NCBI RefSeq assembly: GCF_000687995.1
Contig: NZ_JIAC01000001.1
Location: 496,001-560,000 of the forward strand
Direction of reading: 5' to 3'
DNA from: Selenomonas ruminantium AC2024
Lineage (GTDB): Bacteria; Bacillota; Negativicutes; Selenomonadales; Selenomonadaceae
Length of the DNA stretch: 64,000 bases
The notes below the pieces were generated by a model, which was given only the letters and a program-made list of their open reading frames with translations, searched no databases and was not told the DNA's origin. The position numbers were made by a program, and so were the translations under genes. The stretch's first letter is position 1. Every line of letters starts with the position of its first letter. Below are positions 1 through 64,000 of this stretch, piece by piece.

Positions 1-35
1 CGATGTGAATACATGCCAATAGGAGGATTATCGTC

Positions 36-1541
36 ATGAAACTGCACAGCATAACCCGACGCAGCGATATGCTAAAATGTATGCTCTGCCATAATGCCCC
101 CTGCTCCACTGCCTGTCCCCACGGAGTAGAGCCTGAAAAAATTCTCCGCCATATTTGGTTCAACAATGAGGATTATGCTGCAGCCGGACTAACGGAGAGC
201 AACCCCTGCGCCAACTGTCCAGCCCCCTGCCAACAGGCCTGTCTGCGTCCGGGGGAAATTCCTATACAAGAGCTTATCATCCGTCTCCATGAAGATGTTG
301 CCCCTTATCGGGATATTCCCCAGCCCAACGACGAGTCGACCCTGCAAACAGACCTCTGCGGCATTCCGCTTGAAAATCCCTTTCTGCTGTCCTCATCCGT
401 TGTGGCCAGCACCTATGATATGTGCGCCCGTGCCTTTGAAGCAGGCTGGGCGGGTGCTGCCTTCAAAACCATCTGCACACTGGACATTCACGAAGCCTCT
501 CCCCGCTTTGCCTCCATTAACGGCGCTGACGGCAGTATGATTGGCTTTAAGAATATCGAACAGCTCTCTGACCACAGTGTCCCGGAAAACATGGCCGTAT
601 TCCGCCACCTCAAAGAAAAATATCCCTCAAAATTCATTTTAGCCTCTATCATGGGGCAAAATGAAACTGAATGGGGAGAACTTGCCCATACCTGTCAGGA
701 AAACGGTGCCGATGCCATCGAACTGAATTTTTCCTGTCCGAATATGATGGAGGAAGGACTGGGTTCGGATATTGGCCAGGTACCGGAACTGGTCGAACGC
801 TTCACCGCAGCTGCCAAAAAAGCCACGACCATACCTGTTCTGGCAAAACTCACCCCCAATGTTGCGACAATGAGTCCTGCGGCAGAAGCCGCCCTGCGAG
901 GAGGCGCCGATGGCATTGCGGCCATCAACACCATCAAGAGCATTATGAACGTCAATCCCCATACCTATATTTCCAGCCCTGCTGTGCATGGACAATCCGC
1001 TGTGGGTGGCTACAGCGGCAACGCCGTAAAACCCATCGCTTTGCGCTTTATCGCGGAACTGGCAAAAAATCCTCACCTGAAAAACTTGCATATCAGCGGC
1101 ATGGGCGGCATCGAAACCTGGCGGGACGGCTTGGAATTTTTGCTGTTAGGCGCAAGTTCCCTGCAAGTCACGACAGCGGTCATGCAATATGGCTACCGTA
1201 TAATCGAGGATTTGAAAACCGGCCTGAACTACTATCTCCATGCCAAAAGCTTTAATTCCGTAAAAGAGGTCACTGGTCTTGCACTCGACACCATAAGCGA
1301 GACTACCGATATACTGGAACGAGATACCATTATTTTCCCCCAATTTAATCACGACACTTGTCTAGGTTGCGGCCGCTGCGTTATCTCCTGTGCTGATGGC
1401 GGCCATCAAGCCATTCACTTAAATGAAAAACGCCAACCAATTTTGGACGGAAAAAAATGCGTCGGCTGCCATCTTTGCCGCCTGGTCTGCCCCACCCACT
1501 CGATATCCTCAGTTAAAAAGCGGATAAGCAGACAACATTGA
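36..1541 (+). CDS. preA: PreA-like dihydropyrimidine dehydrogenase/DHODH-family iron-sulfur flavoprotein
   Basis: A 501-residue cytoplasmic oxidoreductase. Residues 15-27 (CMLCHNAPCSTAC) and 58-69 (CANCPAPCQQAC) form the iron-sulfur module usually found at the N-terminus of GltD/PreT. Residues of about 100-410 are a dihydroorotate dehydrogenase-type FMN barrel with NFSCPN near 231, the position of the PreA catalytic cysteine loop, and AKLTPNV after it. The C-terminus carries two 4Fe-4S motifs, CLGCGRCVISC near 442 and CVGCHLCRLVC near 475. This resembles E. coli PreA with an added N-terminal Fe-S module. The start is set by AGGAGG at 21-26. No PreT-like flavoprotein lies within the window, so the electron partner is unknown. 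Reduction of uracil or thymine is inferred from the family; another DHODH-like substrate is possible. Confidence 0.85.
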   Translation: MKLHSITRRSDMLKCMLCHNAPCSTACPHGVEPEKILRHIWFNNEDYAAAGLTESNPCANCPAPCQQACLRPGEIPIQELIIRLHEDVAPYRDIPQPNDESTLQTDLCGIPLENPFLLSSSVVASTYDMCARAFEAGWAGAAFKTICTLDIHEASPRFASINGADGSMIGFKNIEQLSDHSVPENMAVFRHLKEKYPSKFILASIMGQNETEWGELAHTCQENGADAIELNFSCPNMMEEGLGSDIGQVPELVERFTAAAKKATTIPVLAKLTPNVATMSPAAEAALRGGADGIAAINTIKSIMNVNPHTYISSPAVHGQSAVGGYSGNAVKPIALRFIAELAKNPHLKNLHISGMGGIETWRDGLEFLLLGASSLQVTTAVMQYGYRIIEDLKTGLNYYLHAKSFNSVKEVTGLALDTISETTDILERDTIIFPQFNHDTCLGCGRCVISCADGGHQAIHLNEKRQPILDGKKCVGCHLCRLVCPTHSISSVKKRISRQH

Positions 1542-1552
1542 ATACCTGCCTA

Positions 1553-1568
1553 TGTTTCACGTGAAACA
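1553..1568. promoter_or_regulatory. parS: parS site 1
   Basis: A perfect copy of the ParB/Spo0J centromere palindrome TGTTTCACGTGAAACA, just after the preA stop codon. ParB is encoded at about 10-11 kb in this window. Two identical copies lie at 3050 and 11965. Confidence 0.95.
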
Positions 1569-1646
1569 AAACTTCAGTAGGATAATATCCACATCATGGC
1601 GAATATATAGGAGAAATACTTATGTGTTAGGAAAGGAAGTCTCTCT

Positions 1647-3002
1647 ATGAAGAAAAAATTTCTGACTGCTGTGAGCGGATGTTGCCTGGGACTTTGTGCC
1701 ATGATGTTTTCACCAGTCCCGGCATTTGCTGCAGATACCATTGCCATTACCGACCAGCGCGCCACACCGTCATATTGGACAAAACATACCATCAATGGGG
1801 ACAAAGTCTTGCTCACCCAGCAGGAAATCAGTACCATCAATCGCACAATGCGGGGAAAAAGCAAAACTCTGGTGGATTTAGCAGCCTATAATATCCACCA
1901 GTCTGCTGCAGCAGTAAAGGAAATGATACTAGCCGCCCAACAGGATTACCGCGGTGAAGAAACACCCGGCGAGGCTTATGATGCGAACGGCAAACAATTT
2001 CCTACAGCGCACTTCAAACAAGTAAAGGCTAACTGCAATCTTGAAGGATTAACGGGCAATATCACCGGCCAATACGCGCTGGTCACAGAACGCACGAATA
2101 TGCGTCTGCTGCCCACAGCCGACAATTACTTTGATGATGTAACCTGCCTCCATTACGACAATCTACAGGCAACAGCACTCGACCCGGCAGAACCCGTGAT
2201 TATTCTCCATACGAGCAAAGACGGTGCCTTTGCCTTTTGTCAGGCGCGCCATTATACAGGCTGGGTAAGCCTTAGCGCTTTGGCCATCACAGACCGCAAA
2301 CATTGGCAGCGTTATGTAAATCCCAAGGATTTCCTTGTCGTAACCGCCAATAAAAAGGTTGTCTCCGTAGGCGGCACCTGTACGGTTCTGTTCCAAATGG
2401 GCAGCGTTATCCCGCTGGCCTCGAACAAACTGCAGGCCCATGACACCTGGCTGGCTTATGTTCCTGTTGCAGTAAATGGCGTTCTGAGCGAAGCAACGGT
2501 AAAAATCACCAATGATGACAGTGTCCACAAAGGTTTTCTCCCCTGCACCCCAAACAACTTTATCCGTCAGAGTATGAAATTTCTCGGCGATGAATATGGC
2601 TGGGGCGGCATGGATGACAGCGTGGATTGTTCCGCTTTTACCGCTGACATCTACCGCAGCATGGGCATTGAGATTCCCCGCGATGCCGACCAGCAGGAAC
2701 TGGCTATGCCTCAGAGCCTAAAATTCGACGGTCTCACCACAGCCCAGCGTTTCGCAAAAGTAAAAGAAGCACCTGTCGGTGCACTTCTATTCAAACCTGG
2801 CCATGTGATGATGTACTTAGGTCAGGATGCGAAAGGAAATCCTCTCGTCATCCATTCGGCCAGCAGCTACTTTACCTTTGACAAAGGCAAGAAACAGAAA
2901 CACTATATCCGCAAAATTCTCGTATCGGATTTGCACTATCAAAACGGCAAAGCCGTTGAAACCATCGACGGCCTGACCAGCGCAGGCTTTTGCGCCAAAT
3001 AA
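1647..3002 (+). CDS. Secreted SH3-domain NlpC/P60 (C40) cell-wall peptidase
   Basis: A 451-residue exported protein. Residues 1-28 form a signal peptide ending in PAFA-A. The middle, about residues 140-300, looks like SH3-type wall-binding modules (TERTNMRLLPTADNYFDD and GWVSLSALAI are typical). The C-terminal NlpC/P60 domain has the catalytic Cys328 in DSVDCSAF, His386 in PGHVMMYLG and a third conserved patch around VIHSASSY. Family members cut peptidoglycan stem peptides at D-gamma-glutamyl-diamino acid bonds. It is monocistronic: parS precedes it and a strong terminator follows. An SD-like AGGAAAGGAAG is upstream of the ATG. Confidence 0.88.
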   Translation: MKKKFLTAVSGCCLGLCAMMFSPVPAFAADTIAITDQRATPSYWTKHTINGDKVLLTQQEISTINRTMRGKSKTLVDLAAYNIHQSAAAVKEMILAAQQDYRGEETPGEAYDANGKQFPTAHFKQVKANCNLEGLTGNITGQYALVTERTNMRLLPTADNYFDDVTCLHYDNLQATALDPAEPVIILHTSKDGAFAFCQARHYTGWVSLSALAITDRKHWQRYVNPKDFLVVTANKKVVSVGGTCTVLFQMGSVIPLASNKLQAHDTWLAYVPVAVNGVLSEATVKITNDDSVHKGFLPCTPNNFIRQSMKFLGDEYGWGGMDDSVDCSAFTADIYRSMGIEIPRDADQQELAMPQSLKFDGLTTAQRFAKVKEAPVGALLFKPGHVMMYLGQDAKGNPLVIHSASSYFTFDKGKKQKHYIRKILVSDLHYQNGKAVETIDGLTSAGFCAK

Positions 3003-3015
3003 ACATAGCGAAAAC

Positions 3016-3051
3016 AAAGAGGATTGCCCGCCATGAGCAATCCTCTTTTTG
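3016..3051 (+). terminator. Intrinsic terminator after the NlpC/P60 gene
   Basis: A 12-bp stem AAAGAGGATTGC / GCAATCCTCTTT with an 8-nt loop is followed by T residues. The A-rich 5' side could also stop the convergent glutamate synthase transcript. The T tract runs straight into parS site 2. Confidence 0.85.
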
Positions 3052-3065
3052 TTTCACGTGAAACA
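3050..3065. promoter_or_regulatory. parS: parS site 2
   Basis: Perfect TGTTTCACGTGAAACA between the convergent NlpC/P60 and glutamate synthase genes, only 1.5 kb from site 1. ParB spreading from this site would cover both genes. Confidence 0.95.
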
Positions 3066-3075
3066 ATATCTAATT

Positions 3076-5418
3076 TTAGGCTTTTGCACCTGTGGAATAC
3101 ATCTTAATCGGTTCCGGATTATCCTCGATGCTCCAGACACCGCATGGGCAGACACCGGCACAGATACCGCAGCCGATGCACTTATCGGGGTCGGATACAT
3201 ATTCCCAGCTGCCATCCGCTTTTTCAATGCGGGTGATGGCTTTTTCCGGGCAGGATTCCAGACACATCTTACAGTCACGGCAGGTACCGCAGCTGACGCA
3301 GCGTGCATGGTCGTCCACCGGGTCGCCTAGCAGGCAGTGATGGCATTTGTCAAAGTAAGCCTTGGAGAGCCTCCCCGCCGGAATCTGCTGCTTCTGCGGG
3401 AAAGGCTTAACCTCCTGCCCCATCACATACTGGTCAACGTAGTAAGCCGCTTTACGGCCACTGCCGATGGCATCCGTAAGTCTTCCCGGCTTAATGGTAT
3501 CACCAGCCGTGAATACACCCTTGGCAATGGACTGGTCGGCCTTCGGCACGAGCCAGCTCTTGCGGAAGAATTCAATGCCTTCATCTTCGGGCAGGAAATC
3601 GAGTTCCGGCTCCTCACCGATGGACACGATAACCTGGTCGGCAGGAATGAAGGTGCCGTCATTTGCATAGACGCCTTCAGCCGTAATCTTATTGGTGAAG
3701 AACGGCCAAACGAGCTTGCCGCCCAAACCTTCTACATAGTCGATTTCCTCTTTGAACGCTGCCGGTTTCTGTACGTCCACCGCCACTACCGTTTCTGCGC
3801 CCATTTCATAAGCACCGCGACAGGTATCCATACCGGAGTTGCCAGCACCGATAACGACGACATGCTTGCCCGTTTTGGGATGCTCACCACGGTTGATGGC
3901 CTTGAGGTATTCGAGACCCATGGTCAGGCGTTCTGCCCCTTCCCAGGGGAAGAAACGGGATTTCGTGCCGCCCGTTGCCACAACAACAGCATCATGTTCA
4001 CCGCGCAACTGGGCAAATTTTTCTTTATCGACTTTATAATTGGAAACGAATTTCACGCCCACGCTTTCAATGCGTTTGAGTTCCGCTTCCAAAAGTTCAT
4101 GGGACAGACGACCACGCGGAATAACCTGTTCCAGCTTGCCGCCGATATGTTCCGCTTCATCATAGACCGTTACGCTATGACCCTTACGCGCGAGCTGCCA
4201 AGCAGCAGACAAACCGGCTACACCGCCGCCGATAACGGCGATTTTCTTGCCCGTCTGTACGGAAGGTTTTGCCACCGGCAGGAAGGCCGAACGATAGCCC
4301 AAAGCACCAATCTGAATCGGCTCATCAATACCGCCGCGGGTACAGCCATCCATACACGGGTTCGGACATACGGAACCGCAGACCGAACCAGGAAACGGCG
4401 TATAATCGAGTTCCAGCTGGAAAGCTTCATCGAGCTTGCCCTGACGAATCAAGTCAAAGCGGCGCTGGGTTGGAATGCCCGTTGGGCAGTTGAATTCACA
4501 GGGTGCCGCAAATTTGGCATTATCCCAGCTCGGTACACGCAGACGGTAAAGCCCCGTCGACAGCGTGTTATGTACCGCAAAATCATCATGAGCAACATCG
4601 GAGAAGATACCGCCCTTAACCCATTCATTCAAGCGGAAAGCCTGCATGGAAGGTTTGTTATTGCCCTTGGCTGCCTTTTCCGCAAAGGTCAGCGGCGTGA
4701 GCTTCTGCCATTCCTGCCAGTTGGTGAGTTCGCCTTTCAGCTCCGTACGTTCGATATGGCTCAGGAAATCGTCCATACCGCCCTGCAGGAAGGCAATATC
4801 CTCATCATCTAAGGGCAGGCATTTGATATCCGCCGGGAAATCATCGACATTGCCGCGGACATAAACGACACCGCCGACCATGCCGACACAGGCACGTTCA
4901 CCGAGCACAGAGGAAAACTCTGCACTATCATAGCCGCAGACCACAGCACGGCCGCCGCCCATAAACTCAAAGGAGAAAGAACCTGTGTTCTTGAGAATCC
5001 AAAGCTCCGGTTCCTCATAGAGCGGGTCATGCTTCATCAGTGAACCCGTACGGGTACCGCTACGGCCGCCGATAAAGATTTTACCGCCTGAAGAGCAATG
5101 GCCGGCCGTATCACCGGCATCGCCCTTGACGGTGATGATACCGCCAGCATTAAGCCAGCCCACATCAGCAGAGGTTGCCCCCTCCACCACGATTTCCGTG
5201 CCCGGCAGACACATGGAGCCTGCGCGCTGACCGGCATTGGTGATATGGAAATGCAGCGTCTTGCCTTCCGGATGCCACAGGGGGCCACCAATATCATGCT
5301 GGCCGGAAGCCGCTACTTCAAATTCCGTTTCGCCCTGCCGTACAGCTTCTTCAATAGCCAGCAGCAGGTCCTGGGTGGACATACGGTCATGTCCCTTCAT
5401 GGTATTAATCTTGAACAT
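3076..5418 (-). CDS. gltD: Glutamate synthase: GXGXG domain fused to GltD-type small subunit and 2x4Fe-4S
   Basis: A 780-residue fusion. Residues of about 1-240 are the glycine-rich GXGXG beta-helix normally at the C-terminus of the large subunit (GGIITVKGDAGDTAG, GERACVGMVGG). Residues of about 300-690 are the GltD-type FAD/NAD(P)H oxidoreductase: an Fe-S entry with CEFNCPTGIPTQ and CGSVCPNPC, a first Rossmann motif AVIGGGVAGLSAA near 392 and a second VVIGAGNSGMDTC near 518. The tail, about 704-763, has two ferredoxin motifs including CIGCGICAGVCP. It supplies electrons for 2-oxoglutarate plus glutamine to glutamate. It is the last gene of the three-gene set, 15 bp after the FMN subunit. A second ATG is seven codons in, so the start may be slightly shorter. 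Confidence 0.9.
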   Translation of the reverse strand: MFKINTMKGHDRMSTQDLLLAIEEAVRQGETEFEVAASGQHDIGGPLWHPEGKTLHFHITNAGQRAGSMCLPGTEIVVEGATSADVGWLNAGGIITVKGDAGDTAGHCSSGGKIFIGGRSGTRTGSLMKHDPLYEEPELWILKNTGSFSFEFMGGGRAVVCGYDSAEFSSVLGERACVGMVGGVVYVRGNVDDFPADIKCLPLDDEDIAFLQGGMDDFLSHIERTELKGELTNWQEWQKLTPLTFAEKAAKGNNKPSMQAFRLNEWVKGGIFSDVAHDDFAVHNTLSTGLYRLRVPSWDNAKFAAPCEFNCPTGIPTQRRFDLIRQGKLDEAFQLELDYTPFPGSVCGSVCPNPCMDGCTRGGIDEPIQIGALGYRSAFLPVAKPSVQTGKKIAVIGGGVAGLSAAWQLARKGHSVTVYDEAEHIGGKLEQVIPRGRLSHELLEAELKRIESVGVKFVSNYKVDKEKFAQLRGEHDAVVVATGGTKSRFFPWEGAERLTMGLEYLKAINRGEHPKTGKHVVVIGAGNSGMDTCRGAYEMGAETVVAVDVQKPAAFKEEIDYVEGLGGKLVWPFFTNKITAEGVYANDGTFIPADQVIVSIGEEPELDFLPEDEGIEFFRKSWLVPKADQSIAKGVFTAGDTIKPGRLTDAIGSGRKAAYYVDQYVMGQEVKPFPQKQQIPAGRLSKAYFDKCHHCLLGDPVDDHARCVSCGTCRDCKMCLESCPEKAITRIEKADGSWEYVSDPDKCIGCGICAGVCPCGVWSIEDNPEPIKMYSTGAKA

Positions 5419-5433
5419 TACGCTATCCCCCTA

Positions 5434-7065
5434 TTAACATACATACTGAATGCCGAGCTGGTCGGCCACGGCCTTGTCCGTGGATACCAGCGCATCGCTG
5501 CGACCGATAGGCAGCGAGCTGTTGCCGATAGGCGCCATGAGCTTTTTGAGCTCGGAGTCGAAGGCCAATACATAGTCCACAATCTTCTGCGCGCCCTTGT
5601 CGATATCCAGACGCTTCACGAGGCGCGGGTCCTGCGTGCAGATGCCCATTGGGCATTTGCCTGTATTACAAGAGTTGCAGCGGCCCTGCTCGTTGCCGAC
5701 ACAGCCTAAGAGCTGAATGAGTACCTTACCGACGAATACGCCGTTGGCACCAAGGCACATGAGCTTAAAGGCATCAGCTGCCGCATTGCCGGTCATGCCG
5801 ATACCGCCGCCGCCGTAGAGGGGAATCTGCCCCTGCAGGCCCTGCTTGACAGCCGCCAGATAACAGTCGCGAATCTTCGATACCACCGGATGGCCCGTAT
5901 GGTCGAGGGAAACCTCGTTGGCTGCACCAGTACCGCCTTGAATACCATCAAGGAAGAAACCGCCGCAAATCTTATAGGGGTCACGCAGCAGGTTGTTGTA
6001 TACCGATACAGACGTTGCCGAAGCCGCACACTTGATGCCGACCGGCACGCGGAAACCGAACGCCGCATTCATGGACAGGTGCATTTTCTGTACCGATTCT
6101 TCAATGGAGTACAAGCCCTGATGATTCGGCGGCGAAGCCAAGGTTGCCTTCGGTACGCCGCGGATAGCCTGTACATGTTCAGCCACTTTCGCACTGGGCA
6201 AGAGGCCACCGTCACCGGGTTTTGCACCCTGGCCGATTTTAATGAGGATACCTGCCGGGTCCGTGACCATATGCGGCATGGCCTTGATGATACGGTTCCA
6301 GCCGAAATGACCGGAGGCAATCTGAATAATGAAGTATTTGAGATAATCCGATTCCAAAAGTTTAACGGGCATACCGCCTTCACCGGAGCTCATGCGCACC
6401 GGCAGGCCGCATTTCTCATTGAGATAGCCGACAGCCAAAGCCACGGCCTCCCAAGCTCTGGTGGACAGCGCACCGATGGACATATCGGAGAAAATCAGCG
6501 GATAAATCCAATCCACAGGCGGGGTCTTTGTCTTCTGTACCAGCTTGCCATCCTTGATTTCAAAGGGCAGGTCTTTAGCAGGCAGTACCCGGCCGAAAGG
6601 AGCGCGGATATCGAAAGTATGACGGGCAGCGTCCAAAGACGGGTCAGTCATCTGGGAGATACGGCCCACCACAATGCTGTCCAGCGTGCGCTGGGCGTTG
6701 AGGTTCGTACGGCCGCCCCGCTTGATGGGGCCGTTGTCCTTCGAGAGCAGGGTCTTGCGGGTATCTGCATTGCGCACCGGACGGATGGCATTATTCGGAC
6801 AAATCTTTTCACACATGCCACAGCCACGGCAGAAATCCGTGAGGCTGGCCACCTGCTTGATGATGGGTCTTGCGATATGCGTATGTTTCGGTTCCGGCTG
6901 GCTGCCTTCCGAAACAGTGAGAGACTGCTTCTGCACCTCTACCTTGATGGCCTTGAAGGAACACCCCGCTACGCAGCTGCCGCACATGGTACAGCGCTCT
7001 GCGTGATATTCGATTTTCCACGGCAGGTCATTGACGCCGATATCCTGTGTTTTTACTGCTTCCAT
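5434..7065 (-). CDS. gltB: Glutamate synthase FMN/3Fe-4S central domain with N-terminal ferredoxin
   Basis: A 543-residue protein equal to the middle of a bacterial GltB. Two ferredoxin motifs lie near residues 25-40 (CTMCGSCVAGC) and 79-93 (CRGCGMCEKIC). The FMN-binding barrel follows, with SSGEGGMPVKLLESDYLKY, KIGQGAKPGDGG, GGTGAANEVSLDH and the 3Fe-4S cysteines in CNSCNTGKCPMGIC. This is the archaeal-type stand-alone form, in which the amidotransferase and GXGXG parts are separate proteins. Its start overlaps the end of the upstream amidotransferase gene by 13 bp, indicating translational coupling. Confidence 0.92.
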   Translation of the reverse strand: MEAVKTQDIGVNDLPWKIEYHAERCTMCGSCVAGCSFKAIKVEVQKQSLTVSEGSQPEPKHTHIARPIIKQVASLTDFCRGCGMCEKICPNNAIRPVRNADTRKTLLSKDNGPIKRGGRTNLNAQRTLDSIVVGRISQMTDPSLDAARHTFDIRAPFGRVLPAKDLPFEIKDGKLVQKTKTPPVDWIYPLIFSDMSIGALSTRAWEAVALAVGYLNEKCGLPVRMSSGEGGMPVKLLESDYLKYFIIQIASGHFGWNRIIKAMPHMVTDPAGILIKIGQGAKPGDGGLLPSAKVAEHVQAIRGVPKATLASPPNHQGLYSIEESVQKMHLSMNAAFGFRVPVGIKCAASATSVSVYNNLLRDPYKICGGFFLDGIQGGTGAANEVSLDHTGHPVVSKIRDCYLAAVKQGLQGQIPLYGGGGIGMTGNAAADAFKLMCLGANGVFVGKVLIQLLGCVGNEQGRCNSCNTGKCPMGICTQDPRLVKRLDIDKGAQKIVDYVLAFDSELKKLMAPIGNSSLPIGRSDALVSTDKAVADQLGIQYVC

Positions 7066-8159
7066 CTCTGTACCTCCAGGTCATTGTCAATCACGACAAT
7101 CTCACGTTCATTGGGATAAATATCCTGCGACTGGTCACGGTTCGGCATGATTTCATTGATACCGCAGACCTCCGAAGAAATCGCCACCATGTTTTCATCA
7201 CGGCCCACCACTACCGGGCGCAGCTTCTTAGAATCACAGCAGGTAATCATGCGGCAGTCCGGCAGCACGCCGATAACCGTATTCGGCCCGTTGATTTCCA
7301 AGTTGGCCAAAGACTGGCGAATAGCGACCAGCACATCCTTATCTTCACGTTGCTCACATTCCTCAAAGGGCAGCGGCGTAATGACATGCTTGTAATAAGT
7401 AAGCGGCCATTTGAGTTCATGGTGCACATAGTGCAGGGTATTCAGGAAGCACTGGGAATCGGATTCAAAGCCGATATAGCCGCGGTGCAGGGAAGACTGA
7501 AATTCCTTATTCTTCGTATAGAAGGTATTTTCGCCGTTAGCACAGAGCGTATAGCCCTGCAGAAAGAACGGATGCGCTGCATAGCGCACGATATCATAGT
7601 TCGTATTCTGACGGCACTGCGCCACGATGGATTTAGCCACGAGGCAGCCATTGTCATCCCAAAGATGGAAATAAGTAGCAATATCTGCAGGGTCGCCGAT
7701 TTCCTTCAGCGTCAGCACATCCGGCCAGAAGGAATACACGAAACCGGCATTGTTTTCCGTGAGGATTTTACGCAAAGCCAGTCTTGTATCGAGCAGGAGG
7801 TTTTCCTTCTCCTCCTTCGTCATATGGCCGGCTTCTTCCGGATAATCATAGTTGCGGAAGATATAGTAAGGCATAGCCTTGATATCGAGCCCCGGACGCT
7901 TATCCGGCACCGGAATCCACTCGGCCAGCGGCACAAAGTTATGCGCATCCATATAGTCCTCGACCAACTGTGCGCCGCGCTGCGTGCAAGCCAGAGAAAG
8001 CAATGGCTTATCTTTATAATCGGAGAATATACCATAGAGATCCTGCATAACCATGGCAAAGCCCGAATTATCATGGCCTTCCTGCTGAGGCAGCATCAAA
8101 TGCAAAGCCTTGGATGGCTGGATAGGCACCTTGCTCTTAATCGAACCAATTCTGCACAT
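7053..8159 (-). CDS. gltB: Glutamate synthase class II glutamine amidotransferase subunit
   Basis: A 368-residue protein whose Cys2 (MCRIGSIKSK) is the N-terminal nucleophile of class II amidotransferases after Met removal. The pattern HDNSGFAMVMQD near residue 30 and GFESDSQCF further on fit the GltB N-terminal domain. It hydrolyses glutamine and passes ammonia to the FMN subunit next to it. It is the first gene of the three-gene unit. The start is supported by AAAGGAGCG eight bases upstream of the ATG. A TATAAT-like hexamer lies in the leader near 8200, but I could not find a good -35. Confidence 0.88.
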   Translation of the reverse strand: MCRIGSIKSKVPIQPSKALHLMLPQQEGHDNSGFAMVMQDLYGIFSDYKDKPLLSLACTQRGAQLVEDYMDAHNFVPLAEWIPVPDKRPGLDIKAMPYYIFRNYDYPEEAGHMTKEEKENLLLDTRLALRKILTENNAGFVYSFWPDVLTLKEIGDPADIATYFHLWDDNGCLVAKSIVAQCRQNTNYDIVRYAAHPFFLQGYTLCANGENTFYTKNKEFQSSLHRGYIGFESDSQCFLNTLHYVHHELKWPLTYYKHVITPLPFEECEQREDKDVLVAIRQSLANLEINGPNTVIGVLPDCRMITCCDSKKLRPVVVGRDENMVAISSEVCGINEIMPNRDQSQDIYPNEREIVVIDNDLEVQRWKQ

Positions 8160-8565
8160 AACTGTCGCTCCTTTGCGAATGTATACAAAATATTATACCA
8201 TTGTCCATACTTGATGTATTTTCATTACAACGTAATTTACATTATAAAAACTTTGTAAACCTGTGTCAATAACTCAAAAGCCGAAATTTATGCATTTATG
8301 ATTGGCATAACCCCCAATAAAAAGCCGCACTCAGCCTACAGCCTTGTATATTTATTCATATTTATGTATTTTTTATAAAGCTATATATTTACACTGTTAC
8401 AGATTTGTTATACCAATGAAGGCAATAAAAAAGCCCTATGCAACAATGTGCATAGGACTTTCAATAATATAATGCATTTGTTATGTTATGTATTTTTTTA
8501 CGGTATACAAGAATACAAAGGCTGTTTTTCTCCTCTGCTTCCCCATGTAAGTATACATAATACTT
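8160..8565. other. AT-rich intergenic region between gltB and the M23 gene
   Basis: About 400 bp with no convincing gene. It holds the leader of the glutamate synthase unit near 8160-8220 and the terminator of the M23-DUF4446-ParB-ParA unit at 8425-8462. I see no riboswitch or repeat in the remainder. Confidence 0.6.
8425..8462 (-). terminator. Intrinsic terminator downstream of the M23 gene
   Basis: Read on the minus strand, CCTATGCA / TGCATAGG with extra flanking pairs closes a short loop and is followed by TTTTTTATT. It lies about 100 bp after the M23 stop. Confidence 0.8.
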
Positions 8566-9525
8566 TTAATGGAGATAAGCCGCAGGGTTCACGGCCTGCC
8601 CGTTAATCCGCACTTCATAATGAACATGAGGGCCAGTGGAAAAACCGGTACTGCCCATATAGGCGATGACCTGGCCGCGATGTACATACTGACCGGCAGT
8701 AACTGCTACCTGCATAGCATGGCCGTAACGGGTCATAATGCCATTGCCATGGTCAATATCCACCATATTGCCATAGCCGCCATCATTCCAGCCAGCTACC
8801 CGCACAACACCATCTGCCGTAGCAATGATGGGCGTGCCCATATCATTGGCAATGTCAATACCGGGATGGAAATCCGAGCCGTTCCAGCGCAGGCCGTAAG
8901 GCGAGCTCACAACACCTCTAGCCGGCCAAATTGCCGGCGTAGTGCCGCCTGGCAGGGACACGGCAGGAATCCCCAGTGCCTGCTGACGCTGGCTCAGTTC
9001 TTCCTTCAAGGCCGTAAGGGACTGACGGCGTACAGCCAGCCCCTGCTCCACAAGTGCCAGCGTATCGCTGACATTCTGCACGGTAGGTGTGCTTATAGGG
9101 CCGCCCTGCCCATTGTGGGTGGCAGGGTCAACACCCTGTTCACCGCTGGCATTCTCCTGCTGATTTTCCTGCAGAGGCTGTGCTCCGGACAGGCGCCGGA
9201 TATCTTCTTCCAGCTTTTTCAGCTGATTCATTTCCTCCTGCAGGCTGTTGGCTTTTTTCGCCAGCTGCAGCAGTTGTTCCTGCTGAATACTGTTGACCTG
9301 GCGCAAATCCTCGATTTCAGCCGCACCATTGCGGTTAGCAAAAGTGCTGTACACCGCATAACTGAAAGCCCCAACAAAGAGCAGGGCACCAGCCAGCAGA
9401 GATACCACACCGTATTTTAACAGATTGATGGGCAGGCGTATGGTTTTTACATCACCGCCCTGGGGAGGGATAAATTTTATCGTATATTCCTCAGCAGTTT
9501 TGCTTATTTCTTTTTCTGCTGACAT
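8566..9525 (-). CDS. Membrane-anchored M23 family peptidoglycan endopeptidase
   Basis: A 319-residue LytM/M23 protein. There is one membrane segment at about residues 33-58, then a coiled coil at about 75-112 and a Gln-rich linker. The C-terminal M23 domain has the zinc ligands in HPGID near 217 and HVHYEV near 301, plus the GYGNMVDIDHGNG and GSTGFSTGPH signatures. The N-in topology puts the enzyme outside the membrane, cutting cross-bridge or stem peptides. All four expected zinc-site motifs are intact, so it should be active rather than an EnvC-type activator. It is the last gene of the ParA-ParB-DUF4446-M23 set. Confidence 0.88.
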   Translation of the reverse strand: MSAEKEISKTAEEYTIKFIPPQGGDVKTIRLPINLLKYGVVSLLAGALLFVGAFSYAVYSTFANRNGAAEIEDLRQVNSIQQEQLLQLAKKANSLQEEMNQLKKLEEDIRRLSGAQPLQENQQENASGEQGVDPATHNGQGGPISTPTVQNVSDTLALVEQGLAVRRQSLTALKEELSQRQQALGIPAVSLPGGTTPAIWPARGVVSSPYGLRWNGSDFHPGIDIANDMGTPIIATADGVVRVAGWNDGGYGNMVDIDHGNGIMTRYGHAMQVAVTAGQYVHRGQVIAYMGSTGFSTGPHVHYEVRINGQAVNPAAYLH

Positions 9526-9553
9526 TAAAAGCCTTCCTTTCTAAGTACCTTTA

Positions 9554-10063
9554 TTACTGGGCTTTGGCCATAGCTTCCTTCAGGGCCTGTTCTTCTTCCT
9601 GAGTCATGGGATAGGAAGATTTGCCATCCTCAATGGGCTTGGCATAGCTGCGGGAATCCTCACGGCCAAAAATGCTGGACAGCACCACGCCGTTGTTGTG
9701 GGCATCCAACAGCGCCACAGCATAGCTCAAGTCGCTGCCCATGTCCTCAAAGGCACGGAAACGCACCATACCCACCCTGGTAACTGCCATATTCAAAAGT
9801 TCATCCATCCGGCGGTTTTCCGTATCCAGACGCTGGTTTTCTTCCACCACATGACGAACCTCGTCAATATGGCCCATCAGCAGTCGCTCCAGATTATCCC
9901 CATCCACGCCATTCATCATCTTCCGATAGCGTTTCTTCATATAACTGAGGTTCCAGGCCTGCTTAATCATCACACACAGCATGATGAACATAATCACTGC
10001 CATAGCCACCACAATAAAAGGCATATTATCTGCCATAAACTTCATAAAATAGTTCATATTCAT
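9554..10063 (-). CDS. DUF4446 family membrane protein
   Basis: A 169-residue protein with one N-terminal membrane helix (about residues 14-36) and a conserved FRAFEDMGSDLSYAVALLDAHNNGVVLSSIFGREDSRSY-type core at about 100-140, written here only as a description of the DUF4446 pattern. The family often sits next to parAB in Firmicutes; its function is unknown. It lies 24 bp after parB and 28 bp before the M23 gene, so it is probably cotranscribed with both. Confidence 0.8.
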   Translation of the reverse strand: MNMNYFMKFMADNMPFIVVAMAVIMFIMLCVMIKQAWNLSYMKKRYRKMMNGVDGDNLERLLMGHIDEVRHVVEENQRLDTENRRMDELLNMAVTRVGMVRFRAFEDMGSDLSYAVALLDAHNNGVVLSSIFGREDSRSYAKPIEDGKSSYPMTQEEEQALKEAMAKAQ

Positions 10064-10087
10064 TCGAAACCAAAACTCCCTAATCGT

Positions 10088-11047
10088 TTATACCGTAAAC
10101 TTCCCCGTCTGCGAAAACTGCCGCAAGGCATCCATCTTCGCCTGTTTCGTACTCTGCTGACGCTCCAGCATGGTTCCCATAATGCGTTCCAAATCTTCAT
10201 TGGAGTAAAACTCAATTTCCAGCTTACTCTTTTTCTTCCCCGTCTGAATCCGCACCTGGGTGCCGAACATCTGCGTGAGCTTATCCACTGCATCCCGGAT
10301 AAAAATGTCCTGCTCCGGCTTTTCCTTGGCGGATTTCTCTCCGGACTGTTCCTTCAGCAGTTCCGGATTTTCCAGCAGTTTCTTCACCAGCTGCTCCGAC
10401 TGGCGGGCCGAAAGCTCCTTGCTCTGAATATAATCTGCCGCCTCCATCTGCAGCTCCTTATTCTCCAGTGCCAGCAGCGGCTTGGCCTGCCCCATGGAAA
10501 GGCTGCCGTTAGCCACATAGGCCTGCACCTGCTCTGCCAGATTCAGCAGGCGCAGGAAATTGGCAATATGGGAACGGCTGCGGCCGACTTTCTTGGCCAC
10601 GGTTTCCTGCGTGAGCTTAAATTCCTTCATCAGGCGCTCATACGCCTTGGCTTCTTCCATGGCATTTAAGTTTTCCCGCTGAATGTTTTCGATCAGCGCA
10701 ATCTGAGCAATTTCCTCATTGTTGAATTCCCGTACATCTACGGGCACTTCCTGCAGACCTGCCAGCTTAGCCGCCCGCAAGCGGCGCTCCCCGGCAATCA
10801 GTTCATAACTGCCCTCGGAAAGTTTGCGCACCAGCAAAGGCTGCAGCACGCCGAATTCCTTGACGGATTCCTTGAGTTCCTCCAACGCGCTTTCATCAAA
10901 CTCCATACGGGGCTGATAGCGGTTCGGCTTTATGGAAGCAATCGCTACCGACTGTGCTTTTTCCGCCTTCTCCGGCTCCACTTTGGCTTTCACCAAGCCA
11001 AAAGCGCCTAACCCTTTGCCCAAGCCGCCTTTCTTAGCCACGGGCAA
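10088..11047 (-). CDS. parB: Chromosome partitioning protein ParB/Spo0J
   Basis: A 319-residue centromere-binding CTPase. The N-terminal domain starts with the conserved KPNRYQPRMEFDE and includes the CTP-binding GERRLRAAKLAG near residues 87-98. The central helix-turn-helix has TVAKKVGRSRSHIANFLRLL, and the C-terminus is a leucine- and lysine-rich dimerisation domain. The N-terminal KGGLGKGLGAF segment is the usual ParA-activating peptide. It binds the three parS sites in this window. The start overlaps the parA stop by 14 bp. Confidence 0.96.
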   Translation of the reverse strand: MPVAKKGGLGKGLGAFGLVKAKVEPEKAEKAQSVAIASIKPNRYQPRMEFDESALEELKESVKEFGVLQPLLVRKLSEGSYELIAGERRLRAAKLAGLQEVPVDVREFNNEEIAQIALIENIQRENLNAMEEAKAYERLMKEFKLTQETVAKKVGRSRSHIANFLRLLNLAEQVQAYVANGSLSMGQAKPLLALENKELQMEAADYIQSKELSARQSEQLVKKLLENPELLKEQSGEKSAKEKPEQDIFIRDAVDKLTQMFGTQVRIQTGKKKSKLEIEFYSNEDLERIMGTMLERQQSTKQAKMDALRQFSQTGKFTV

Positions 11048-11792
11048 TCACCTCTTTCGCAAGCTTCATATAAACCTCGGCTCCCTTGGATTTCTTGTCG
11101 TAATAAAGAATGGGCTGGCCAAAGGACGGCGCTTCGCTAAGGCGTACCGTGCGGGGAATCATAGTCTTGTACACTGCGGTATCGAAGCTGTTGCGGACTT
11201 CATCCACCACCTGCTCCGCCAGTTTCGTGCGGGAATCGTACATGGTCATAACCACACCTTCTACGGCCAATTCAGCATTGAGGTTGCTGCGCACCAGCTC
11301 AATGGTTTTCATCAGCTGGGCCACACCCTCCAATGCGTAGAATTCACACTGAATGGGCATGATTACAGAATCTGCTGCCGCCAGCGAATTAAGGGTCAAC
11401 AACCCCAAGGAAGGCGGGCAGTCAATCAGGATGTAATCGTAATTATCCCGCACCGCATCCAGAGCTTTTTTCAGCCGCGTTTCCCGGGAGATGGCAGCCA
11501 CCAGCTCCACTTCTGCACCTGCCAGTTCAATATTAGCGGGCAGTATATCCACCTTAAATTCCGTCTTCTGAATAACTTCGCTGACGGGCACATTGTCAAT
11601 CAATACATGATAAATGGTCTTATCCAATGCGGATTTTTCCACGCCAAAACCACTGCTGGCATTCCCCTGCGGGTCACAATCCACCAGCAGGACTTTTTTC
11701 TTCTTGGCCGCTATACAGGCAGCCAAATTTACCGACGTGGTGGTTTTGCCCACGCCGCCCTTTTGATTGGCAACTGCGATAATCTTTGCCAA
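11034..11792 (-). CDS. parA: Chromosome partitioning ATPase ParA/Soj
   Basis: A 252-residue deviant Walker A ATPase. KGGVGKTTT at about residues 10-18 holds the signature lysine and P-loop, with DCDPQGNASSG near 38 and DCPPSLGLLTLNSL near 124. It segregates origins together with ParB and, as Soj, can regulate DnaA. It heads the operon with parB. Here the pair lies about 16 kb from dnaA, on the far side of the mnm/yidC cluster, rather than directly beside it. Confidence 0.96.
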   Translation of the reverse strand: MAKIIAVANQKGGVGKTTTSVNLAACIAAKKKKVLLVDCDPQGNASSGFGVEKSALDKTIYHVLIDNVPVSEVIQKTEFKVDILPANIELAGAEVELVAAISRETRLKKALDAVRDNYDYILIDCPPSLGLLTLNSLAAADSVIMPIQCEFYALEGVAQLMKTIELVRSNLNAELAVEGVVMTMYDSRTKLAEQVVDEVRNSFDTAVYKTMIPRTVRLSEAPSFGQPILYYDKKSKGAEVYMKLAKEVIARG

Positions 11793-11964
11793 AACTTTTC
11801 ACCACTTTCTTCCACTGTGCGTTAAGTTACAGTAATGCTTGTATATTTCCCTTAAAATAAGTATAATTGTTACATTAAAGGTTTTATTTTGGACAGTTGT
11901 AATTATTATCCCATCCGAAAATAAGCATACCTATATAATAATATGAAATGCAAAAAAATGCTAT

Positions 11965-11980
11965 TGTTTCACGTGAAACA
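11965..11980. promoter_or_regulatory. parS: parS site 3
   Basis: Perfect TGTTTCACGTGAAACA in the divergent region between parA and the methionine synthase activation gene, 28 bp before the latter's start codon. ParB bound here could affect transcription of both units. Confidence 0.95.
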
Positions 11981-12007
11981 GTAAAAAAAATTTAAGGTGG
12001 TGAGTTC

Positions 12008-12682
12008 ATGCCTGTTTATAATGCGCCCCTACTCTCCATAGATGCCAAGGAAACCCGCCGTTATGCGGGCCTGCAAAAAGCCGTTGACTTTGACGAAGAA
12101 AAAATCCTCGCCGCCTGCGAAGATGCCCGGCTTATGGCCGCCCCCAAAGGAATATGGGAAGTCTATGATTATGACTGTGAGAATCAAATCATTAAGTCTG
12201 CCCCGCCCTGTACCATACAGGGGCAAAAAATAGGCCAGCATCTGGCTGGCTGTGAAAAGATTATCGCCCTGTCGGCAACCGTTGGCGAAGAAGTCGAAGA
12301 AGAAGTGACCCGCCGCTTCAATGCCGGTGAATACAGCACCGCGGTCATCATGGATGCGGCTGCTACCGCCGCTGTAGAACAGATTGCCGATGGCATGGAA
12401 AAAGCCCTGACTCCCAAAATGGCCGCCCAAGGCTTTGCCATGAAGTGGCGGTTCAGCCCCGGTTATGGGGACTGGCCCTTGGAACAGCAGCCGGAGTTAA
12501 TCCGTCTGGCCCATGCAGATAAAATTGGTGTCAGCCTCAGTTCCTCCCTAATGCTCATGCCCCGCAAGAGCATTACAGCGATTATCGGCCTCTACCGCAA
12601 ACAGGCAGAAACTGCCCCCAGCCACAGTCCGCATGGTTGTGCAATGTGCAATAAGACCGACTGCCCCTCCCGTAAACAATAA
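12008..12682 (+). CDS. Stand-alone methionine synthase reactivation (activation) domain protein
   Basis: A 224-residue protein resembling the C-terminal activation domain of MetH. The key segment RFSPGYGDWPLEQQ near residue 150 matches the RxxPGYGxxP site that binds S-adenosylmethionine during reductive methylation of cob(II)alamin. The Cys-rich tail CAMCNKTDC is common in stand-alone versions. It supplies the domain that is missing from the downstream MetH, whose start is 24 bp away. An AAGGTGGTGAG Shine-Dalgarno sequence precedes the ATG. Confidence 0.85.
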   Translation: MPVYNAPLLSIDAKETRRYAGLQKAVDFDEEKILAACEDARLMAAPKGIWEVYDYDCENQIIKSAPPCTIQGQKIGQHLAGCEKIIALSATVGEEVEEEVTRRFNAGEYSTAVIMDAAATAAVEQIADGMEKALTPKMAAQGFAMKWRFSPGYGDWPLEQQPELIRLAHADKIGVSLSSSLMLMPRKSITAIIGLYRKQAETAPSHSPHGCAMCNKTDCPSRKQ

Positions 12683-12706
12683 ATCTCCAGAACAGGAGCT
12701 GAATGT

Positions 12707-15085
12707 ATGTGTAAAATCGAAATCTTTGATGGTGCCATGGGCACCATGCTGCAAGCCGGTGGCCTTCAGCCCGGAGCCTGCCCGGAACTCATGAATATCG
12801 AAAATCCGGATGTGGTAAAGAACATCCACAATGCCTATATAGAAGCAGGCGCCACCATTATCGAAACCAATACCTTTGGTGCCAGCCCCTTAAAACTCGA
12901 ACACTATGGCTTAACAGACCGCATGGCAGAGCTCAACACGGCCGCCGTAAAAATCGCTAAGGCAGCCGCCAAGGGGCGGGCTAAAGTAGCCGGGTCCATG
13001 GGTCCCACAGGCCGTTTTATCGAGCCGCTGGGAGATTTGTCCTTTGACGAAGCCTACCAGAACTTCTACGACCAAGCAAAAGCCCTTGCCGAAGCCGGTG
13101 CCCATTTTCTCATTATCGAAACCTGTATCGACATTCAGGAAATGCGCGCCGCTTTGCTGGCGGCCAAAGATGCCTGCGATATTCCCGTAATCTGTCAGCT
13201 TTCCTACAGTGAGGACGGCCGCACAGTCACGGGTACTGACCCGCAATCGGCCGCGATTCTGCTCGACGCCATGGGCGCAGATATCATCGGTGTCAACTGT
13301 TCTCTTGGCCCGGAAGAACTGGTGCCCATCGTCAAAACGCTGGCCGAAAACTGCACCTGCCCCATCAGCGTGCTGCCCAACGCCGGTATGCCCTATCTGA
13401 AAGACGGACATACCGTATTTCCCATGGGGCCGGAGGACTTCGGTAAATGGGGCGTAAAACTCTTGGAAGCCGGTGCAAGCTATCTGGGTGGCTGCTGCGG
13501 TACCACCCCGGAACATATCCGCGAGCTTGCCAAAGCCGTAAAGGATATGCCCCTGCCAGAACGCAGATTGCCTGCAAAAAAACTCTGGCTGACCAGCCGC
13601 AGCAAATCCGTCTGCATTGATAAGAGCCTGCCCACCCGCCTCATTGGCGAGCGCATCAATCCTACAGGCCGCAAGAAGCTGGCCGCCGAAATCCGGGACG
13701 GTTCGCTTTTGGGTGTCAAGAAAGAAGCCGTCAATCAGGTCAAAGCCGGTGCCCACCTGCTCGATGTAAATATGGGCGTTGGCGGCATTGACCAGGCTGC
13801 CGCTATGAAAAAGGCCGTCACTGAAATCGCCCAGCTTACTGATGCTCCGCTGGCTATTGACACCAGTGATGCAGAAGCCTTGGAAGCAGGCCTCAAAGCC
13901 TATCCGGGCCGTGCGCTCATCAACTCCGTCAGCTACGAACCGGAGCGCATCGCCCAGTTCCTGCCGCTGGCAAAAAAATACGGTGCCGCTATTCTCTGCC
14001 TGCCTATTACGCCGGACGGCGTCCCTAAAACCGCCGAAGAACGTATCACCGTCATGCACAAAATCATTGCGGCAGCTAAAGAAGCGGGCTTAGATGATGG
14101 CGACTTCCTGCTGGACGCTCTGGTTATGACCGTATCGGCAGATAAGAACGCCTGCTATGAAGTGCTGATTACCCTGCAGATGTATCGGGAAAGATTCGGC
14201 TATCCCACCACCATGGGCCTGTCCAATATCTCCTTTGGCCTGCCCAACCGCCCGCTGATTAACAGCACGTTCTTTGCCATGTGTCTGGCGGCAGGTCTGG
14301 ATGCTCCGATTATGAATCCTTACGACGAGTCCATGCAAAAGGCTCTGATGGCCAGCGCCGCCCTGCTAGGTGATGACCCCAACGGCCTTGCCTACAGCAA
14401 GAACGAAGCCAATCTGGCCGTTCCAAAGGCTGCTGCCACCGCCAAGGTCACGGAACTTTCCCCACTGGAAGCCATCAAACAGGCAGTCATTGACGGGGAA
14501 AAGGACGAAATCCCCCTATTGGTGGAAAACGCCCTCAAAGCCGGTATGGCTGCCAATACCATCACAGAACAGGCACTGACCGCCGCCATGACGGATATCG
14601 GCGTGGACTTTGGCGCAGGCCGTATGTTCCTGCCCCAGGTATTGCTATCCGCTGAAACCATGCGGGCTGCCTTCAACAAAATCAAGGAGTTGACCCCGGC
14701 CAGTACCGCCCCGGAACAGGGCACAGTCGTTATCGCCACGGTAAAGGGTGATGTTCACGATTTGGGCAAGAATATCACAGGCGCATTGCTTGCCAACAGC
14801 GGCTTCAAACTTATCGATTTGGGTAAAGATGTGGACAGCACCGATATCGTCAGAGCCGCAATCGAAAACAACGCCGATATTGTGGGCCTCTGCGCGCTGA
14901 TGACCACGACCATGGTGCAGATTGACAAGGTTATTGAAGACCTCAAAGAAGCAGGCTGCAATGCCAAAGTCATGGTCGGCGGTGCCGCCGTCACGCAGGA
15001 ATATGCCGACAGCGCCGGAGCTGATGCCTACGCTCCGGATGGCGTAAAGGCTGTAGAACTAGCCAAAGAATTAGTACAAAAATAA
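12707..15085 (+). CDS. metH: Cobalamin-dependent methionine synthase lacking the activation domain
   Basis: A 792-residue protein with three modules. The homocysteine-binding barrel (about 1-290) has its zinc cysteines near Cys197 (GVNCSLGPEE) and in GGCCGTT near 261-263. The methyltetrahydrofolate-binding pterin domain (about 310-570) contains LIGERINPTG and NSVSYE. The cobalamin cap and binding domain (about 590-790) has DVHDLGKNI with the lower axial ligand His684. Full-length MetH is about 1200 residues; the activation domain is absent here and is encoded by the gene just upstream. It makes methionine and regenerates tetrahydrofolate. Confidence 0.95.
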   Translation: MCKIEIFDGAMGTMLQAGGLQPGACPELMNIENPDVVKNIHNAYIEAGATIIETNTFGASPLKLEHYGLTDRMAELNTAAVKIAKAAAKGRAKVAGSMGPTGRFIEPLGDLSFDEAYQNFYDQAKALAEAGAHFLIIETCIDIQEMRAALLAAKDACDIPVICQLSYSEDGRTVTGTDPQSAAILLDAMGADIIGVNCSLGPEELVPIVKTLAENCTCPISVLPNAGMPYLKDGHTVFPMGPEDFGKWGVKLLEAGASYLGGCCGTTPEHIRELAKAVKDMPLPERRLPAKKLWLTSRSKSVCIDKSLPTRLIGERINPTGRKKLAAEIRDGSLLGVKKEAVNQVKAGAHLLDVNMGVGGIDQAAAMKKAVTEIAQLTDAPLAIDTSDAEALEAGLKAYPGRALINSVSYEPERIAQFLPLAKKYGAAILCLPITPDGVPKTAEERITVMHKIIAAAKEAGLDDGDFLLDALVMTVSADKNACYEVLITLQMYRERFGYPTTMGLSNISFGLPNRPLINSTFFAMCLAAGLDAPIMNPYDESMQKALMASAALLGDDPNGLAYSKNEANLAVPKAAATAKVTELSPLEAIKQAVIDGEKDEIPLLVENALKAGMAANTITEQALTAAMTDIGVDFGAGRMFLPQVLLSAETMRAAFNKIKELTPASTAPEQGTVVIATVKGDVHDLGKNITGALLANSGFKLIDLGKDVDSTDIVRAAIENNADIVGLCALMTTTMVQIDKVIEDLKEAGCNAKVMVGGAAVTQEYADSAGADAYAPDGVKAVELAKELVQK

Positions 15086-15086
15086 A

Positions 15087-15123
15087 AAATTAGGATGTTG
15101 CAAAAGCAACATCCTAATTTTTT
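15087..15123. terminator. Bidirectional terminator between metH and pfkA
   Basis: A perfect 15-bp stem beginning AAATTAGGATGTTGC closes an AAAA tetraloop. T runs follow on both strands, serving the convergent metH and pfkA genes. Confidence 0.92.
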
Positions 15124-15140
15124 GCATTTTATTCGTTTAA

Positions 15141-16103
15141 TCAGAACAAGACCTTTGCCAGATGTAAATATTCCGGGTCAAGCTGTTTCTTGTTGTTTAC
15201 GGAGTCATGCAGGTCGATGGATACTACGCGGCCTTTGCTGAAGCCGAATACCACATCAGACAGACCGGAGATAAGTGCCAAAGCAGCCTGCTCGCCGAGC
15301 TGGCTGGCGCGCACACGGTCGATAACCGTCGGCGAACCGCCACGCTGAATGTGACCAAGAACCGTTACACGAGTATCGAGTTCCGTTTTCTTGGCAATGA
15401 AATCACCGATTTCCTGTGCATTGCCAGCACCTTCAGCAACAACTACGAGGATATAGCGCTTGCCTTCTGCATAAGCATTCTTCATGTCATCGCAGAGTTT
15501 ATCCAAATCATAGGGTTCTTCCGGCACGAGAATGTATTCAGCACCGCCGGAAATACCGGAAACAAGTGCCAGCCATCCCGAGCTGCGGCCCATTACTTCC
15601 ATAACGATGACACGACGATGGGCCGAAGCCGTGTCACGTAACTTATTGATGGCATCAATAATGGTGTTGGCTGCCGTATCACAGCCAATCGTGTAGTCAG
15701 AACCCCAAACGTCATTGTCGATGGTGCCCGGCAGGCCTACGATAGGAATGCCCGTTTCCTGAGACAGCAGAGAAGCACCGCGCAGGGAACCATCACCGCC
15801 GATAACGCAGAGGCCCTGAATCCCACGGTCAACGAGGTGCTGATAGCCGAGCATACGGCCTTCCGGCGTCTTCCAGCGTTTGCAGCGGGCCGTACCGAGG
15901 AACGTGCCGCCGCGCTGAATGATATCGCCTACGTCTTTGGATTCCATTTCAAACATATTTTCTTCGAGCAGACCATGATAACCATCACGGATGCCCCAAA
16001 CTTTTACACCTTCATAGAGCGCCGTGCGCACAACAGCACGGGCTGCCGCATTCATACCGGGGCTGTCGCCGCCGCTGGTCATGACTGCAATGCTTTTTAA
16101 CAT
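15141..16103 (-). CDS. pfkA: ATP-dependent 6-phosphofructokinase
   Basis: A 320-residue group A phosphofructokinase of the usual bacterial length. It shows the nucleotide loop TSGGDSPGMN at the start, GGDGS near residue 102, PGTIDND with the catalytic Asp near 127, MGRSSGWLA for fructose-6-phosphate and LGHIQRGGSP near 248. I chose the ATG at 16103 rather than longer reading because AAGGGGGAA lies upstream of it and it gives the normal MLKSIAVMTSGG N-terminus. It is monocistronic; no pyruvate kinase follows. Confidence 0.95.
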   Translation of the reverse strand: MLKSIAVMTSGGDSPGMNAAARAVVRTALYEGVKVWGIRDGYHGLLEENMFEMESKDVGDIIQRGGTFLGTARCKRWKTPEGRMLGYQHLVDRGIQGLCVIGGDGSLRGASLLSQETGIPIVGLPGTIDNDVWGSDYTIGCDTAANTIIDAINKLRDTASAHRRVIVMEVMGRSSGWLALVSGISGGAEYILVPEEPYDLDKLCDDMKNAYAEGKRYILVVVAEGAGNAQEIGDFIAKKTELDTRVTVLGHIQRGGSPTVIDRVRASQLGEQAALALISGLSDVVFGFSKGRVVSIDLHDSVNNKKQLDPEYLHLAKVLF

Positions 16104-16252
16104 AATCGAAGTTCCCCCTTGAATTATAAGCAATCTGCGGTCATTTTTGCTGACCACAGGAAAAAACAAACCTCACTAATCCCTATCATACCATAAAAAG
16201 AAGAAATCTAACAGAAATTTTTTCATACACCTACGAAGTTAATTGTTACTGA

Positions 16253-16663
16253 CAGAAGGGGACTATTTTTTGTATTCGCGCAAATGTCTCGCATGATATT
16301 GCCGTTTTTTTAGTTGCTCGCGCCGGTCACCACGGCGCTGCTTTCAGCTTTACTTCCCGCTCGTTCTCTTGCGAGCCAGCCTTCGGCAGTGCGCTCCATA
16401 CAAAAAACAGCCCCCTTCTGCCAAGATACAAAGTTCCCGAAATAATCCACGATAAAAAATCGTACCTAAAGAGCCACAAGTGCAACGAGGGGCGAGGGGA
16501 TATGTTTTGCGGGCAGGAGCGACTGCCGTCAGGCTGGCCGGAAGCCGAAAATTTCTGGACACAACGCTGAAAGCTGCGACGTGGTAACCGGAGCATTTAG
16601 CTGGAAAGCGCGACTTAGCGAACCGGTCATTTAGCGACGCCCGCAAAACATATCCCCTCGCCC
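16253..16663. repeat. Long paired stem-loop element, copy 1
   Basis: Two stem-loop modules in inverted orientation fill the pfkA-purH gap. Module A (16253-16420) is closed by 23-nt arms with two mismatches. Module B (16490-16663) is closed by 25-nt arms with none. The interiors are diverged inverted copies of one another: GGAGCG...CTGCCG...GGCTGGC and GCTGAAAGC followed by a stretch ending in ACCGG occur in both, reversed in module A. The arm sequences differ between A and B, yet each pair stays complementary. The same architecture recurs at 20157-20638. There is no ORF of merit inside. It is either a mobile or REP-like repeat or a structured RNA. Confidence 0.8.
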
Positions 16664-16693
16664 TGACCGCAGTTACTTCTTGAAAAAATGTCC

Positions 16694-16722
16694 TTGACAA
16701 GCGCATATTATTCGTGTTAAAT
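16694..16722 (+). promoter_or_regulatory. Promoter of the ZTP riboswitch-purH transcript
   Basis: TTGACA at 16694-16699 and TTAAAT at 16717-16722 are separated by 17 bp. Initiation would fall a few bases before the riboswitch. Confidence 0.75.
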
Positions 16723-16737
16723 TCGTTGTAGTTGATG

Positions 16738-16812
16738 CTGTGCGACTGACGGAAGTGGATAACCACAGGGAGCACAGGGAAGAAAAGCCGACCGTCTGGG
16801 TGAAAGCCTGGA
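16738..16812 (+). promoter_or_regulatory. ZTP (pfl motif) riboswitch
   Basis: The leader has the pfl-motif hallmarks in order: GCGACTGACGG, the small hairpin GTGGATAACCAC, AGGGAGCAC, and after a variable linker the conserved 3' part GCCGACCGTCTGGG. This RNA class binds the purine intermediates ZMP and ZTP and usually activates one-carbon and purine genes. Its 3' domain provides the 5' arm of the overlapping terminator, so ligand binding should prevent termination. The downstream gene consumes AICAR (ZMP), which fits. Confidence 0.92.
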
Positions 16813-16829
16813 TTTGTGTCGGCTTTTTA
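16785..16829 (+). terminator. Riboswitch-controlled terminator before purH
   Basis: AAGCCGAC at 16785-16792 pairs with GTCGGCTT at 16818-16825, followed by TTT. The 5' arm is part of the ZTP aptamer, giving mutually exclusive folding. Confidence 0.85.
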
Positions 16830-16851
16830 CGTTATATGGAGGAGATTTGCA

Positions 16852-18021
16852 ATGACGGAAATGGAACTGAAATACGGCTGTAACCCCAATCAGAAACCGG
16901 CCAGAGTTTTCTGCGAAAAAGGTCTGCCCTTTACGGTGCTGAACGGCAAACCGGGGTATATCAACCTGCTTGATGCCTTTAACAGCTGGCAGCTTGTGCG
17001 TGAACTCAAAGAAGCCACCGGCCTGCCTGCCGCCGCTTCCTTTAAGCATGTAAGCCCGGCTGGCGCAGCCGTTGCCGTTCCCCTTTCCGAAGCTCTGCAA
17101 AAGGCTTATTTCGTTGAAGGTGTGGAACTCAGTCCTGTGGCTACCGCCTATATTCGTGCCCGCGGAGCTGACCGCATGTCCTCCTATGGGGATTTCGTGG
17201 CCCTGTCTGACGAATGCGACGCCCAGACAGCCAGCTTCCTGAAACGAGAAGTTTCCGACGGCATTATTGCCCCCTCCTACTCCGCCGAAGCACTGGAAAT
17301 TCTGAAATCCAAGCGCAAAGGCACGTACCTTGTCATTCAAATGGATACGAACTACCAGCCGGAACCTTTGGAACAGAAACAGGTCTTTGGCATCACCTTT
17401 GAACAGCAGCGCAATGACATCAAGATTACACCTGACTGCCTGACGGAAATTCCCACGGTCAATAAGGAACTGCCAGAAAGCGCCAAGCGTGACCTCTTGA
17501 TTTCCCTGATTACCCTGAAATACACCCAGTCCAATTCCGTCTGCTATGCCAAGGACGGTCAGGCCATCGGCATTGGTGCCGGCCAGCAGTCCCGCGTACA
17601 TTGCACCCGCCTTGCCGGCAATAAGGCCGATATCTGGTATCTGCGCCAGTGCCCAAAGGTAATGAACCTGCCCTTCAAAGAAGAAGTTCGCCGCCCGGAC
17701 AGGGACAATGCCATTGATGTATACGTTGGCGAAGAAAGCGAAGACCTCTTAACCGATGGCAACTGGGAACACCTGTTTACCGAAAAGCCGGCACCGCTTA
17801 CCCGCGAGGAAAAGAAAGCATGGCTCGCCACCCAAACGGGGGTAGCCCTTGGTTCTGATGCCTTCTTCCCCTTCGGCGATAATATCGAACGCGCCCGCAA
17901 GAGTGGTGTCAGTTACATCGCCCAGGCAGGCGGTTCCATCCGTGACGATAATGTTATCGCCACCTGTGACAAGTACAATATGACCATGGCTATGACGCAT
18001 ATTCGCTTGTTCCATCATTAA
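16852..18021 (+). CDS. purH: Stand-alone AICAR formyltransferase (PurH-type, no IMP cyclohydrolase domain)
   Basis: A 389-residue protein equal to the transformylase part of PurH. Signatures include KYGCNPNQKP near the start, the catalytic KH pair in SFKHVSPAG, LKYTQSNSVCYAKDGQ, GAGQQSRVHCT, SDAFFPFGDNI and GGSIRDDNVI. The N-terminal cyclohydrolase domain of ordinary PurH is absent; IMP cyclohydrolase activity must come from elsewhere. It transfers a formyl group from 10-formyltetrahydrofolate to AICAR. The start at 16852 follows TGGAGGAG and excludes the twelve-codon upstream extension. It is controlled by the ZTP riboswitch just upstream. Confidence 0.93.
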   Translation: MTEMELKYGCNPNQKPARVFCEKGLPFTVLNGKPGYINLLDAFNSWQLVRELKEATGLPAAASFKHVSPAGAAVAVPLSEALQKAYFVEGVELSPVATAYIRARGADRMSSYGDFVALSDECDAQTASFLKREVSDGIIAPSYSAEALEILKSKRKGTYLVIQMDTNYQPEPLEQKQVFGITFEQQRNDIKITPDCLTEIPTVNKELPESAKRDLLISLITLKYTQSNSVCYAKDGQAIGIGAGQQSRVHCTRLAGNKADIWYLRQCPKVMNLPFKEEVRRPDRDNAIDVYVGEESEDLLTDGNWEHLFTEKPAPLTREEKKAWLATQTGVALGSDAFFPFGDNIERARKSGVSYIAQAGGSIRDDNVIATCDKYNMTMAMTHIRLFHH

Positions 18022-18056
18022 TTTACTTACCCCGTTCTTACATACATACACACAGC

Positions 18057-18091
18057 AAAAATCGCTGGCGGCTCATCCGTCAGCGATTTTT
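18057..18091. terminator. Bidirectional terminator after purH
   Basis: AAAATCGCTG / CAGCGATTTT with additional G-C pairs around a short loop and T runs on both strands lies between purH and the convergent hypothetical gene. Confidence 0.88.
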
Positions 18092-18102
18092 GTCTTGTAT
18101 CC

Positions 18103-18753
18103 TTATAGCGATATACGGAAAATATCTTCCAATACATCCCGCACGCTCTTATGCTTCGGCCAGAATTGTTCGTTCTTCTTTACTACCTTTAACACACTGT
18201 GGTAAATCTCATCTTCCAATGACCCGGACACGATATTTTCCCAGTTGTGCACACTATAGGGCCGTTCCTTGATGGCGTTATCTGGACGGCCTGTGACCTC
18301 CAATTCACTTAGGAACTGAATTTGCTTTCTATCTGGCCGCAGGTAATAATGCTCCAAAAAATATTTCTGGGGATAGCTGTACTCCTCATCCGGAGCCACC
18401 TTTATCAGCTTAATCCAGATATCCAAAATCTCCTCAGTTTCCGAATAGGGGATTGGCTTCCATTTTACATTCTGATTGTCCAGATAATAGACAAAGCCAT
18501 TATCCTCAAACAGGTAAATATAGCGCTGTTTTTCCTTCGTTTCCTGTTTCTTCGCTTCATTTTCTGACTGATTTATAATACGTCCTGCTTCTTTTGGCTT
18601 GGTAAACCAATCATCTGCCCGTCCATCATCCGATGAAACTTCGTTATTACCTGTAATTTCTTCCGGCTTGTCTGCTGCATGAGAAATCATGGGCACTGCC
18701 CATAGCAATGCCACGATACAAGAAGCAGCAACATACCGCCAACATTTATTCAT
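18103..18753 (-). CDS. Secreted protein of unknown function (possibly surface-adhesin E-like)
   Basis: A 216-residue protein when started at the internal Met (MNKCWRYV), which gives a proper signal peptide ending ISHA-A at about residue 25. The longer reading adds eight residues. A charged low-complexity stretch follows (about residues 30-70), then a mixed domain with FVYYLDNQNVKW, EILDIWIKLIKVAP and YYLRPDRKQIQFLSEL. The pattern of a tyrosine-rich start, a W-x-K strand and a recalculated-looking Y-x-x-x-x-x-K repeat resembles the small Adhesin_E-type exported proteins of Negativicutes, but I cannot confirm this. It stands alone. Confidence 0.6.
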   Translation of the reverse strand: MNKCWRYVAASCIVALLWAVPMISHAADKPEEITGNNEVSSDDGRADDWFTKPKEAGRIINQSENEAKKQETKEKQRYIYLFEDNGFVYYLDNQNVKWKPIPYSETEEILDIWIKLIKVAPDEEYSYPQKYFLEHYYLRPDRKQIQFLSELEVTGRPDNAIKERPYSVHNWENIVSGSLEDEIYHSVLKVVKKNEQFWPKHKSVRDVLEDIFRISL

Positions 18754-18881
18754 ATTTCCACCTCTATTCACGCTCAATCCATCTTGCCTCTAATATTCTC
18801 TATAGCCTCCTAAATATCCTTTTCTATTCTTATCAATTACTATCCGAGAAAAATAAGCAGGGATTACTCCCCGCCTATTAT

Positions 18882-19723
18882 TTAATCATCATTTACCATG
18901 ATATCATCCATTATTTCTTGTACTGCATTTTTTACTGACCTTTCATATAATCGTCCATTTAACATATTATTATGTGCTGTTCCTGTAGCAACTACATCAT
19001 TCCTGTACAAATATTTACCACTTTTAACATCTACCAAACGTGCTCTTACCCATACATTTTGTTTACTACTATGTGTGCTAAAAATTATGAAATTGTGATT
19101 ATACATTCTAAGTTCTCCCAATGATAATGTCATCACAAACACATAGTCATAATCAAATTGTTTCCCTGCTTGTACATATTCTTCCAATCTCATATCCGCT
19201 AACCCACGCGGTCTTACACCAACAGGCATACCATCTACATCATTAGTGACTTGTGCAACATTTACTTTACCATCATCTGACTTTGTTGCCCTTCCCTTTT
19301 GCATATCATAAATTTCTTCTTCAGACTTCTGCAACAAATATGTATTTACATCAGTTCCCTTCATCACCGCAAATGACTCTCGTGGAAATTTCTCTCTTAA
19401 TTGACCATATATCTGATTTTTTACCCTGTTTTCAACTACCAAACTTTCTGATCCTGTTATTACCACTGCAACACGCACTCTACCATCAGGCCCTAACGGC
19501 CCCTTTTTCCCATATATCAAATGATGCGCTCTCGCATACAAGTCTGAACTTTCATACTGACGGTCTTTTTTCAGCTCTCGTGGTGTTACCCCAATCGTAG
19601 GTTTACTTGCCGCTTCTACCGTACTCCCAAAAGAGTATACAAAGGACGAACTTAGAGTCTGCCCCCCCCGCAAATACAAATGCCCATTACAAAACATACT
19701 AATACCACCAATTTCCTAAACAT
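18882..19723 (-). CDS. Exported protein of unknown function, reading frame broken at a G8 tract
   Basis: The intact frame (271 residues from 19697) has no signal peptide. Upstream, AAGGAGG eight bases before an ATG at 19723 opens another frame encoding MFRKLVVLVCFVMGICIC, a good signal or lipoprotein leader. That frame stops soon after a run of eight G (C on the plus strand, 19662-19669). One extra G would join leader and body. The body has an alpha/beta look (RVRVAVVITG, YDYVFVMTLSLGE, RLVDVKSGKYLYRNDVVATG, final amphipathic helix) as in CsgG/TolB-N-like envelope proteins; this is a guess. The break may be a sequencing error, a mutation or a phase-variable switch. Confidence 0.6.
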
Positions 19724-19761
19724 CCCTTAGCCCTCCTTGTCTCAAATTCCATATATAAAAT

Positions 19762-19986
19762 TTAGTATATATTCATAAATCGAATCATATTTAAGTATTT
19801 ATTTACTTCCTCTTGCGAAAATCCATAAACACTCTCAATTTTATAGTCAGGTAAATAACAAGTCATATGATGAAATCCATCTTTATGGTCTGCCTTTTCT
19901 ACATACACTTTTATTCTACCATTAGCTAACTTTTCCGAATGTGTTATTTCTGTTTCATCATCCAGTGTCATAAATGGATACATCAT
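19762..19986 (-). CDS. Small hypothetical protein
   Basis: A 74-residue acidic protein when started at the Met pair preceded by AGGTGG (MMYPFMTLDDETEITHSE); the longer reading adds seventeen poorly supported residues. The C-terminal half (IKVYVEKADHKDGFHHMTCYLPDYKIESV, then a helix with FSQEEVNKYLNMI) suggests a small beta-alpha fold. It is AT-rich and has no recognised family. It follows the frameshifted exported protein gene's start region, divergent from nothing obvious. Confidence 0.5.
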   Translation of the reverse strand: MMYPFMTLDDETEITHSEKLANGRIKVYVEKADHKDGFHHMTCYLPDYKIESVYGFSQEEVNKYLNMIRFMNIY

Positions 19987-20156
19987 TGTTACCACCTGCC
20001 ATCTTATATTATAGCGCAAATTTTCACAAAAGTCCATTTTATCTTTTTTTTATCTGATGAAAAGAGACTTTGAATACTATACCGTAGCTTATTCACACAG
20101 ATAAATTGCAGTTTATCGATGTTATTGCGAGCTTTATTTTTTTGTTACAGCTCAGT

Positions 20157-20638
20157 GGGGCGGAAGTGGTAATACTTTTCGCCGTTGCGTAGATTTATGG
20201 GCTTTTAGTTGCTTGCGCCGGGCAAGACCGGCGGCGCATATGTTCAGCCCAGTGTTTAGTCTATGCCTTTTGTGGGCCAGTCCTCACTACGTTCAGACAG
20301 TCGTTCCACGGCGAAAAGCATCACCACCTCCGTCCTAAGTTGCATCTGCATTAAATGTATTTTTCTCGACGATAAGCGACAAGTATATCGATGTTCTTGT
20401 TACGGGAGCAACGCGTTCGTGGCAATAGTATAGGCCATAACTTTGGGCGGACAGGGGAGTGATTTTTCTGTAGGGAGCGACTGCCTGAACGCAGTGAAGG
20501 CCGGCCCCGGCAGAATGCTGCTAAACAAATACGCTGAAAGCAGCGCCGTTGGCCTGCCCGGCGCAGGTAAATGGACAGCTCTCTTTTACGAGGGGGTCGT
20601 TTAGCGGAAAACAGAAAAATTACTCCCACGTCTGGCCC
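20157..20638. repeat. Long paired stem-loop element, copy 2
   Basis: This copy has the same plan as at 16253-16663. Module A' (20157-20335) is closed by arms of about 27 nt with four mismatches, mostly of wobble type. Module B' (20445-20638) is closed by 27- and 28-nt arms. The interiors are inverted copies: GACTGCCTGAACGCAGTGA in B' matches GACTGTCTGAACGTAGTGA in reversed A', and GCGCCGGGCAAG in A' pairs with the homologous part of B'. Arms differ from those of copy 1. It fills the 730-bp gap between a hypothetical gene and rsmG. No credible ORF lies inside. Confidence 0.8.
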
Positions 20639-20698
20639 CAAACTACGTATGAACAAGATACCTTTACCACGAACTCCCCAACAAACTGCAATATGCCC

Positions 20699-20736
20699 AA
20701 AAGCCCGCCAACATTTTTTTGTCAGCGGACTTTTTA
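20699..20736 (-). terminator. Terminator of the mnmE-mnmG-rsmG operon
   Basis: On the minus strand AGTCCGCTGACA pairs with TGTTGGCGGGCT across an A-rich loop, followed by TTTT, 35 bp after the rsmG stop. Confidence 0.75.
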
Positions 20737-20771
20737 AGTTAATGGAATTTTTCACAGACCTTTTTCTTGCT

Positions 20772-21488
20772 TTATACTATGGGATTTTTGGTTGGCGTAC
20801 CGGCCTTGCGTGGATAGGCTTTCGGCGTGGGCATGGTCTTGGTTATGGTAATAACCGCCCGCTTGTCGTCAAGTTCCGGCAGCTTTACCGGACGGATTTC
20901 CGTCTTACTTCCGCCCATGACCTTGATAGCCTTGGCAGCTTCTTCTGCCTCATCATGATACTGCATACCCTTGAGGGCGATGAAGTGACCGCCTTTTTTG
21001 ACAAAGGGCAGGCAGTATTCGCAGAGAATGGGGAGCCTTGCTACCGCTCTGGACACCGCAATATCGAAGGACTCACGGTACTTCTTATTGCGGGCGCCTT
21101 CTTCGGCACGGGCATGGACGCATTCGACATCTTTTAGGCCCAGTTCCTCGACCACCGTCTGCAAAAACTTAATGCGCTTGTTGAGGGAATCCATCAGGGT
21201 CAGCTTGATTTCCGGGCAGAAAATCTTTAGGGGCAGGCCAGGAAAGCCTGCGCCGGTTCCCACATCAATAACGGTTGTACCGTCCTTAAAGAGTTTTTCA
21301 TCATAGGCCGTAATGCTGTCAATCATATGCTTGATGGCAACTTCCTTCGGCTCAGTGATGGCGGTGAGGTTAATCTTTTCATTCCACTCCACCAGCAATT
21401 CAAAGTAGCGGTTGTACTGCTCCATCTGCGTATCGTTAAGGCTTATGCCGTATTCGGCGGCCGCTTTGGCAAGTTCTTCCTTAAACAT
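20772..21488 (-). CDS. rsmG: 16S rRNA m7G527 methyltransferase RsmG
   Basis: A 238-residue SAM-dependent methyltransferase (GidB). It shows [20 protein letters not shown], the SAM motif [17 protein letters not shown] near residues 70-86, and [16 protein letters not shown]. It methylates G527 of 16S rRNA. I start it at 21488, where GGGAGG lies upstream inside mnmG; this ATG overlaps the mnmG stop codon by eight bases, implying translational coupling. It is the last gene of mnmE-mnmG-rsmG. Confidence 0.95.
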
Positions 21489-23391
21489 CGGCTTTGACCT
21501 CCCCTGCTTTGATGCGCTGCTGTTGTTCAAGCCAGATAAGCAGCACGGAAATATCTGCCGGCGATACGCCGCTGATGCGGCTGGCCTGACCTACGGAACG
21601 CGGGCGGATGGCCTTTAATTTCTCCCTGCCCTCGTCACGCAAGCTGGGCACATCATCATAGTTGAGATTTTCCGGCAGTAGTTTTTCTTCGAGCTTTTCC
21701 ATGCGCTCAACCTGTTCCAGCTGTTTCTTGATATAGCCTTCGTAGGTGATTGTGATTTCCACCTGCTGTTTGACTTCCTTATTGAGTTCCGGCAGTTCAA
21801 AGAGCTGCGCGAGTTTATCATAGTCCAAATCCGGACGGCGCAGGAGGTCATAGAAACTCGTCGCATTGCGCACCGGTTCAATACCTGCTGCCGTGAGTTT
21901 TTCCGTGATTTCCTTAGTAGGGTTAATGCTGTTCTTGCGCAGATAGTCCAGTGCTTCATTGATGGCGTTCTGCTTTTCGGTGTATCTTGCCCAGCGGTCA
22001 TCTTTGACCAGACCGACGCGGCGCCCGAGCGGCGTCAATCGCTGGTCGGCGTTGTCCTGCCGCAGCAGCAGACGGTATTCGGCACGGCTCGTCATAATGC
22101 GGTACGGTTCATTGGTTCCCTTCGTCACCAAATCATCAATGAGCACGCCGATATATGCTTCACTGCGCTTTAATACCAACGGTTCTTCATTTTTTATCAG
22201 CATAGCCGCGTTGATACCGGCGATAATGCCCTGTGCCGCCGCTTCTTCATAGCCGGAAGTGCCATTGGCCTGTCCGGCCGAGAAAAAGCCGTGAATGTTC
22301 TTGAATTCCAGCGTCGGTTTTAACTGGGTGGGGTCAATGCAGTCATATTCAATGGCATAGCCAGCGCGCATGACCTTGGCGTGTTCCAGCCCCGGGATGG
22401 TGCGCAGGAAGTCGAGCTGTACATCCATGGGCATGGATGTGGACATCCCCTGCACATAGACTTCGTTGGTATGACGGCCTTCCGGCTCTAAGAACAGCTG
22501 ATGGCGTTCCTTGTCCGGGAAGCGCAGAATCTTCGTTTCAATGGACGGGCAGTAACGGGGGCCGATACCTTCGATAATGCCGTTGGCCATCGGAGCACGT
22601 TCCATATTGTCCCGCAGAATCTTATGGGTTTCTTCATTGGTATATGTCAGGTAACAGGGAATCTGTTCGCGGGTCACTTCATCACTCATAAAGGAAAAGT
22701 TGCGGCATTCCTCATCACCGGGCTGAATCTCCATCTTGCTGTAATCGAGGGTGCGGGCATCTACGCGGGCTGGCGTACCGGTCTTAAAGCGCATCAGTTT
22801 TACGCCCACTTCTTTCAAAGAATCGGAGAATTTCACCGCCGCCCTTTGACCTGCGGGGCCGCCCTCGTAGGTGTGCTCGCCGATAATGATACGGCCCTTG
22901 AGATATGTACCCGTAGCCATAACGACAGCCTTGGCCGTGTAGATTTCACCCGTTTCCGACTGTACGCCCGTAACTTTGCCCTCTTCGACCAACAGTTTAT
23001 CAATCAGCAGCTGTTTGACATCCAGATTTTCCGTCTGTTCGCAGGTTTCCTTCATCGTGAACTGGTAGAGTTTTTTATCGGCCTGGGCGCGCAGGGCATG
23101 AACAGCCGGGCCTTTGCCCGTGTTGAGCATGCGGAACTGAATGCAGGTCTTGTCGGCATTGACGCCCATTTCCCCGCCTAAAGCATCGAGTTCCCGCACG
23201 AGATGCCCTTTGGCCGGGCCACCTACAGACGGATTACAGGGCATCATGGCAATATTGTCCATTGAAAGTGTTGTCAGCAGGGTATTACAGCCAATGCGGG
23301 CGGCCGCAAGCGCCGCTTCGACACCTGCATGGCCTGCCCCCACTACGATTACATCATAAGAACCGGCAACAAATACGTTTTTACTTTCCAT
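21481..23391 (-). CDS. mnmG: tRNA uridine-5-carboxymethylaminomethyl modification enzyme MnmG (GidA)
   Basis: A 636-residue FAD protein. The N-terminal dinucleotide motif [17 protein letters not shown] starts near residue 13; family signatures [20 protein letters not shown] and GYEEAAAQG are present, and the C-terminal helical domain that binds MnmE is complete. With MnmE it modifies the wobble uridine of several tRNAs. The start at 23391 ([10 protein letters not shown]) follows GTAAGGAA and is preferred over a 29-codon extension into mnmE. The mnmE stop is 13 bp upstream. Confidence 0.96.
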
Positions 23392-23404
23392 TTTCCTTAC
23401 CTTC

Positions 23405-24781
23405 TTATTTACCAATACAGAACTTCGAGAAAATCTCATCAATGATATCTTCGCCCACCGTATCGCCGGTGATTTCACCTAATTTTTCCCAGGCAGAACG
23501 CAGGTCGATGGAGATAAAGTCCAGCCCCATGCCCGCTTCAATCGTCTGCAGGGCCGCAGCTAAATGATTGTCAGCAGTGCGCAGGAGATTTGCCTGCCGC
23601 TCGTCGCTGACAAAACTGCCCTCGTCTGCTATCACTTCGCCGCCGTATACCTTCTGCTGAATGGCCTGTGCCAGCGCATCCAAACCATGATTTTCCTTGG
23701 TGGAGATTTCGATAACGGGCACATTGGCTTTGGCAGAAAGTTCTTCTGCCGTTACCATGGACTGCAAATCGCTCTTGTTCAAGAGAACAATCGCCTCCTG
23801 CCCCTGCAGCAGTTCCAGTATTTCTTCATCCTCTGCATCCAGCGGGCGGGAACCGTCAAACAGTGCGAGTACCAAAGTGGCATCGTTAATCATTTGCCGG
23901 GCCTTTTCCACGCCAATCCGTTCCACGACATCTTCCGTAGCCCGAATGCCTGCTGTGTCGATAATGCGCAGGGGCACGCCGCCCACATTGGCGTATTCTT
24001 CGATGGAATCGCGGGTAGTACCGGGAATATCGGTAACAATCGCCCGTTCTTCCTGCAATAAAGCGTTGAGTAAGCTGGACTTACCTACGTTTGGCTTGCC
24101 CACGATAGCTGTCATGAGGCCATCCCGTAAAATACGGCCTGTACCGGCAGTTTTTAAGAGCTTGGTAATATAGTTGCGGATTTCAACCACTTTTTCAGCT
24201 ACTTTTTCCGTCACCACATCATCCACTTCGTCCTCCGGAAAATCAATAGCTGCTTCTAAGTGAGCAATCTGTCCCAAAATCTCCTGACGGAAGTTCTTTA
24301 TCTGCTGGGAGAACTGACCGCTTAAATGCCCAGCTGCCATTTTCAAGGAACGGTCCGTCTTAGCCGTGATGATATCCATAACTGCCTGCGCCTGAGATAA
24401 GTCCAGACGGCCATTGAGGAACGCCCGCTTGGTGAACTCGCCCCCCTCAGCTGGTCTTGCCCCATGGCTATAGGTCAAAGCCAAAGTCTTACGCAGCGGC
24501 ATTACACCACCATGGCACTGAAACTCCACCACATCTTCCCGTGTATAGGAATGCGGGCCTTTCATAATCAGCACCATAGCTTCATCAACAGTCCGCTCGT
24601 TTTCATCCACTATCCTGCCATAGACAGCTCTATGACTTGCATAAGAATCCAATGCCTTGCCGCTGGCGGGGCGAAACATCTTCCCGGCAATCTCCAGCGC
24701 CTGTTCCCCGCTCAAGCGGATAATGCCAATGCCGCCCTCGCCCTGGGCAGTGGCAATCGCACTAATCGTATCTCCTTGCAT
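23405..24781 (-). CDS. mnmE: tRNA modification GTPase MnmE (TrmE)
   Basis: A 458-residue protein of standard length. It has the N-terminal folate-binding domain, a helical domain and an inserted G domain with [12 protein letters not shown], the switch sequence [18 protein letters not shown] and NKSD. The invariant C-terminal CIGK is intact. It works with MnmG in the cytoplasm on wobble uridines. The start at 24781 ([17 protein letters not shown]) follows TAGGTGAG. First gene of its operon; the terminator of the jag operon lies just upstream. Confidence 0.97.
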
Positions 24782-24812
24782 TTTCTCACCTACTATAATA
24801 CACCTAAAAGAT

Positions 24813-24850
24813 ACACAAAAGGGCAGCCTCAAAATGAGACAGCCCTTTCA
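24813..24850 (-). terminator. Terminator of the rpmH-rnpA-yidD-yidC-jag operon
   Basis: Read on the minus strand, AAAGGGCTGTCTC pairs with GAGGCTGCCCTTTT around a short loop and is followed by a T-rich stretch. It separates jag from mnmE. Confidence 0.8.
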
Positions 24851-24872
24851 CAGCTCTCTTAGCTAATGCTTA

Positions 24873-25676
24873 TTAATCTTCGTTGTAGCGTTCCTGCACT
24901 TCATAATCGCGACGGCGGGAACGGCGGCGGCGCGGTACAATCACCACATAGCGGCGGGGTTCATCCCCGGCACTGTAGGTACTTACCCGACGATTATCCT
25001 GCAACGCCATATGGATAATCTTGCGCTCATGACGGTTCATGGGTTCCAGATGAACCTCTTCACCGATACGGCAGGCCTTTTCTGCCAGATGGCCAGCCAG
25101 CCGCATAAGCGTTTCCTCACGGCGTGCACGGTAGCCTTCAATATCAATAATAATGCGGACACGGCCTTCAGCCACACCGCGGTTAGCAGCCAGATTCACC
25201 AGATACTGCAAGGAATCCAGCGTCTGCCCATGTTTGCCAATAAGAATGCCCAGATTTTCGCCTTCCAGATTAAAGACTACACCGTCTTCTGCCTCAGACT
25301 GCTTCCAGGTCACTTCAATATTCATAGCCTCGAATACTTCCCGCAGGAACTTCTCGGCACGGGCCAGCTGTTCTTCGACAGGCACTGTCGGTTCAGCAGG
25401 CTCAACTTTTTCAGCAGCTTCCACAGGAACATCTGCTGCGCTGCTGTTATCTACTTTGACATCTTCTACGGTTACAGCAGGAGCAGCCTCTGCAGCCATT
25501 TCCTTCTGCGTAACCTTAATCTTTGCCGGCTTTACGCCGAACAGTCCCAAAAAGCCCTTGGACGGAGCTTCCAGCACTTCATAGTCTACATCGTTTTCCG
25601 TGCAGCCAAGCTGCTTCACAGCCGAAGCCAAAGCTTCCGCCACGGTTTTCCCCGTTGCTTCAACCACCTGTGCCAT
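24873..25676 (-). CDS. jag: RNA-binding protein Jag/KhpB
   Basis: A 267-residue protein with the expected order: Jag_N (residues 1-50, VVEATGKTVAEALASAVKQLG), an acidic linker rich in V, E and A (about 58-105), a KH domain with LIGKHGQTLDSLQYLVN near 150, and an R3H domain with MNRHERKIIHMAL near 220. The tail is Arg-rich. It is an RNA-binding regulator linked to cell-wall synthesis in Gram-positives. Its start codon overlaps the yidC stop by one base. Confidence 0.94.
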   Translation of the reverse strand: MAQVVEATGKTVAEALASAVKQLGCTENDVDYEVLEAPSKGFLGLFGVKPAKIKVTQKEMAAEAAPAVTVEDVKVDNSSAADVPVEAAEKVEPAEPTVPVEEQLARAEKFLREVFEAMNIEVTWKQSEAEDGVVFNLEGENLGILIGKHGQTLDSLQYLVNLAANRGVAEGRVRIIIDIEGYRARREETLMRLAGHLAEKACRIGEEVHLEPMNRHERKIIHMALQDNRRVSTYSAGDEPRRYVVIVPRRRRSRRRDYEVQERYNED

Positions 25677-26353
25677 TAGGCAGCCTCCTTCTTCGGTGCG
25701 GCATTGTCACCGCGATACATCCACCACTGCTGGATAATCTGCACCACGTTCATGGTTACCCAGTAAAGTACCAGACCAGAGGGGAAGTTAATGCTGATCC
25801 AGCCGATAAACAGCGGCATGATGAACATCATCATCTTCATCTGCGGGTTATTGGAATCCGTCGTGGTCATCTTCTGCTGGAGGAAAGTAGTCAAAGCCGA
25901 CAGTACCGGCAGAATATAGAGCGGGTCCGGATTCGACATACTGGTCATCCAGAGGAAGTAAGCCGATTCTGGCGTCGGATAGCTGAAATTGTACAGAGAA
26001 TAATACATGCCCATAAGAATCGGCATCTGAATGAGCAGCGGCAGGCAGCCAGCCAACGGGTTCACACCGGCATCCTTGTAGAGAGCGCCGATTTTCTGCT
26101 GCATAACCTGCGGATTATCCTTATATTTCTCCTGAATCTTCTTCATCTTCGGAGACAGTTCCTGCATGGCCTTCATGGACTTGACCTGCTTCACCGTCAG
26201 CGGATAAAGCGCCATCTTAACAATAATCGTCAGTAAAATAATTGCCCAACCATAGCTGGCAAAACCTGCCGCACTGGTGATTGCAAAGAGACTTTCCAGT
26301 ACAAAGCGCAGGAGGCTTTCAATCGGAGAAAAAAGAGTGCTAAAAAATTCCAA
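25676..26353 (-). CDS. yidC: Membrane protein insertase YidC
   Basis: A 225-residue YidC/Oxa1-type insertase with five predicted membrane segments. Landmarks are GWAIILLTIIVKMALYPLT, the cytoplasmic region MKKIQEKYKDNPQ, LAGCLPLLIQMPILMGMY and GLVLYWVTMNVVQIIQQWWM. The first part lacks the large periplasmic domain of Gram-negative YidC, and no lipobox cysteine is seen. I place the start at a TTG (26353) with AGGA nine bases upstream; a GTG at 26380 would add nine residues but has no ribosome site. It cooperates with yidD next to it. Confidence 0.92.
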   Translation of the reverse strand: MEFFSTLFSPIESLLRFVLESLFAITSAAGFASYGWAIILLTIIVKMALYPLTVKQVKSMKAMQELSPKMKKIQEKYKDNPQVMQQKIGALYKDAGVNPLAGCLPLLIQMPILMGMYYSLYNFSYPTPESAYFLWMTSMSNPDPLYILPVLSALTTFLQQKMTTTDSNNPQMKMMMFIMPLFIGWISINFPSGLVLYWVTMNVVQIIQQWWMYRGDNAAPKKEAA

Positions 26354-26389
26354 ACCATCACGTCCTAATCTAACAGTCACACTAAATAA

Positions 26390-26599
26390 TTATGGTACAG
26401 GGTCATAACCGCCCTTATGGAAGGGATGGCAGCGCAAAAGGCGCTTTATGGCCAACCAGCCACCATGGCGAACCCCGTATTTTTCAATGGCAATGCGCGC
26501 ATATTCCGAACAGGTGGGAACATAGCGGCAAGTTGGTGGTTTCAATGGAGAAATAAACTTTTGATAGCCCCATATCAAAAGGAGCAAAATTTTTTTCAC
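26390..26599 (-). CDS. yidD: Membrane protein insertion efficiency factor YidD
   Basis: A 69-residue protein with the family pattern [27 protein letters not shown], given here in pieces: the conserved YQ...ISP, three cysteines around [10 protein letters not shown], and [13 protein letters not shown] at the end. I start it at a GTG overlapping the rnpA stop (GTGA), preceded by AGG; the longer ATG reading adds nineteen unrelated residues. It helps YidC-dependent membrane insertion. Confidence 0.9.
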
Positions 26600-26940
26600 C
26601 GGAAGATACCTGCCTTTTTGCCCAAGGAGAGGAAACTCTTCTCCACCACAGGGCACTTCACGTTGAGCATAGCCTGCCTGCCCACGAGCAGCAGGGCAAT
26701 GCCCGGCCTTAAATCCTGCTGATGCAGGCGGTAAGTCTCCCGCAGGAGACGCTTTACCCGGTTGCGCTTTACAGCACAGCCCAGTTTTTTTCCGGCGGCA
26801 AAGCCCACTTTCCCTGCCAGCTCCTCCGACTCAAATACATAGAGTACAAAGTAACGGTTGGCCAGGGACTTTCCCTTGCGGTAAACCCGCTGGAAGTCGT
26901 TGCGACGCTTGAGCATCCGCCGTCTCGGCAATTCAAACAT
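26596..26940 (-). CDS. rnpA: Ribonuclease P protein component
   Basis: A 114-residue basic protein. It starts [23 protein letters not shown]; the RNR-type motif appears as [14 protein letters not shown] near residue 60, with [12 protein letters not shown] before it. It binds the RNase P RNA to mature tRNA 5' ends. It lies between rpmH and yidD as in most bacteria. Confidence 0.95.
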
Positions 26941-27027
26941 ACCTAAATTCACCAAAATCTATCTGAACATAAAAATGGAACTAATCAAAGAAAAAGGTCA
27001 CTAACCAAAGTGACCTTGCTTTACAAT

Positions 27028-27162
27028 TTATGCCGAAAGCTTCTTTCTGCCGCGCTGGCGTCTTCTCTTCAAAACGAGACGGCCGCCCTTCGTCTTCATG
27101 CGCTCACGGAAGCCATGGGTCTTCTTTCTCCAGTGGTTGTTCGGCTGAAAAGTCATTTTCAT
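27028..27162 (-). CDS. rpmH: 50S ribosomal protein L34
   Basis: A 44-residue ribosomal protein found by reading the gap upstream of rnpA. It begins [20 protein letters not shown], followed by the conserved [20 protein letters not shown] region and ends KLSA. A strong AAGGAGGTG precedes the ATG. It is the first gene of the rpmH-rnpA-yidD-yidC-jag operon, divergent from dnaA, the usual Firmicutes arrangement. Confidence 0.96.
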
Positions 27163-27317
27163 TCGGTATACACCTCCTTAAACTGGTATTATTCTGATTT
27201 CAGAAATTCATCGTTATGTCTCAGTGAAAAGTCACCCTCGCACTAAGAATCACTATGAATTATAGCCTAAGCCTTGGGCAGTGTCAATATAATATCCACG
27301 GTTTTTTCGTCCCTGGT

Positions 27318-27550
27318 TGTGGATAATTTCACAAATTCTGCGCATATCCACAGAAAAACTGTTGATAACTCAGTTTTATTTTGGTAAGATATTGTTGGTA
27401 ATTTTGCGGATAACTTCACAGGACTTGATTTTTCGGGAGGGTTCGACTCCCGCATTTTTATCCCCTTTTCCCGCCTCGTCCCTTGCGGAAGCCTTCATTT
27501 ATCCACAGCTGTGGATAATCATGTGGATAAACTTATACACCTGTGGAAAA
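27318..27550. other. oriC: Origin sub-region upstream of dnaA (DnaA-box cluster)
   Basis: This part of the rpmH-dnaA gap has perfect DnaA boxes (TTATCCACA or its complement) at 27318, 27499, 27510 and 27522. Near-matches with one change lie at 27344, 27360, 27405 and 27542. Boxes 27499, 27510 and 27522 form a tight triad with 2- and 3-nt gaps. The cluster should bind DnaA and probably autoregulates dnaA. It would be the first half of a bipartite origin. Confidence 0.85.
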
Positions 27551-27592
27551 AAATTCCTATCATACTTTTATATGCAGAAAGGAACTTTCTAA

Positions 27593-29014
27593 ATGGAGCA
27601 AACACAGCTGCAGGCTGTCTGGGCCCAGATTCTCGACAAGATGAAAGAACAGCTAGCCCCCACAGCCTTTAATTGGCTAAATCCCGTTCAGCCTCTCTCC
27701 CTGACAGACGATACTTTGGAACTTGGCACTCAAAACGAGATGTCCAAGGAATGGATTGCCGGACACTATCAGACTTTTATCGAAGATGCGGTAAAAGCTG
27801 TGTTAGGCGACCCCAAGGTTGTCCAGCTGACGGTGATGGCAGAAGCCAGCACGGCAGGCCAGGAAGATGCCCCCGTAGTGGTAGAGGCCAAAAACGAAAA
27901 ACCCGCGCAGGGAACGCTTTTCCCCGAAGGTGGCGCAGAGGCACATGCAGAAGTTGTTGCGGAACCTCATATTGTGGCTCCCGGCGACAATTCCTCTTTG
28001 AACCCCAAATACACCTTTGATACGTTCGTAACGGGTAAGTCCAACAATTTCGCTCATGCAGCTGCTATGGCCGTAGCCGATAAACCCGGCAAGACCTACA
28101 ATCCTTTCTTTATGTACGGCGGTGTGGGGCTGGGCAAGACCCATCTCATGCACGCCATTGGCAACCGGGTGCTCAAGAACCATCCGGAAATGCGGGTACT
28201 CTACGTATCCAGCGAGCAGTTCACCAACGAAATCATTCAGGCCATCCAGCAGGGTACCTCGGATAAATTCCGTCAGAAGTACCGCAACATCGATGTGCTG
28301 CTGATTGACGATATTCAGTTTATTTCTGGCAAGACCAGTACGCAGGAAGAATTCTTCCATACCTTCAACACGCTCTATGACGCCCAAAAACAGGTTATAC
28401 TGTCCTCCGATAGGCCGCCCAGAGAAGTGGAACGCCTCGAAGAACGCCTGCGCTCCCGCTTTGAGTGGGGCCTGACCACGGATATCCAGGCGCCGGATTT
28501 GGAAACCCGCATCGCCATCCTCAAGAATAAGGCCCAGAGCGACCACTTCAGCGTACCTGATGATGTGATGGTCTACATTGCCAGCCGCATCGACAGCAAC
28601 ATTCGAGAGCTGGAAGGTGCCCTGACCCGGGTAGTTGCTTATGCCTCCCTGACCAAGAGAACCGTTAACACGGATCTGGTGGCCGAAGCCCTCAAGGATA
28701 TTTTCCCCAACGGCAAAGCCAAGGAAGTCACCATGGACATCATTCAAGAAATCGTGGCCTCCTATTTCAAAATTAAAATCGAAGACCTTCATTCCAAGAA
28801 GCGTACCCGTAATATCGCCTATCCCCGGCAGATTGCCATGTATCTGTGCCGGGATTTGACGGAAACCTCTCTGCCCCAGATTGGCCAGTTCTTTGGCGGG
28901 CGTGATCACACCACCGTTATCCATGCCTATGACAAAATCAATCAGGACAAGGAAACGGATAACCGTCTCAAAGGCATCTTAAACGAACTGATTGACCGTA
29001 TTCAGAAGGTCTGA
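27593..29014 (+). CDS. dnaA: Chromosomal replication initiator DnaA
   Basis: A 473-residue initiator with four domains: the N-terminal interaction domain (1-90), a variable Ala/Glu-rich linker (about 90-140), the AAA+ domain with Walker A GGVGLGKTH (Lys182), Walker B VLLIDDIQF and the box VII arginine region, and the C-terminal DNA-binding domain with GGRDHTTVIHAYDKI. It opens the DNA at oriC, located between this gene and dnaN. An AGAAAGGAAC sequence lies ten bases before the ATG. Confidence 0.98.
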   Translation: MEQTQLQAVWAQILDKMKEQLAPTAFNWLNPVQPLSLTDDTLELGTQNEMSKEWIAGHYQTFIEDAVKAVLGDPKVVQLTVMAEASTAGQEDAPVVVEAKNEKPAQGTLFPEGGAEAHAEVVAEPHIVAPGDNSSLNPKYTFDTFVTGKSNNFAHAAAMAVADKPGKTYNPFFMYGGVGLGKTHLMHAIGNRVLKNHPEMRVLYVSSEQFTNEIIQAIQQGTSDKFRQKYRNIDVLLIDDIQFISGKTSTQEEFFHTFNTLYDAQKQVILSSDRPPREVERLEERLRSRFEWGLTTDIQAPDLETRIAILKNKAQSDHFSVPDDVMVYIASRIDSNIRELEGALTRVVAYASLTKRTVNTDLVAEALKDIFPNGKAKEVTMDIIQEIVASYFKIKIEDLHSKKRTRNIAYPRQIAMYLCRDLTETSLPQIGQFFGGRDHTTVIHAYDKINQDKETDNRLKGILNELIDRIQKV

Positions 29015-29019
29015 TAATG

Positions 29020-29051
29020 CCACGCCCTCGTTATGCACAATGAGGGCGTGG
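29020..29051. other. Strong hairpin between dnaA and the origin boxes
   Basis: CCACGCCCTC and GAGGGCGTGG form a perfect 10-bp GC-rich stem just after the dnaA stop. There is no T run, so it is a weak candidate for termination. Its loop contains the near-consensus DnaA box TTATGCACA and its 3' arm overlaps CGTGGATAA. Confidence 0.7.
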
Positions 29052-29275
29052 ATAACTTTGTGGAAATGCCTATTGAAATCTTGTTAGCAAAATGTGGATA
29101 AGTGAGAGCTGTGATTAAGTCCGTGGATAATGTGGATAACCGGCCCTATTGTTTTCAACACATTATTAACAGGCCGCTTGTAGATAAACTACTACACCGC
29201 AGGGCTTTTCCACATTTCCACAGGCCCTACTACTACTACGGCTATTTATTTATATATTTCTAGAGTCATAATAAA
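29031..29275. other. oriC: oriC unwinding region with DnaA boxes and DnaA-trios
   Basis: DnaA boxes lie at 29093 and 29131 (perfect) and at 29031, 29047, 29122, 29179 and 29206 (one change). After the last boxes comes GGCCCTACTACTACTACGG: the lower strand reads TAG four times (29228-29239), the DnaA-trio that loads DnaA on single strand, next to an AT-rich stretch at 29240-29270. Box, GC-rich spacer, trio and AT-rich order matches B. subtilis oriC in the dnaA-dnaN gap. This is the probable start point of replication; gene strand bias switches around here. Confidence 0.9.
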
Positions 29276-29295
29276 AAAAGAAAGGACCCTGCCCC

Positions 29296-30408
29296 ATGAA
29301 AATAACATGCCCAAAATCTGAGCTGACCAATGCCCTTTCCATTGTTGCCAAAGCAATCGCTTCCAAACCCCAGACCCCCATTCTGGCAGGAATTTTTATG
29401 AGAGCGGAAAACGGTATCTTGGAACTTCATGCCACCAACAATGAGATCGGCATGGTCTGCCGTATCCCTGTAGATATTGAAGAACCGGGACAGATTGCCG
29501 TCAGCGGACGTTATTTCCTGGATGTTATCCGCAAGCTTCCTGGGGATAGTCTGACCATCACCTATAACCGCACGGAGAAAATCATCAACATCACTTCCAA
29601 TCAGGCCAGCTTTACCCTGCTCAGCATGAATGCGGCAGAGTTTCCAACCGTTAAGGAAATCGAGAGCAACGTAGAATTCACCATCAAGGACAACATCCTG
29701 CGCGCTTTGATTAAGAAAACTGTTTTTGCCTGCTCCAAAGATGAGTCCCGTCCGGTTTTCACCGGCTGCTATCTGGAAGTTGCTGACAACAAAGTCACCA
29801 TGGCAGCTACCAATATGCACAGATTGGCTGTGAAATACGAACAGTTTGCAGAACCACTGGGCAATATCAAAATCATTATCCCGGCCAATATTCTGCAGGA
29901 ACTTCTCCACAATATGACTTCGGATATCCCCACGGATGTGCATGTTTGCTGCAACTTTAATCAGATTAGCTTTGCCTTTGATAATATCTACATGACTTCC
30001 CGTCTCATCGAAGGTGCATATCCCGATTACAATTACGTTATCCCGCCTAATCACGATACGTTAGTCACGCTGGACTCGGCGGAATTCAACGCTGCTGTTG
30101 ACCGCGTTTCCCTGATTTCCCGGGCTGGTGATTACAATGTCATCAAGATGGAGTTCGCCAATGGCCAGCTCCATATCACCTCAAACAATCCGGATATCGG
30201 TAACGCCGAAGAAACGATTCCCGCTTCCATCGAAGGCCCCGAGGTAACCATCGCCTTCAACGCTCAGTACATCACGGATGTGATGAAGATTATCGACAGC
30301 AAAAACTGCGAACTGCGTCTGACCAAACCCCTCTCCCCCATGACGGTGCGGGAAGAAAAGGATGATGCCTTTATCTATGTCGTTACGCCGGTACGTACGG
30401 CCCATTAA
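29296..30408 (+). CDS. dnaN: DNA polymerase III beta sliding clamp
   Basis: A 370-residue clamp of standard size with the three repeated beta folds: MKITCPKSELTNALSIVAKA at the start, SGRYFLDVIRKLPGD, ADNKVTMAATNMHRLAV in the middle and the C-terminal ITSNNPDIGNAEE and INAQYITDVMKII-like segments. Its C-terminal residues PVRTAH correspond to the usual P-(M/V)-R end. It tethers polymerase III to DNA. AAGAAAGGACC precedes the ATG. Confidence 0.97.
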   Translation: MKITCPKSELTNALSIVAKAIASKPQTPILAGIFMRAENGILELHATNNEIGMVCRIPVDIEEPGQIAVSGRYFLDVIRKLPGDSLTITYNRTEKIINITSNQASFTLLSMNAAEFPTVKEIESNVEFTIKDNILRALIKKTVFACSKDESRPVFTGCYLEVADNKVTMAATNMHRLAVKYEQFAEPLGNIKIIIPANILQELLHNMTSDIPTDVHVCCNFNQISFAFDNIYMTSRLIEGAYPDYNYVIPPNHDTLVTLDSAEFNAAVDRVSLISRAGDYNVIKMEFANGQLHITSNNPDIGNAEETIPASIEGPEVTIAFNAQYITDVMKIIDSKNCELRLTKPLSPMTVREEKDDAFIYVVTPVRTAH

Positions 30409-30421
30409 GGAGGTTATCCAC

Positions 30422-30646
30422 ATGCAGATTGAGGATATCGAGATTGAAACCGAAGAAATCCAGCTGGATCAGTTCTTAAAATGGGCTGGTGTTCTGCCCT
30501 CTGGCGGAGAAGTCAAAGCCTTGTTGGCAGAAGGTTTGATTTTCCGCAATGGAGAGAAGGAATCTGCCCGCCGCCGCAAACTCCATGATGGTGATGTGAT
30601 CGAAATCACCGATATGGGAGCATGGCGGGTAAAAGTCAACAAATAA
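30422..30646 (+). CDS. yaaA: S4-domain RNA-binding protein (YaaA-like)
   Basis: A 74-residue protein with a small S4 fold: IQLDQFLKWAGVLPSGGEVK, LLAEGLIFRNGE and KLHDGDVIEI. The family regularly lies between dnaN and recF in Firmicutes and its role is not established. The ATG at 30422 follows AAGGAGG with a normal gap, which excludes the longer reading that begins inside dnaN. Confidence 0.92.
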   Translation: MQIEDIEIETEEIQLDQFLKWAGVLPSGGEVKALLAEGLIFRNGEKESARRRKLHDGDVIEITDMGAWRVKVNK

Positions 30647-30657
30647 CAGGTGCAATA

Positions 30658-31761
30658 ATGAATATTTATTCATTAAAACTGAAAGATTATCGTAATTATA
30701 GTGAGTTAAAGTTAACCTTTGACCCCAATATCAATGTTTTTCTGGGGCAGAATGCCCAGGGAAAGACAAACATCATTGAAGCAGTCTATTATGCTTCGCT
30801 TGGACGCTCCCACCGCACGAATACGGATAATGATTTAATCCGCTGGGAGCAGCCTGGAGCACTGGTTCAGCTGGGCTTTACCCGCTTGGGGGTGGAGAAT
30901 AAGCTGGAATTTCAGTTCAGCCGGGAAAAGCGGCGCAGGATTCTTCTGAATGACCATCCTATTCGTCCCAAAGAACTGGTGGGCAGCTTAAATACCGTAC
31001 TTTTTTCCCCGGAGGACTTATTCCTCATCAAGGGAGCGCCGGCACTTCGCCGGCGTTTTTTGGACGGAGAGATAAGCCAGGCTAGCCCAGCCTATTACCA
31101 TGAACTGGCTAAATACAGTAAAATAATCACCCAGCGCAATAACCTTCTGAAAAAGATACGGGAGCGTAAAGCCGGTACGGAGATGCTGGAACTTTGGGAC
31201 GCCCAGCTGGTGGACAGCGCCGTCAAAATTACGTTGAAGCGTCTGGAAGCCGTCAAGAAGCTCAATATGCTGGCCAATCTCATGCAGCGGCGGATTTCCG
31301 GGAATCTGGAGAATCTGGCCATTACCTATGAAGTCCACGGGGCAGATGGGGATAACGTGACAAGTGACCTTCAGTCATGGTATAATAAAGAGCTTGCAAG
31401 TCACCGGGAAATCGATATTATCCGCGGTTCCACAGGGCGCGGCCCTCATCTTGACGATATTATTTTGACTGTCAACGGGATTAATCTGCGTTCCTTTGGT
31501 TCCCAGGGGCAGCAGCGCACAGGCGTGCTGTCTCTGAAGCTGGCGGAATTGGAATTTCTGCGTTCGGAGACAGGAGAATACCCGGTACTCTTGCTGGATG
31601 ATGTCATGAGCGAACTGGACGCATCCCGCCGCAGCCAGCTCATGGAGTTTATTCGCCGGGAGCGGATTCAGACCATGATTACGGCCACGGACAGTGCCTA
31701 TTTCCCGGCGGAACGCATTGGCACCTATTATCAGGTGGCGGCAGGGAGAATTACGAGGTAA
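30658..31761 (+). CDS. recF: DNA replication and repair protein RecF
   Basis: A 367-residue SMC-like ATPase: Walker A GQNAQGKTNIIEA near residue 33, LRSFGSQGQQRTGVLSLKLAE as the signature region and Walker B VLLLDDVMSELD near 310. It helps load RecA at gaps. Start is the ATG at 30658, after ACAGGTG; the longer reading overlaps the S4 gene. The next gene follows after three bases. Confidence 0.96.
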   Translation: MNIYSLKLKDYRNYSELKLTFDPNINVFLGQNAQGKTNIIEAVYYASLGRSHRTNTDNDLIRWEQPGALVQLGFTRLGVENKLEFQFSREKRRRILLNDHPIRPKELVGSLNTVLFSPEDLFLIKGAPALRRRFLDGEISQASPAYYHELAKYSKIITQRNNLLKKIRERKAGTEMLELWDAQLVDSAVKITLKRLEAVKKLNMLANLMQRRISGNLENLAITYEVHGADGDNVTSDLQSWYNKELASHREIDIIRGSTGRGPHLDDIILTVNGINLRSFGSQGQQRTGVLSLKLAELEFLRSETGEYPVLLLDDVMSELDASRRSQLMEFIRRERIQTMITATDSAYFPAERIGTYYQVAAGRITR

Positions 31762-31764
31762 GTC

Positions 31765-32715
31765 ATGGCTGGCAGCTTGAAAGCCCGCAGCCCGGGATTG
31801 GAACGGCCGGATACCATTATCCGCAAGACCATTCACCATATGGGCAGCAACGCAGAGAAAAAATATTATATGCATTGGGTTCTGTGGCACTGGCCGGAGA
31901 TTGTGGGCGATTTTATCGCCCGCAATACCTCGCCACAGGGAATCCGCAAGGATACCCTCTATATCTATAGCGACAATTCTGCCCTGCGCAATGAGCTGCA
32001 GATGATGATGCCCCAGATTGTGCAATCTGTGAATAATTATGCAGGACAGAAGATGATTGATAAGGTGGCTTTTTCCAAGCGTTGGGAGAAGTCGGACAGC
32101 GAAGGAATTGATGAAATCCGCTTGGCTGCTCCGCCTGATGATGAGAATCTGGGCAGGGAGCGCCGTAAGATGCCGCTGTCCCCTGCGGAGATGCAGGCAG
32201 CAGAATCCTTAGGCGCAGCCGCCGGCGATGGAGAAATTGGCCGGGCAATCAGCGGGCTTTACCGCAAACATCTGCAAATGCAGAAGCTCAAAATGGCTAA
32301 AAATTATCAGAAATGTCCCCAGTGCGGGCGGCTGATGCCGCCGGATGTTGCTATTTGTGATGATTGCAGCCGCAAACAGCGGGAAAGCATTACAGCGGCG
32401 GTGCGGCAGGTCCTGCGGGATATGCCCTGGGCCCGCTATCCGGAGGTCAAAAAGTATGTGCCGGAGGCCACGACCAAGATGGTCAACGAACAGCGTTCCA
32501 TCATGGTGCAGAAGCTGGCGGCGGATACGGAGGTCAACGACAAGACGAGCATTAAGGCCAAGACACTCGTCATGCTTTACCGCTGTCTGCCACCGGAGCA
32601 GCTCAACGAGGACAATATCACCCGGGCGCTTTATGCCCTGCGGTTCGATATGCACCGTCCAAAGGATTACAAAACACCCAAGCGTTATGATGTGATTAAG
32701 CTGGGGAGGAGGTAA
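31765..32715 (+). CDS. DUF721/DciA-like protein with an added zinc ribbon
   Basis: A 316-residue protein. Residues of about 15-110 follow the DUF721/DciA pattern (HWVLWHWPEIVGDFIARNTSP, GIRKDTLYIYSDNSALRNEL in parts). DciA is the ancestral DnaB helicase loader. A linker (110-175) leads to a zinc ribbon, Cys184, Cys187, Cys198 and Cys201 (CPQCGRLMPPDVAICDDC), then a helical C-terminal domain. Ordinary members in this gene position are about 90-170 residues long. It lies between recF and remB with three-base gaps on both sides, so it is cotranscribed with replication genes. Confidence 0.8.
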   Translation: MAGSLKARSPGLERPDTIIRKTIHHMGSNAEKKYYMHWVLWHWPEIVGDFIARNTSPQGIRKDTLYIYSDNSALRNELQMMMPQIVQSVNNYAGQKMIDKVAFSKRWEKSDSEGIDEIRLAAPPDDENLGRERRKMPLSPAEMQAAESLGAAAGDGEIGRAISGLYRKHLQMQKLKMAKNYQKCPQCGRLMPPDVAICDDCSRKQRESITAAVRQVLRDMPWARYPEVKKYVPEATTKMVNEQRSIMVQKLAADTEVNDKTSIKAKTLVMLYRCLPPEQLNEDNITRALYALRFDMHRPKDYKTPKRYDVIKLGRR

Positions 32716-32718
32716 CTT

Positions 32719-33039
32719 ATGTTTCTCCATTTAGGCAATGGCATGTCTGTCCGCACCAAGGACGTAATTGCCATTCACGATTACACGATTTTTGCCAAAG
32801 GCGCAGGCAGTGAGTTCCTGGCCCATGAACAGGCTTTGGGAAGGCTCGAAAATACTCTGCCTTTGGATATCCGCAATGATGAGGAAGCCAAGAAGTCCCT
32901 CATCATCACAGACGGGAAAACTTACCTGTCGGCGATTTCGCCCTGGACACTGAAACGGCGTTCGCAGATGGTTTATGATACAATGGATATGGATAAGGAT
33001 GTTTCTGTAGAGGAACAATCGGACTATTTGATGGAATGA
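32719..33039 (+). CDS. remB: RemB-like (DUF370) regulatory protein
   Basis: A 106-residue protein that begins MFLHLGNGMSVRTKDVIAI, the YaaB/RemB pattern, and contains ITDGKTYLSAISPWTLKRR. The family lies between recF and gyrB in B. subtilis, where RemA/RemB affect biofilm matrix genes. The acidic C-terminal twenty residues are extra. The start follows GGGAGGAGG within the end of the previous gene. Confidence 0.88.
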   Translation: MFLHLGNGMSVRTKDVIAIHDYTIFAKGAGSEFLAHEQALGRLENTLPLDIRNDEEAKKSLIITDGKTYLSAISPWTLKRRSQMVYDTMDMDKDVSVEEQSDYLME

Positions 33040-33050
33040 TGGGAGCGTAA

Positions 33051-35075
<2,025 letters not shown>

Positions 35076-35087
35076 TTAAATTTTAAT

Positions 35088-35115
35088 TTGACTTTCCGAT
35101 TTTTTATGATATAGT
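35088..35115 (+). promoter_or_regulatory. Promoter of the terC leader
   Basis: TTGACT at 35088-35093 and TATAGT at 35110-35115 with a 16-bp spacer, immediately after gyrB and about 20 bp before the riboswitch. Confidence 0.75.
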
Positions 35116-35134
35116 AATAGCATAAATCCCATAC

Positions 35135-35264
35135 AAGGGGAGTAGCTGAACGGTCAGATATCGTCAATACGGTGCATCGCACCCGGTATGGCCGGCTATA
35201 ATTTAGTAAGCAAGACCTTGTCTTACAGGTGGCCTGCGGGCGGCGTGTAGGGCGAGGTCTTTTT
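35135..35264 (+). promoter_or_regulatory. yybP-ykoY (manganese) riboswitch with terminator
   Basis: The leader has the class hallmarks: GGGGAGTAGC at the first internal loop, the hairpin GGTGCATCGCACC, GGCCGGC, and a closing helix in AAGACCTTG / CGAGGTCTT. The last helix plus TTTTT (35212-35264) works as a terminator in the absence of ligand. This class senses Mn2+ and typically controls TerC-type or other Mn exporters; the next gene is terC. Confidence 0.88.
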
Positions 35265-35302
35265 GGTATTTATTTTTGCGTGAAAAAGGAGTTTGATTAG
35301 CT

Positions 35303-36025
35303 GTGATGGAATCTTTATTTGCAGGGATGTTTAGTCCCGAATGGTTTGCGGCGTTATCAGGTATTCTGCTGCTGGATATTCTGTTATCCGGCGACAATGC
35401 GATTCTGATTGCGCTGGCCTGCAAGAATCTGCCGGAGCACAATAAGAAAAAAGCCATTTTTATCGGCGGTTTCGGTGCGGTGTTCATCCGTATTGTATGT
35501 ACACTCTTTGCCACCAGTGTGCTGGCGGCACCATATATCGAATTTGTCGGCGGGGCGGCACTTCTCTATATTGCCGTGAAACTGTTGACCGACCATAAGG
35601 AAAATAATGAGGAAGGCGAAGCTCCGGCCAGCTTTGGCGCAGCGGTACGCACGATTCTGATTGCTGACTTCATCATGAGTATCGACAACATCCTCTCGCT
35701 GGCTGGTGTAGCCAATACGGTGCCGGAGGGCAAGTGGAGCCTTATCATCTGCGGTCTGTTAATCTCTATCCCCATCGTGCTCTTTGGGGCGCAGATTTTC
35801 CTGAAACTCATGCAGAAGGTGCCTGCCCTTATCTATGGCGGCGCGGCTATCCTGGGCTGGACGGCGGCAGAACTCATGACGGCGGATAAAGGCTTGGGCA
35901 TGTATTTTGAACCCTATGCCCTGGCAATGAAAATTGGTTTTGTGGCGATTGTTTTGGGCCTCGGTTATTATTTGAACAGACGTTATGCAAAAGAAGTAAA
36001 GTTGGGAGTGACGGATAATGAATAA
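35303..36025 (+). CDS. TerC family membrane protein, probable manganese exporter
   Basis: A 240-residue protein with about seven membrane segments. The two family motifs with acidic metal-binding residues are LLDILLSGDNAILIALA near residue 20 and DFIMSIDNILSLAG near 120. Several TerC/Alx/MeeY-type proteins export manganese, and control by a Mn riboswitch supports this. The GTG at 35303 fits AGGAG better than the ATG one codon later. It overlaps htpX by eight bases. Confidence 0.87.
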   Translation: MMESLFAGMFSPEWFAALSGILLLDILLSGDNAILIALACKNLPEHNKKKAIFIGGFGAVFIRIVCTLFATSVLAAPYIEFVGGAALLYIAVKLLTDHKENNEEGEAPASFGAAVRTILIADFIMSIDNILSLAGVANTVPEGKWSLIICGLLISIPIVLFGAQIFLKLMQKVPALIYGGAAILGWTAAELMTADKGLGMYFEPYALAMKIGFVAIVLGLGYYLNRRYAKEVKLGVTDNE

Positions 36026-36866
36026 TTTGAAGACTTTAATGCTGATGGTGCTGTTAGGTGCCATTATGCTTTTCATCGGCGGCCTTGTGGGCGGCAAGGG
36101 CGGCATGATGGTTATGCTCATGATTTCGCTGGGGATGAATTTCTTTTCCTACTGGTTCAGCGATTCTGTGGTACTCAAGATGTACAATGCCCGCGAAGTC
36201 AGCCGGGAAGAAGCTCCGCAGCTCTATGGCCTGGTGGAGAATCTTGCAGCTAATGCCGAGCTGCCTATGCCCAGAGTTTACATCATTAACGAGGATACGC
36301 CGAATGCCTTTGCGACCGGCCGTAATCCGTCCCATGCTGCAGTTGCAGTAACGACGGGAATTATGCGGGCTTTGGATTATAACGAGCTGTCCGGCGTTCT
36401 GGGACATGAACTGGCCCATGTAAAGAACCGCGATATCCTGACGGGCACGATAGCGGCGATGATGGCTACGGTAATCACCTATACGGCGCAGTTCTTTGCC
36501 TTCTTCGGCGGCCGCAGTGATGATGACGAAGGCGGCAATCCGATTGCAGCCCTCGTCATGGCCCTTTTAGCACCTTTGGCTGCCAGCCTGATTCAGATGG
36601 CGATTTCCCGCTCCCGCGAGTACGAAGCCGACCATGATGGTGCCGAAATCTGCGGCAACGCCAACTATTTGGCAGATGCCCTCGAAAAAATCGAGTATTA
36701 TGCCTTGAATGGCCGCCAGATGAGCGATGCCACACCGGCTACGGCCCATATGTTCATCATCAATCCCTTCAGCGGGATTGGCTCGACCATGAGCAGACTC
36801 TTCAGCACGCATCCGGATACCAGCGACCGTATCGCCCGCCTGCGTGCCCAGGCGGCCGGCAGATAA
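36018..36866 (+). CDS. htpX: HtpX-like M48 zinc metalloprotease
   Basis: A 282-residue membrane protease of the usual length. There are two N-terminal membrane segments, the zinc motif HELAH in VLGHELAHVKNRD near residue 134, two later hydrophobic stretches and the third ligand in SREYEADHDGA near 205. HtpX degrades damaged membrane proteins. Its ATG lies inside the end of terC, so both depend on the Mn riboswitch transcript, suggesting manganese stress handling. Confidence 0.93.
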   Translation: MNNLKTLMLMVLLGAIMLFIGGLVGGKGGMMVMLMISLGMNFFSYWFSDSVVLKMYNAREVSREEAPQLYGLVENLAANAELPMPRVYIINEDTPNAFATGRNPSHAAVAVTTGIMRALDYNELSGVLGHELAHVKNRDILTGTIAAMMATVITYTAQFFAFFGGRSDDDEGGNPIAALVMALLAPLAASLIQMAISRSREYEADHDGAEICGNANYLADALEKIEYYALNGRQMSDATPATAHMFIINPFSGIGSTMSRLFSTHPDTSDRIARLRAQAAGR

Positions 36867-36884
36867 CATTTTCTTTGTAACTTA

Positions 36885-36955
36885 AAGGAGCGGTATAACC
36901 TTTTCTGTAGCGCTTGACAAGCTTGCGCGAAAGAATAGGTTATACCGCTCTTTTT
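36885..36955 (+). terminator. Large terminator hairpin after htpX
   Basis: Arms of about 17 bp (GAGCGGTATAACCT and its complement) enclose a second small hairpin (GCGCTTGACAAGCTTGCGC) and are followed by TTTTT. It also separates htpX from the convergent kinase-like gene. Confidence 0.88.
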
Positions 36956-36965
36956 ATGTATGATG

Positions 36966-37562
36966 TTATTTTATCAGTTTATCGAATTCTTCCTGTGCCA
37001 GTGGTCTGGTCAGCCCCATAATAGCCATCAGCTGAATCAGTGCTGTGGATTTATCACAGGTGTTGCGAATGATGTGGCTGCAGACTTTCCACAAATCAAA
37101 TTCCTTGTTATTCTCTGCGTATTGCAGGTGGTATTTGATTTCGTCATTGGTATAGCCCATACGCAGAAGCCGGTCTACCAGGGTTACATAATCCACCATC
37201 AGGAATATGGTTTCCAGTCGTTTCTTGATGAGTTTGCTCATGGGCTTGAGTCCAGTGATTTCTAAGATAATCACGCTGATGGTATGGTCCCGCAGGGAAT
37301 TTAGAATATCGTCTTTGCGGTAGCCATAACTATAACCCTTGTGGGTGAATTCCACCACAAAATCCATCTGGGCAAATTCTTCCGGGGTAACGGTTTTATA
37401 GAGATTCTCCCGGGATAAGTTGTAGCGGGTGCGTTTGTGGTTACTGAACTCCTGAGTGGTGTAAGCAGGGATATAATGAATCCCCATAGCCTCCAGCTGG
37501 GTGGCCATAGTGGCTCTGCCGGATGCTTGCGCGCCCATCAGTGCATAAATTTTGTTTTCCAT
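36966..37562 (-). CDS. Guanylate kinase-like protein with degenerate P-loop
   Basis: A 198-residue protein. The fold pattern follows guanylate kinase: an N-terminal nucleotide loop, then IPAYTTQEFSNHKRTRYN where guanylate kinases have the TTR...GE region, and a helical end. The P-loop reads GAQASGRAT (residues 10-18): the Walker lysine is Arg16 and the Ser/Thr is Ala17. ATP use is therefore doubtful. I start it at MENKIYALMG (37562), after AAGGATG; the longer reading adds eleven residues. It stands alone behind a leader with a terminator-like hairpin. A regulatory or nucleotide-sensing role is possible. Confidence 0.6.
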   Translation of the reverse strand: MENKIYALMGAQASGRATMATQLEAMGIHYIPAYTTQEFSNHKRTRYNLSRENLYKTVTPEEFAQMDFVVEFTHKGYSYGYRKDDILNSLRDHTISVIILEITGLKPMSKLIKKRLETIFLMVDYVTLVDRLLRMGYTNDEIKYHLQYAENNKEFDLWKVCSHIIRNTCDKSTALIQLMAIMGLTRPLAQEEFDKLIK

Positions 37563-37601
37563 ATCACACATCCTTATTTTCAAAGGGCAATACAAAAGCG
37601 G

Positions 37602-37640
37602 GAACTACCGAACGTTCCCGCTTTTGCCGCCTCTATACCT
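37602..37640 (-). promoter_or_regulatory. Attenuator-like hairpin in the leader of the kinase-like gene
   Basis: On the minus strand GCGGGAAC pairs with GTTCCCGC around an 8-nt loop and is followed by TTTTGTATT, ahead of the start codon at 37562. A second hairpin with arms ACAACGATAT / ATATCGTTGT lies just upstream near 37648-37672. The arrangement looks like a transcription attenuator. I do not recognise a known riboswitch or T-box in it. Confidence 0.55.
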
Positions 37641-37684
37641 TCTGCCTACAACGATATACTAGATATCGTTGTTCTCCCTCCTTT

Positions 37685-37713
37685 ATAATACAACACTTGC
37701 CATATGATTTCAA
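37685..37713 (-). promoter_or_regulatory. Promoter of the kinase-like gene
   Basis: On the minus strand, TTGAAA (37713-37708) and TATTAT (37690-37685) are spaced by 17 bp. The transcript would begin near 37678 with about 115 nt of leader. Confidence 0.65.
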
Positions 37714-37852
37714 TAGAAAAAATGCAATTTATGTAAATTTATGGAAATAGCGGCAGCAAAGAGGGTTTTGAGAATCTTTGACGAATATATTATATTAGTA
37801 TACAACTATACGATACAGCAAATATTTAAGCATTTTCTGGGGAGGGGCCATC

Positions 37853-38848
37853 ATGTATTTTTATTGTGAGAAATGTAAGAAACCATATCCGCTGAACACG
37901 CACTCCTATATCTGTGAGTGCGGGGGAATGTTCCGTTTGCATAAGGATAAAATGGACGAAGTGCATAATGATATTACACTGGGGGAAGTGGAGACGCCCT
38001 TACTGCCGTTGAAGGTGGGGAAACTGGAAGTGCTGCTGAAATTGGAAAATCTGCAGCCAACTGGTTCTTTTAAGGATAGAGGTGCTCATGCGCTGATTAA
38101 CGAAATCAATCACTTGGGCATTAAGAAAATTGCTTTGGATTCAGCAGGTAACGCCGGGGCTTCGATTGCTGCTTATGCAGCCGCTGCCGGCATTGAATGT
38201 ACGGTTTATGTACCGGATGATATTTCGCCGGAAATGAGCAAGCAGATTGAGGCCTATGGTGCCAATATTGTCAAAGTGCCGAATGGCCGCATGAGCACCT
38301 GCGCAGCCGTGAAGAAGAATCTGGGGGATGCTTACTATGCTTCCCATGTTTATAATCCGTTGTTCTTTGAGGGAATGCGCCCCATGGCCAAGGAAATCTA
38401 CAAACAGCTGGGCGATAGGATTCCGGAATACATCTTTATGCCCGTGGGTAACGGCACCATGATGATTGGCTTGTATCAGGGCTTCATGGAATTAGGCCGT
38501 TTGCCGCATTTTGTGGCAGTGCAGAGTTCCAAGTGTGCGCCGCTCTACGAAGCCTTCAAGGTTGTGGATGAACAGCCGAAGAAAACTACCATTGCGCATG
38601 CTATCCGCATTGAGCGGCCCAAACGCATCACCACCATGCTGGAAATTCTGAAGCAGACTGGCGGCGATGTGGTGACGGTAGAGGATGCGGAAATCCTCAA
38701 GGCCAAGAAGTATCTGGGTTCCAAGGGCGTGTATGTGGAGATGACTTCGGCAGCAGCTTTGGCTGGCGCCGAGAAATTCTTTGCCAAGGGCAAACCGGAT
38801 AACTACAAGGTAGTTATTCCTATGACGGGCAGTGGTTTGAAGCGTTGA
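37853..38848 (+). CDS. thrC: Threonine synthase-like PLP enzyme
   Basis: A 331-residue fold type II PLP enzyme. A zinc ribbon at the N-terminus has CEKCKKPYP and ICECGG. The PLP lysine lies in PTGSFKDRGAHALI near residue 75, SAGNAGASIAAYAAAAG is the phosphate-contacting region, and PVGNGTMMIG is the glycine loop. These are typical of short thrC-type threonine synthases, which convert O-phosphohomoserine to threonine. Homoserine genes are not nearby, so a related lyase remains possible. GGGGAGGGG precedes the ATG. Confidence 0.82.
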   Translation: MYFYCEKCKKPYPLNTHSYICECGGMFRLHKDKMDEVHNDITLGEVETPLLPLKVGKLEVLLKLENLQPTGSFKDRGAHALINEINHLGIKKIALDSAGNAGASIAAYAAAAGIECTVYVPDDISPEMSKQIEAYGANIVKVPNGRMSTCAAVKKNLGDAYYASHVYNPLFFEGMRPMAKEIYKQLGDRIPEYIFMPVGNGTMMIGLYQGFMELGRLPHFVAVQSSKCAPLYEAFKVVDEQPKKTTIAHAIRIERPKRITTMLEILKQTGGDVVTVEDAEILKAKKYLGSKGVYVEMTSAAALAGAEKFFAKGKPDNYKVVIPMTGSGLKR

Positions 38849-38865
38849 GTCTGAGGAGAGTGCCT

Positions 38866-39774
38866 ATGCTGCACGGGATAATCGATATTGGCTCCAATAC
38901 CATTCGGATGGCGGTCTATCTCATTGAGGGCGGCCATTTTGAACAGCTGATGAAGCGTAAGGCGACAGTGGGGCTGGCCTCCTATGTGGAAGACGGGATT
39001 ATGCAGCCGGAAGGCATAGACAAGGCAGTTGAGACACTGCAGGAATACAAGAAGATTCTACAGTGTTTCAACATTACGCAGGTGGATGCTTTTACCACAG
39101 CGGCTTTGCGCAATGCCAAAAACAGCCGGCAGGCGGTGGGCGAAATCGAGAAACGCACAGGGATAAAGATTCGGGTCATCAGTGGTGACGAGGAAGCTAC
39201 CCTTGATTTTATCGGTGCCACCCACAGCCTCAATAATGCATCCGGGCTTTTGATTGATATTGGCGGCGGCAGTACGGAAATCGTGACTTACCGCAATCGG
39301 CAGATTCAGTACAAGACCAGCCTGCCGATTGGCTCATTGGGATTTGCTAAGAAGTATGTGAGTTCTATCCTGCCGACCATGAATGAATGTCTGGAAATGT
39401 ATGGCGAGGCGGAGGCTACTGTTGGGGCCGCAGCTGATTTCTGCAACATCTGCGAAGCGGAAATCGTGGGCATTGGGGGGACATTCAAAGGGGCATGTGC
39501 CCTGAATAATGAACTTTTCAATCTTCCGGCCGTCAACCGTCGTTTGGAAACGAAAAACATCCGTTCCATTATCGGCACGTTCATTGGCGATTTGGGAATG
39601 ACCCAGGAAATGGCGGTGGCGCTGATGCGCTCCGTGCCTGAGAGGATTCAGACAATTATCCCGGGGCTGGTTATCGCCAATGTGCTGGCAAGAAGATTTC
39701 AGAGCCACTGGATTACCTATAGTGATTCGGGGGTTCGGGAAGGGTATATTTACAGTCAGATTATTGACAAATAA
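38866..39774 (+). CDS. ppx: Ppx/GppA family exopolyphosphatase
   Basis: A 302-residue member of the ASKHA superfamily. It starts with IIDIGSNTIRMAVYLI, the phosphate-1 loop, and has ISGDEEATLDFIGA near 107 and LLIDIGGGSTEIV near 135 with the phosphate-2 loop, followed by SLPIGSLGFAKKY. It hydrolyses polyphosphate ends or pppGpp. The short form without the C-terminal HD domain is common. Start at 38866 follows GAGGAGAG; an earlier reading overlaps thrC. Confidence 0.88.
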   Translation: MLHGIIDIGSNTIRMAVYLIEGGHFEQLMKRKATVGLASYVEDGIMQPEGIDKAVETLQEYKKILQCFNITQVDAFTTAALRNAKNSRQAVGEIEKRTGIKIRVISGDEEATLDFIGATHSLNNASGLLIDIGGGSTEIVTYRNRQIQYKTSLPIGSLGFAKKYVSSILPTMNECLEMYGEAEATVGAAADFCNICEAEIVGIGGTFKGACALNNELFNLPAVNRRLETKNIRSIIGTFIGDLGMTQEMAVALMRSVPERIQTIIPGLVIANVLARRFQSHWITYSDSGVREGYIYSQIIDK

Positions 39775-39794
39775 CAAAGAAAAACTACAACAGA

Positions 39795-39823
39795 CAAAGC
39801 CAGGCAAGAGCTTGGCTTTTTGC
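39795..39823 (+). terminator. Terminator after ppx
   Basis: AAAGCCA / TGGCTTT with a 10-nt loop followed by TTTTGC. A -35-like TTGCTT for gyrA begins in its T tract. Confidence 0.7.
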
Positions 39824-39848
39824 TTTTTGGGCGTAGAAATGATATAAT
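39820..39848 (+). promoter_or_regulatory. gyrA promoter
   Basis: TTGCTT at 39820-39825 and TATAAT at 39843-39848 with a 17-bp spacer, 57 bp before the gyrA start. Confidence 0.7.
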
Positions 39849-39904
39849 AAAGTGTTGATTTTTAGCTAATTGGTTATGTAAGAAATAGATTTTGAGGTGA
39901 GATT

Positions 39905-42334
39905 GTGGAGTTTGAACAGGGAAAAATTGTCCCCGTCAATCTGGAACATGAGATGAAGAACTGCTACATCGACTATGCGATGAGCGTTATCGTGGCTCGT
40001 GCTCTGCCGGATGTGCGGGACGGTTTGAAGCCGGTACATCGCCGTATCCTCTACGCCATGCAGGAAGCAGGCATGGGCTCAGGCAAGCCCTACAAGAAGT
40101 CGGCGCGTATCGTCGGCGAAGTTTTGGGTAAATATCACCCGCATGGTGATAGCTCCGTTTATGATGCCATCGTCCGCATGGCGCAGGATTTCTCCATGCG
40201 CTACATGCTGGCTGACGGTCACGGCAACTTTGGTTCCGTAGATGGTGACCCGGCCGCTGCAATGCGTTATACGGAAGTCCGTATGTCCAAGATTTCCGAG
40301 CTGATGCTGCAGGATATCGACAAGGAAACGGTGGATTTCACGCCGAACTATGATGAGTCCTTGAAGGAACCTTCCGTATTGCCGGCTAAATTCCCCCAGT
40401 TGTTGGTCAATGGTACTTCCGGTATTGCCGTAGGTATGGCTACCAATATCCCGCCACACAACATGAGTGAGGTTATTGACGGCACACTGATGCTCATTGA
40501 CAACCCGGATACCACTATCGAGGAACTTATGACGGCCATCAAGGGGCCGGACTTCCCGACGGCTGGTCTGATTCTGGGCAAGGAAGGCATCCGTCAGGCC
40601 TATACCACAGGCCGCGGCATTATCAAGATGCGGGCCAATGCCCATATCGAAACCATGAGCAACGGCAAGCCCCGCATCGTGGTTACGGAACTTCCGTATC
40701 AGGTCAACAAAGCCCGTTTGATTGAAAAAATCGCCCAGCTGGTGCGTGACAAACAGATTGAAGGCATCACCGACCTGCGGGATGAATCGGACCGCAACGG
40801 TATGCACATCGTTATCGACCTGCGCCGTGATGCAAATGCCAACGTTATCCTGAACCAGCTCTTTAAGCACACCCAGCTGCAGGAAAGTTTCGGCGTTATC
40901 ATGTTGGCTTTGGTAGATGGCAAGCCGCAGGTTCTGAACCTCAAGCAGGTGCTCCATTACTACATCAAGCATCAGGAAGAAGTCATTACCCGCCGGACGC
41001 AGTACGATTTGAAAAAGGCTGAAGCCCGTGCTCATATTTTGGAAGGCTTGACCATTGCGCTCGACCATCTGGATGCGGTAATTACCACCATCCGTGAAAG
41101 CCGTACAGCTGAAATCGCCAAAGAGGCTTTGATGTCGGGATTCAAGCTGTCTGACAAGCAGGCACAGGCCATCCTCGATCTCCGTCTCCAGCGCCTGACC
41201 GGTCTGGAACGGGAAAAGATTGAGGAAGAATATCAGGAAACATTGAAGGCCATCGAAGAATTCAAGGCCATCCTCGCTGACAATCAGAAAATCCTGGCCA
41301 TTATCAAGGAAGAGCTGACGGCTGTAAAGGCTAAGTACGGTGACGAACGCCGCACGAAGCTCACGATTGATACGTCTGAAATCGATGTGGAAGACCTCAT
41401 CGCCGAAGAAGATGTGGTCATCACTTTGACCCATAACAATTATATCAAGCGTATGCCGCTGGACACCTACCGCCGTCAGAATCGCGGCGGCAAGGGCATC
41501 AAGGGGATGGGCACGAAGGAAACGGATTTTGTGGAAAACCTGCTCATTACCACAACCCACCACACCATCCTGTTCTTTACGACCCGCGGCCGCGTCTACA
41601 GCCTCAAGGCTTACGAGATTGCCGAATCCAGCCGTACGGCCAAGGGCACGGCGATTATCAACCTGCTGCAGCTTGACCAGGGCGAAAAGATTACGGCGGT
41701 CATTCAGGTCAAGGGCTTTGACCCGGATAGATACCTCTTCATGGCTACCCGCAAGGGTATCGTGAAGAAGACGTCCTTGTCCGAGTTCAGCAACCTGCGT
41801 AAGAACGGTCTCAACGCTATCAACCTTGATGATGATGATGACCTCATGGGCGTTAAATTCACCGATGGCGAAAGCTATCTGATGCTGGGCACTAAACTCG
41901 GTAAGGCCATTGCCTTCTCCGAGGATGATGTGCGCGCTATGGGCCGCATGGCCCGCGGCGTAAAGGGTATCAGCCTGGCGGACGGTGACGAAGTTGTAGG
42001 CATGGATATCCTCGTGCGCAACGCCGAAGTCCTGACCGTTACGGAATCTGGCTACGGCAAACGTACCAGCACCGAAGAATACCGTGCGCAGACCCGCGGT
42101 GGCAAGGGCCTCATCAACATGAAGGTCACGGAAAAGACCGGCTGCGTGGTAGGTATCAAGGTGGTTCGTCCCGAACACGAACTCATGCTGATTACCACCG
42201 ACGGTATCGTAATCCGCACCAACGTATCCGATATCTCCGTTATTAGCCGTAACACGCAGGGCGTTAAGCTCATGACCACGGCAGAAAATGATAAGGTGGC
42301 TTCCATGGCTACTCTGGAGCAGAAGGAAGACTAA
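39905..42334 (+). CDS. gyrA: DNA gyrase subunit A
   Basis: An 809-residue subunit. The N-terminal [24 protein letters not shown] region and the catalytic Tyr122 in [10 protein letters not shown] are intact. The C-terminal beta-pinwheel has the gyrase-specific GyrA box QNRGGKG near residue 530, which separates it from ParC. It introduces negative supercoils with GyrB. The start codon is GTG, preceded by GAGGTGAG. Positions equivalent to quinolone-resistance sites read [11 protein letters not shown], with Ser and Asp-type residues as in sensitive enzymes (Ser, with Asp at the later site). Confidence 0.97.
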
Positions 42335-42351
42335 GTTTTATTCTATAATAC

Positions 42352-42391
42352 AAAACGCTTAAATCACAGTAACGTGATTTAAGCGTTTTTT
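42352..42391. terminator. Bidirectional terminator between gyrA and malic enzyme
   Basis: A 16-bp stem beginning AAAACGCTTAAATCAC with a small loop and T runs on both sides serves convergent genes. Confidence 0.9.
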
Positions 42392-42402
42392 TATGCGTGT
42401 AT

Positions 42403-43635
42403 TTACTTTTTTAGCAGTTCCCGCGTATGTGCGGCAACCATTTCCGGTGTCATCTCCCAATTGCGGGCTACGCCGGTTTTGCGGGCGGCCTTTGCTACGG
42501 CTGCGGCAACGGTCGGTGCTACTTCAGGATTAAAGGGGCTGGCGATGATATGGTCTTCGTCCAGTTCTTCCGGCTTAATCAGGGAGGCGATGGCTTTTGC
42601 GGCGGCCATCTTCATTTCCTCGTTGATGGTGCTGGCCTGCACGTCCAGTGCGCCGCGGAAGATGCCCGGGAAGGCCAGGAGGTTATTGACCTGATTGGGG
42701 AAGTCAGAGCGGCCTGTGCAGACGATTCTTGCTCCGGCTTTTTTGGCCAGATGAGGTAGGATTTCCGGTTCGGGGTTGGCCATGCCCATGACAATGGCAT
42801 TCGGCGCCATTGTACGCACCATATCCTGCGTGACACAGCCTGCTACGGATACGCCGATAAATACATCAGCTTTGCGGATGACGGCGTTCAGAGGGCCTGC
42901 CTCATGGCTGGGATTGGTAATCTTAGCAATATCTTCCTTGTAAGGATTCATGCCGTTGGGACGCCCTTTGTAAATGGCCCCACGGGAGTCGCAGAGGATG
43001 ATATTGCGGCCGCCCGCGCTGTGAATCAGCCGTGTAATGGCCTGTCCAGCAGCTCCGGCACCATTGACCACGAATTTAGCCGTGGTAAAGTCCTTGCCCA
43101 CAATCTTGAAAGCATTAATCAAAGCGGAAACTACCACAATAGCGGTACCGTGTTGGTCGTCGTGGAATACGGGGATGTCCAAAGTCTTTTTCAGTTCCCG
43201 TTCAATATCAAAGCACTGGGGCGCTTTGATGTCCTCCAGATTGATGCCGCCAAAACTTGGTGCCATCAGCTGAACGGCCTTGATGACCTCCAGAGGCTCT
43301 TGCGTGTCCAAAACGATAGGCACGGCATCTACACCTGCAAATCCCTTAAAGAGGATGGCCTTGCCTTCCATTACGGGCATACCGGCCTGGGCACCGATAT
43401 TGCCTAAGCCCAGCACAGCCGTACCGTTGGTGACTACCGCCACCATATTGCCCTTGCTGGTATAGTCATAGGCCTTGCGCTTGTCCTCTTTGATGGCCAG
43501 ACAGGGGGCGGCCACGCCGGGGGTATAGGCCAAAGTCAAATCCTCGGCAGATTCCAAAGGCACCTTGCTGGCCACCGCCAGCTTGCCCTGATGTTTTTTA
43601 TGCAGCTGCAAAGCCTGCTCATTTACATTGCTCAT
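42403..43635 (-). CDS. NAD(P)-dependent malic enzyme
   Basis: A 410-residue short-form malic enzyme. Motifs include [36 protein letters not shown], the catalytic Lys in that region, [15 protein letters not shown] with metal ligands, [11 protein letters not shown], and the Rossmann [10 protein letters not shown]. It decarboxylates malate to pyruvate. It lacks the phosphotransacetylase-like extension of the large bacterial forms. In an anaerobe it may run with the succinate/propionate pathway; that is an inference. Monocistronic. Confidence 0.93.
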
Positions 43636-43844
43636 ATATCATTCAAACTTCCTTCCTGATTATGGTCTATATTTTAGCTCTATGGTCAAGCTAAGTCTGT
43701 GTGTTATGTTACAGTTTACAGTCTCGTTGATATTAGTTAATAAAATCTATAAAACTGTAATATGTTTCATTATAACCAGATTTGTAGAAAAAACAAATAC
43801 CAAATATTGATTGATACAATAGTTATATTTTATAAACAAAATAT

Positions 43845-43884
43845 AAAAAAAACCCGTATAACTTTTTTAGTAAAGTTATACGGG
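43845..43884 (-). terminator. Terminator after the LCP gene
   Basis: On the minus strand CCCGTATAACTTT pairs with AAAGTTATACGGG and is followed by eight T. It lies 30 bp after the LCP stop. Confidence 0.88.
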
Positions 43885-43913
43885 AATTTGAAGTACGAAC
43901 TAAGCTTATGAAG

Positions 43914-45170
43914 TTAACGGGTTTTGCTTACCCCTGCGCTGGGGGTTGGTACGGAGGAATCTCCGCTGTTATCGGTGTTGGGAGCACTTTGACGGCGGTC
44001 GGAGCGGGAAGTTTCTTCACGGTTGCCCCGTTCTTCGCTGTTGCGGGTGCGTTCCTCACGGTCTATATTTTTGTCTTCGCTGCGTTTATTCTTATCGGCT
44101 TTTTCTTCGCGGCGGCGGTTCTTGCTGCTGTCGGAAGGTCTGGCCTTGCCAATGGAGGTATCGCTGGCAGGAACTTCGCTGGCGCTGGCCGGAATGCTGT
44201 TTTCATACTCGCGGATATCGGCTTCCATCTTGGTCTTGTACTTGCCGCTGAGGGATACGCCAAGAGTGTCAGCAACCGTCATACGGAGCTTGTTGAGGTT
44301 CGGAATCCAATAGCTGATGCCGTCGATGTAGAGCGGTCTGCCCGGCACCATATCGGTTTTAAGGCCGTTTTCCTTGGATTGTTTCAGCGTACCGGCAAAT
44401 TCCAGCAGCTGGCGGAAGGTCAAATCCGTCTGGATGGAATCCATGACTTCCTTGATAACGGAAGGCAGCTTCGGAATAATGGCCGGGGAAACAATCTTAT
44501 CCATGCAGGCGCGCATAAAATCCTGCTGGCGGCGGATACGGCCCAAATCCCCTTCTTCGTCACGGTAGCGCACATAGGTTACGGCTTTTGCGCCATCCAT
44601 ATGCTGCATACCCGGCTGGAAGTCAATGATAAGGCCGCCGTCATCATCCCAAGGGTCTTCGTAGTGCATGCGTTTGGGCACATCAATATCAATGCCACCA
44701 ATGGCATCAATAATTTTCTTAAATGACTTGGTATTAATGATGATGTAATGGTCAATATTTACGCCCAGCAGGTTTTCTACTGTGTCCTGAGAGAGTTTTT
44801 CCTTGCCATAGGCATAGGCAGCGTTGACCTTGTCAAAGCCATGGCCTTTGATTTTTACACGGGTATCGCGGGGCACGGAGAGCAGCGAAGCCTGATTGGT
44901 CTTGGGGTCGATGGAGGCAATCATCAGCGTGTCGCTGCGGCCTACATCATCGTCACGCTCATCCACACCCATAATCATAATGGTGGCCTTATCCTTGGCG
45001 GTAATCAGTTCTTCACTCTGTTTCTTTTCCACAGGTTTTTCCAGCAGACTGTTGCTGGCATAGTACGCACCAGCCAAAGCTGCGGAGATAAACACCAGTA
45101 CCATCAGCACCCAAGGCCAGATACGGCGTTTCTTCTTTGCCTTGCGAGGAGGAATATTGGAAGTTTGCAA
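43914..45170 (-). CDS. LytR-CpsA-Psr (LCP) family cell-envelope ligase
   Basis: A 418-residue membrane protein with a positively charged N-terminus, one membrane helix (about residues 17-38) and an extracellular LCP domain. Conserved pieces are ATIMIMGVDERDDD, LLSVPRDTRVKIKG with catalytic arginines, GFDKVNAAYAYG, and YVRYRDEEGDLGRIRRQQDF. LCP enzymes attach polymers to peptidoglycan. The last 85 residues are a low-complexity charged tail rich in Arg, Glu and Ser, outside the domain. Monocistronic. Confidence 0.9.
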   Translation of the reverse strand: MQTSNIPPRKAKKKRRIWPWVLMVLVFISAALAGAYYASNSLLEKPVEKKQSEELITAKDKATIMIMGVDERDDDVGRSDTLMIASIDPKTNQASLLSVPRDTRVKIKGHGFDKVNAAYAYGKEKLSQDTVENLLGVNIDHYIIINTKSFKKIIDAIGGIDIDVPKRMHYEDPWDDDGGLIIDFQPGMQHMDGAKAVTYVRYRDEEGDLGRIRRQQDFMRACMDKIVSPAIIPKLPSVIKEVMDSIQTDLTFRQLLEFAGTLKQSKENGLKTDMVPGRPLYIDGISYWIPNLNKLRMTVADTLGVSLSGKYKTKMEADIREYENSIPASASEVPASDTSIGKARPSDSSKNRRREEKADKNKRSEDKNIDREERTRNSEERGNREETSRSDRRQSAPNTDNSGDSSVPTPSAGVSKTR

Positions 45171-45326
45171 AAATCATACCTTCTTTTCTTCAAAATTGTT
45201 ATGGATTCTTACTCATTGTAACACATGTTTATTATAAACTAATTAAGTATAACAAACAAATCTGAAAAAAGCGAGGGTTCAGTGGAAAAAATGTTACAAT
45301 ATAGAGAGTAAAGGAGGTTGAGGTTC

Positions 45327-45791
45327 ATGGCAAAGGAAATTGAACGGAAATTTTTGGTGAAAGACAGCTGGCAGCCGCAAAGCGCAGGCATAAAAATAGC
45401 TCAGGGTTATTTGTCCACAGTGCCGGAGCGTACGGTGCGGGTGCGGATAAAGGGAGAGAAAGGGTATCTGACCATCAAGGGAAAGAATGTGGGGGTCAGC
45501 CGGGCAGAGTATGAATATGAAATCCCCCGGCAGGATGCAGAGGAAATGCTGCAGCTGGCCGAGCAGCCCATTCTCGTCAAGACCCGCTATTTGGAACAGC
45601 AGGGAGCATTCACTTGGGAAGTGGATGTTTTCGCGGGCGAAAATCAGGGACTGGTAGTGGCAGAAATCGAACTGCCGGCAGAGGATGCGGAGTTTTCGCG
45701 TCCGGCCTGGCTGGGACAGGAAGTATCCGGTGATGTCCGTTACTACAATGCAAACTTAATAAAATTCCCATTTTCCCTGTGGAAAAAGTAG
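45327..45791 (+). CDS. CYTH domain (triphosphate tunnel) protein
   Basis: A 154-residue protein beginning MAKEIERKFLVK, containing the ExExK motif. It continues with alternating charged strands (VRVRIKGEKGYLTIKG, VVAEIELPAEDAEFSRP), as in bacterial YgiF/NeuTTM-type triphosphatases, which usually hydrolyse inorganic tripolyphosphate. The start follows AAAGGAGGTTGAGG. The end of the gene merges into the DnaA-box cluster. Confidence 0.88.
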   Translation: MAKEIERKFLVKDSWQPQSAGIKIAQGYLSTVPERTVRVRIKGEKGYLTIKGKNVGVSRAEYEYEIPRQDAEEMLQLAEQPILVKTRYLEQQGAFTWEVDVFAGENQGLVVAEIELPAEDAEFSRPAWLGQEVSGDVRYYNANLIKFPFSLWKK

Positions 45792-46054
45792 GATTTTGTA
45801 ACATTATGGGTCGACTTGGGGATATCCACAAGATTTAGGCATAAATCTGGGGATAAAAGCACAAAATGTAGTTGATAAGCGTTTGTCAAGCTGAAAATAT
45901 GGGGTTATCCACGGATTTATCCACATTATCCACAGATTTTGCCCAGACGAGCATAGACAATATTCACATGATGCTTATATATTATAGAAAGAAAAGGCAA
46001 AAAAACAGGGAGAAGTTCATACTTATCCACACCTGTGGATTATTATGTGGATAA
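45778..46054. other. DnaA-box cluster away from oriC
   Basis: Perfect boxes lie at 45917, 45926 (directly abutting), 46023 and 46046. Boxes with one change lie at 45778, 45832, 45848, 45905 and 46034, and a weaker one at 45870. The group 46023-46054 has the same order and gaps as the triad upstream of dnaA at 27499-27530. The 370-bp gap between the CYTH and MgtC genes has no gene. No DnaA-trio or long AT-rich run is seen. It may titrate or recharge DnaA, or be an accessory origin part. Confidence 0.85.
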
Positions 46055-46162
46055 AATGTTCCCTTATTTGGCGGGATTCACATGGACAGGCAGGATTTTT
46101 TTGGCTGAAGGCGAATTCATAAGAGAATAGGCATGATTAGTGGAAGAAAGAGGTGAGAAGTC

Positions 46163-46843
46163 ATGCTGTCGGAATGGGAGTTGTTTCTGAGGCTGGTTCT
46201 CTCCTGTGTTTTGGGCGGTATCATCGGTTATGAGCGCCAGTCCCGTAGAAAATCGGCGGGGTTGCGTACCAATGTGCTGGTATGTCTTGGTTCCTGTTTG
46301 ATTATGGTCATGTCCATCGGTCTGTATCAGGATGTTGAGGGCAAGACCAATGCTGACCCGGCACGTTTGGCAGCGCAGGTGGTCAGCGGCATTGGTTTCT
46401 TGGGCGCCGGTGCCATCATGAAGGAGGGGCTGTCCGTTACAGGCCTGACTACTGCTGCCTGCCTTTGGGTGGTGGCTGGCGTTGGCTTAGCGGTAGGAGC
46501 TGGCTTTTATACTGGGGCGCTTATCAGTACCGGTTTGGTGTTTGTGACTTTGGGCAGGCTATCCCGCTTAGATGACTGGGTGGACCATGAGAAGAATCTT
46601 TCGCTCAATATCCACACAGTGGACAGGCCTGGGCAGCTTATGCGCATCAGCCGCTGTCTGGAGGATTTGCAGCTGCGGGTCAGAGGTGTAAAGGTCAATG
46701 CTGCTGATGATGAAATGGAAGAGGGCGGCGAGCGCTCGATGTATATTGATTTGGAAATTTTCAACAAGCAGAGTATCAAGAGCATCATCATTGTCGATGC
46801 TGTGCGGCAGATAGATGGTGTTATTCGGGTGGATGTTGTCTAA
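46163..46843 (+). CDS. MgtC/SapB family membrane protein
   Basis: A 226-residue protein. Four or five membrane segments in the first 140 residues hold the family motifs LGGIIGYERQSRRKSAGLRTN, AAQVVSGIGFLGAGAIM and TGLTTAACLWVVAGVGLAVG in parts. The last 85 residues form a cytosolic ACT-like domain (NIHTVDRPGQLMRISRCLEDL). MgtC proteins help growth in low magnesium and modulate ATP synthase in some pathogens. No Mg leader element was recognised upstream. Confidence 0.9.
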   Translation: MLSEWELFLRLVLSCVLGGIIGYERQSRRKSAGLRTNVLVCLGSCLIMVMSIGLYQDVEGKTNADPARLAAQVVSGIGFLGAGAIMKEGLSVTGLTTAACLWVVAGVGLAVGAGFYTGALISTGLVFVTLGRLSRLDDWVDHEKNLSLNIHTVDRPGQLMRISRCLEDLQLRVRGVKVNAADDEMEEGGERSMYIDLEIFNKQSIKSIIIVDAVRQIDGVIRVDVV

Positions 46844-46930
46844 GAAAATTTTATTTCGCGCAAGGATTTTGCCCTTGCATGGGGAATAGTAGAAGTAGGT
46901 AGTAGTGGCTAGAAAAGGAGTGAAACAAAT

Positions 46931-47350
46931 ATGAATCCGGAAATCGTGGATACCATGGTGCGGGCGGCTATGCAGGTCATGGATAACGCTTATGTACCTT
47001 ATGGAAAGGCAGCTATTGGCGCTTGCGTGTTGGCCAGTGATGGCACCTTTTATACAGGATGTAATATCGAAAACGCCGTCCCCCGTCTCTCCGTCTTTGC
47101 GGAGGAAGTGGCTATGTACCGGGCGGTAGCAGATGGCAAGCGGGAATTTGACGCCATTGCCGTGATTGCTGATACGGATGAGCCCTTTGTTCCCAATGGT
47201 GCTGTATGTCAGCTGTTGGCAGAGTTCAACGTGGAAGAAATCATCATGACCAATATGGACGGCGTGGTGAAGACCGCTAAGCTCACCGATTTGATGCCGT
47301 ATGCCAGAGCACCGCTGGATAATGCTCTGCGCCCTGTAGAAGAAGATTAA
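46931..47350 (+). CDS. Cytidine deaminase homologue lacking zinc ligands
   Basis: A 139-residue protein that aligns along its whole length with bacterial cytidine deaminase: AYVPYGKAAIGACVLASDG and GCNIENAV correspond to conserved substrate-binding parts. The active-site CAE motif is FAE (Phe56, Glu58 kept) and the PCGxCRQ motif is PNGAVCQ (residues 88-94), so all three zinc cysteines are replaced. It is probably not a zinc deaminase and may bind nucleosides or partner proteins. The gene looks intact, with AGGAG before the ATG. Confidence 0.8.
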   Translation: MNPEIVDTMVRAAMQVMDNAYVPYGKAAIGACVLASDGTFYTGCNIENAVPRLSVFAEEVAMYRAVADGKREFDAIAVIADTDEPFVPNGAVCQLLAEFNVEEIIMTNMDGVVKTAKLTDLMPYARAPLDNALRPVEED

Positions 47351-47362
47351 AACGCTAAAGTA

Positions 47363-47410
47363 ATGCCCCCTTTCTTTCGATATATATAGAGAGAGAAAGG
47401 GGGCATTTTT
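47363..47410 (+). terminator. Terminator whose 3' arm contains the next gene's ribosome site
   Basis: ATGCCCCCTTTCT pairs with AGAAAGGGGGCAT, followed by TTTT at 47407-47410. The next ATG starts at 47411, so the only SD-like sequence for that gene, AAAGGGGG, is inside the stem. Confidence 0.85.
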
Positions 47411-47884
47411 ATGTCGCAGATGTCAATGGAAACGTTACTGGCCCTGCAGAATCTGGCGGCCAAATCATATACGAGCACAACTGCCACAAAGAAGAAGGAT
47501 ACGGAAAATACGGATAGCTACAGCGATATTTGGGCCAAGGTGCAAAAAGAACAGGAAGAATGGGATAAGACCCTCAATGAATACGACCTGACGAAGTACA
47601 AACTATCCCTGATGGACAGCTTCTGGTCAGACAGTACCCGCAAGACCCAGGACTACCTCTACAGCTACTACAAGCGCCAGCAGAGAACACTCAATCAGCA
47701 GGCCATCAACGAAATCGCCCAGAACATCTCCTGGCTCAACCAGTTAAATAACAGCGGCCTCCTCAACGGCAATATCGACACCGAAGCCGCCAAGGCCACC
47801 AGCAAAGCCTTAACCACGGCTCTGCAGACCACCGTGCTGGCCAGCATTAAGAACTATCAGCTTAATTCGTTTTTGGGGATTTAA
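47411..47884 (+). CDS. Hypothetical protein, helical, Ser/Thr/Asn/Gln-rich
   Basis: A 157-residue polar protein with no signal peptide. The first 35 residues are rich in Ser, Thr and Lys; the rest is predicted helical with many Gln and Asn (QQRTLNQQAINEIAQNISWL, KALTTALQTTVLASIKNYQL). I do not recognise a family. Its start codon abuts a terminator hairpin whose 3' arm supplies the ribosome site, so translation may be limited when the hairpin forms. Confidence 0.6.
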   Translation: MSQMSMETLLALQNLAAKSYTSTTATKKKDTENTDSYSDIWAKVQKEQEEWDKTLNEYDLTKYKLSLMDSFWSDSTRKTQDYLYSYYKRQQRTLNQQAINEIAQNISWLNQLNNSGLLNGNIDTEAAKATSKALTTALQTTVLASIKNYQLNSFLGI

Positions 47885-47953
47885 GCTTTTCCGGTCAGGT
47901 TGTGCTAAAATAATAGTAGAAATATTCTTTAGGTGACAGGAAGGTGACCGGCA

Positions 47954-48223
47954 ATGAAGAACTTTTACTCCGAAGTTGATGACGTTACGTTGACTTATAG
48001 TGATATAAAGACTACTGATGATGGTATGGAATATATCCGTATCTACTTTGAAAAGCCCATAGAGGGGGGATTCTCCTTCTTGGAATCGGTTATTCCCGGC
48101 TTGGATATAAAGGAAACAGAGGGCTTTTCTGATGAGGAGGTTACGGATTTATTAGGTTATGCCAATAGAAACGCCTTCATTATCTGGCGGTTAGCCAAAG
48201 AGGGGAGTGCTGGCATTGCCTAA
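47954..48223 (+). CDS. Small hypothetical protein paired with a DUF4160 protein
   Basis: An 89-residue acidic protein with a beta-rich N-terminal half (VTLTYSDIKTTDDGMEYIRIYFE) and a helical C-terminal half (GFSDEEVTDLLGYANRNAFIIWRLA). Its gene overlaps the downstream DUF4160 gene by eight bases. DUF4160 genes are commonly found beside small partner genes in toxin-antitoxin-like loci, which suggests the two act together; the function is unproven. Confidence 0.6.
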   Translation: MKNFYSEVDDVTLTYSDIKTTDDGMEYIRIYFEKPIEGGFSFLESVIPGLDIKETEGFSDEEVTDLLGYANRNAFIIWRLAKEGSAGIA

Positions 48224-48464
48224 AGTATGTCGTTTAGGAAAATATGTTATTTTCTTTTGGTCAAATGAGAATGATGAGCCCATCCATGTACATGTATGCG
48301 AAGGAACTCCCCATGAGGATGCCACAAAAATATGGATGGACGGCATGATTAGGGTGGCGCACAACAAAAGCCGCATTCCGGCAAAGGACTTAAATACAAT
48401 CATGCAATGGCTGGCGGCAAATAGAGAGACCGTTGAGAATAAATGGAATACGCATTTTGAATAA
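48216..48464 (+). CDS. DUF4160 domain protein
   Basis: An 82-residue protein. Starting at the TTG at 48216 gives MPKVCRLGKYVIFFWSNEND, the normal DUF4160 N-terminus, with AGGGGAG eight bases upstream; a GTG three codons earlier is less typical. EPIHVHVCEG corresponds to the PxHxH motif. The end has PAKDLNTIMQWLAANRETVE. It overlaps the preceding small gene. The domain is frequent in small mobile two-gene units. Confidence 0.75.
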   Translation: MPKVCRLGKYVIFFWSNENDEPIHVHVCEGTPHEDATKIWMDGMIRVAHNKSRIPAKDLNTIMQWLAANRETVENKWNTHFE

Positions 48465-48478
48465 TATAAATAATATAT

Positions 48479-48551
48479 TCAAACTTCGCACATCCAAAAT
48501 AAGCCTGCTATCAGGATTAGCATAGGGCTTTGACATCTAAAATTGCGACTT
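48479..48551. repeat. Degenerate relative of the 49004 hairpin
   Basis: The left half (TTCAAACTTCGCACATCCAA) closely matches the left arm at 49004. The right half keeps GGCTT and TTGCGA, but the part between them reads as if turned around (GACATCTAAAAT). It lies on the other side of the gene at 48640-48990. Confidence 0.5.
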
Positions 48552-48639
48552 AATGTACACTGTTTTAGGAAGCTATGCCATAAGGCAAATTTTGAAGTTC
48601 CTCACGGGAGAAAGTAAATTACAACAAGGGGGGAGCGAT

Positions 48640-48990
48640 ATGTTCAAGAAAGTTATTGTGGTCATATTTCTGTTAACTGGAATATGGACTAATGCAGGCA
48701 ATATATCATATTTTCCATCATCGGTTGCTTATGCTGAAGATGTAGTCGTGTATGATGAACCTAGATACACAGTTATAGTAAAAGCAGTATATCCACTAGG
48801 AACCAACCATTTTGATACGGATATTGAATTTATATTCGACTATCCCACCGATATAACGCATTACGAATTTCGACTAGTAAGAGGACAATGGATATTCCGT
48901 ACCCATAGAAATACTAATGGTCCGTGGCGCCCTGTTTATCAAGACAAAGTAGCGCAAGCTATCTGGGATTATGCTTATTATAACCAATAA
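48640..48990 (+). CDS. Small exported protein of unknown function
   Basis: A 116-residue protein when started at MFKKVIVVIFLLTGIW after GGGGGGAG. There is a signal peptide of about 31 residues with a likely cleavage after SVAYA. The mature part (YTVIVKAVYPLGTNHF, FIFDYPTDITHYEFRLVRG, WIFRTHRN) is probably an all-beta domain. It is AT-rich like its neighbours and flanked on both sides by related repeat sequences. No family recognised. Confidence 0.6.
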   Translation: MFKKVIVVIFLLTGIWTNAGNISYFPSSVAYAEDVVVYDEPRYTVIVKAVYPLGTNHFDTDIEFIFDYPTDITHYEFRLVRGQWIFRTHRNTNGPWRPVYQDKVAQAIWDYAYYNQ

Positions 48991-49003
48991 TATAGATCAG
49001 AAA

Positions 49004-49073
49004 CTCAAACTTCGCATATCTGAAATAAGCTCTCTACGGGACAGTGGCTTGTTTTAGATGTGCGAATTTTGAG
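49004..49073. repeat. Inverted repeat/hairpin between the small exported gene and the nuclease gene
   Basis: 27-nt arms (49004-49030 and 49047-49073) match in 22 positions around a 16-nt loop. No T run follows, so it is not a clear terminator. The left arm is repeated at 48479, 525 bp upstream. Confidence 0.7.
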
Positions 49074-49095
49074 TAATATATAAGAGGAAAATAAA

Positions 49096-50754
49096 ATGGA
49101 ACCCATATTAGTAATAGTAGTTTTGGTGTTTTTATATATTTTTCATTTGAGATTTAAAGTGTCACATCTAAGAGAAGAAGTAAAGAAAATAAGCGATGAG
49201 AAACAATATGAATTAATTTCTAAAGTTAATGATAATATAAGGATGAAAAATGAGGAGTTTGAAGACAAAGTCAATGGGTTTGTTAAAAAGGTAAATGAAC
49301 TTCAAAAAGAAATAAAAATTTTATTGAATAAGAAACATGAGGACCATGGGATAAGAAGAAAATCATTAAGAGGGGATTTACTAGAAGATGCGATTGATTA
49401 TATAATTAGCGAACAAAAAAATATAAATGAAACATACAAAATATGGATTGACAAAATAAATAATGAAAGTAATACGAAGAAAAGGGAGATAGAAGATAAG
49501 GAAAGAGAATTTAGCAATAAAAAACAAGAAATACTTGATGAGATAGAGTCTTATTCACAAAAAAGAAGAAAAATATTTACAAGACGGGTAAATGAGATCA
49601 TCCAAATAATAAAAGAACTTCAAGATAAAACATATTTAATCACAGGTGAGAAATATGAAGAAAGTAGTGTGAGTTACGTATCGGGAGAAGGAGATGTATT
49701 AGAGAAAGCACTTAAAGAACTAGTGAATGGGCAGAAAAACATAAATGACGAGTATAAAAAGATACAGGAGAAAGTGACGATGCAAAAGGAGTTACTTTCG
49801 AAAAAAATTATAGAATTTCCTTTTTTAACCACTGTGCTTGCAGATTATGATACAGCAAAAGAAAAAGCTGCTATTGAATATTTAACATATAAAAGGCAAT
49901 CTGCGCCTAAAACGGCAAAGATAGTAGAAGAGATAAAACAAGAAAAGAAAAAGTGTTTGGAAGAATTATATGCTTATAGATGGGAATTAGCATATCTGCA
50001 TAATTTGTTACCCTGGCTTGGAGAAATGGAACGTGAGCCAGTATCTTCTCCAGTAGTATATAATGATGAGAACAACAAAGATAGCGTTGCAAATTGGGTA
50101 AGTCCTAAAGAATATAAAGAGTTATCGGAGATAGATAGAAATCAGTTAGCGCTAGACCGATATATGAAGCGTAAAAAGACAAAATGGCAAATCGGAATGG
50201 AGTATGAAAGATATATAGGATATAGATATGAGAAAAAAGGGTACAAGGTTAAATATTTTGGTATAGAGGAAGGCTTAGAAGATTTGGGGCGTGATTTGAT
50301 ATGTTATAGAGAAAATGATATTCATGTTGTTCAATGTAAGTGTTGGTCTGCCAAAAAAGAAATACATGAAAAACATATCAATCAATTATTTGGTACTACT
50401 GTAATGTACTATTTCTCGGAAATAAATCCTAAAGGTAGCTTTAGCGAATTCTATAACTATATAAAAAATGGTCATTTGATTCCGGTTTTTGTAACGACGA
50501 CGAGTTTTTCGCCTACAGCTAGGAAGTTTGCAAAATCATTGAAGGTCTTGGCTTTGACTGTACCTTTAGATGATTACCCCATGATTAAATGTAATATTAA
50601 TCGTACAACAGGAGAAAAAATTTATCATTTACCATTTGACCAGCAATACGATAAATGTGTAATAGACCAATCAGAAGGCGAATTTTATGCAAAAACTGTA
50701 AAAGAAGCAGAAGCTAATGGATTTAGAAGAGCAATGAGGTGGCACGGAAATTAG
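49096..50754 (+). CDS. Membrane-anchored coiled-coil protein with Mrr-like restriction endonuclease domain
   Basis: A 552-residue protein. One N-terminal membrane helix (residues 3-20) is followed by long charged coiled coils (about 22-300). The nuclease-like domain (about 355-480) has GMEYERYIGYRYEKKGY near 366, Asp at about 399-400 in GRDLI and VVQCKCW near 412, a D...QxK version of the PD-(D/E)xK site seen in Mrr-type enzymes. The end has FYAKTVKEAEANGFRRA, a short Cys-poor variant of a tail found after such domains. The gene is much more AT-rich than its surroundings, a sign of transfer. It may be a defence nuclease acting at the membrane. Confidence 0.75.
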   Translation: MEPILVIVVLVFLYIFHLRFKVSHLREEVKKISDEKQYELISKVNDNIRMKNEEFEDKVNGFVKKVNELQKEIKILLNKKHEDHGIRRKSLRGDLLEDAIDYIISEQKNINETYKIWIDKINNESNTKKREIEDKEREFSNKKQEILDEIESYSQKRRKIFTRRVNEIIQIIKELQDKTYLITGEKYEESSVSYVSGEGDVLEKALKELVNGQKNINDEYKKIQEKVTMQKELLSKKIIEFPFLTTVLADYDTAKEKAAIEYLTYKRQSAPKTAKIVEEIKQEKKKCLEELYAYRWELAYLHNLLPWLGEMEREPVSSPVVYNDENNKDSVANWVSPKEYKELSEIDRNQLALDRYMKRKKTKWQIGMEYERYIGYRYEKKGYKVKYFGIEEGLEDLGRDLICYRENDIHVVQCKCWSAKKEIHEKHINQLFGTTVMYYFSEINPKGSFSEFYNYIKNGHLIPVFVTTTSFSPTARKFAKSLKVLALTVPLDDYPMIKCNINRTTGEKIYHLPFDQQYDKCVIDQSEGEFYAKTVKEAEANGFRRAMRWHGN

Positions 50755-50770
50755 AATGTGAATAGCCTAA

Positions 50771-50971
50771 GGCACGGGCAGGGAGCTTTACTAAGCGAAG
50801 CCTTTGCCCGTTGGCGTAAAGAAATAAAATTTTGCCTTCCGCTATTTCCTCTAAAAAGGTCTTTTGTCTGAGCAAAGCGAGTTTAAGACCGTTTAGAGGA
50901 TAAGTTAGAAGGCAAAATTTTATTTTAGCCAGCGGGCAACAGCGCAGCGTGTAAAGCTCCCTGCCCGTGCC
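50771..50971. repeat. Near-complete 200-bp palindrome, short member of the stem-loop family
   Basis: Outer arms of 20 nt (50771-50790 and 50952-50971) and inner arms of 18 nt (50822-50839 and 50908-50925) are perfectly complementary. Between them lies a hairpin TCCTCTAAA... / ...GTTTAGAGGA with loop CTGAGCAAAGCGAG. The loop and the GACCGTTTAGAGGA box resemble CTGAACGCAGTGAA and GGTCGTTTAGCGGA in the element at 20157-20638. It follows the AT-rich nuclease gene and precedes the purine permease stop, so it could end both transcripts. Confidence 0.8.
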
Positions 50972-50993
50972 GCCTTAATATATCGTTTTTAAG

Positions 50994-52301
50994 TTATGAC
51001 CGCATAACAAGATTGATAAGAAAAGCCAAACTAATCACCAGCATAATCGGCTTAACTTCTTTATACCGTCCCGTAGTCAGCTTCAGCACCACATAGCTGA
51101 TAAAACCAAAGGCAAAGCCGCTGGCGATGCTGTAGGTCAGCGGCATCATAATGATGGTCAGGAAGGCCGGTACGCCGTCGGTGAGGTCGGAAAAGTCAAT
51201 GTCCTTGACGGAAGAAATCATCAAAGCACCGATGAGAATCAGCGCAGAGGCCGTCGCATAGCTGGGCACTAAGGCAATCAGCGGGGCGAACAGCAGCAGG
51301 GAGAGGAAGCCGAGCGCCGTGATAACGGCGGTAAGTCCTGTGCGGCCGCCGGCTTCAATACCCGTGGCGCTTTCCAGATAAGTGGTTACGGTAGAGGTGC
51401 CGACAAACGCACTGCCAATTGTGGCGAAGGCGTTCATGGTCAGTGCCTTGTTGAGGCCAGGGATTTCGCCATCTTCCTGCACCATATTGGCCCGGCGGGT
51501 CAAACTGATGAGCGTGCCGATATTATCGAAGAGTTCCACCATGGTAAAGGTGAAGATGATGGAGATAATCCCATAGTCCCAGGCACCTGCAATATCAAGC
51601 TGGACGAAGGAACCACTCACTGAGGGAATGTCGAAGCTGATAATATCGCTGATACCGTGGGGAATGGGAGAATATCCCAGCGCCATGGAGAGCAGTGTGG
51701 TCACGCCGATGCTGATGAGGATAGCTCCCTGCACGCCACGCACCATGAGAATGACTGTGAGCGCCAGTGTGAACATGGCAAAGACGGGGGCAGGCTGGGT
51801 AACGTCACCGAGCGCTACAAAGGTTGACGGGTCAGCTTGCAGGACACCGGCATTCTTGAGGCCAATAAAAGCGATAAACAGGCCGATACCGACCGTGATG
51901 GCCGCTTTGAGCGTATCCGGTACGGCATGAATGATGGCTTTCATAATGCCGCCGCAGGTCAGAATCAGAAAGACAATGCCCGAAAAGAACACGGCACCGA
52001 GGGCCACAGTCCAATGCAGGTGCAGGCTGCCGCAGACGTAGTAGGAAAAGAACGCGGCAAGGCCAAGTCCGGGGGCAAGTGCCACCGGGTAATTGACCAG
52101 CACACCCATAAAGAGGGTGGACACAGCGGTAATCAAAATCGTAGCAGCGATAGATGCTTCCTGGGGCACACCGGCATCCGTGAGCATGTGGGGAATGACA
52201 AAAACGATATAGGCCATGGCAATGAACGTGGTCAGCCCGGCAAAGAATTCTGTGCGTACCGTCGTTTCGCGGTCGCTCAGCTTAAATAGGCGGTCTAGCA
52301 T
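50994..52301 (-). CDS. NCS2 family purine permease
   Basis: A 435-residue transporter with about twelve membrane segments. Conserved pieces are FFAGLTTFIAMAYIVFVIP at the start, MGVLVNYPVALAPGLGLAAFFSY, TVGIGLFIAFIGLKNAG, and the later TMVELFDNIGTLISLTRRA and TSTVTTYLESATGIEAGGRTG in parts. These match the AzgA/PbuG/PbuO subgroup for guanine, hypoxanthine or adenine. No purine riboswitch was found upstream; an inverted-repeat element lies there instead. Confidence 0.9.
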   Translation of the reverse strand: MLDRLFKLSDRETTVRTEFFAGLTTFIAMAYIVFVIPHMLTDAGVPQEASIAATILITAVSTLFMGVLVNYPVALAPGLGLAAFFSYYVCGSLHLHWTVALGAVFFSGIVFLILTCGGIMKAIIHAVPDTLKAAITVGIGLFIAFIGLKNAGVLQADPSTFVALGDVTQPAPVFAMFTLALTVILMVRGVQGAILISIGVTTLLSMALGYSPIPHGISDIISFDIPSVSGSFVQLDIAGAWDYGIISIIFTFTMVELFDNIGTLISLTRRANMVQEDGEIPGLNKALTMNAFATIGSAFVGTSTVTTYLESATGIEAGGRTGLTAVITALGFLSLLLFAPLIALVPSYATASALILIGALMISSVKDIDFSDLTDGVPAFLTIIMMPLTYSIASGFAFGFISYVVLKLTTGRYKEVKPIMLVISLAFLINLVMRS

Positions 52302-52324
52302 AACTCCTCCTAAAATTATAGATA

Positions 52325-52436
52325 TAAGCCTTCCCCTTTGGAGAAGGTGGACGCGCAGCGCCCGGATGAGGTTCAGGTATGCTTTACCTCATCCGGCAAC
52401 CTTTCGGTTGCCACCTTCCCCAAAGGGGAAGGCTAT
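52325..52436. repeat. Inverted-repeat element between fruA and the purine permease
   Basis: Arms at 52328-52350 and 52411-52433 (GCCTTCCCCTTTGG... and complement, one mismatch) enclose GGATGAGGT / ACCTCATCC and GGCAACC / GGTTGCC. The GGGAAGGTGGC-type repeat with CGGATGAGG resembles miniature elements scattered in many Firmicutes. It is not related in sequence to the 16-, 20- and 50-kb elements. Confidence 0.75.
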
Positions 52437-52461
52437 TATATGTTTTTTTTTTTGTTAGTGA

Positions 52462-54357
52462 TTAGTCCTTGATGGGCTTTTTCAGTACGGACAGTACAAT
52501 GCAGCCTACTACAGCACCAATGATGATGGCTGCCAGGTACATACCTGCATTGCCGATGGTCGGTACTACGAAGATACCGCCATGGGGAGCACGCAGGGTG
52601 CAGTCAAAGGCCATGGACAGGGCACCAGCCGTAGCGGAACCGATGAATACGGAAGGAATCACGCGCAGGGGGTCACCAGCGGCGAACGGAATAGCACCTT
52701 CGGTGATGAAGGACATACCCATTACATAGTTGGTGATACCAGCTTTGCGTTCGCTTTCGGTGAAGCGGTTCTTGAAGAACGTCGTGCACAGAGCGATAGC
52801 CAGAGGCGGAACCATACCGCCAGCCATAACAGCAGCCATTACATGGTATTCGCCGGAAGCGAGAAGGCCAGTACCCGTTACATAAGCTGCCTTGTTGATG
52901 GGGCCGCCCATGTCGATAGCCATCATGCCGCCCATTACGATACCCAGCATAATGCGGGCGTTCGGATCCATGTTCTTGAGGGTTTCAACGAGCCAGGTGT
53001 TGATTGCACCAACCGGCGGAGCAATGATGAACATGCTGATGAAACCGATAATCAGAATACCGAAGAACGGATAGAGCAGAACGGGCTTGATGCCGTCCAG
53101 AGATTCCGGCAGGCAGGAGAATGCCTTCTTCAGGAAGTTTACGGCGTAACCGGCAACGAAACCGGCTACGAGAGCGCCGAGGAAGCCGGAACCCGTCGTA
53201 CCAGCCAGCGCACCGCCGACGAAACCTACAGCAAGGCCCGGACGGTCAGCAATGGACATAGCGATAAAGCCGGCGAGAATCGGCAGCATGAAGCCGAAGG
53301 AAGCACCGCCAATATCCATGAAGAACTTAGCCAGCGGCGTATTGGAACCAAATTTGCTCGGGTCGATGGAGTAATCATCGAACAGGAAGGCCATGGCAAT
53401 CAGGATACCACCGCCAACAACGAAGGGCAGCATGTGGCTGACACCGTTCATGAGGTGCTTGTAAATCTGACGGCCGAGGCTTTCACCGGATACATCAGCA
53501 GCAGATTCTTCTGCATCAGCGCCGGAAGCATGATAGATGGGAGCGTTGCCGGACAGGGCACGGTCAAGGAGTTCGTCAGCCTTGTTGATGCCGTCAGCAA
53601 CCTTGGTGATGATGGTCGGTTTGCCATCGAAACGGGCCATAGCGACGTTCTTATCAGCAGCGACGATGATAGCGTCAGCTTTGGCGATTTCTTCAGCGGT
53701 CAGTACGTTCTTAGCACCGCCGGAGCCGTTGGTTTCAACCTTGATGGTGATGCCGCGCTTTTTGGCATGCTGTTCGAGGCTTTCCGCAGCCATGAAGGTG
53801 TGGGCAATACCCGTCGGGCAGGCCGTAACAGCCAGCACCTGAATGTGGTCGGCTTTCGGCGCTTCTTCTACTGCCTCTGCAGCCGCCGGAGCAACGAATT
53901 TGCCGTCTTCTTTGGCATCGATGAGTTTCAGGAATTCATCATTGCTCTTGGCAGCAATCAGAGCTTCCTTGAAGTCCGGGTCCATAATCATGGTAGCCAG
54001 CTTGGACAGGATTGCCAGATGGTCATCATTGGCAGAGTCCGGAGCAGCAATCATGAAGAACAGGCGGCTCGGCTGGCCGTCCATGGACTCAAAATCCATA
54101 CCAGCAGGAACCGTCATAGCAGCAAGGCCTGCTGCCTTTACACCAGCACTCTTGGCATGGGGAGTGGCGATACCGTCGCCAAGGCCAGTGGTGCCGGATG
54201 CTTCGCGGGCGAATACATCCTTGGTGTACTGTTCTTTGTCGGAAAGGTTGCCGCCAGCTTCCATGAGGTCAGCCAGCTGATTAATGGCTGCAGCTTTGTC
54301 AGCCGGGGAGGCGCCCAGAACGATGCTCTCGTTCTTGAGCAGGTCAGTGATACGCAT
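52462..54357 (-). CDS. fruA: Fructose PTS enzyme IIABC
   Basis: A 631-residue fusion in the order IIA-IIB-IIC. IIA (1-150) has the phosphorylated His in GIATPHAKSAG near residue 63. IIB (about 165-265) has the phosphocysteine in VTACPTGIAHTFMAAE. IIC (about 300-630) has eight or more membrane segments with GGGILIAMAFLFDD and GGMMAIDMGGPINKAAY. It imports fructose as fructose 1-phosphate, which FruK next door phosphorylates. The start at 54357 (MRITDLLKNE) follows AAAGGAGAG; a longer reading is not supported. Confidence 0.95.
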   Translation of the reverse strand: MRITDLLKNESIVLGASPADKAAAINQLADLMEAGGNLSDKEQYTKDVFAREASGTTGLGDGIATPHAKSAGVKAAGLAAMTVPAGMDFESMDGQPSRLFFMIAAPDSANDDHLAILSKLATMIMDPDFKEALIAAKSNDEFLKLIDAKEDGKFVAPAAAEAVEEAPKADHIQVLAVTACPTGIAHTFMAAESLEQHAKKRGITIKVETNGSGGAKNVLTAEEIAKADAIIVAADKNVAMARFDGKPTIITKVADGINKADELLDRALSGNAPIYHASGADAEESAADVSGESLGRQIYKHLMNGVSHMLPFVVGGGILIAMAFLFDDYSIDPSKFGSNTPLAKFFMDIGGASFGFMLPILAGFIAMSIADRPGLAVGFVGGALAGTTGSGFLGALVAGFVAGYAVNFLKKAFSCLPESLDGIKPVLLYPFFGILIIGFISMFIIAPPVGAINTWLVETLKNMDPNARIMLGIVMGGMMAIDMGGPINKAAYVTGTGLLASGEYHVMAAVMAGGMVPPLAIALCTTFFKNRFTESERKAGITNYVMGMSFITEGAIPFAAGDPLRVIPSVFIGSATAGALSMAFDCTLRAPHGGIFVVPTIGNAGMYLAAIIIGAVVGCIVLSVLKKPIKD

Positions 54358-54420
54358 AATGTTCTCTCCTTTGCAAATAAAAGAATTATATATAATGCCT
54401 AAAAGGCGAGATCCCAAATG

Positions 54421-55329
54421 TTAAGCGATGGTGGCCAGCAGTGCTTCAACTTCCGGACGGGTAGCGAGATTTTCGCTGAACGCGGAAGCAGAACCCGTAG
54501 CTACGCCCATGTGGAAGGCTTTTTCAAAGTCGCCATTGGATTCCATGTAACCCGTGATGAAACCGGCTACCATGGAGTCGCCAGCGCCGACGGAGTTGAT
54601 GAGCTTGCCCTTCGGTGCCGGGCACTTATAAGACTGGCCTTCCGCCGTCAAGAGGATGGCACCGTCGCCAGCCATGGAAATCAGCACGTTCTGTGCGCCT
54701 TTTTCCTGCAGCTTCTTGGCATAGGTGATGATTTCTTCGTCCGTGGTGAGTTTCACGCCGAACATATCGCCGAGTTCGTGATTGTTGGGCTTAATGAGGA
54801 ACGGATGATACTGGAGCACGTTGAGAAGCAGGTTCTTCTCAGCGTCAACCACGATGCGGATACCCTTGCCGTCAAGGCGGGCCATGATGCGCTGATAGAT
54901 GTCATCCGGCAGGGTCTTGGGAATGGAACCGGCCAGTACCAGCGTGTCACCTTCTACGAGTTTGTCGAGCTGTGCAAAGAGTTCAGCCTGCTTGGCTTCG
55001 CTGATGTCCGGGCCCTGACCGTTGATTTCCGTCTCCGTGCTGGCTTTGGCCTTTACGTTGATACGGGAGAAACCTTCGTCAAGCTGTACGAAATCGCTCT
55101 TGACGCCGAATTCCTTGAGCTGGCGCTTGATTTCTTCGCCGGTGAAGCCAGCGACAAAACCCAGGGCGCTGTTGTCATGGCCCATATTCTTCAGCACGAT
55201 GGACACGTTGATGCCCTTGCCGCCAGCCAGAACCTGCTCATAGTTGACGCGGTTGATGGCACCGGCGGTGAAGTTGTCCAGACGGACGATGTAATCCAGG
55301 GATGGATTGAAGGTTACGGTGTAAATCAT
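54421..55329 (-). CDS. fruK: 1-phosphofructokinase
   Basis: A 302-residue PfkB-family sugar kinase. It begins MIYTVTFNPSLDYIVRL, has GGKGINVSIVLKNMG near residue 37 and the catalytic anion hole GAGDSMVAGFITGYM near 247. It makes fructose 1,6-bisphosphate from fructose 1-phosphate. It lies between fruR and fruA with gaps of 3 and about 60 bp. Confidence 0.96.
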   Translation of the reverse strand: MIYTVTFNPSLDYIVRLDNFTAGAINRVNYEQVLAGGKGINVSIVLKNMGHDNSALGFVAGFTGEEIKRQLKEFGVKSDFVQLDEGFSRINVKAKASTETEINGQGPDISEAKQAELFAQLDKLVEGDTLVLAGSIPKTLPDDIYQRIMARLDGKGIRIVVDAEKNLLLNVLQYHPFLIKPNNHELGDMFGVKLTTDEEIITYAKKLQEKGAQNVLISMAGDGAILLTAEGQSYKCPAPKGKLINSVGAGDSMVAGFITGYMESNGDFEKAFHMGVATGSASAFSENLATRPEVEALLATIA

Positions 55330-55332
55330 TTC

Positions 55333-56079
55333 TTACTCTCCTTCAAGAACAGTGGTATAATCACGGTATTTTTTATCTTCCAGCCGACCTGTAATAATGG
55401 TAGCACTGGAGATATTGGCAAAGGTGATAGGGGAAATCTTGTTGAATTTTGACTGGTCAGCCAAAACGTAAGCATGCTTGCAGCGAGCCAGAGCAGCGCT
55501 CTTGATGGTGCCTTCATCTGCATCCGGCGTAGAAAAACCGGACTTGGGGCTGATGCCGTTGGTACCGAAGAAACCCTTGGTAAAATTGTAGCACGTGAGG
55601 CTTTCCAGGGCTTCTGTGCCGATAACCGCTTCTGTAACGGCTTTGACAGCACCGCCGATAATGAAGACCTTAAAGCCTTTGGCAGCCAGCTTGGCAGCAT
55701 GCTGCATACCGTTGGTGACGAATACGGCACTGGTTTCCGTCAAAAAATCAATTAAATGCAAGGTGGTGGAACCCGCATCAATATAGACAAAATCCTTCTG
55801 CTTGATGAGTCCGGCAGCCTTGCGGGCGATGGCGATTTTTTCCTCAGGGAATAAATCGTTCTTGGTTTTCATGTCTTCCTCGGCACTGCTGTAGTTGTTG
55901 TCGATGGAAGTGGCCCCGCCGTACACCTTGTAGAGACGCCCATTCTTGTGCAGGGCGGTCAAATCCCTGCGCACTGTGGATTCAGATGCGTTCAGGGCAC
56001 GGGTGAGGTCAAGGACGGTAACAGCCTTTTTTTCCTCAAGGATGCGCAGAATTGTAGCATAACGCTCTTCCGTCAGCAT
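55333..56079 (-). CDS. fruR: DeoR-family fructose operon regulator
   Basis: A 248-residue regulator. The N-terminal helix-turn-helix (MLTEERYATILRILEEKKAV, SESTVRRDLTALHKNG) is followed by the DeoR-type effector domain with YIDAGSTTLHLIDFL and VFVTNGMQHAAKLA. In relatives it represses the fru operon and is released by fructose 1-phosphate. The start at 56079 follows TTGGAGAG; the longer reading adds fourteen residues. First gene of fruR-fruK-fruA. Confidence 0.92.
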   Translation of the reverse strand: MLTEERYATILRILEEKKAVTVLDLTRALNASESTVRRDLTALHKNGRLYKVYGGATSIDNNYSSAEEDMKTKNDLFPEEKIAIARKAAGLIKQKDFVYIDAGSTTLHLIDFLTETSAVFVTNGMQHAAKLAAKGFKVFIIGGAVKAVTEAVIGTEALESLTCYNFTKGFFGTNGISPKSGFSTPDADEGTIKSAALARCKHAYVLADQSKFNKISPITFANISSATIITGRLEDKKYRDYTTVLEGE

Positions 56080-56112
56080 GGCTATCACTCTCCAAAAATG
56101 TGATTTTTTTAT

Positions 56113-56141
56113 ATAATACAACTAAACTCCTTCAAAGTCAA
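56113..56141 (-). promoter_or_regulatory. fruRKA promoter
   Basis: On the minus strand TTGACT (56141-56136) and TATTAT (56118-56113) are spaced by 17 bp. The -35 region contains repeated TGA-type units (TGAGTTTGATTGACTTTGA), similar to operators of DeoR-type regulators, so FruR may bind here. Confidence 0.75.
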
Positions 56142-56312
56142 TCAAACTCACGAAAAAACACGCAAGAAGTTGCTAAATCCCGCCAAAAACTGTCGATAAA
56201 ATACGAATGTACTTTAGTGTGGTACAGAAATAAACATGAAAAAGAGGATTATTGTCTGCGTTTACCTAATAATATATAATGAATATAGAACGAAAATGGG
56301 AGTGTGAGGTGT

Positions 56313-57212
56313 ATGGAAGAACAGGCAGCCTTGAATAATGAAGTAAAACCTAAAATTGGCCAGAATCGCACGACGTCATTTTATGTGAAAAAATATGCCA
56401 TGATTTTTGTCGGGGCGGTTATTGCGGCTTTTGGGCTGGAAGAATTTTTGATTCCCAACAACGTCATTGACGGCGGTATCGTGGGCGTTTCCATTATGAT
56501 GGAAACCATCACGGGCATGAGCATGGGTGTTTTCTTGGTGCTCTTAAACATTCCCTTCCTCTTTATGGGGTACAAGCAGATTGGCAAGAACTTTGCCATT
56601 GCCACTTTGGTAGCCATCTGTTTTCTGGCCGTCTGGTCAGAGATATTTGACCCGTTGGAGAAGGTGACGGATGACCCCTTCCTGGCGGCTATCTTTGGCG
56701 GCATTATTGACGGTATCGGCGTGGGCATGATTATCCGGGCTGGCGGCAGTCTGGACGGTACGGAGATTGTGGCTATTATTATGGATAAGAAGTCCGTGTT
56801 CTCCGTGGGCGAAGTAGTTATGTTCATCAACCTCTTTATTCTGTCCAGCGCAGGACTGCTCTATGGATGGGATAAGGCTATGTACTCGCTGGTAGCATAT
56901 TTCGTCATCTCCAAGATGATTGATGTGGTCATCAAGGGGCTGGATGAAAGCTACGCCGTGATGATTGTGACCAATGAGCATGAGGAAATCACTTCGGCCC
57001 TGAATGACCGCCTGGGCCGTGGCGTGACCCTGCTGCACGGTGCCGGTGGCTACACTGGGGAGAGCAAGGAAGTGCTTTACTGCGTGGTGACTCGTCTGGA
57101 AGTCGATAAGCTCAAGGAAATCGTACTCGACAAGGATGAAAATGCCTTTGTAACCATCAATGCCGTCCATGATATTGTGGGCGGGCGGTTCAAGAAAAAA
57201 TCCATTCATTAA
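56313..57212 (+). CDS. YitT family membrane protein with DUF2179 domain
   Basis: A 299-residue protein. The N-terminal part has five or six membrane segments with GLEEFLIPNNVIDGGIVG near residue 50 and GGIIDGIGVGMIIRAGGSLDG-type glycine-rich segments. The C-terminal DUF2179 domain (about 215-295) includes GVTLLHGAGGYTGESKEVLYCVV. Molecular function is not established. Start at 56313 follows GTGAGGTG. The next gene starts 35 bp later and may be cotranscribed. Confidence 0.88.
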   Translation: MEEQAALNNEVKPKIGQNRTTSFYVKKYAMIFVGAVIAAFGLEEFLIPNNVIDGGIVGVSIMMETITGMSMGVFLVLLNIPFLFMGYKQIGKNFAIATLVAICFLAVWSEIFDPLEKVTDDPFLAAIFGGIIDGIGVGMIIRAGGSLDGTEIVAIIMDKKSVFSVGEVVMFINLFILSSAGLLYGWDKAMYSLVAYFVISKMIDVVIKGLDESYAVMIVTNEHEEITSALNDRLGRGVTLLHGAGGYTGESKEVLYCVVTRLEVDKLKEIVLDKDENAFVTINAVHDIVGGRFKKKSIH

Positions 57213-57247
57213 AAGTCCGTGTGGTTTAAGGTTCTGGAGGTGTTATT

Positions 57248-57847
57248 GTGAAACGGAAAATTGCCTTACTATGGGTACTGTTGATGCTTATCCTGTCGGT
57301 GCAGGCCTGGGCGGCAGAGCGCACGCCGCTGCGGGTGGCGCAGTTTCCCTTGCTCATACAGAGTTATATGACGCCCACTCAGGATGTGCATGACCGCTTG
57401 GAAAAACTGGTGGACAGAAGCCTGCATGTTCCATTGAACGGCACGTTAAAAGCCGTCCAATACATTCCGGAGAAGGAATGCTGGGCGGCTTTGGAAGATG
57501 CGCGCAATGAAGCTGTCGGCAAGGTAAAGCTCAAGGATTTAATGCGGCCAGTGGCAGAAAAACTGAAGGCCGACCTGGTAGTTATGCCGGTGCTTACAGG
57601 TTATGAGCAGTATCAGACCATGCGCTGGAACCGCTGGGGCAGATATATCGTCCATAGCTATGCGGCGGTGGAAATTGTCGGCTTTGACAAGGCTAAGGCA
57701 GAATCCTTTAGCAAAGGCGCATCGCGTCATTTCAACGACGAATACGCCACGCAGGGGGATGTGTCGCAACTGGCCTATGAGGCTATGGAGGAGGCCCTGC
57801 AAAGTGCGAAAATCCATGACCGGATATGGACGTGGAAGGACAGATAA
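57248..57847 (+). CDS. Exported protein of unknown function
   Basis: A 199-residue protein, possibly started from TTATTGTG context with TGGAGG upstream. The signal peptide ends VQAWA-A near residue 22. The mature part opens with RVAQFPLLIQSY, a beta strand, and has KLKADLVVMPVLTGYEQYQ and SYAAVEIVGFDKAKAESFSKG, ending in a helix. The pattern of strands and a terminal amphipathic helix resembles the frameshifted exported protein at 18.9-19.7 kb, suggesting related folds; I cannot prove homology. Its stop abuts that of the convergent carbonic anhydrase gene. Confidence 0.65.
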   Translation: MKRKIALLWVLLMLILSVQAWAAERTPLRVAQFPLLIQSYMTPTQDVHDRLEKLVDRSLHVPLNGTLKAVQYIPEKECWAALEDARNEAVGKVKLKDLMRPVAEKLKADLVVMPVLTGYEQYQTMRWNRWGRYIVHSYAAVEIVGFDKAKAESFSKGASRHFNDEYATQGDVSQLAYEAMEEALQSAKIHDRIWTWKDR

Positions 57848-58411
57848 TCAGGTATAGCCGTTCATGACCACATCCACCTTCCCAGTGCGTGGGTGGAAAA
57901 TCAGGCCGTGAATGGGCACATCAACGGGAATCAGTGGATTAAGGCGGATGCGTTCTACCGTATCGATGACATTTTGCTCGGGATGGTGGAATTCATCCGC
58001 CCATTCTGTGAGTTCCTTCTTTATCATATGGATAGCTTCTTTCGAAATGCCTCGTTCCACCATGGATTTTATGAGGCTTTCCGAAGTGGTGTTGGCCATG
58101 CCGCATTCGTGATGGCCGATGACGATAATCTCCTTGACGCCCAGTTCATAAATACATACGAGCAGGCTCCGAATGGTGCCATCAAATACGCCGGTAATGC
58201 CATTGCCGGCGGTTTTTATTACCTTGGCTTCCCCGCGGCCAATGCCTAGAGCTGGTTCCAGAAAATTCACTAGGCGGGTGTCCATGCAGGTAATCAAGGC
58301 CACCTGCTTTTGGGGCAGCTTGCTTTTTTTCAAATCTTCAAGGGTGTAGTCAGCGGGCGGATGGGCGCAGAATTCTGCATTGGCCGCCAGCATGGTATCG
58401 AGAATGGTCAT
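57848..58411 (-). CDS. Beta-type carbonic anhydrase
   Basis: A 187-residue zinc enzyme. CMDTRL near residue 41 holds the first zinc cysteine with the Asp/Arg dyad, and GHHECGM near 99 holds the His and second Cys. It interconverts carbon dioxide and bicarbonate. It belongs to the short clade with VIVIGHHECG and an ending HPRTGKVDVVMNGY. There is no gap to the convergent exported-protein gene. It is 15 bp after the next secreted-protein gene, so it is likely cotranscribed with it. Confidence 0.93.
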   Translation of the reverse strand: MTILDTMLAANAEFCAHPPADYTLEDLKKSKLPQKQVALITCMDTRLVNFLEPALGIGRGEAKVIKTAGNGITGVFDGTIRSLLVCIYELGVKEIIVIGHHECGMANTTSESLIKSMVERGISKEAIHMIKKELTEWADEFHHPEQNVIDTVERIRLNPLIPVDVPIHGLIFHPRTGKVDVVMNGYT

Positions 58412-58426
58412 GGTGCTTACCTCCCC

Positions 58427-58987
58427 TCAAAAGACGCTCGGCCGGATATTTATCGTCTGGCCGTTGCGCAGGCTGACTTTTTGTACGAGGCAGCTGCGCA
58501 TGCCCACCATGAAGAGTTCAAATTCATCCGCATGGGGCAGTTTTTTGGTCAATTCATCCCTTGTCATCTTGTCGGCAAGGTTCTGGTTCCCTTCCTTGCC
58601 ATTCGGGTCAAGAATCATAACATAGTACTCGGCGGCGGGAACATCCTGGAAGGTGAACTGTCCCTGCTCATTCACTACGGCATGGTAAATGGGCTGGTTG
58701 GCGGGGATAGTTCCTTGCTGATACCATTTTTGCACGGCGGCGTAGGGAAGGGCCGTAAAATTAATCCCGCGCTCAATGAGCCAGATTTCTGCCCGCTCGG
58801 AACGCTTGCGGTTCTTGGGGGCGCTCATATCCCACATCATAGCTGCGCCGCCTTCGCCCCTGCCGATGTGCATTCCCCGTTCGGTGTTGGGCAGGTGAAC
58901 CGTGCCGGTGATGGTGCCGCCGGCCGCGGCAACAGCACTGATGCTTATCAGCAGGCAAAATATCAGCAGAGTGACAAGGCGTTTCAT
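58427..58987 (-). CDS. Secreted protein with carboxypeptidase-regulatory-like fold
   Basis: A 186-residue exported protein: signal peptide to about residue 21 (SAVAAAGG). GTITGTVHLPNTERG and GQFTFQDVPAAEYYVMILDP are the strands of a carboxypeptidase regulatory-like or SpaA-type prealbumin domain, interrupted by a helix-rich insert (about 60-100). Function unknown. I start at MKRLVTLL (58987), eight residues into the longer reading, preceded by AAAGGATG. It lies just upstream of carbonic anhydrase. Confidence 0.65.
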   Translation of the reverse strand: MKRLVTLLIFCLLISISAVAAAGGTITGTVHLPNTERGMHIGRGEGGAAMMWDMSAPKNRKRSERAEIWLIERGINFTALPYAAVQKWYQQGTIPANQPIYHAVVNEQGQFTFQDVPAAEYYVMILDPNGKEGNQNLADKMTRDELTKKLPHADEFELFMVGMRSCLVQKVSLRNGQTINIRPSVF

Positions 58988-59167
58988 ATAAATCATCCTT
59001 TCTGACATAGTTTCCAGTAACTGTCTTTGCCATTAGTTTTCGCCTTTGGCAGAAAAAATCCTGCTGGATTTGCCTGTGTAGTCATTTTGCGGTACACTAG
59101 AGAGCGACGGTATGCACTGCATAAAGCAAATTTCAGGGTGCAACTGTACGAAAGGAGACTATGGTTT

Positions 59168-59434
59168 ATGACAGATTGGGAAAAGTATCAGCAAATTCGC
59201 CGGGAAGCCGCGTTTACGGGGCTGGCACTGCTGGTACTTATTTTATTTTGGTGCTGGGCAGGCTTTGGCCTGGCTGGCGTAGATATGGAGATTGGCGGTC
59301 TGCCTCTCTGGGCAGTAACCTCCAGTATTGGCGTATGGTTTTTTGCCATTGTGCTGGTGAAAATCTTGCTGAAATTCGTCTTTAGGGATATGCCCTTGGA
59401 AGATGGCGGAAAGGAGGGCTCTGACCATGAGTAA
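59168..59434 (+). CDS. YhdT family membrane protein
   Basis: An 88-residue protein with two membrane helices and the family pattern TDWEKYQQIRREAAFTGLAL followed by GLPLWAVTSSIGVWF and an end of VLVKILLKFVFRDMPLED. Such small proteins (DUF997) are nearly always encoded before panF and may be an accessory to it. It overlaps panF by eight bases. AAAGGAGAC precedes the ATG. Confidence 0.88.
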   Translation: MTDWEKYQQIRREAAFTGLALLVLILFWCWAGFGLAGVDMEIGGLPLWAVTSSIGVWFFAIVLVKILLKFVFRDMPLEDGGKEGSDHE

Positions 59435-60926
59435 TGGCGGCAATCCGGCAGCGCTTCTGCCCCTGCTTATCTTTATGGCCGTGATGATTGGCATTGGCTT
59501 CTACGTACGGCAGGTACAGGCCCGAGGTTTTGGCAGGAATTTTGTTCAGCAGTATTTTATCGGCAACCATGATTTGGGTGGCTTTGTGCTGGCTATGACT
59601 ACCGTGGCCACATATAGCTCTGTAAGTTCTTTCGTGGGCGGGCCGGGCATGGCCTGGCAGATTGGCTTTGGTTGGATTTACATGGCAGTGGTGCAGGTTA
59701 CGGCCATCTTCCTCGTGCTGGGTATATTCGGCAAACGGGTGGCCCTGTTGTCCCGCAAGTTCGATGCGGTGACGGTAGTCGATATTATCCGTGAGCGCTT
59801 CCAGTCGGACGGATTGGCAAGTTTGGCGGCCTTCATCATCGTGCTGTTCTTCTGTGCAACCATGACGGCGCAGTTCGTGGGTGGTGCCAAGCTCTTTGCG
59901 GCGGTGACGGGTTACAGTTATGAGATGGGCCTGCTGCTCTTTGGTCTGGCCGTGGTGGTCTACACCACTGTGGGCGGCTTCCGGGCTGTGGCGCTGACCG
60001 ATACCTGCTGTGCCCTGATTATGATGGTGGGCATTGTATTGTTGCTTTACTATGTGCTGGCGGCAGGGGGCGGCTATGAAAATCTTATGGCCAATCTCCA
60101 TAGCAATCACCCGGAAATGTTTGAACCCTTATCCAATGGCCATATGCCTGTCGGGCTTTATCTGACCCAGTGGATATTGGTAGGTATTTGCACCATTGCC
60201 CTGCCGCAGTCGGTGGTGCGGGGTATCAGTTACAAGGATACGGCCAGCCTGCACAAGGCCATGCTGATTGGTACGGTGGTCGTGGGCTTTATGAATATCG
60301 GCATCAACTTTACGGGCATTCTGGCACATGGCGTGCTTACCGGGGATTTGGCCTCCTATGGCGGTGTGGATAATATCATCCCTAGGACTATCGTCACGGT
60401 TATGCCGCCGGCTTTGGTGGGACTGGCCATTATCGGCCCGTTGGCGGCATCCATTTCGACCATTTCCGGCCTCTTGATTGTGGCTTCTTCGGCCATTATC
60501 AAGGATGTGTATTTGCATCATCAGCATAAGCAAGGCAAAGAGCCGGGCACGAAACAGTTGCGTCTGCTCTCCATGCTGGCAACCGCCGTTATCGGCGTGG
60601 TGGTGTTTGTCATTGCGCTGACGCCGCCGAGCCTTATCTGGATTATCAATATGTTTGCCTTTGGCGGTTTGGAAACGGCCTTTTTCTGGATGCTTTTGCT
60701 GGGCCTGTTCTGGCGGCGGGCTAATAAGCTCGGCGCACTGCTTTCTATGAGCGGCGGTACGGTGGTTTACTGCCTGACGCAGGGTATGGGCTTCAAGGTT
60801 ATGGGCCTGCATCAGATTACCATCGGCATTACGGCGTCGCTCTTGTTCTTCCTGATTGGCACTTATCTGGGCAAGCCGCAGGACGAGAAGGTTTTGGCAG
60901 AGTTTTTCCCTCATAGGGAGAATTAA
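59427..60926 (+). CDS. panF: Sodium/pantothenate symporter
   Basis: A 499-residue SSSF-family transporter with about twelve or thirteen membrane segments. Features: YFIGNHDLGGFVLAMTTVATYSS early, GKRVALLSRKFDAVTVVDIIRERF, YTTVGGFRAVALTD and the sodium-site region SISTISGLLIVASSAIIKD. Overlap with the YhdT gene strengthens the PanF assignment over other SSSF members. It imports pantothenate for CoA synthesis. Confidence 0.9.
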   Translation: MSNGGNPAALLPLLIFMAVMIGIGFYVRQVQARGFGRNFVQQYFIGNHDLGGFVLAMTTVATYSSVSSFVGGPGMAWQIGFGWIYMAVVQVTAIFLVLGIFGKRVALLSRKFDAVTVVDIIRERFQSDGLASLAAFIIVLFFCATMTAQFVGGAKLFAAVTGYSYEMGLLLFGLAVVVYTTVGGFRAVALTDTCCALIMMVGIVLLLYYVLAAGGGYENLMANLHSNHPEMFEPLSNGHMPVGLYLTQWILVGICTIALPQSVVRGISYKDTASLHKAMLIGTVVVGFMNIGINFTGILAHGVLTGDLASYGGVDNIIPRTIVTVMPPALVGLAIIGPLAASISTISGLLIVASSAIIKDVYLHHQHKQGKEPGTKQLRLLSMLATAVIGVVVFVIALTPPSLIWIINMFAFGGLETAFFWMLLLGLFWRRANKLGALLSMSGGTVVYCLTQGMGFKVMGLHQITIGITASLLFFLIGTYLGKPQDEKVLAEFFPHREN

Positions 60927-61097
60927 TAAGCATATAGGGAAAAATTTTCTAAAAAATAGTTGAAACTGCAAAAAATATCTTGCTTAATTGGGACTTTTGG
61001 GGTAAAATTACAAAGTATTTTTGGATACAAATGTATATTGTGGAAATAATAATGGGATATTGTTACTGGAAAGATTTTTTTGGAGAGGAGAAGAACG

Positions 61098-61382
61098 ATG
61101 ATTGTTGCGGTGAATAGTGCGACAAACAAATTGTTTAAGTTCAAGACAGGTAAGTATAATTTGAAGGAGCAGGCGGCTTGGAAGTCCCGGACGGCTTTTG
61201 TGGAAGATACGTTGCAGGAGATTTTGCGCAAGGCGGCCAATAAGGAAGCTACGGTTTTTGCAAAATGTTGTTACGGCATTGAACTGGGCAGAAGTGAAGC
61301 CGAGGACCGCTACCTTTTGTCCTATGATGATGCAGTGAGCTATTGGAAAAATTTTGATGCACGGGTGTATCAGATAGCATAA
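61098..61382 (+). CDS. Small hypothetical protein
   Basis: A 94-residue basic protein. I start it at MIVAVNSATNKLFKF after GAGAGGAG. Middle part LKEQAAWKSRTAFVEDTLQEILRKAANKEATVF is helical, then YLLSYDDAVSYWKNFD. No family recognised. Monocistronic with its own terminator. The 170-bp gap upstream after panF is AT-rich and shows no other element. Confidence 0.6.
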   Translation: MIVAVNSATNKLFKFKTGKYNLKEQAAWKSRTAFVEDTLQEILRKAANKEATVFAKCCYGIELGRSEAEDRYLLSYDDAVSYWKNFDARVYQIA

Positions 61383-61391
61383 AATATACGA

Positions 61392-61433
61392 ACAGCCCAT
61401 GAAGCAAGGGATAAGCTTCATGGGCTGTTTTTT
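61392..61433 (+). terminator. Terminator after the small hypothetical gene
   Basis: ACAGCCCATGAAGC / GCTTCATGGGCTGT, a perfect 14-bp stem with a 9-nt loop, followed by TTTTT. Confidence 0.92.
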
Positions 61434-61440
61434 GTTTCGC

Positions 61441-61749
61441 TTATAATAAGACCAGTTCAACGCCGAACACAACGATACAGCAGGTGGCGGCTACTTTGAA
61501 CAGGCTGAAGCCTTTCCAGGCCAGGCCAATGCCGATAATGAGGGCTAAAAGTCCTGCGTAGGGACTGCGGGTGGCATCCATGATGGCGGGGAAGGTCATG
61601 ACGGCAAGGGTCACATAAGGAACATAGAAAAGGAAGGAGCGTAGAAACTGGTTTTTGATGGGCCGTCTTATAAGCGTGACGGGCAGGATGCGGATGGCGA
61701 GCGTTACAGCGCTCATTACGAACAGATAGATGTAGATATCGTGGTTCAT
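61441..61749 (-). CDS. azlD: AzlD-like branched-chain amino acid exporter subunit
   Basis: A 102-residue protein with four hydrophobic segments. TLAIRILPVTLIRRPIKNQF and FLRSFLFYVPYVTLAVMTFPAI carry the AzlD arginine/proline pattern. AzlD normally works with the larger AzlC to export branched-chain amino acids. No azlC is adjacent: upstream is a 150-bp gap and a divergent gene. The start at MNHDIYIYLF (61749) follows AGGAAAA. Confidence 0.82.
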   Translation of the reverse strand: MNHDIYIYLFVMSAVTLAIRILPVTLIRRPIKNQFLRSFLFYVPYVTLAVMTFPAIMDATRSPYAGLLALIIGIGLAWKGFSLFKVAATCCIVVFGVELVLL

Positions 61750-61901
61750 GGGCGTTTTCCTTTCTCGATGAATGGTATTTATTAACATTTTAGGCGGATA
61801 ATGCCGGATTGTAAAGAAAAATAGCAGGATTTAAGCAGACAAAGGGCGAAATGTTATAAGCTGACGTTTCAGTAAAACATGAAATTGGGAAGGTGTGGCA
61901 A

Positions 61902-62852
61902 ATGAAAAAAATACTGCCTGTAAAATGGCTGTCTGTTCTTGTTTTGGGGCTGTGCTTGCTGTTGAGTGGCAAAAGCTGGGCCGCTGAATTTGAGCCGGTT
62001 TCCTATACTGCCTATACGTCGCTGTTCTGGCTGCGGGAGGCTGGTGTGCCGGAGGCGGCTGAATATGCCAAGGCAACGGGGAAACAGCATCTTTTGTTCA
62101 CGGGGAAAATCAAGAATTTTTATACTCTGCAGCCGGTGAATATGCTCTACCATGAGATGCGTTATGCGGCACTCAATGAATATATTCAGCAGAACGGCTA
62201 CAAAAATGTCATGGACATTGCCTGCGGGTTTTCCTCCCGGGGACTGTACATGGCCCGTCATGGAATCCATTTTGTGGGTGCAGAATTCCCCGCTGTTGCA
62301 GTCTATGGCAATCAGTATCTGGCCAAATGCCTGAAGCCGGAGGAAGTGAAACTGGCATCCTATGAGGTCGCAGATGCTACGGATAAGGCGCAGATGATGG
62401 CTGCGGCCGACAAGATGGAAGGCCCGATCTGCATTACCATGGATGGCCTGATGATGTATCTGACCCATGAACAGCAGGCCAGCGTCCTGCAGAATATCAA
62501 GGCTGTTTTGCAGAAACATGGCGGCTGCTATATTACGTCGGACTTTTCTGCCCGTGATTTCGTCATGGGGGCTTCCAAGGTCGTTTATGGGGAGAAAAAT
62601 GCTCGTGAAGTTTATAAGGAATCGGCCAAGGTTTACGAGGAAATTGCCGATGCCGATTTTGACCAAAAATTCTTTGCTACCGACGAAGAAATCAAAAAAT
62701 TTATTGAGGCACAAGGGCTGAAGGTAAAACAGATTCCCTTGTTTAAGGAATCATTTAAGCTCTACAGCGAGAAGGGGTTGAATAAATTGCAGCTTCAGCG
62801 TTTGGATGACCTGAAGAAAGCGAAGATTTTATGGCTGATTACACTCGAATAA
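61902..62852 (+). CDS. Apparently exported LCM-type SAM-dependent methyltransferase
   Basis: A 316-residue protein. Residues 1-26 look like a signal peptide (MKKILPVKW, a leucine-rich core, GKSWA-A). The rest resembles leucine carboxyl methyltransferase-like proteins (PPM1/Tcmp): VMDIACGFSSRGLYMARHG near residue 104 is the SAM loop, GAEFPAV follows, and CITMDGLMMYLTHEQQ is motif IV with the YL signature. An enzyme needing SAM outside the membrane would be unusual. Either the N-terminus anchors it to the inner face, or the protein has another role. Start at 61902 follows AAGGTGTGG. Confidence 0.65.
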   Translation: MKKILPVKWLSVLVLGLCLLLSGKSWAAEFEPVSYTAYTSLFWLREAGVPEAAEYAKATGKQHLLFTGKIKNFYTLQPVNMLYHEMRYAALNEYIQQNGYKNVMDIACGFSSRGLYMARHGIHFVGAEFPAVAVYGNQYLAKCLKPEEVKLASYEVADATDKAQMMAAADKMEGPICITMDGLMMYLTHEQQASVLQNIKAVLQKHGGCYITSDFSARDFVMGASKVVYGEKNAREVYKESAKVYEEIADADFDQKFFATDEEIKKFIEAQGLKVKQIPLFKESFKLYSEKGLNKLQLQRLDDLKKAKILWLITLE

Positions 62853-64000
62853 CGGACCGTTCTTTTGTCATTACATGGAAAAATTTTTCGCAGGCCATGG
62901 ACTGGATTGCGGATTCATTGTCCCAAGAAAAGGCTGAACAGCATGAAATTTATCTGATGCAGCTGCTCGTAGAGGAAACTTTTCAGCGTTTGGCCCAGCA
63001 GGATAAAAAGGCGGAAGACTTTAGCCTGACGTTGAGCTGGAAAAAGTCCTTTCATCGCTTAAAGCTGTTGCTGACGGCCAAAGGGGATGCCTATAATCCT
63101 TTGTTGCTGCTGCCGGAGGATATGGAAAGTGACCTGACAGGGTATGCAATTCTGAAAGCCCATCGCAAACGGCTGAAGTATTCGCGCAGCAGACGGCGGG
63201 GCGAAAATATTGTGGCCATACAGTTCCGTGACCCGGAGTATCAGGAAGTGCGCAGGATTCTGGCAGGACTGATTTTTGGCACGGCTGTGGGGGCGTTGCT
63301 GTACTTTGAAGCTAGTCAGGCAGCTAAGGACTGGCTGGAGGCAGTTGTTATCGAACCGATACAGACGGTATTTATCAGCGCACTGATGATGGCGATTGCG
63401 CCGATGATATTTTTCTCGGTTATTGAGGGGATTATCAGTATGTCCTATTCCAGCAATATCGGACGTATCGGCTGGCATGTGGTCTTATGGTCACTGCTGA
63501 AACTGGCTTTTTTCGTAGCGGCCGGCCTACTGGCAGGTTATCTTATGGGCGGCACACCGGAAATTTTGGATACCCTTACCCTTACGTTGGAGGGCAATCT
63601 TGGCAATGCTCCGGGTATTACGGTGGGGTCGCTGTTAGGAGGAATTGTGCCGGGGAATGTGGTTTCGCCTTTTTCGACCAATAACATCATGCAGACTTTG
63701 TTTCTGGCCTGCTTCTGTGGTTTTATCCTGAATAAAATGGACGGACAGCTGGATTGGGCGCGTGAAGGGGTTCGCTTTATGAGCAATTTTACGATGAATG
63801 TTGTTCAGACCGTGAGCCTGCTGCTTCCCTTTCTGGTGTGTATATCCACTATCAAAATGGTTATGCAGCTGGGGATTATTGGCCTTTGGGCGTATGGCCG
63901 GATGCTCCTGGTCATTGCGTTGGGGCTGCCCCTTAGCTTTTTGGTGGCGGCTTTGCTGATTCTGCTAGTTGCCCGTTGCTCGCCCCTGCCTTTTTTACAA
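62831..64000 (+). CDS. SDF (dicarboxylate/amino acid:cation symporter) family transporter with N-terminal ATPase-like domain, truncated by window end
   Basis: An open frame of 390 codons running off the window, beginning 22 bp before the preceding stop codon. Residues of about 1-130 are soluble; YLMQLLVEETFQRLAQ and LLLTAKGDAYNPLLLL resemble the N box and a later motif of GHKL/anti-sigma-type ATPase domains, but the catalytic Asn is Gln. From about 148 on there are membrane segments; SALMMAIAPMIFFSVIEGI and NVVSPFSTNNIMQTLFLACF match the SDF symporter core. The C-terminal substrate and sodium motifs lie outside the window. The start codon lacks a clear SD sequence. Substrate unknown. Confidence 0.72.
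   Translation, partial: MADYTRITDRSFVITWKNFSQAMDWIADSLSQEKAEQHEIYLMQLLVEETFQRLAQQDKKAEDFSLTLSWKKSFHRLKLLLTAKGDAYNPLLLLPEDMESDLTGYAILKAHRKRLKYSRSRRRGENIVAIQFRDPEYQEVRRILAGLIFGTAVGALLYFEASQAAKDWLEAVVIEPIQTVFISALMMAIAPMIFFSVIEGIISMSYSSNIGRIGWHVVLWSLLKLAFFVAAGLLAGYLMGGTPEILDTLTLTLEGNLGNAPGITVGSLLGGIVPGNVVSPFSTNNIMQTLFLACFCGFILNKMDGQLDWAREGVRFMSNFTMNVVQTVSLLLPFLVCISTIKMVMQLGIIGLWAYGRMLLVIALGLPLSFLVAALLILLVARCSPLPFLQ

What the first reader, a model, noticed from the sequence alone, without database searches (positions are those of the whole stretch)
45778..46054. Dense DnaA-box cluster about 17 kb from oriC
Seen: four perfect TTATCCACA boxes, two of them abutting, and five with a single change within 277 bp of gene-free DNA between the CYTH and MgtC genes. 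No DnaA-trio or AT-rich unwinding region accompanies it. Established: clusters outside oriC (datA and DARS in E. coli, DnaA-box clusters in B. subtilis) titrate or recharge DnaA. Inference: a replication-control locus of this lineage.
Basis: partly seen in the sequence, partly recalled or inferred. Interest (0 to 1): 0.72.

Follow-up and report, generated by a model that had tools for sequence, protein, structure and literature searches.

The report
Conserved DnaA-binding cluster near the origin
Near the place where this bacterium starts copying its chromosome there is a short stretch packed with binding sites for the start-up protein DnaA, kept in the same order and spacing in close relatives, which probably acts as a brake or timer on chromosome copying.

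Summary
In detail: 4 perfect and 5 one-mismatch DnaA boxes in 277 bp, far above chance. One correction: the first box lies inside the CYTH gene.

The cluster is an ordered element, found in 20 of 22 genus genomes: an outlying box, 83-84 bp on a direct triple (offsets 0/12/21), and 117-119 bp after the start of the triple an inverted set (+, -11, -23), with an A/T motif between. Over all nine boxes 61 of 81 columns are invariant, against 47 of 286 others. A triple of this kind sits at the same place in 17 of 30 family genera, while either flanking gene may differ. The inverted set copies the layout of the dnaA-upstream part of oriC. DnaA-trios and the skew minimum are at dnaA-dnaN, not here.

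Best reading: an oriC-proximal DnaA-binding complex, duplicated soon after initiation, that sequesters DnaA and restrains initiation, like the Bacillus subtilis DnaA-box clusters. Binding and function are inferred. Against: several lineages lack it, one genus has another outlying-box arrangement, and the role of the B. subtilis clusters is itself debated. Separately, a tsaD-adjacent cluster was seen in 19 of 48 chosen Negativicutes.

The parts
45318..45791 (+). CYTH-domain gene, upstream neighbour
   Evidence: PF01928, E 2.7e-16
45778..45786 (-). one-mismatch DnaA box TTTTCCACA, inside the CYTH 3' end
   Evidence: present in 10 of 20 genus loci
45822..45830 (+). outlying box (ATATCCACA here, perfect TTATCCACA in 18 of 20 genus loci), 83 bp before array A
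45848..45856 (-). one-mismatch box TTATCCCCA, variable among relatives
45905..45913 (+). array A, box A1 (TTATCCACG)
45917..45925 (+). array A, box A2 (perfect)
45926..45934 (+). array A, box A3 (perfect, abuts A2)
45975..45987 (+). A/T-rich motif TTATATATTATAG between arrays A and B; overlaps a weak promoter-like match 45954-45983
   Evidence: core in 20 of 20 genus loci, exact letters in 10 of 20; also in genera with other downstream genes; promoter scan 1 found against 1.4 expected
46023..46031 (+). array B, box B1 (perfect)
46034..46042 (-). array B, box B2 (TAATCCACA)
46046..46054 (-). array B, box B3 (perfect)
46163..46843 (+). MgtC/SapB-family gene with ACT-like C-terminus, downstream neighbour (replaced by other genes in some relatives)
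   Evidence: PF02308, E 5.8e-41
27499..27530 (.). oriC part upstream of dnaA: box set with the same +, -11, -23 layout as array B
   Evidence: 22 of 22 genus genomes
29031..29250 (.). oriC part between dnaA and dnaN: boxes, CTACTACTACTA trios at 29227, A/T-rich stretch

Best explanation
The region is a cis-acting DnaA-binding element: two box arrays and one outlying box that together seat a defined DnaA complex about 17 kb from oriC. It is copied very soon after initiation, which doubles a set of high-affinity sites. I infer that these sites sequester DnaA and so restrain early or repeated initiation, as has been proposed for the oriC-proximal DnaA-box clusters of Bacillus subtilis. Shown here: the boxes, their conservation, fixed spacing in the genus, fidelity to the place, and nearness to the origin. 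Inferred: DnaA binding, sequestration, and the effect on initiation timing.
For: Box density far above chance. Over all nine boxes 61 of 81 columns are invariant (mean major-letter frequency 0.951) against 47 of 286 other columns (0.666), permutation 0 of 10000; for the seven boxes picked as conserved, 58 of 63. Arrays A and B in 20 of 20 genus loci, A1-B1 117-119 bp. Outlying box 83-84 bp from A1 in 20 of 20 genus loci, and 83-85 bp in 17 of 19 chosen loci of other genera, two of which are the same genome. Four MgtC paralogue loci have no boxes. The cluster persists when MgtC is replaced by a cytidine deaminase or another gene and when CYTH has moved away (L143, L156). Distance to dnaA 18.3-43.6 kb in 12 of 12 same-contig genus genomes. 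All 7 groups of two or more perfect boxes outside oriC lie within 410 kb of dnaA. YabA was not found in the own genome while the control search was positive in B. subtilis and Lactococcus lactis; the DnaA search gave one match there, so it showed no Hda (not a dedicated Hda search). Precedent: removal of six B. subtilis clusters gives early initiation (passages of PMC5295017, and PMC13220808).
Against: No binding or replication data. The element was not seen next to CYTH in 11 of 11 examined loci of genus g11, 4 of 4 of g3, 2 of 2 of g21, G164 of g22 and G044 of g5, and G019 (99% complete, own genus) has neither the MgtC orthologue nor the triple-box pattern, so it is not indispensable. Genus g6 has its outlying box at 69-70 bp and on the other strand in 14 of 14 loci, so the 83-85 bp rule is not family-wide. 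Other box groups exist in the own genome, so one locus may have a small effect. The precedent is weak: the B. [quoted passage not shown] subtilis (PMC5295017), and tenfold DnaA overproduction did not cause over-initiation there (PMC13220808). Conservation of the A/T motif is more than plain titration needs.
Confidence: 0.55

Rival explanations
1. DnaA-controlled promoter: DnaA on arrays A and B represses or activates transcription starting at the A/T motif and running into the downstream gene (MgtC here).
For: Conserved A/T motif core; a promoter-like match 45954-45983, TAGACA-18-TATATT. B. subtilis DnaA regulates several genes (PMC4447404, passages). At the CYTH-side loci the first downstream gene that tblastn placed runs in the same direction.
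Against: The downstream gene differs between genera (MgtC, cytidine deaminase, w52582 homologue) while the cluster stays. The A/T motif is absent in some loci that keep MgtC downstream, e.g. L117 and L143. The promoter match is at chance level (1 found, 1.4 expected).
Confidence: 0.22
2. Active nucleotide switch: the complex promotes DnaA-ATP hydrolysis (datA-like) or ADP release (DARS-like), rather than only holding DnaA.
For: Fixed spacing in the genus suggests a defined complex. Array B has opposed boxes followed by a third, loosely like the DARS core described in PMC8682772 (passages).
Against: The same layout is part of oriC upstream of dnaA, so it is not specific to DARS. No IHF-like consensus with at most 1 mismatch between 45246 and 49310. 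Genus g6 has a different outlying-box arrangement.
Confidence: 0.1
3. Accessory or former replication origin.
For: Array layouts shared with both parts of oriC and an A/T-rich motif between them.
Against: No repeated CTA/TAG trios here, while CTACTACTACTA is present at dnaA-dnaN. The cumulative GC-skew minimum is at 29-30 kb.
Confidence: 0.04
4. Chance or compositional artefact, or a remnant with no function.
For: TTATCCACA is over-represented in the whole genome (90 against 9 for the reversed pattern), and 19 of 21 perfect boxes in 20 fetched stretches read as Val-Asp-Lys/Asn in the longest frame of the TGTGGATAA strand.
Against: 8 of the 9 clustered boxes are intergenic, most are conserved in exact register, and simulations never approach the density.
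Confidence: 0.02

Closest known systems
Bacillus subtilis oriC-proximal DnaA-box clusters (Okumura et al. 2012; seen only through passages of reviews)
   Same: Groups of strong DnaA boxes outside a bipartite oriC; here seven such groups of perfect boxes, all within 410 kb of dnaA.
   Different: CYTH/MgtC is not among the top B. subtilis regions shown in the passages of PMC4447404 (the table was cut after region 12). Box order and spacing are strictly conserved in this genus; whether the B. subtilis clusters have fixed spacing was not tested. YabA was not found in the own genome.
Escherichia coli datA
   Same: Non-coding multi-box locus away from oriC.
   Different: datA needs IHF (PMC5295017 passages); no IHF-like consensus here. 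Hydrolysis untested.
Escherichia coli DARS1/DARS2
   Same: Opposed boxes plus a third in a small core (PMC8682772 passages).
   Different: No Fis/IHF framework shown; the same box set is part of oriC in this genus. ADP release untested.
oriC of this genus (dnaA-upstream and dnaA-dnaN parts)
   Same: Array B has the +, -11, -23 layout of the dnaA-upstream part; the abutting pair in array A resembles the abutting pair in dnaA-dnaN.
   Different: Lacks DnaA-trios and the skew minimum.

Membership tests
oriC-proximal DnaA-box cluster (B. subtilis kind) | Several strong DnaA boxes clustered outside oriC | tested here: met
   9 boxes in 277 bp, simulation maximum 3
oriC-proximal DnaA-box cluster (B. 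subtilis kind) | Lies near oriC | tested here: met
   18.3 kb from the dnaA start; 18.3-43.6 kb in 12 of 12 same-contig genus genomes
oriC-proximal DnaA-box cluster (B. subtilis kind) | Bound by DnaA in vivo | not testable with these tools
   needs ChIP
oriC-proximal DnaA-box cluster (B. subtilis kind) | Removal, together with the other clusters, advances initiation | not testable with these tools
   needs deletion strains
datA | IHF-binding site within the locus | tested here: not met
   no TAANNNNTTGATW with at most 1 mismatch between 45246 and 49310; IHF genes were not searched
datA | Promotes DnaA-ATP hydrolysis | not testable with these tools
   biochemistry
DARS | Core of three boxes, I and II opposed | tested here: inconclusive
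   array B is + - -, but oriC in this genus has the same set
DARS | Releases ADP from DnaA | not testable with these tools
   biochemistry
replication origin | DnaA-trio repeats beside boxes | tested here: not met
   no repeated CTA/TAG in the focus; CTACTACTACTA at 29227 in dnaA-dnaN
replication origin | GC-skew minimum | tested here: not met
   minimum at 29-30 kb
replication origin | A/T-rich unwinding region | tested here: inconclusive
   conserved A/T motif core, best 30-mer 83% A+T
DnaA-regulated promoter | Conserved link to one regulated gene | tested here: not met
   downstream gene varies, cluster stays
DnaA-regulated promoter | Promoter between or beside the boxes | tested here: inconclusive
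   one weak match, chance level

The most novel reading that the evidence does not exclude
The element is an oriC mimic: it re-uses the dnaA-upstream box set of oriC plus a direct triple and an outlying box at near whole-turn distance to build a specific DnaA complex that cannot start replication but switches or locks DnaA. It would be a main initiation brake of a lineage in which YabA and Hda were not detected, i.e. an independent counterpart of datA/DARS in Negativicutes.
Probability: 0.15. Interest if true: 0.82.

Novelty: new member of a known kind. Interest (0 to 1): 0.55.

Why it matters
How initiation is controlled outside E. coli and B. subtilis is poorly known (general knowledge). Here is a small, conserved target in Negativicutes, in a genome where YabA was not found. 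Fixed spacing with changing neighbour genes points to selection on the DNA site itself rather than on one gene's promoter, and the spacing (83-85 bp in most loci tested, 72 bp in g19, 69-70 bp with the box turned round in g6) gives a testable question about helical phasing.

Tried and rejected
Strand bias of perfect boxes (20 of 23 on '-' from 980 to 1782 kb, 17 of 19 on '+' from 1869 to 2756 kb) looked like a polar genome-wide signal. In 20 fetched stretches with 21 boxes, the longest stop-free frame on the TGTGGATAA strand reads Val-Asp-Lys or Val-Asp-Asn in 19 (exceptions L248, L255); in two of the 19 (L251, L252) the opposite strand has a longer frame and in one (L250) an equal one. These are open frames, not gene calls. 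Dropped as mostly codon usage.

MgtC regulation as the main role was tested through synteny and kept as a rival only. parS: three perfect 16-bp sites at 1553, 3050 and 11965, none near the cluster (letters recalled). Rfam found nothing at gathering scores in 25000-50000. One terminator-like match (46025-46040) is the inverted boxes themselves (1 found, 0.5 expected). A search of named genomes used a wrong spacing (offsets 0/11/20 instead of 0/12/21); its 17 hits, seven of them Exiguobacterium loci that carry dnaA, say nothing about this element and are not used. misread minus-strand loci; corrected. One search reported A = 0 through a pattern error of mine; corrected. One search counted only the seven boxes I had picked as conserved; one search repeats it with all nine.

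Reasons: review passages against a strong role of the B. subtilis clusters had been left out, and g6 breaks the spacing rule.

Literature searches: 'DnaA box' with Selenomonas, 0 papers; with Negativicutes, 2 papers judged by title only; 'DnaA-box clusters' with conserved, Firmicutes and Bacillus subtilis, 6 papers. No title listed describes this locus; the library lacks most subscription papers.

Full report
OBSERVATION. The finding is real. Within 45778-46054 there are four perfect TTATCCACA boxes, two abutting, and five with one change. The first, 45778-45786, is inside the end of the CYTH ORF (45318-45791), so the gene-free gap 45792-46162 holds eight of the nine. In 400 first-order Markov simulations of 64 kb, no 277-bp stretch held more than 3 boxes with at most 1 mismatch, and no 138-bp stretch more than one perfect box. 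The window lies at 496001-560000 of a single-contig genome of 2,831,713 bases. dnaA is at 27593-29014 (translation, recognised by eye); dnaN at 29296 and gyrB at 33057 by Pfam. The cumulative GC-skew minimum is at 29-30 kb. The distance is about 17 kb from dnaA-dnaN, or 18.3 kb from the dnaA start.

ANATOMY. From left to right: an outlying + box (45822), array A (45905, 45917, 45926, all +, offsets 0/12/21), an A/T-rich motif TTATATATTATAG (45975-45987), and array B (46023 +, 46034 -, 46046 -, offsets 0/11/23). Array B has exactly the layout of the box set upstream of dnaA (27499 +, 27510 -, 27522 -). Within the window a perfect + box with a perfect - box 23 bp on occurs only at these two places, and the oriC copy is in 22 of 22 genus genomes. 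The abutting A2-A3 pair resembles the abutting pair in dnaA-dnaN. The dnaA-dnaN gap carries CTACTACTACTA followed by A/T-rich DNA, and the alignment of the 22 genus genomes shows this trio stretch, with some letters varying, in the rows printed (its output was cut in the middle). The focus has no repeated CTA or TAG on either strand.

CONSERVATION IN THE GENUS. The MgtC orthologue is present in 20 of 22 genus genomes. The two without a hit are G010 (81% complete) and G019 (99% complete); neither has the triple-box pattern. All 20 orthologue loci carry the element; four MgtC paralogue loci (52-54% identity) carry no boxes. Arrays A and B and the core of the A/T motif were each matched in 20 of 20 (the exact 13-letter motif in 10 of 20); a perfect outlying box in 18 of 20; the A1-B1 distance is 117-119 bp; the outlying box lies 83 or 84 bp before A1 in 20 of 20. 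Over all nine boxes of the window, 61 of 81 columns are invariant against 47 of 286 other columns, permutation 0 of 10000. For the seven boxes that I picked as conserved after seeing the alignment, it is 58 of 63; the boxes at 45778 and 45848 vary. Mean pairwise identity outside the seven boxes is 58%. The sequence between the boxes has drifted while the distances have not.

CONSERVATION IN THE FAMILY. A pattern for array A (at most 2 mismatches) occurs in 68 of 189 family genomes, 19 of 30 genera, with no match to the reversed control in any; the order-level search returned the same 189 genomes. In 17 of the 19 genera at least one genome has it at this place, beside CYTH, w44748 or MgtC; in g5 and g12 it was seen only elsewhere (counted by hand). 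Of the 30 loci read, 24 lie directly downstream of CYTH, one more (L067, g3) lies between homologues of two other neighbours (w44748 upstream, w46931 downstream), and five (L066, L068, L069, L086, L087) lie elsewhere. Downstream of the cluster there is MgtC in some genera, a cytidine deaminase (w46931) in others, or a w52582 homologue. In genus g23 CYTH has moved and the cluster remains beside w44748 and MgtC (L143, L156). So the element follows the place and not one gene.

SPACING IN OTHER GENERA. In 19 chosen loci of other genera (L090 and L107 are the same genome) the outlying box is 83-85 bp before A1 in 17, and 72 bp in the two g19 loci; these are near eight and seven turns of B-DNA (my arithmetic). 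Against a strict rule: in genus g6 the outlying box is at 69-70 bp and on the other strand in 14 of 14 loci. Further loci (among them L089, L115, L122, L135, L136, L145, L146, L148) were not in the spacing test and have other box arrangements. A1-B1 is 112-131 bp in the 15 of those 19 where array B was found. The A/T motif recurs in g2, g8, g17 and g27 with other downstream genes, and is missing or degraded in L063, L088, L117, L143, L147, L122 and g6 (read by eye).

WHERE IT IS MISSING. No comparable cluster next to CYTH was seen in 11 of 11 examined g11 loci (66 g11 genomes were in the search), 4 of 4 examined g3 loci (though L067 of g3 has it beside other neighbours), 2 of 2 g21 loci, G164 (g22), G044 (g5) and three displaced CYTH copies of g23. 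g12, g13 and g15 have weak remnants at most; g4, g18, g20 and g30 have boxes after CYTH but not the array-A pattern. G162 (g21) still has groups of perfect boxes elsewhere, at 2253379-2253432 and 2261410-2261695, with what looks like oriC at 2446825-2448121 (inferred from the box groups, dnaA was not located there). G100 (g11) has 13 perfect boxes and no group. So the element is old in the family but has been lost or replaced in several lines.

POSITION. In the genus, in all 12 genomes where dnaA and cluster share a contig, the distance is 18.3-43.6 kb, same side and same orientation (subtraction by hand). Outside the genus I could place 19 (counted by hand; G057, G138 and G161 left out, because of an unclear contig end, a different context and no array A): 18 lie within 62 kb of dnaA, eight of these on the other side or inverted (G045, G046, G049, G054, G056, G058, G141, G172), and one (G177) at 421 kb. 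In the own genome all seven groups of two or more perfect boxes outside oriC, this one included, lie within 410 kb of dnaA (about 2 in 10,000 if placed uniformly, with the limit chosen after looking), while single perfect boxes do not crowd there (17 within 420 kb, 18.4 expected).

MECHANISM. Shown: box density, conservation, fixed spacing in the genus, independence from neighbour genes, nearness to oriC. Inferred: DnaA binds, forms a defined complex, and so draws DnaA away from oriC just after the locus is duplicated. Context: YabA (PF06156) was not found in the own genome while the control search was positive in B. subtilis and Lactococcus lactis; the DnaA search gave one match in the own genome, so it showed no Hda, but this was no dedicated Hda search. 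In B. subtilis, removal of six clusters outside oriC causes early initiation, strong only when all six are gone and partly relieved by one re-introduced cluster (PMC5295017, passages; PMC13220808, passages; the original paper, Okumura et al. 2012, is not held). [quoted passage not shown] subtilis, and tenfold DnaA overproduction there did not cause over-initiation (PMC13220808). The fixed spacing is more than passive titration needs, which keeps an active switch open.

COMPARISON. It works most like the B. subtilis clusters and meets the two features testable here. It is not shown to be datA (no IHF-like consensus) or DARS (opposed boxes occur but also in oriC), and it fails two tested origin features. 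CYTH/MgtC is not among the B. subtilis regions visible in the passages of PMC4447404.

SECOND SITE. Outside the family the array-A pattern occurs in 17 of 191 Negativicutes genomes (85 of 380 less 68 of 189). All 17 loci were read: eight lie beside the 3' end of tsaD (tblastn; Pfam on two of them); of the rest, one locus checked by Pfam (L167) has a solute-binding protein gene beside the boxes and one (L174) a transporter subunit. Looking from tsaD in 48 chosen genomes, 19 have at least three boxes including one perfect box within 200 bp downstream; none of the nine family members examined does. Three of the 19 (G213, G224, G303) were known beforehand, and one (G231) just passes. B. subtilis has a strong DnaA-binding region downstream of gcp and ydiF that prefers DnaA-ATP (PMC4447404, passages). 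That gcp is tsaD is general knowledge. This suggests one old tsaD-adjacent cluster shared by Bacilli and Negativicutes, missing in the members of this family that I examined.

VERDICT. A real, conserved, ordered DnaA-box cluster near oriC; a new member of a known kind, with strict architecture in its genus. Function remains to be shown at the bench.

Noticed in passing
L163-L166, L170-L173, L197-L244 (tsaD 3' flank): DnaA-box cluster just downstream of tsaD in 19 of 48 chosen Negativicutes genomes (three known beforehand), 0 of 9 in the own family; B. subtilis has a DnaA-binding cluster beside the same gene (gcp-ydiF). Possibly an ancient cluster.
   Followed up: partly
genome 213611-213664, 447256-447428, 644392-644719, 666702-666794, 895139-895213, 933128-933188 (L026-L031): Six further groups of perfect DnaA boxes outside oriC, all within 410 kb of dnaA; neighbours include an MFS transporter, a NifU-like protein with a flavin reductase, a YcbB-type response regulator, asparaginase and an MscS channel.
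   Followed up: partly
genome-wide single TTATCCACA sites: Strong strand bias along both arms (20 of 23 and 17 of 19); in 19 of 21 boxes read it fits Val-Asp-Lys/Asn codons on the leading strand.
   Followed up: yes
window 1553, 3050, 11965: Three perfect 16-bp parS sites left of oriC, none near the cluster (consensus recalled).
   Followed up: no
genus g11, G100: This genome has only 13 perfect DnaA boxes and no groups; its DnaA or box preference may have changed.
   Followed up: no
window 43908-44726 and 44748-45221: Two conserved genes upstream of CYTH with no Pfam or NCBIfam match that keep company with the cluster in many of the loci read.
   Followed up: no
window 49096-50754, G+C 0.29-0.36 around 49000-51000: Mrr-type restriction endonuclease gene in an A/T-rich, strongly skewed island, perhaps acquired.
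   Followed up: no
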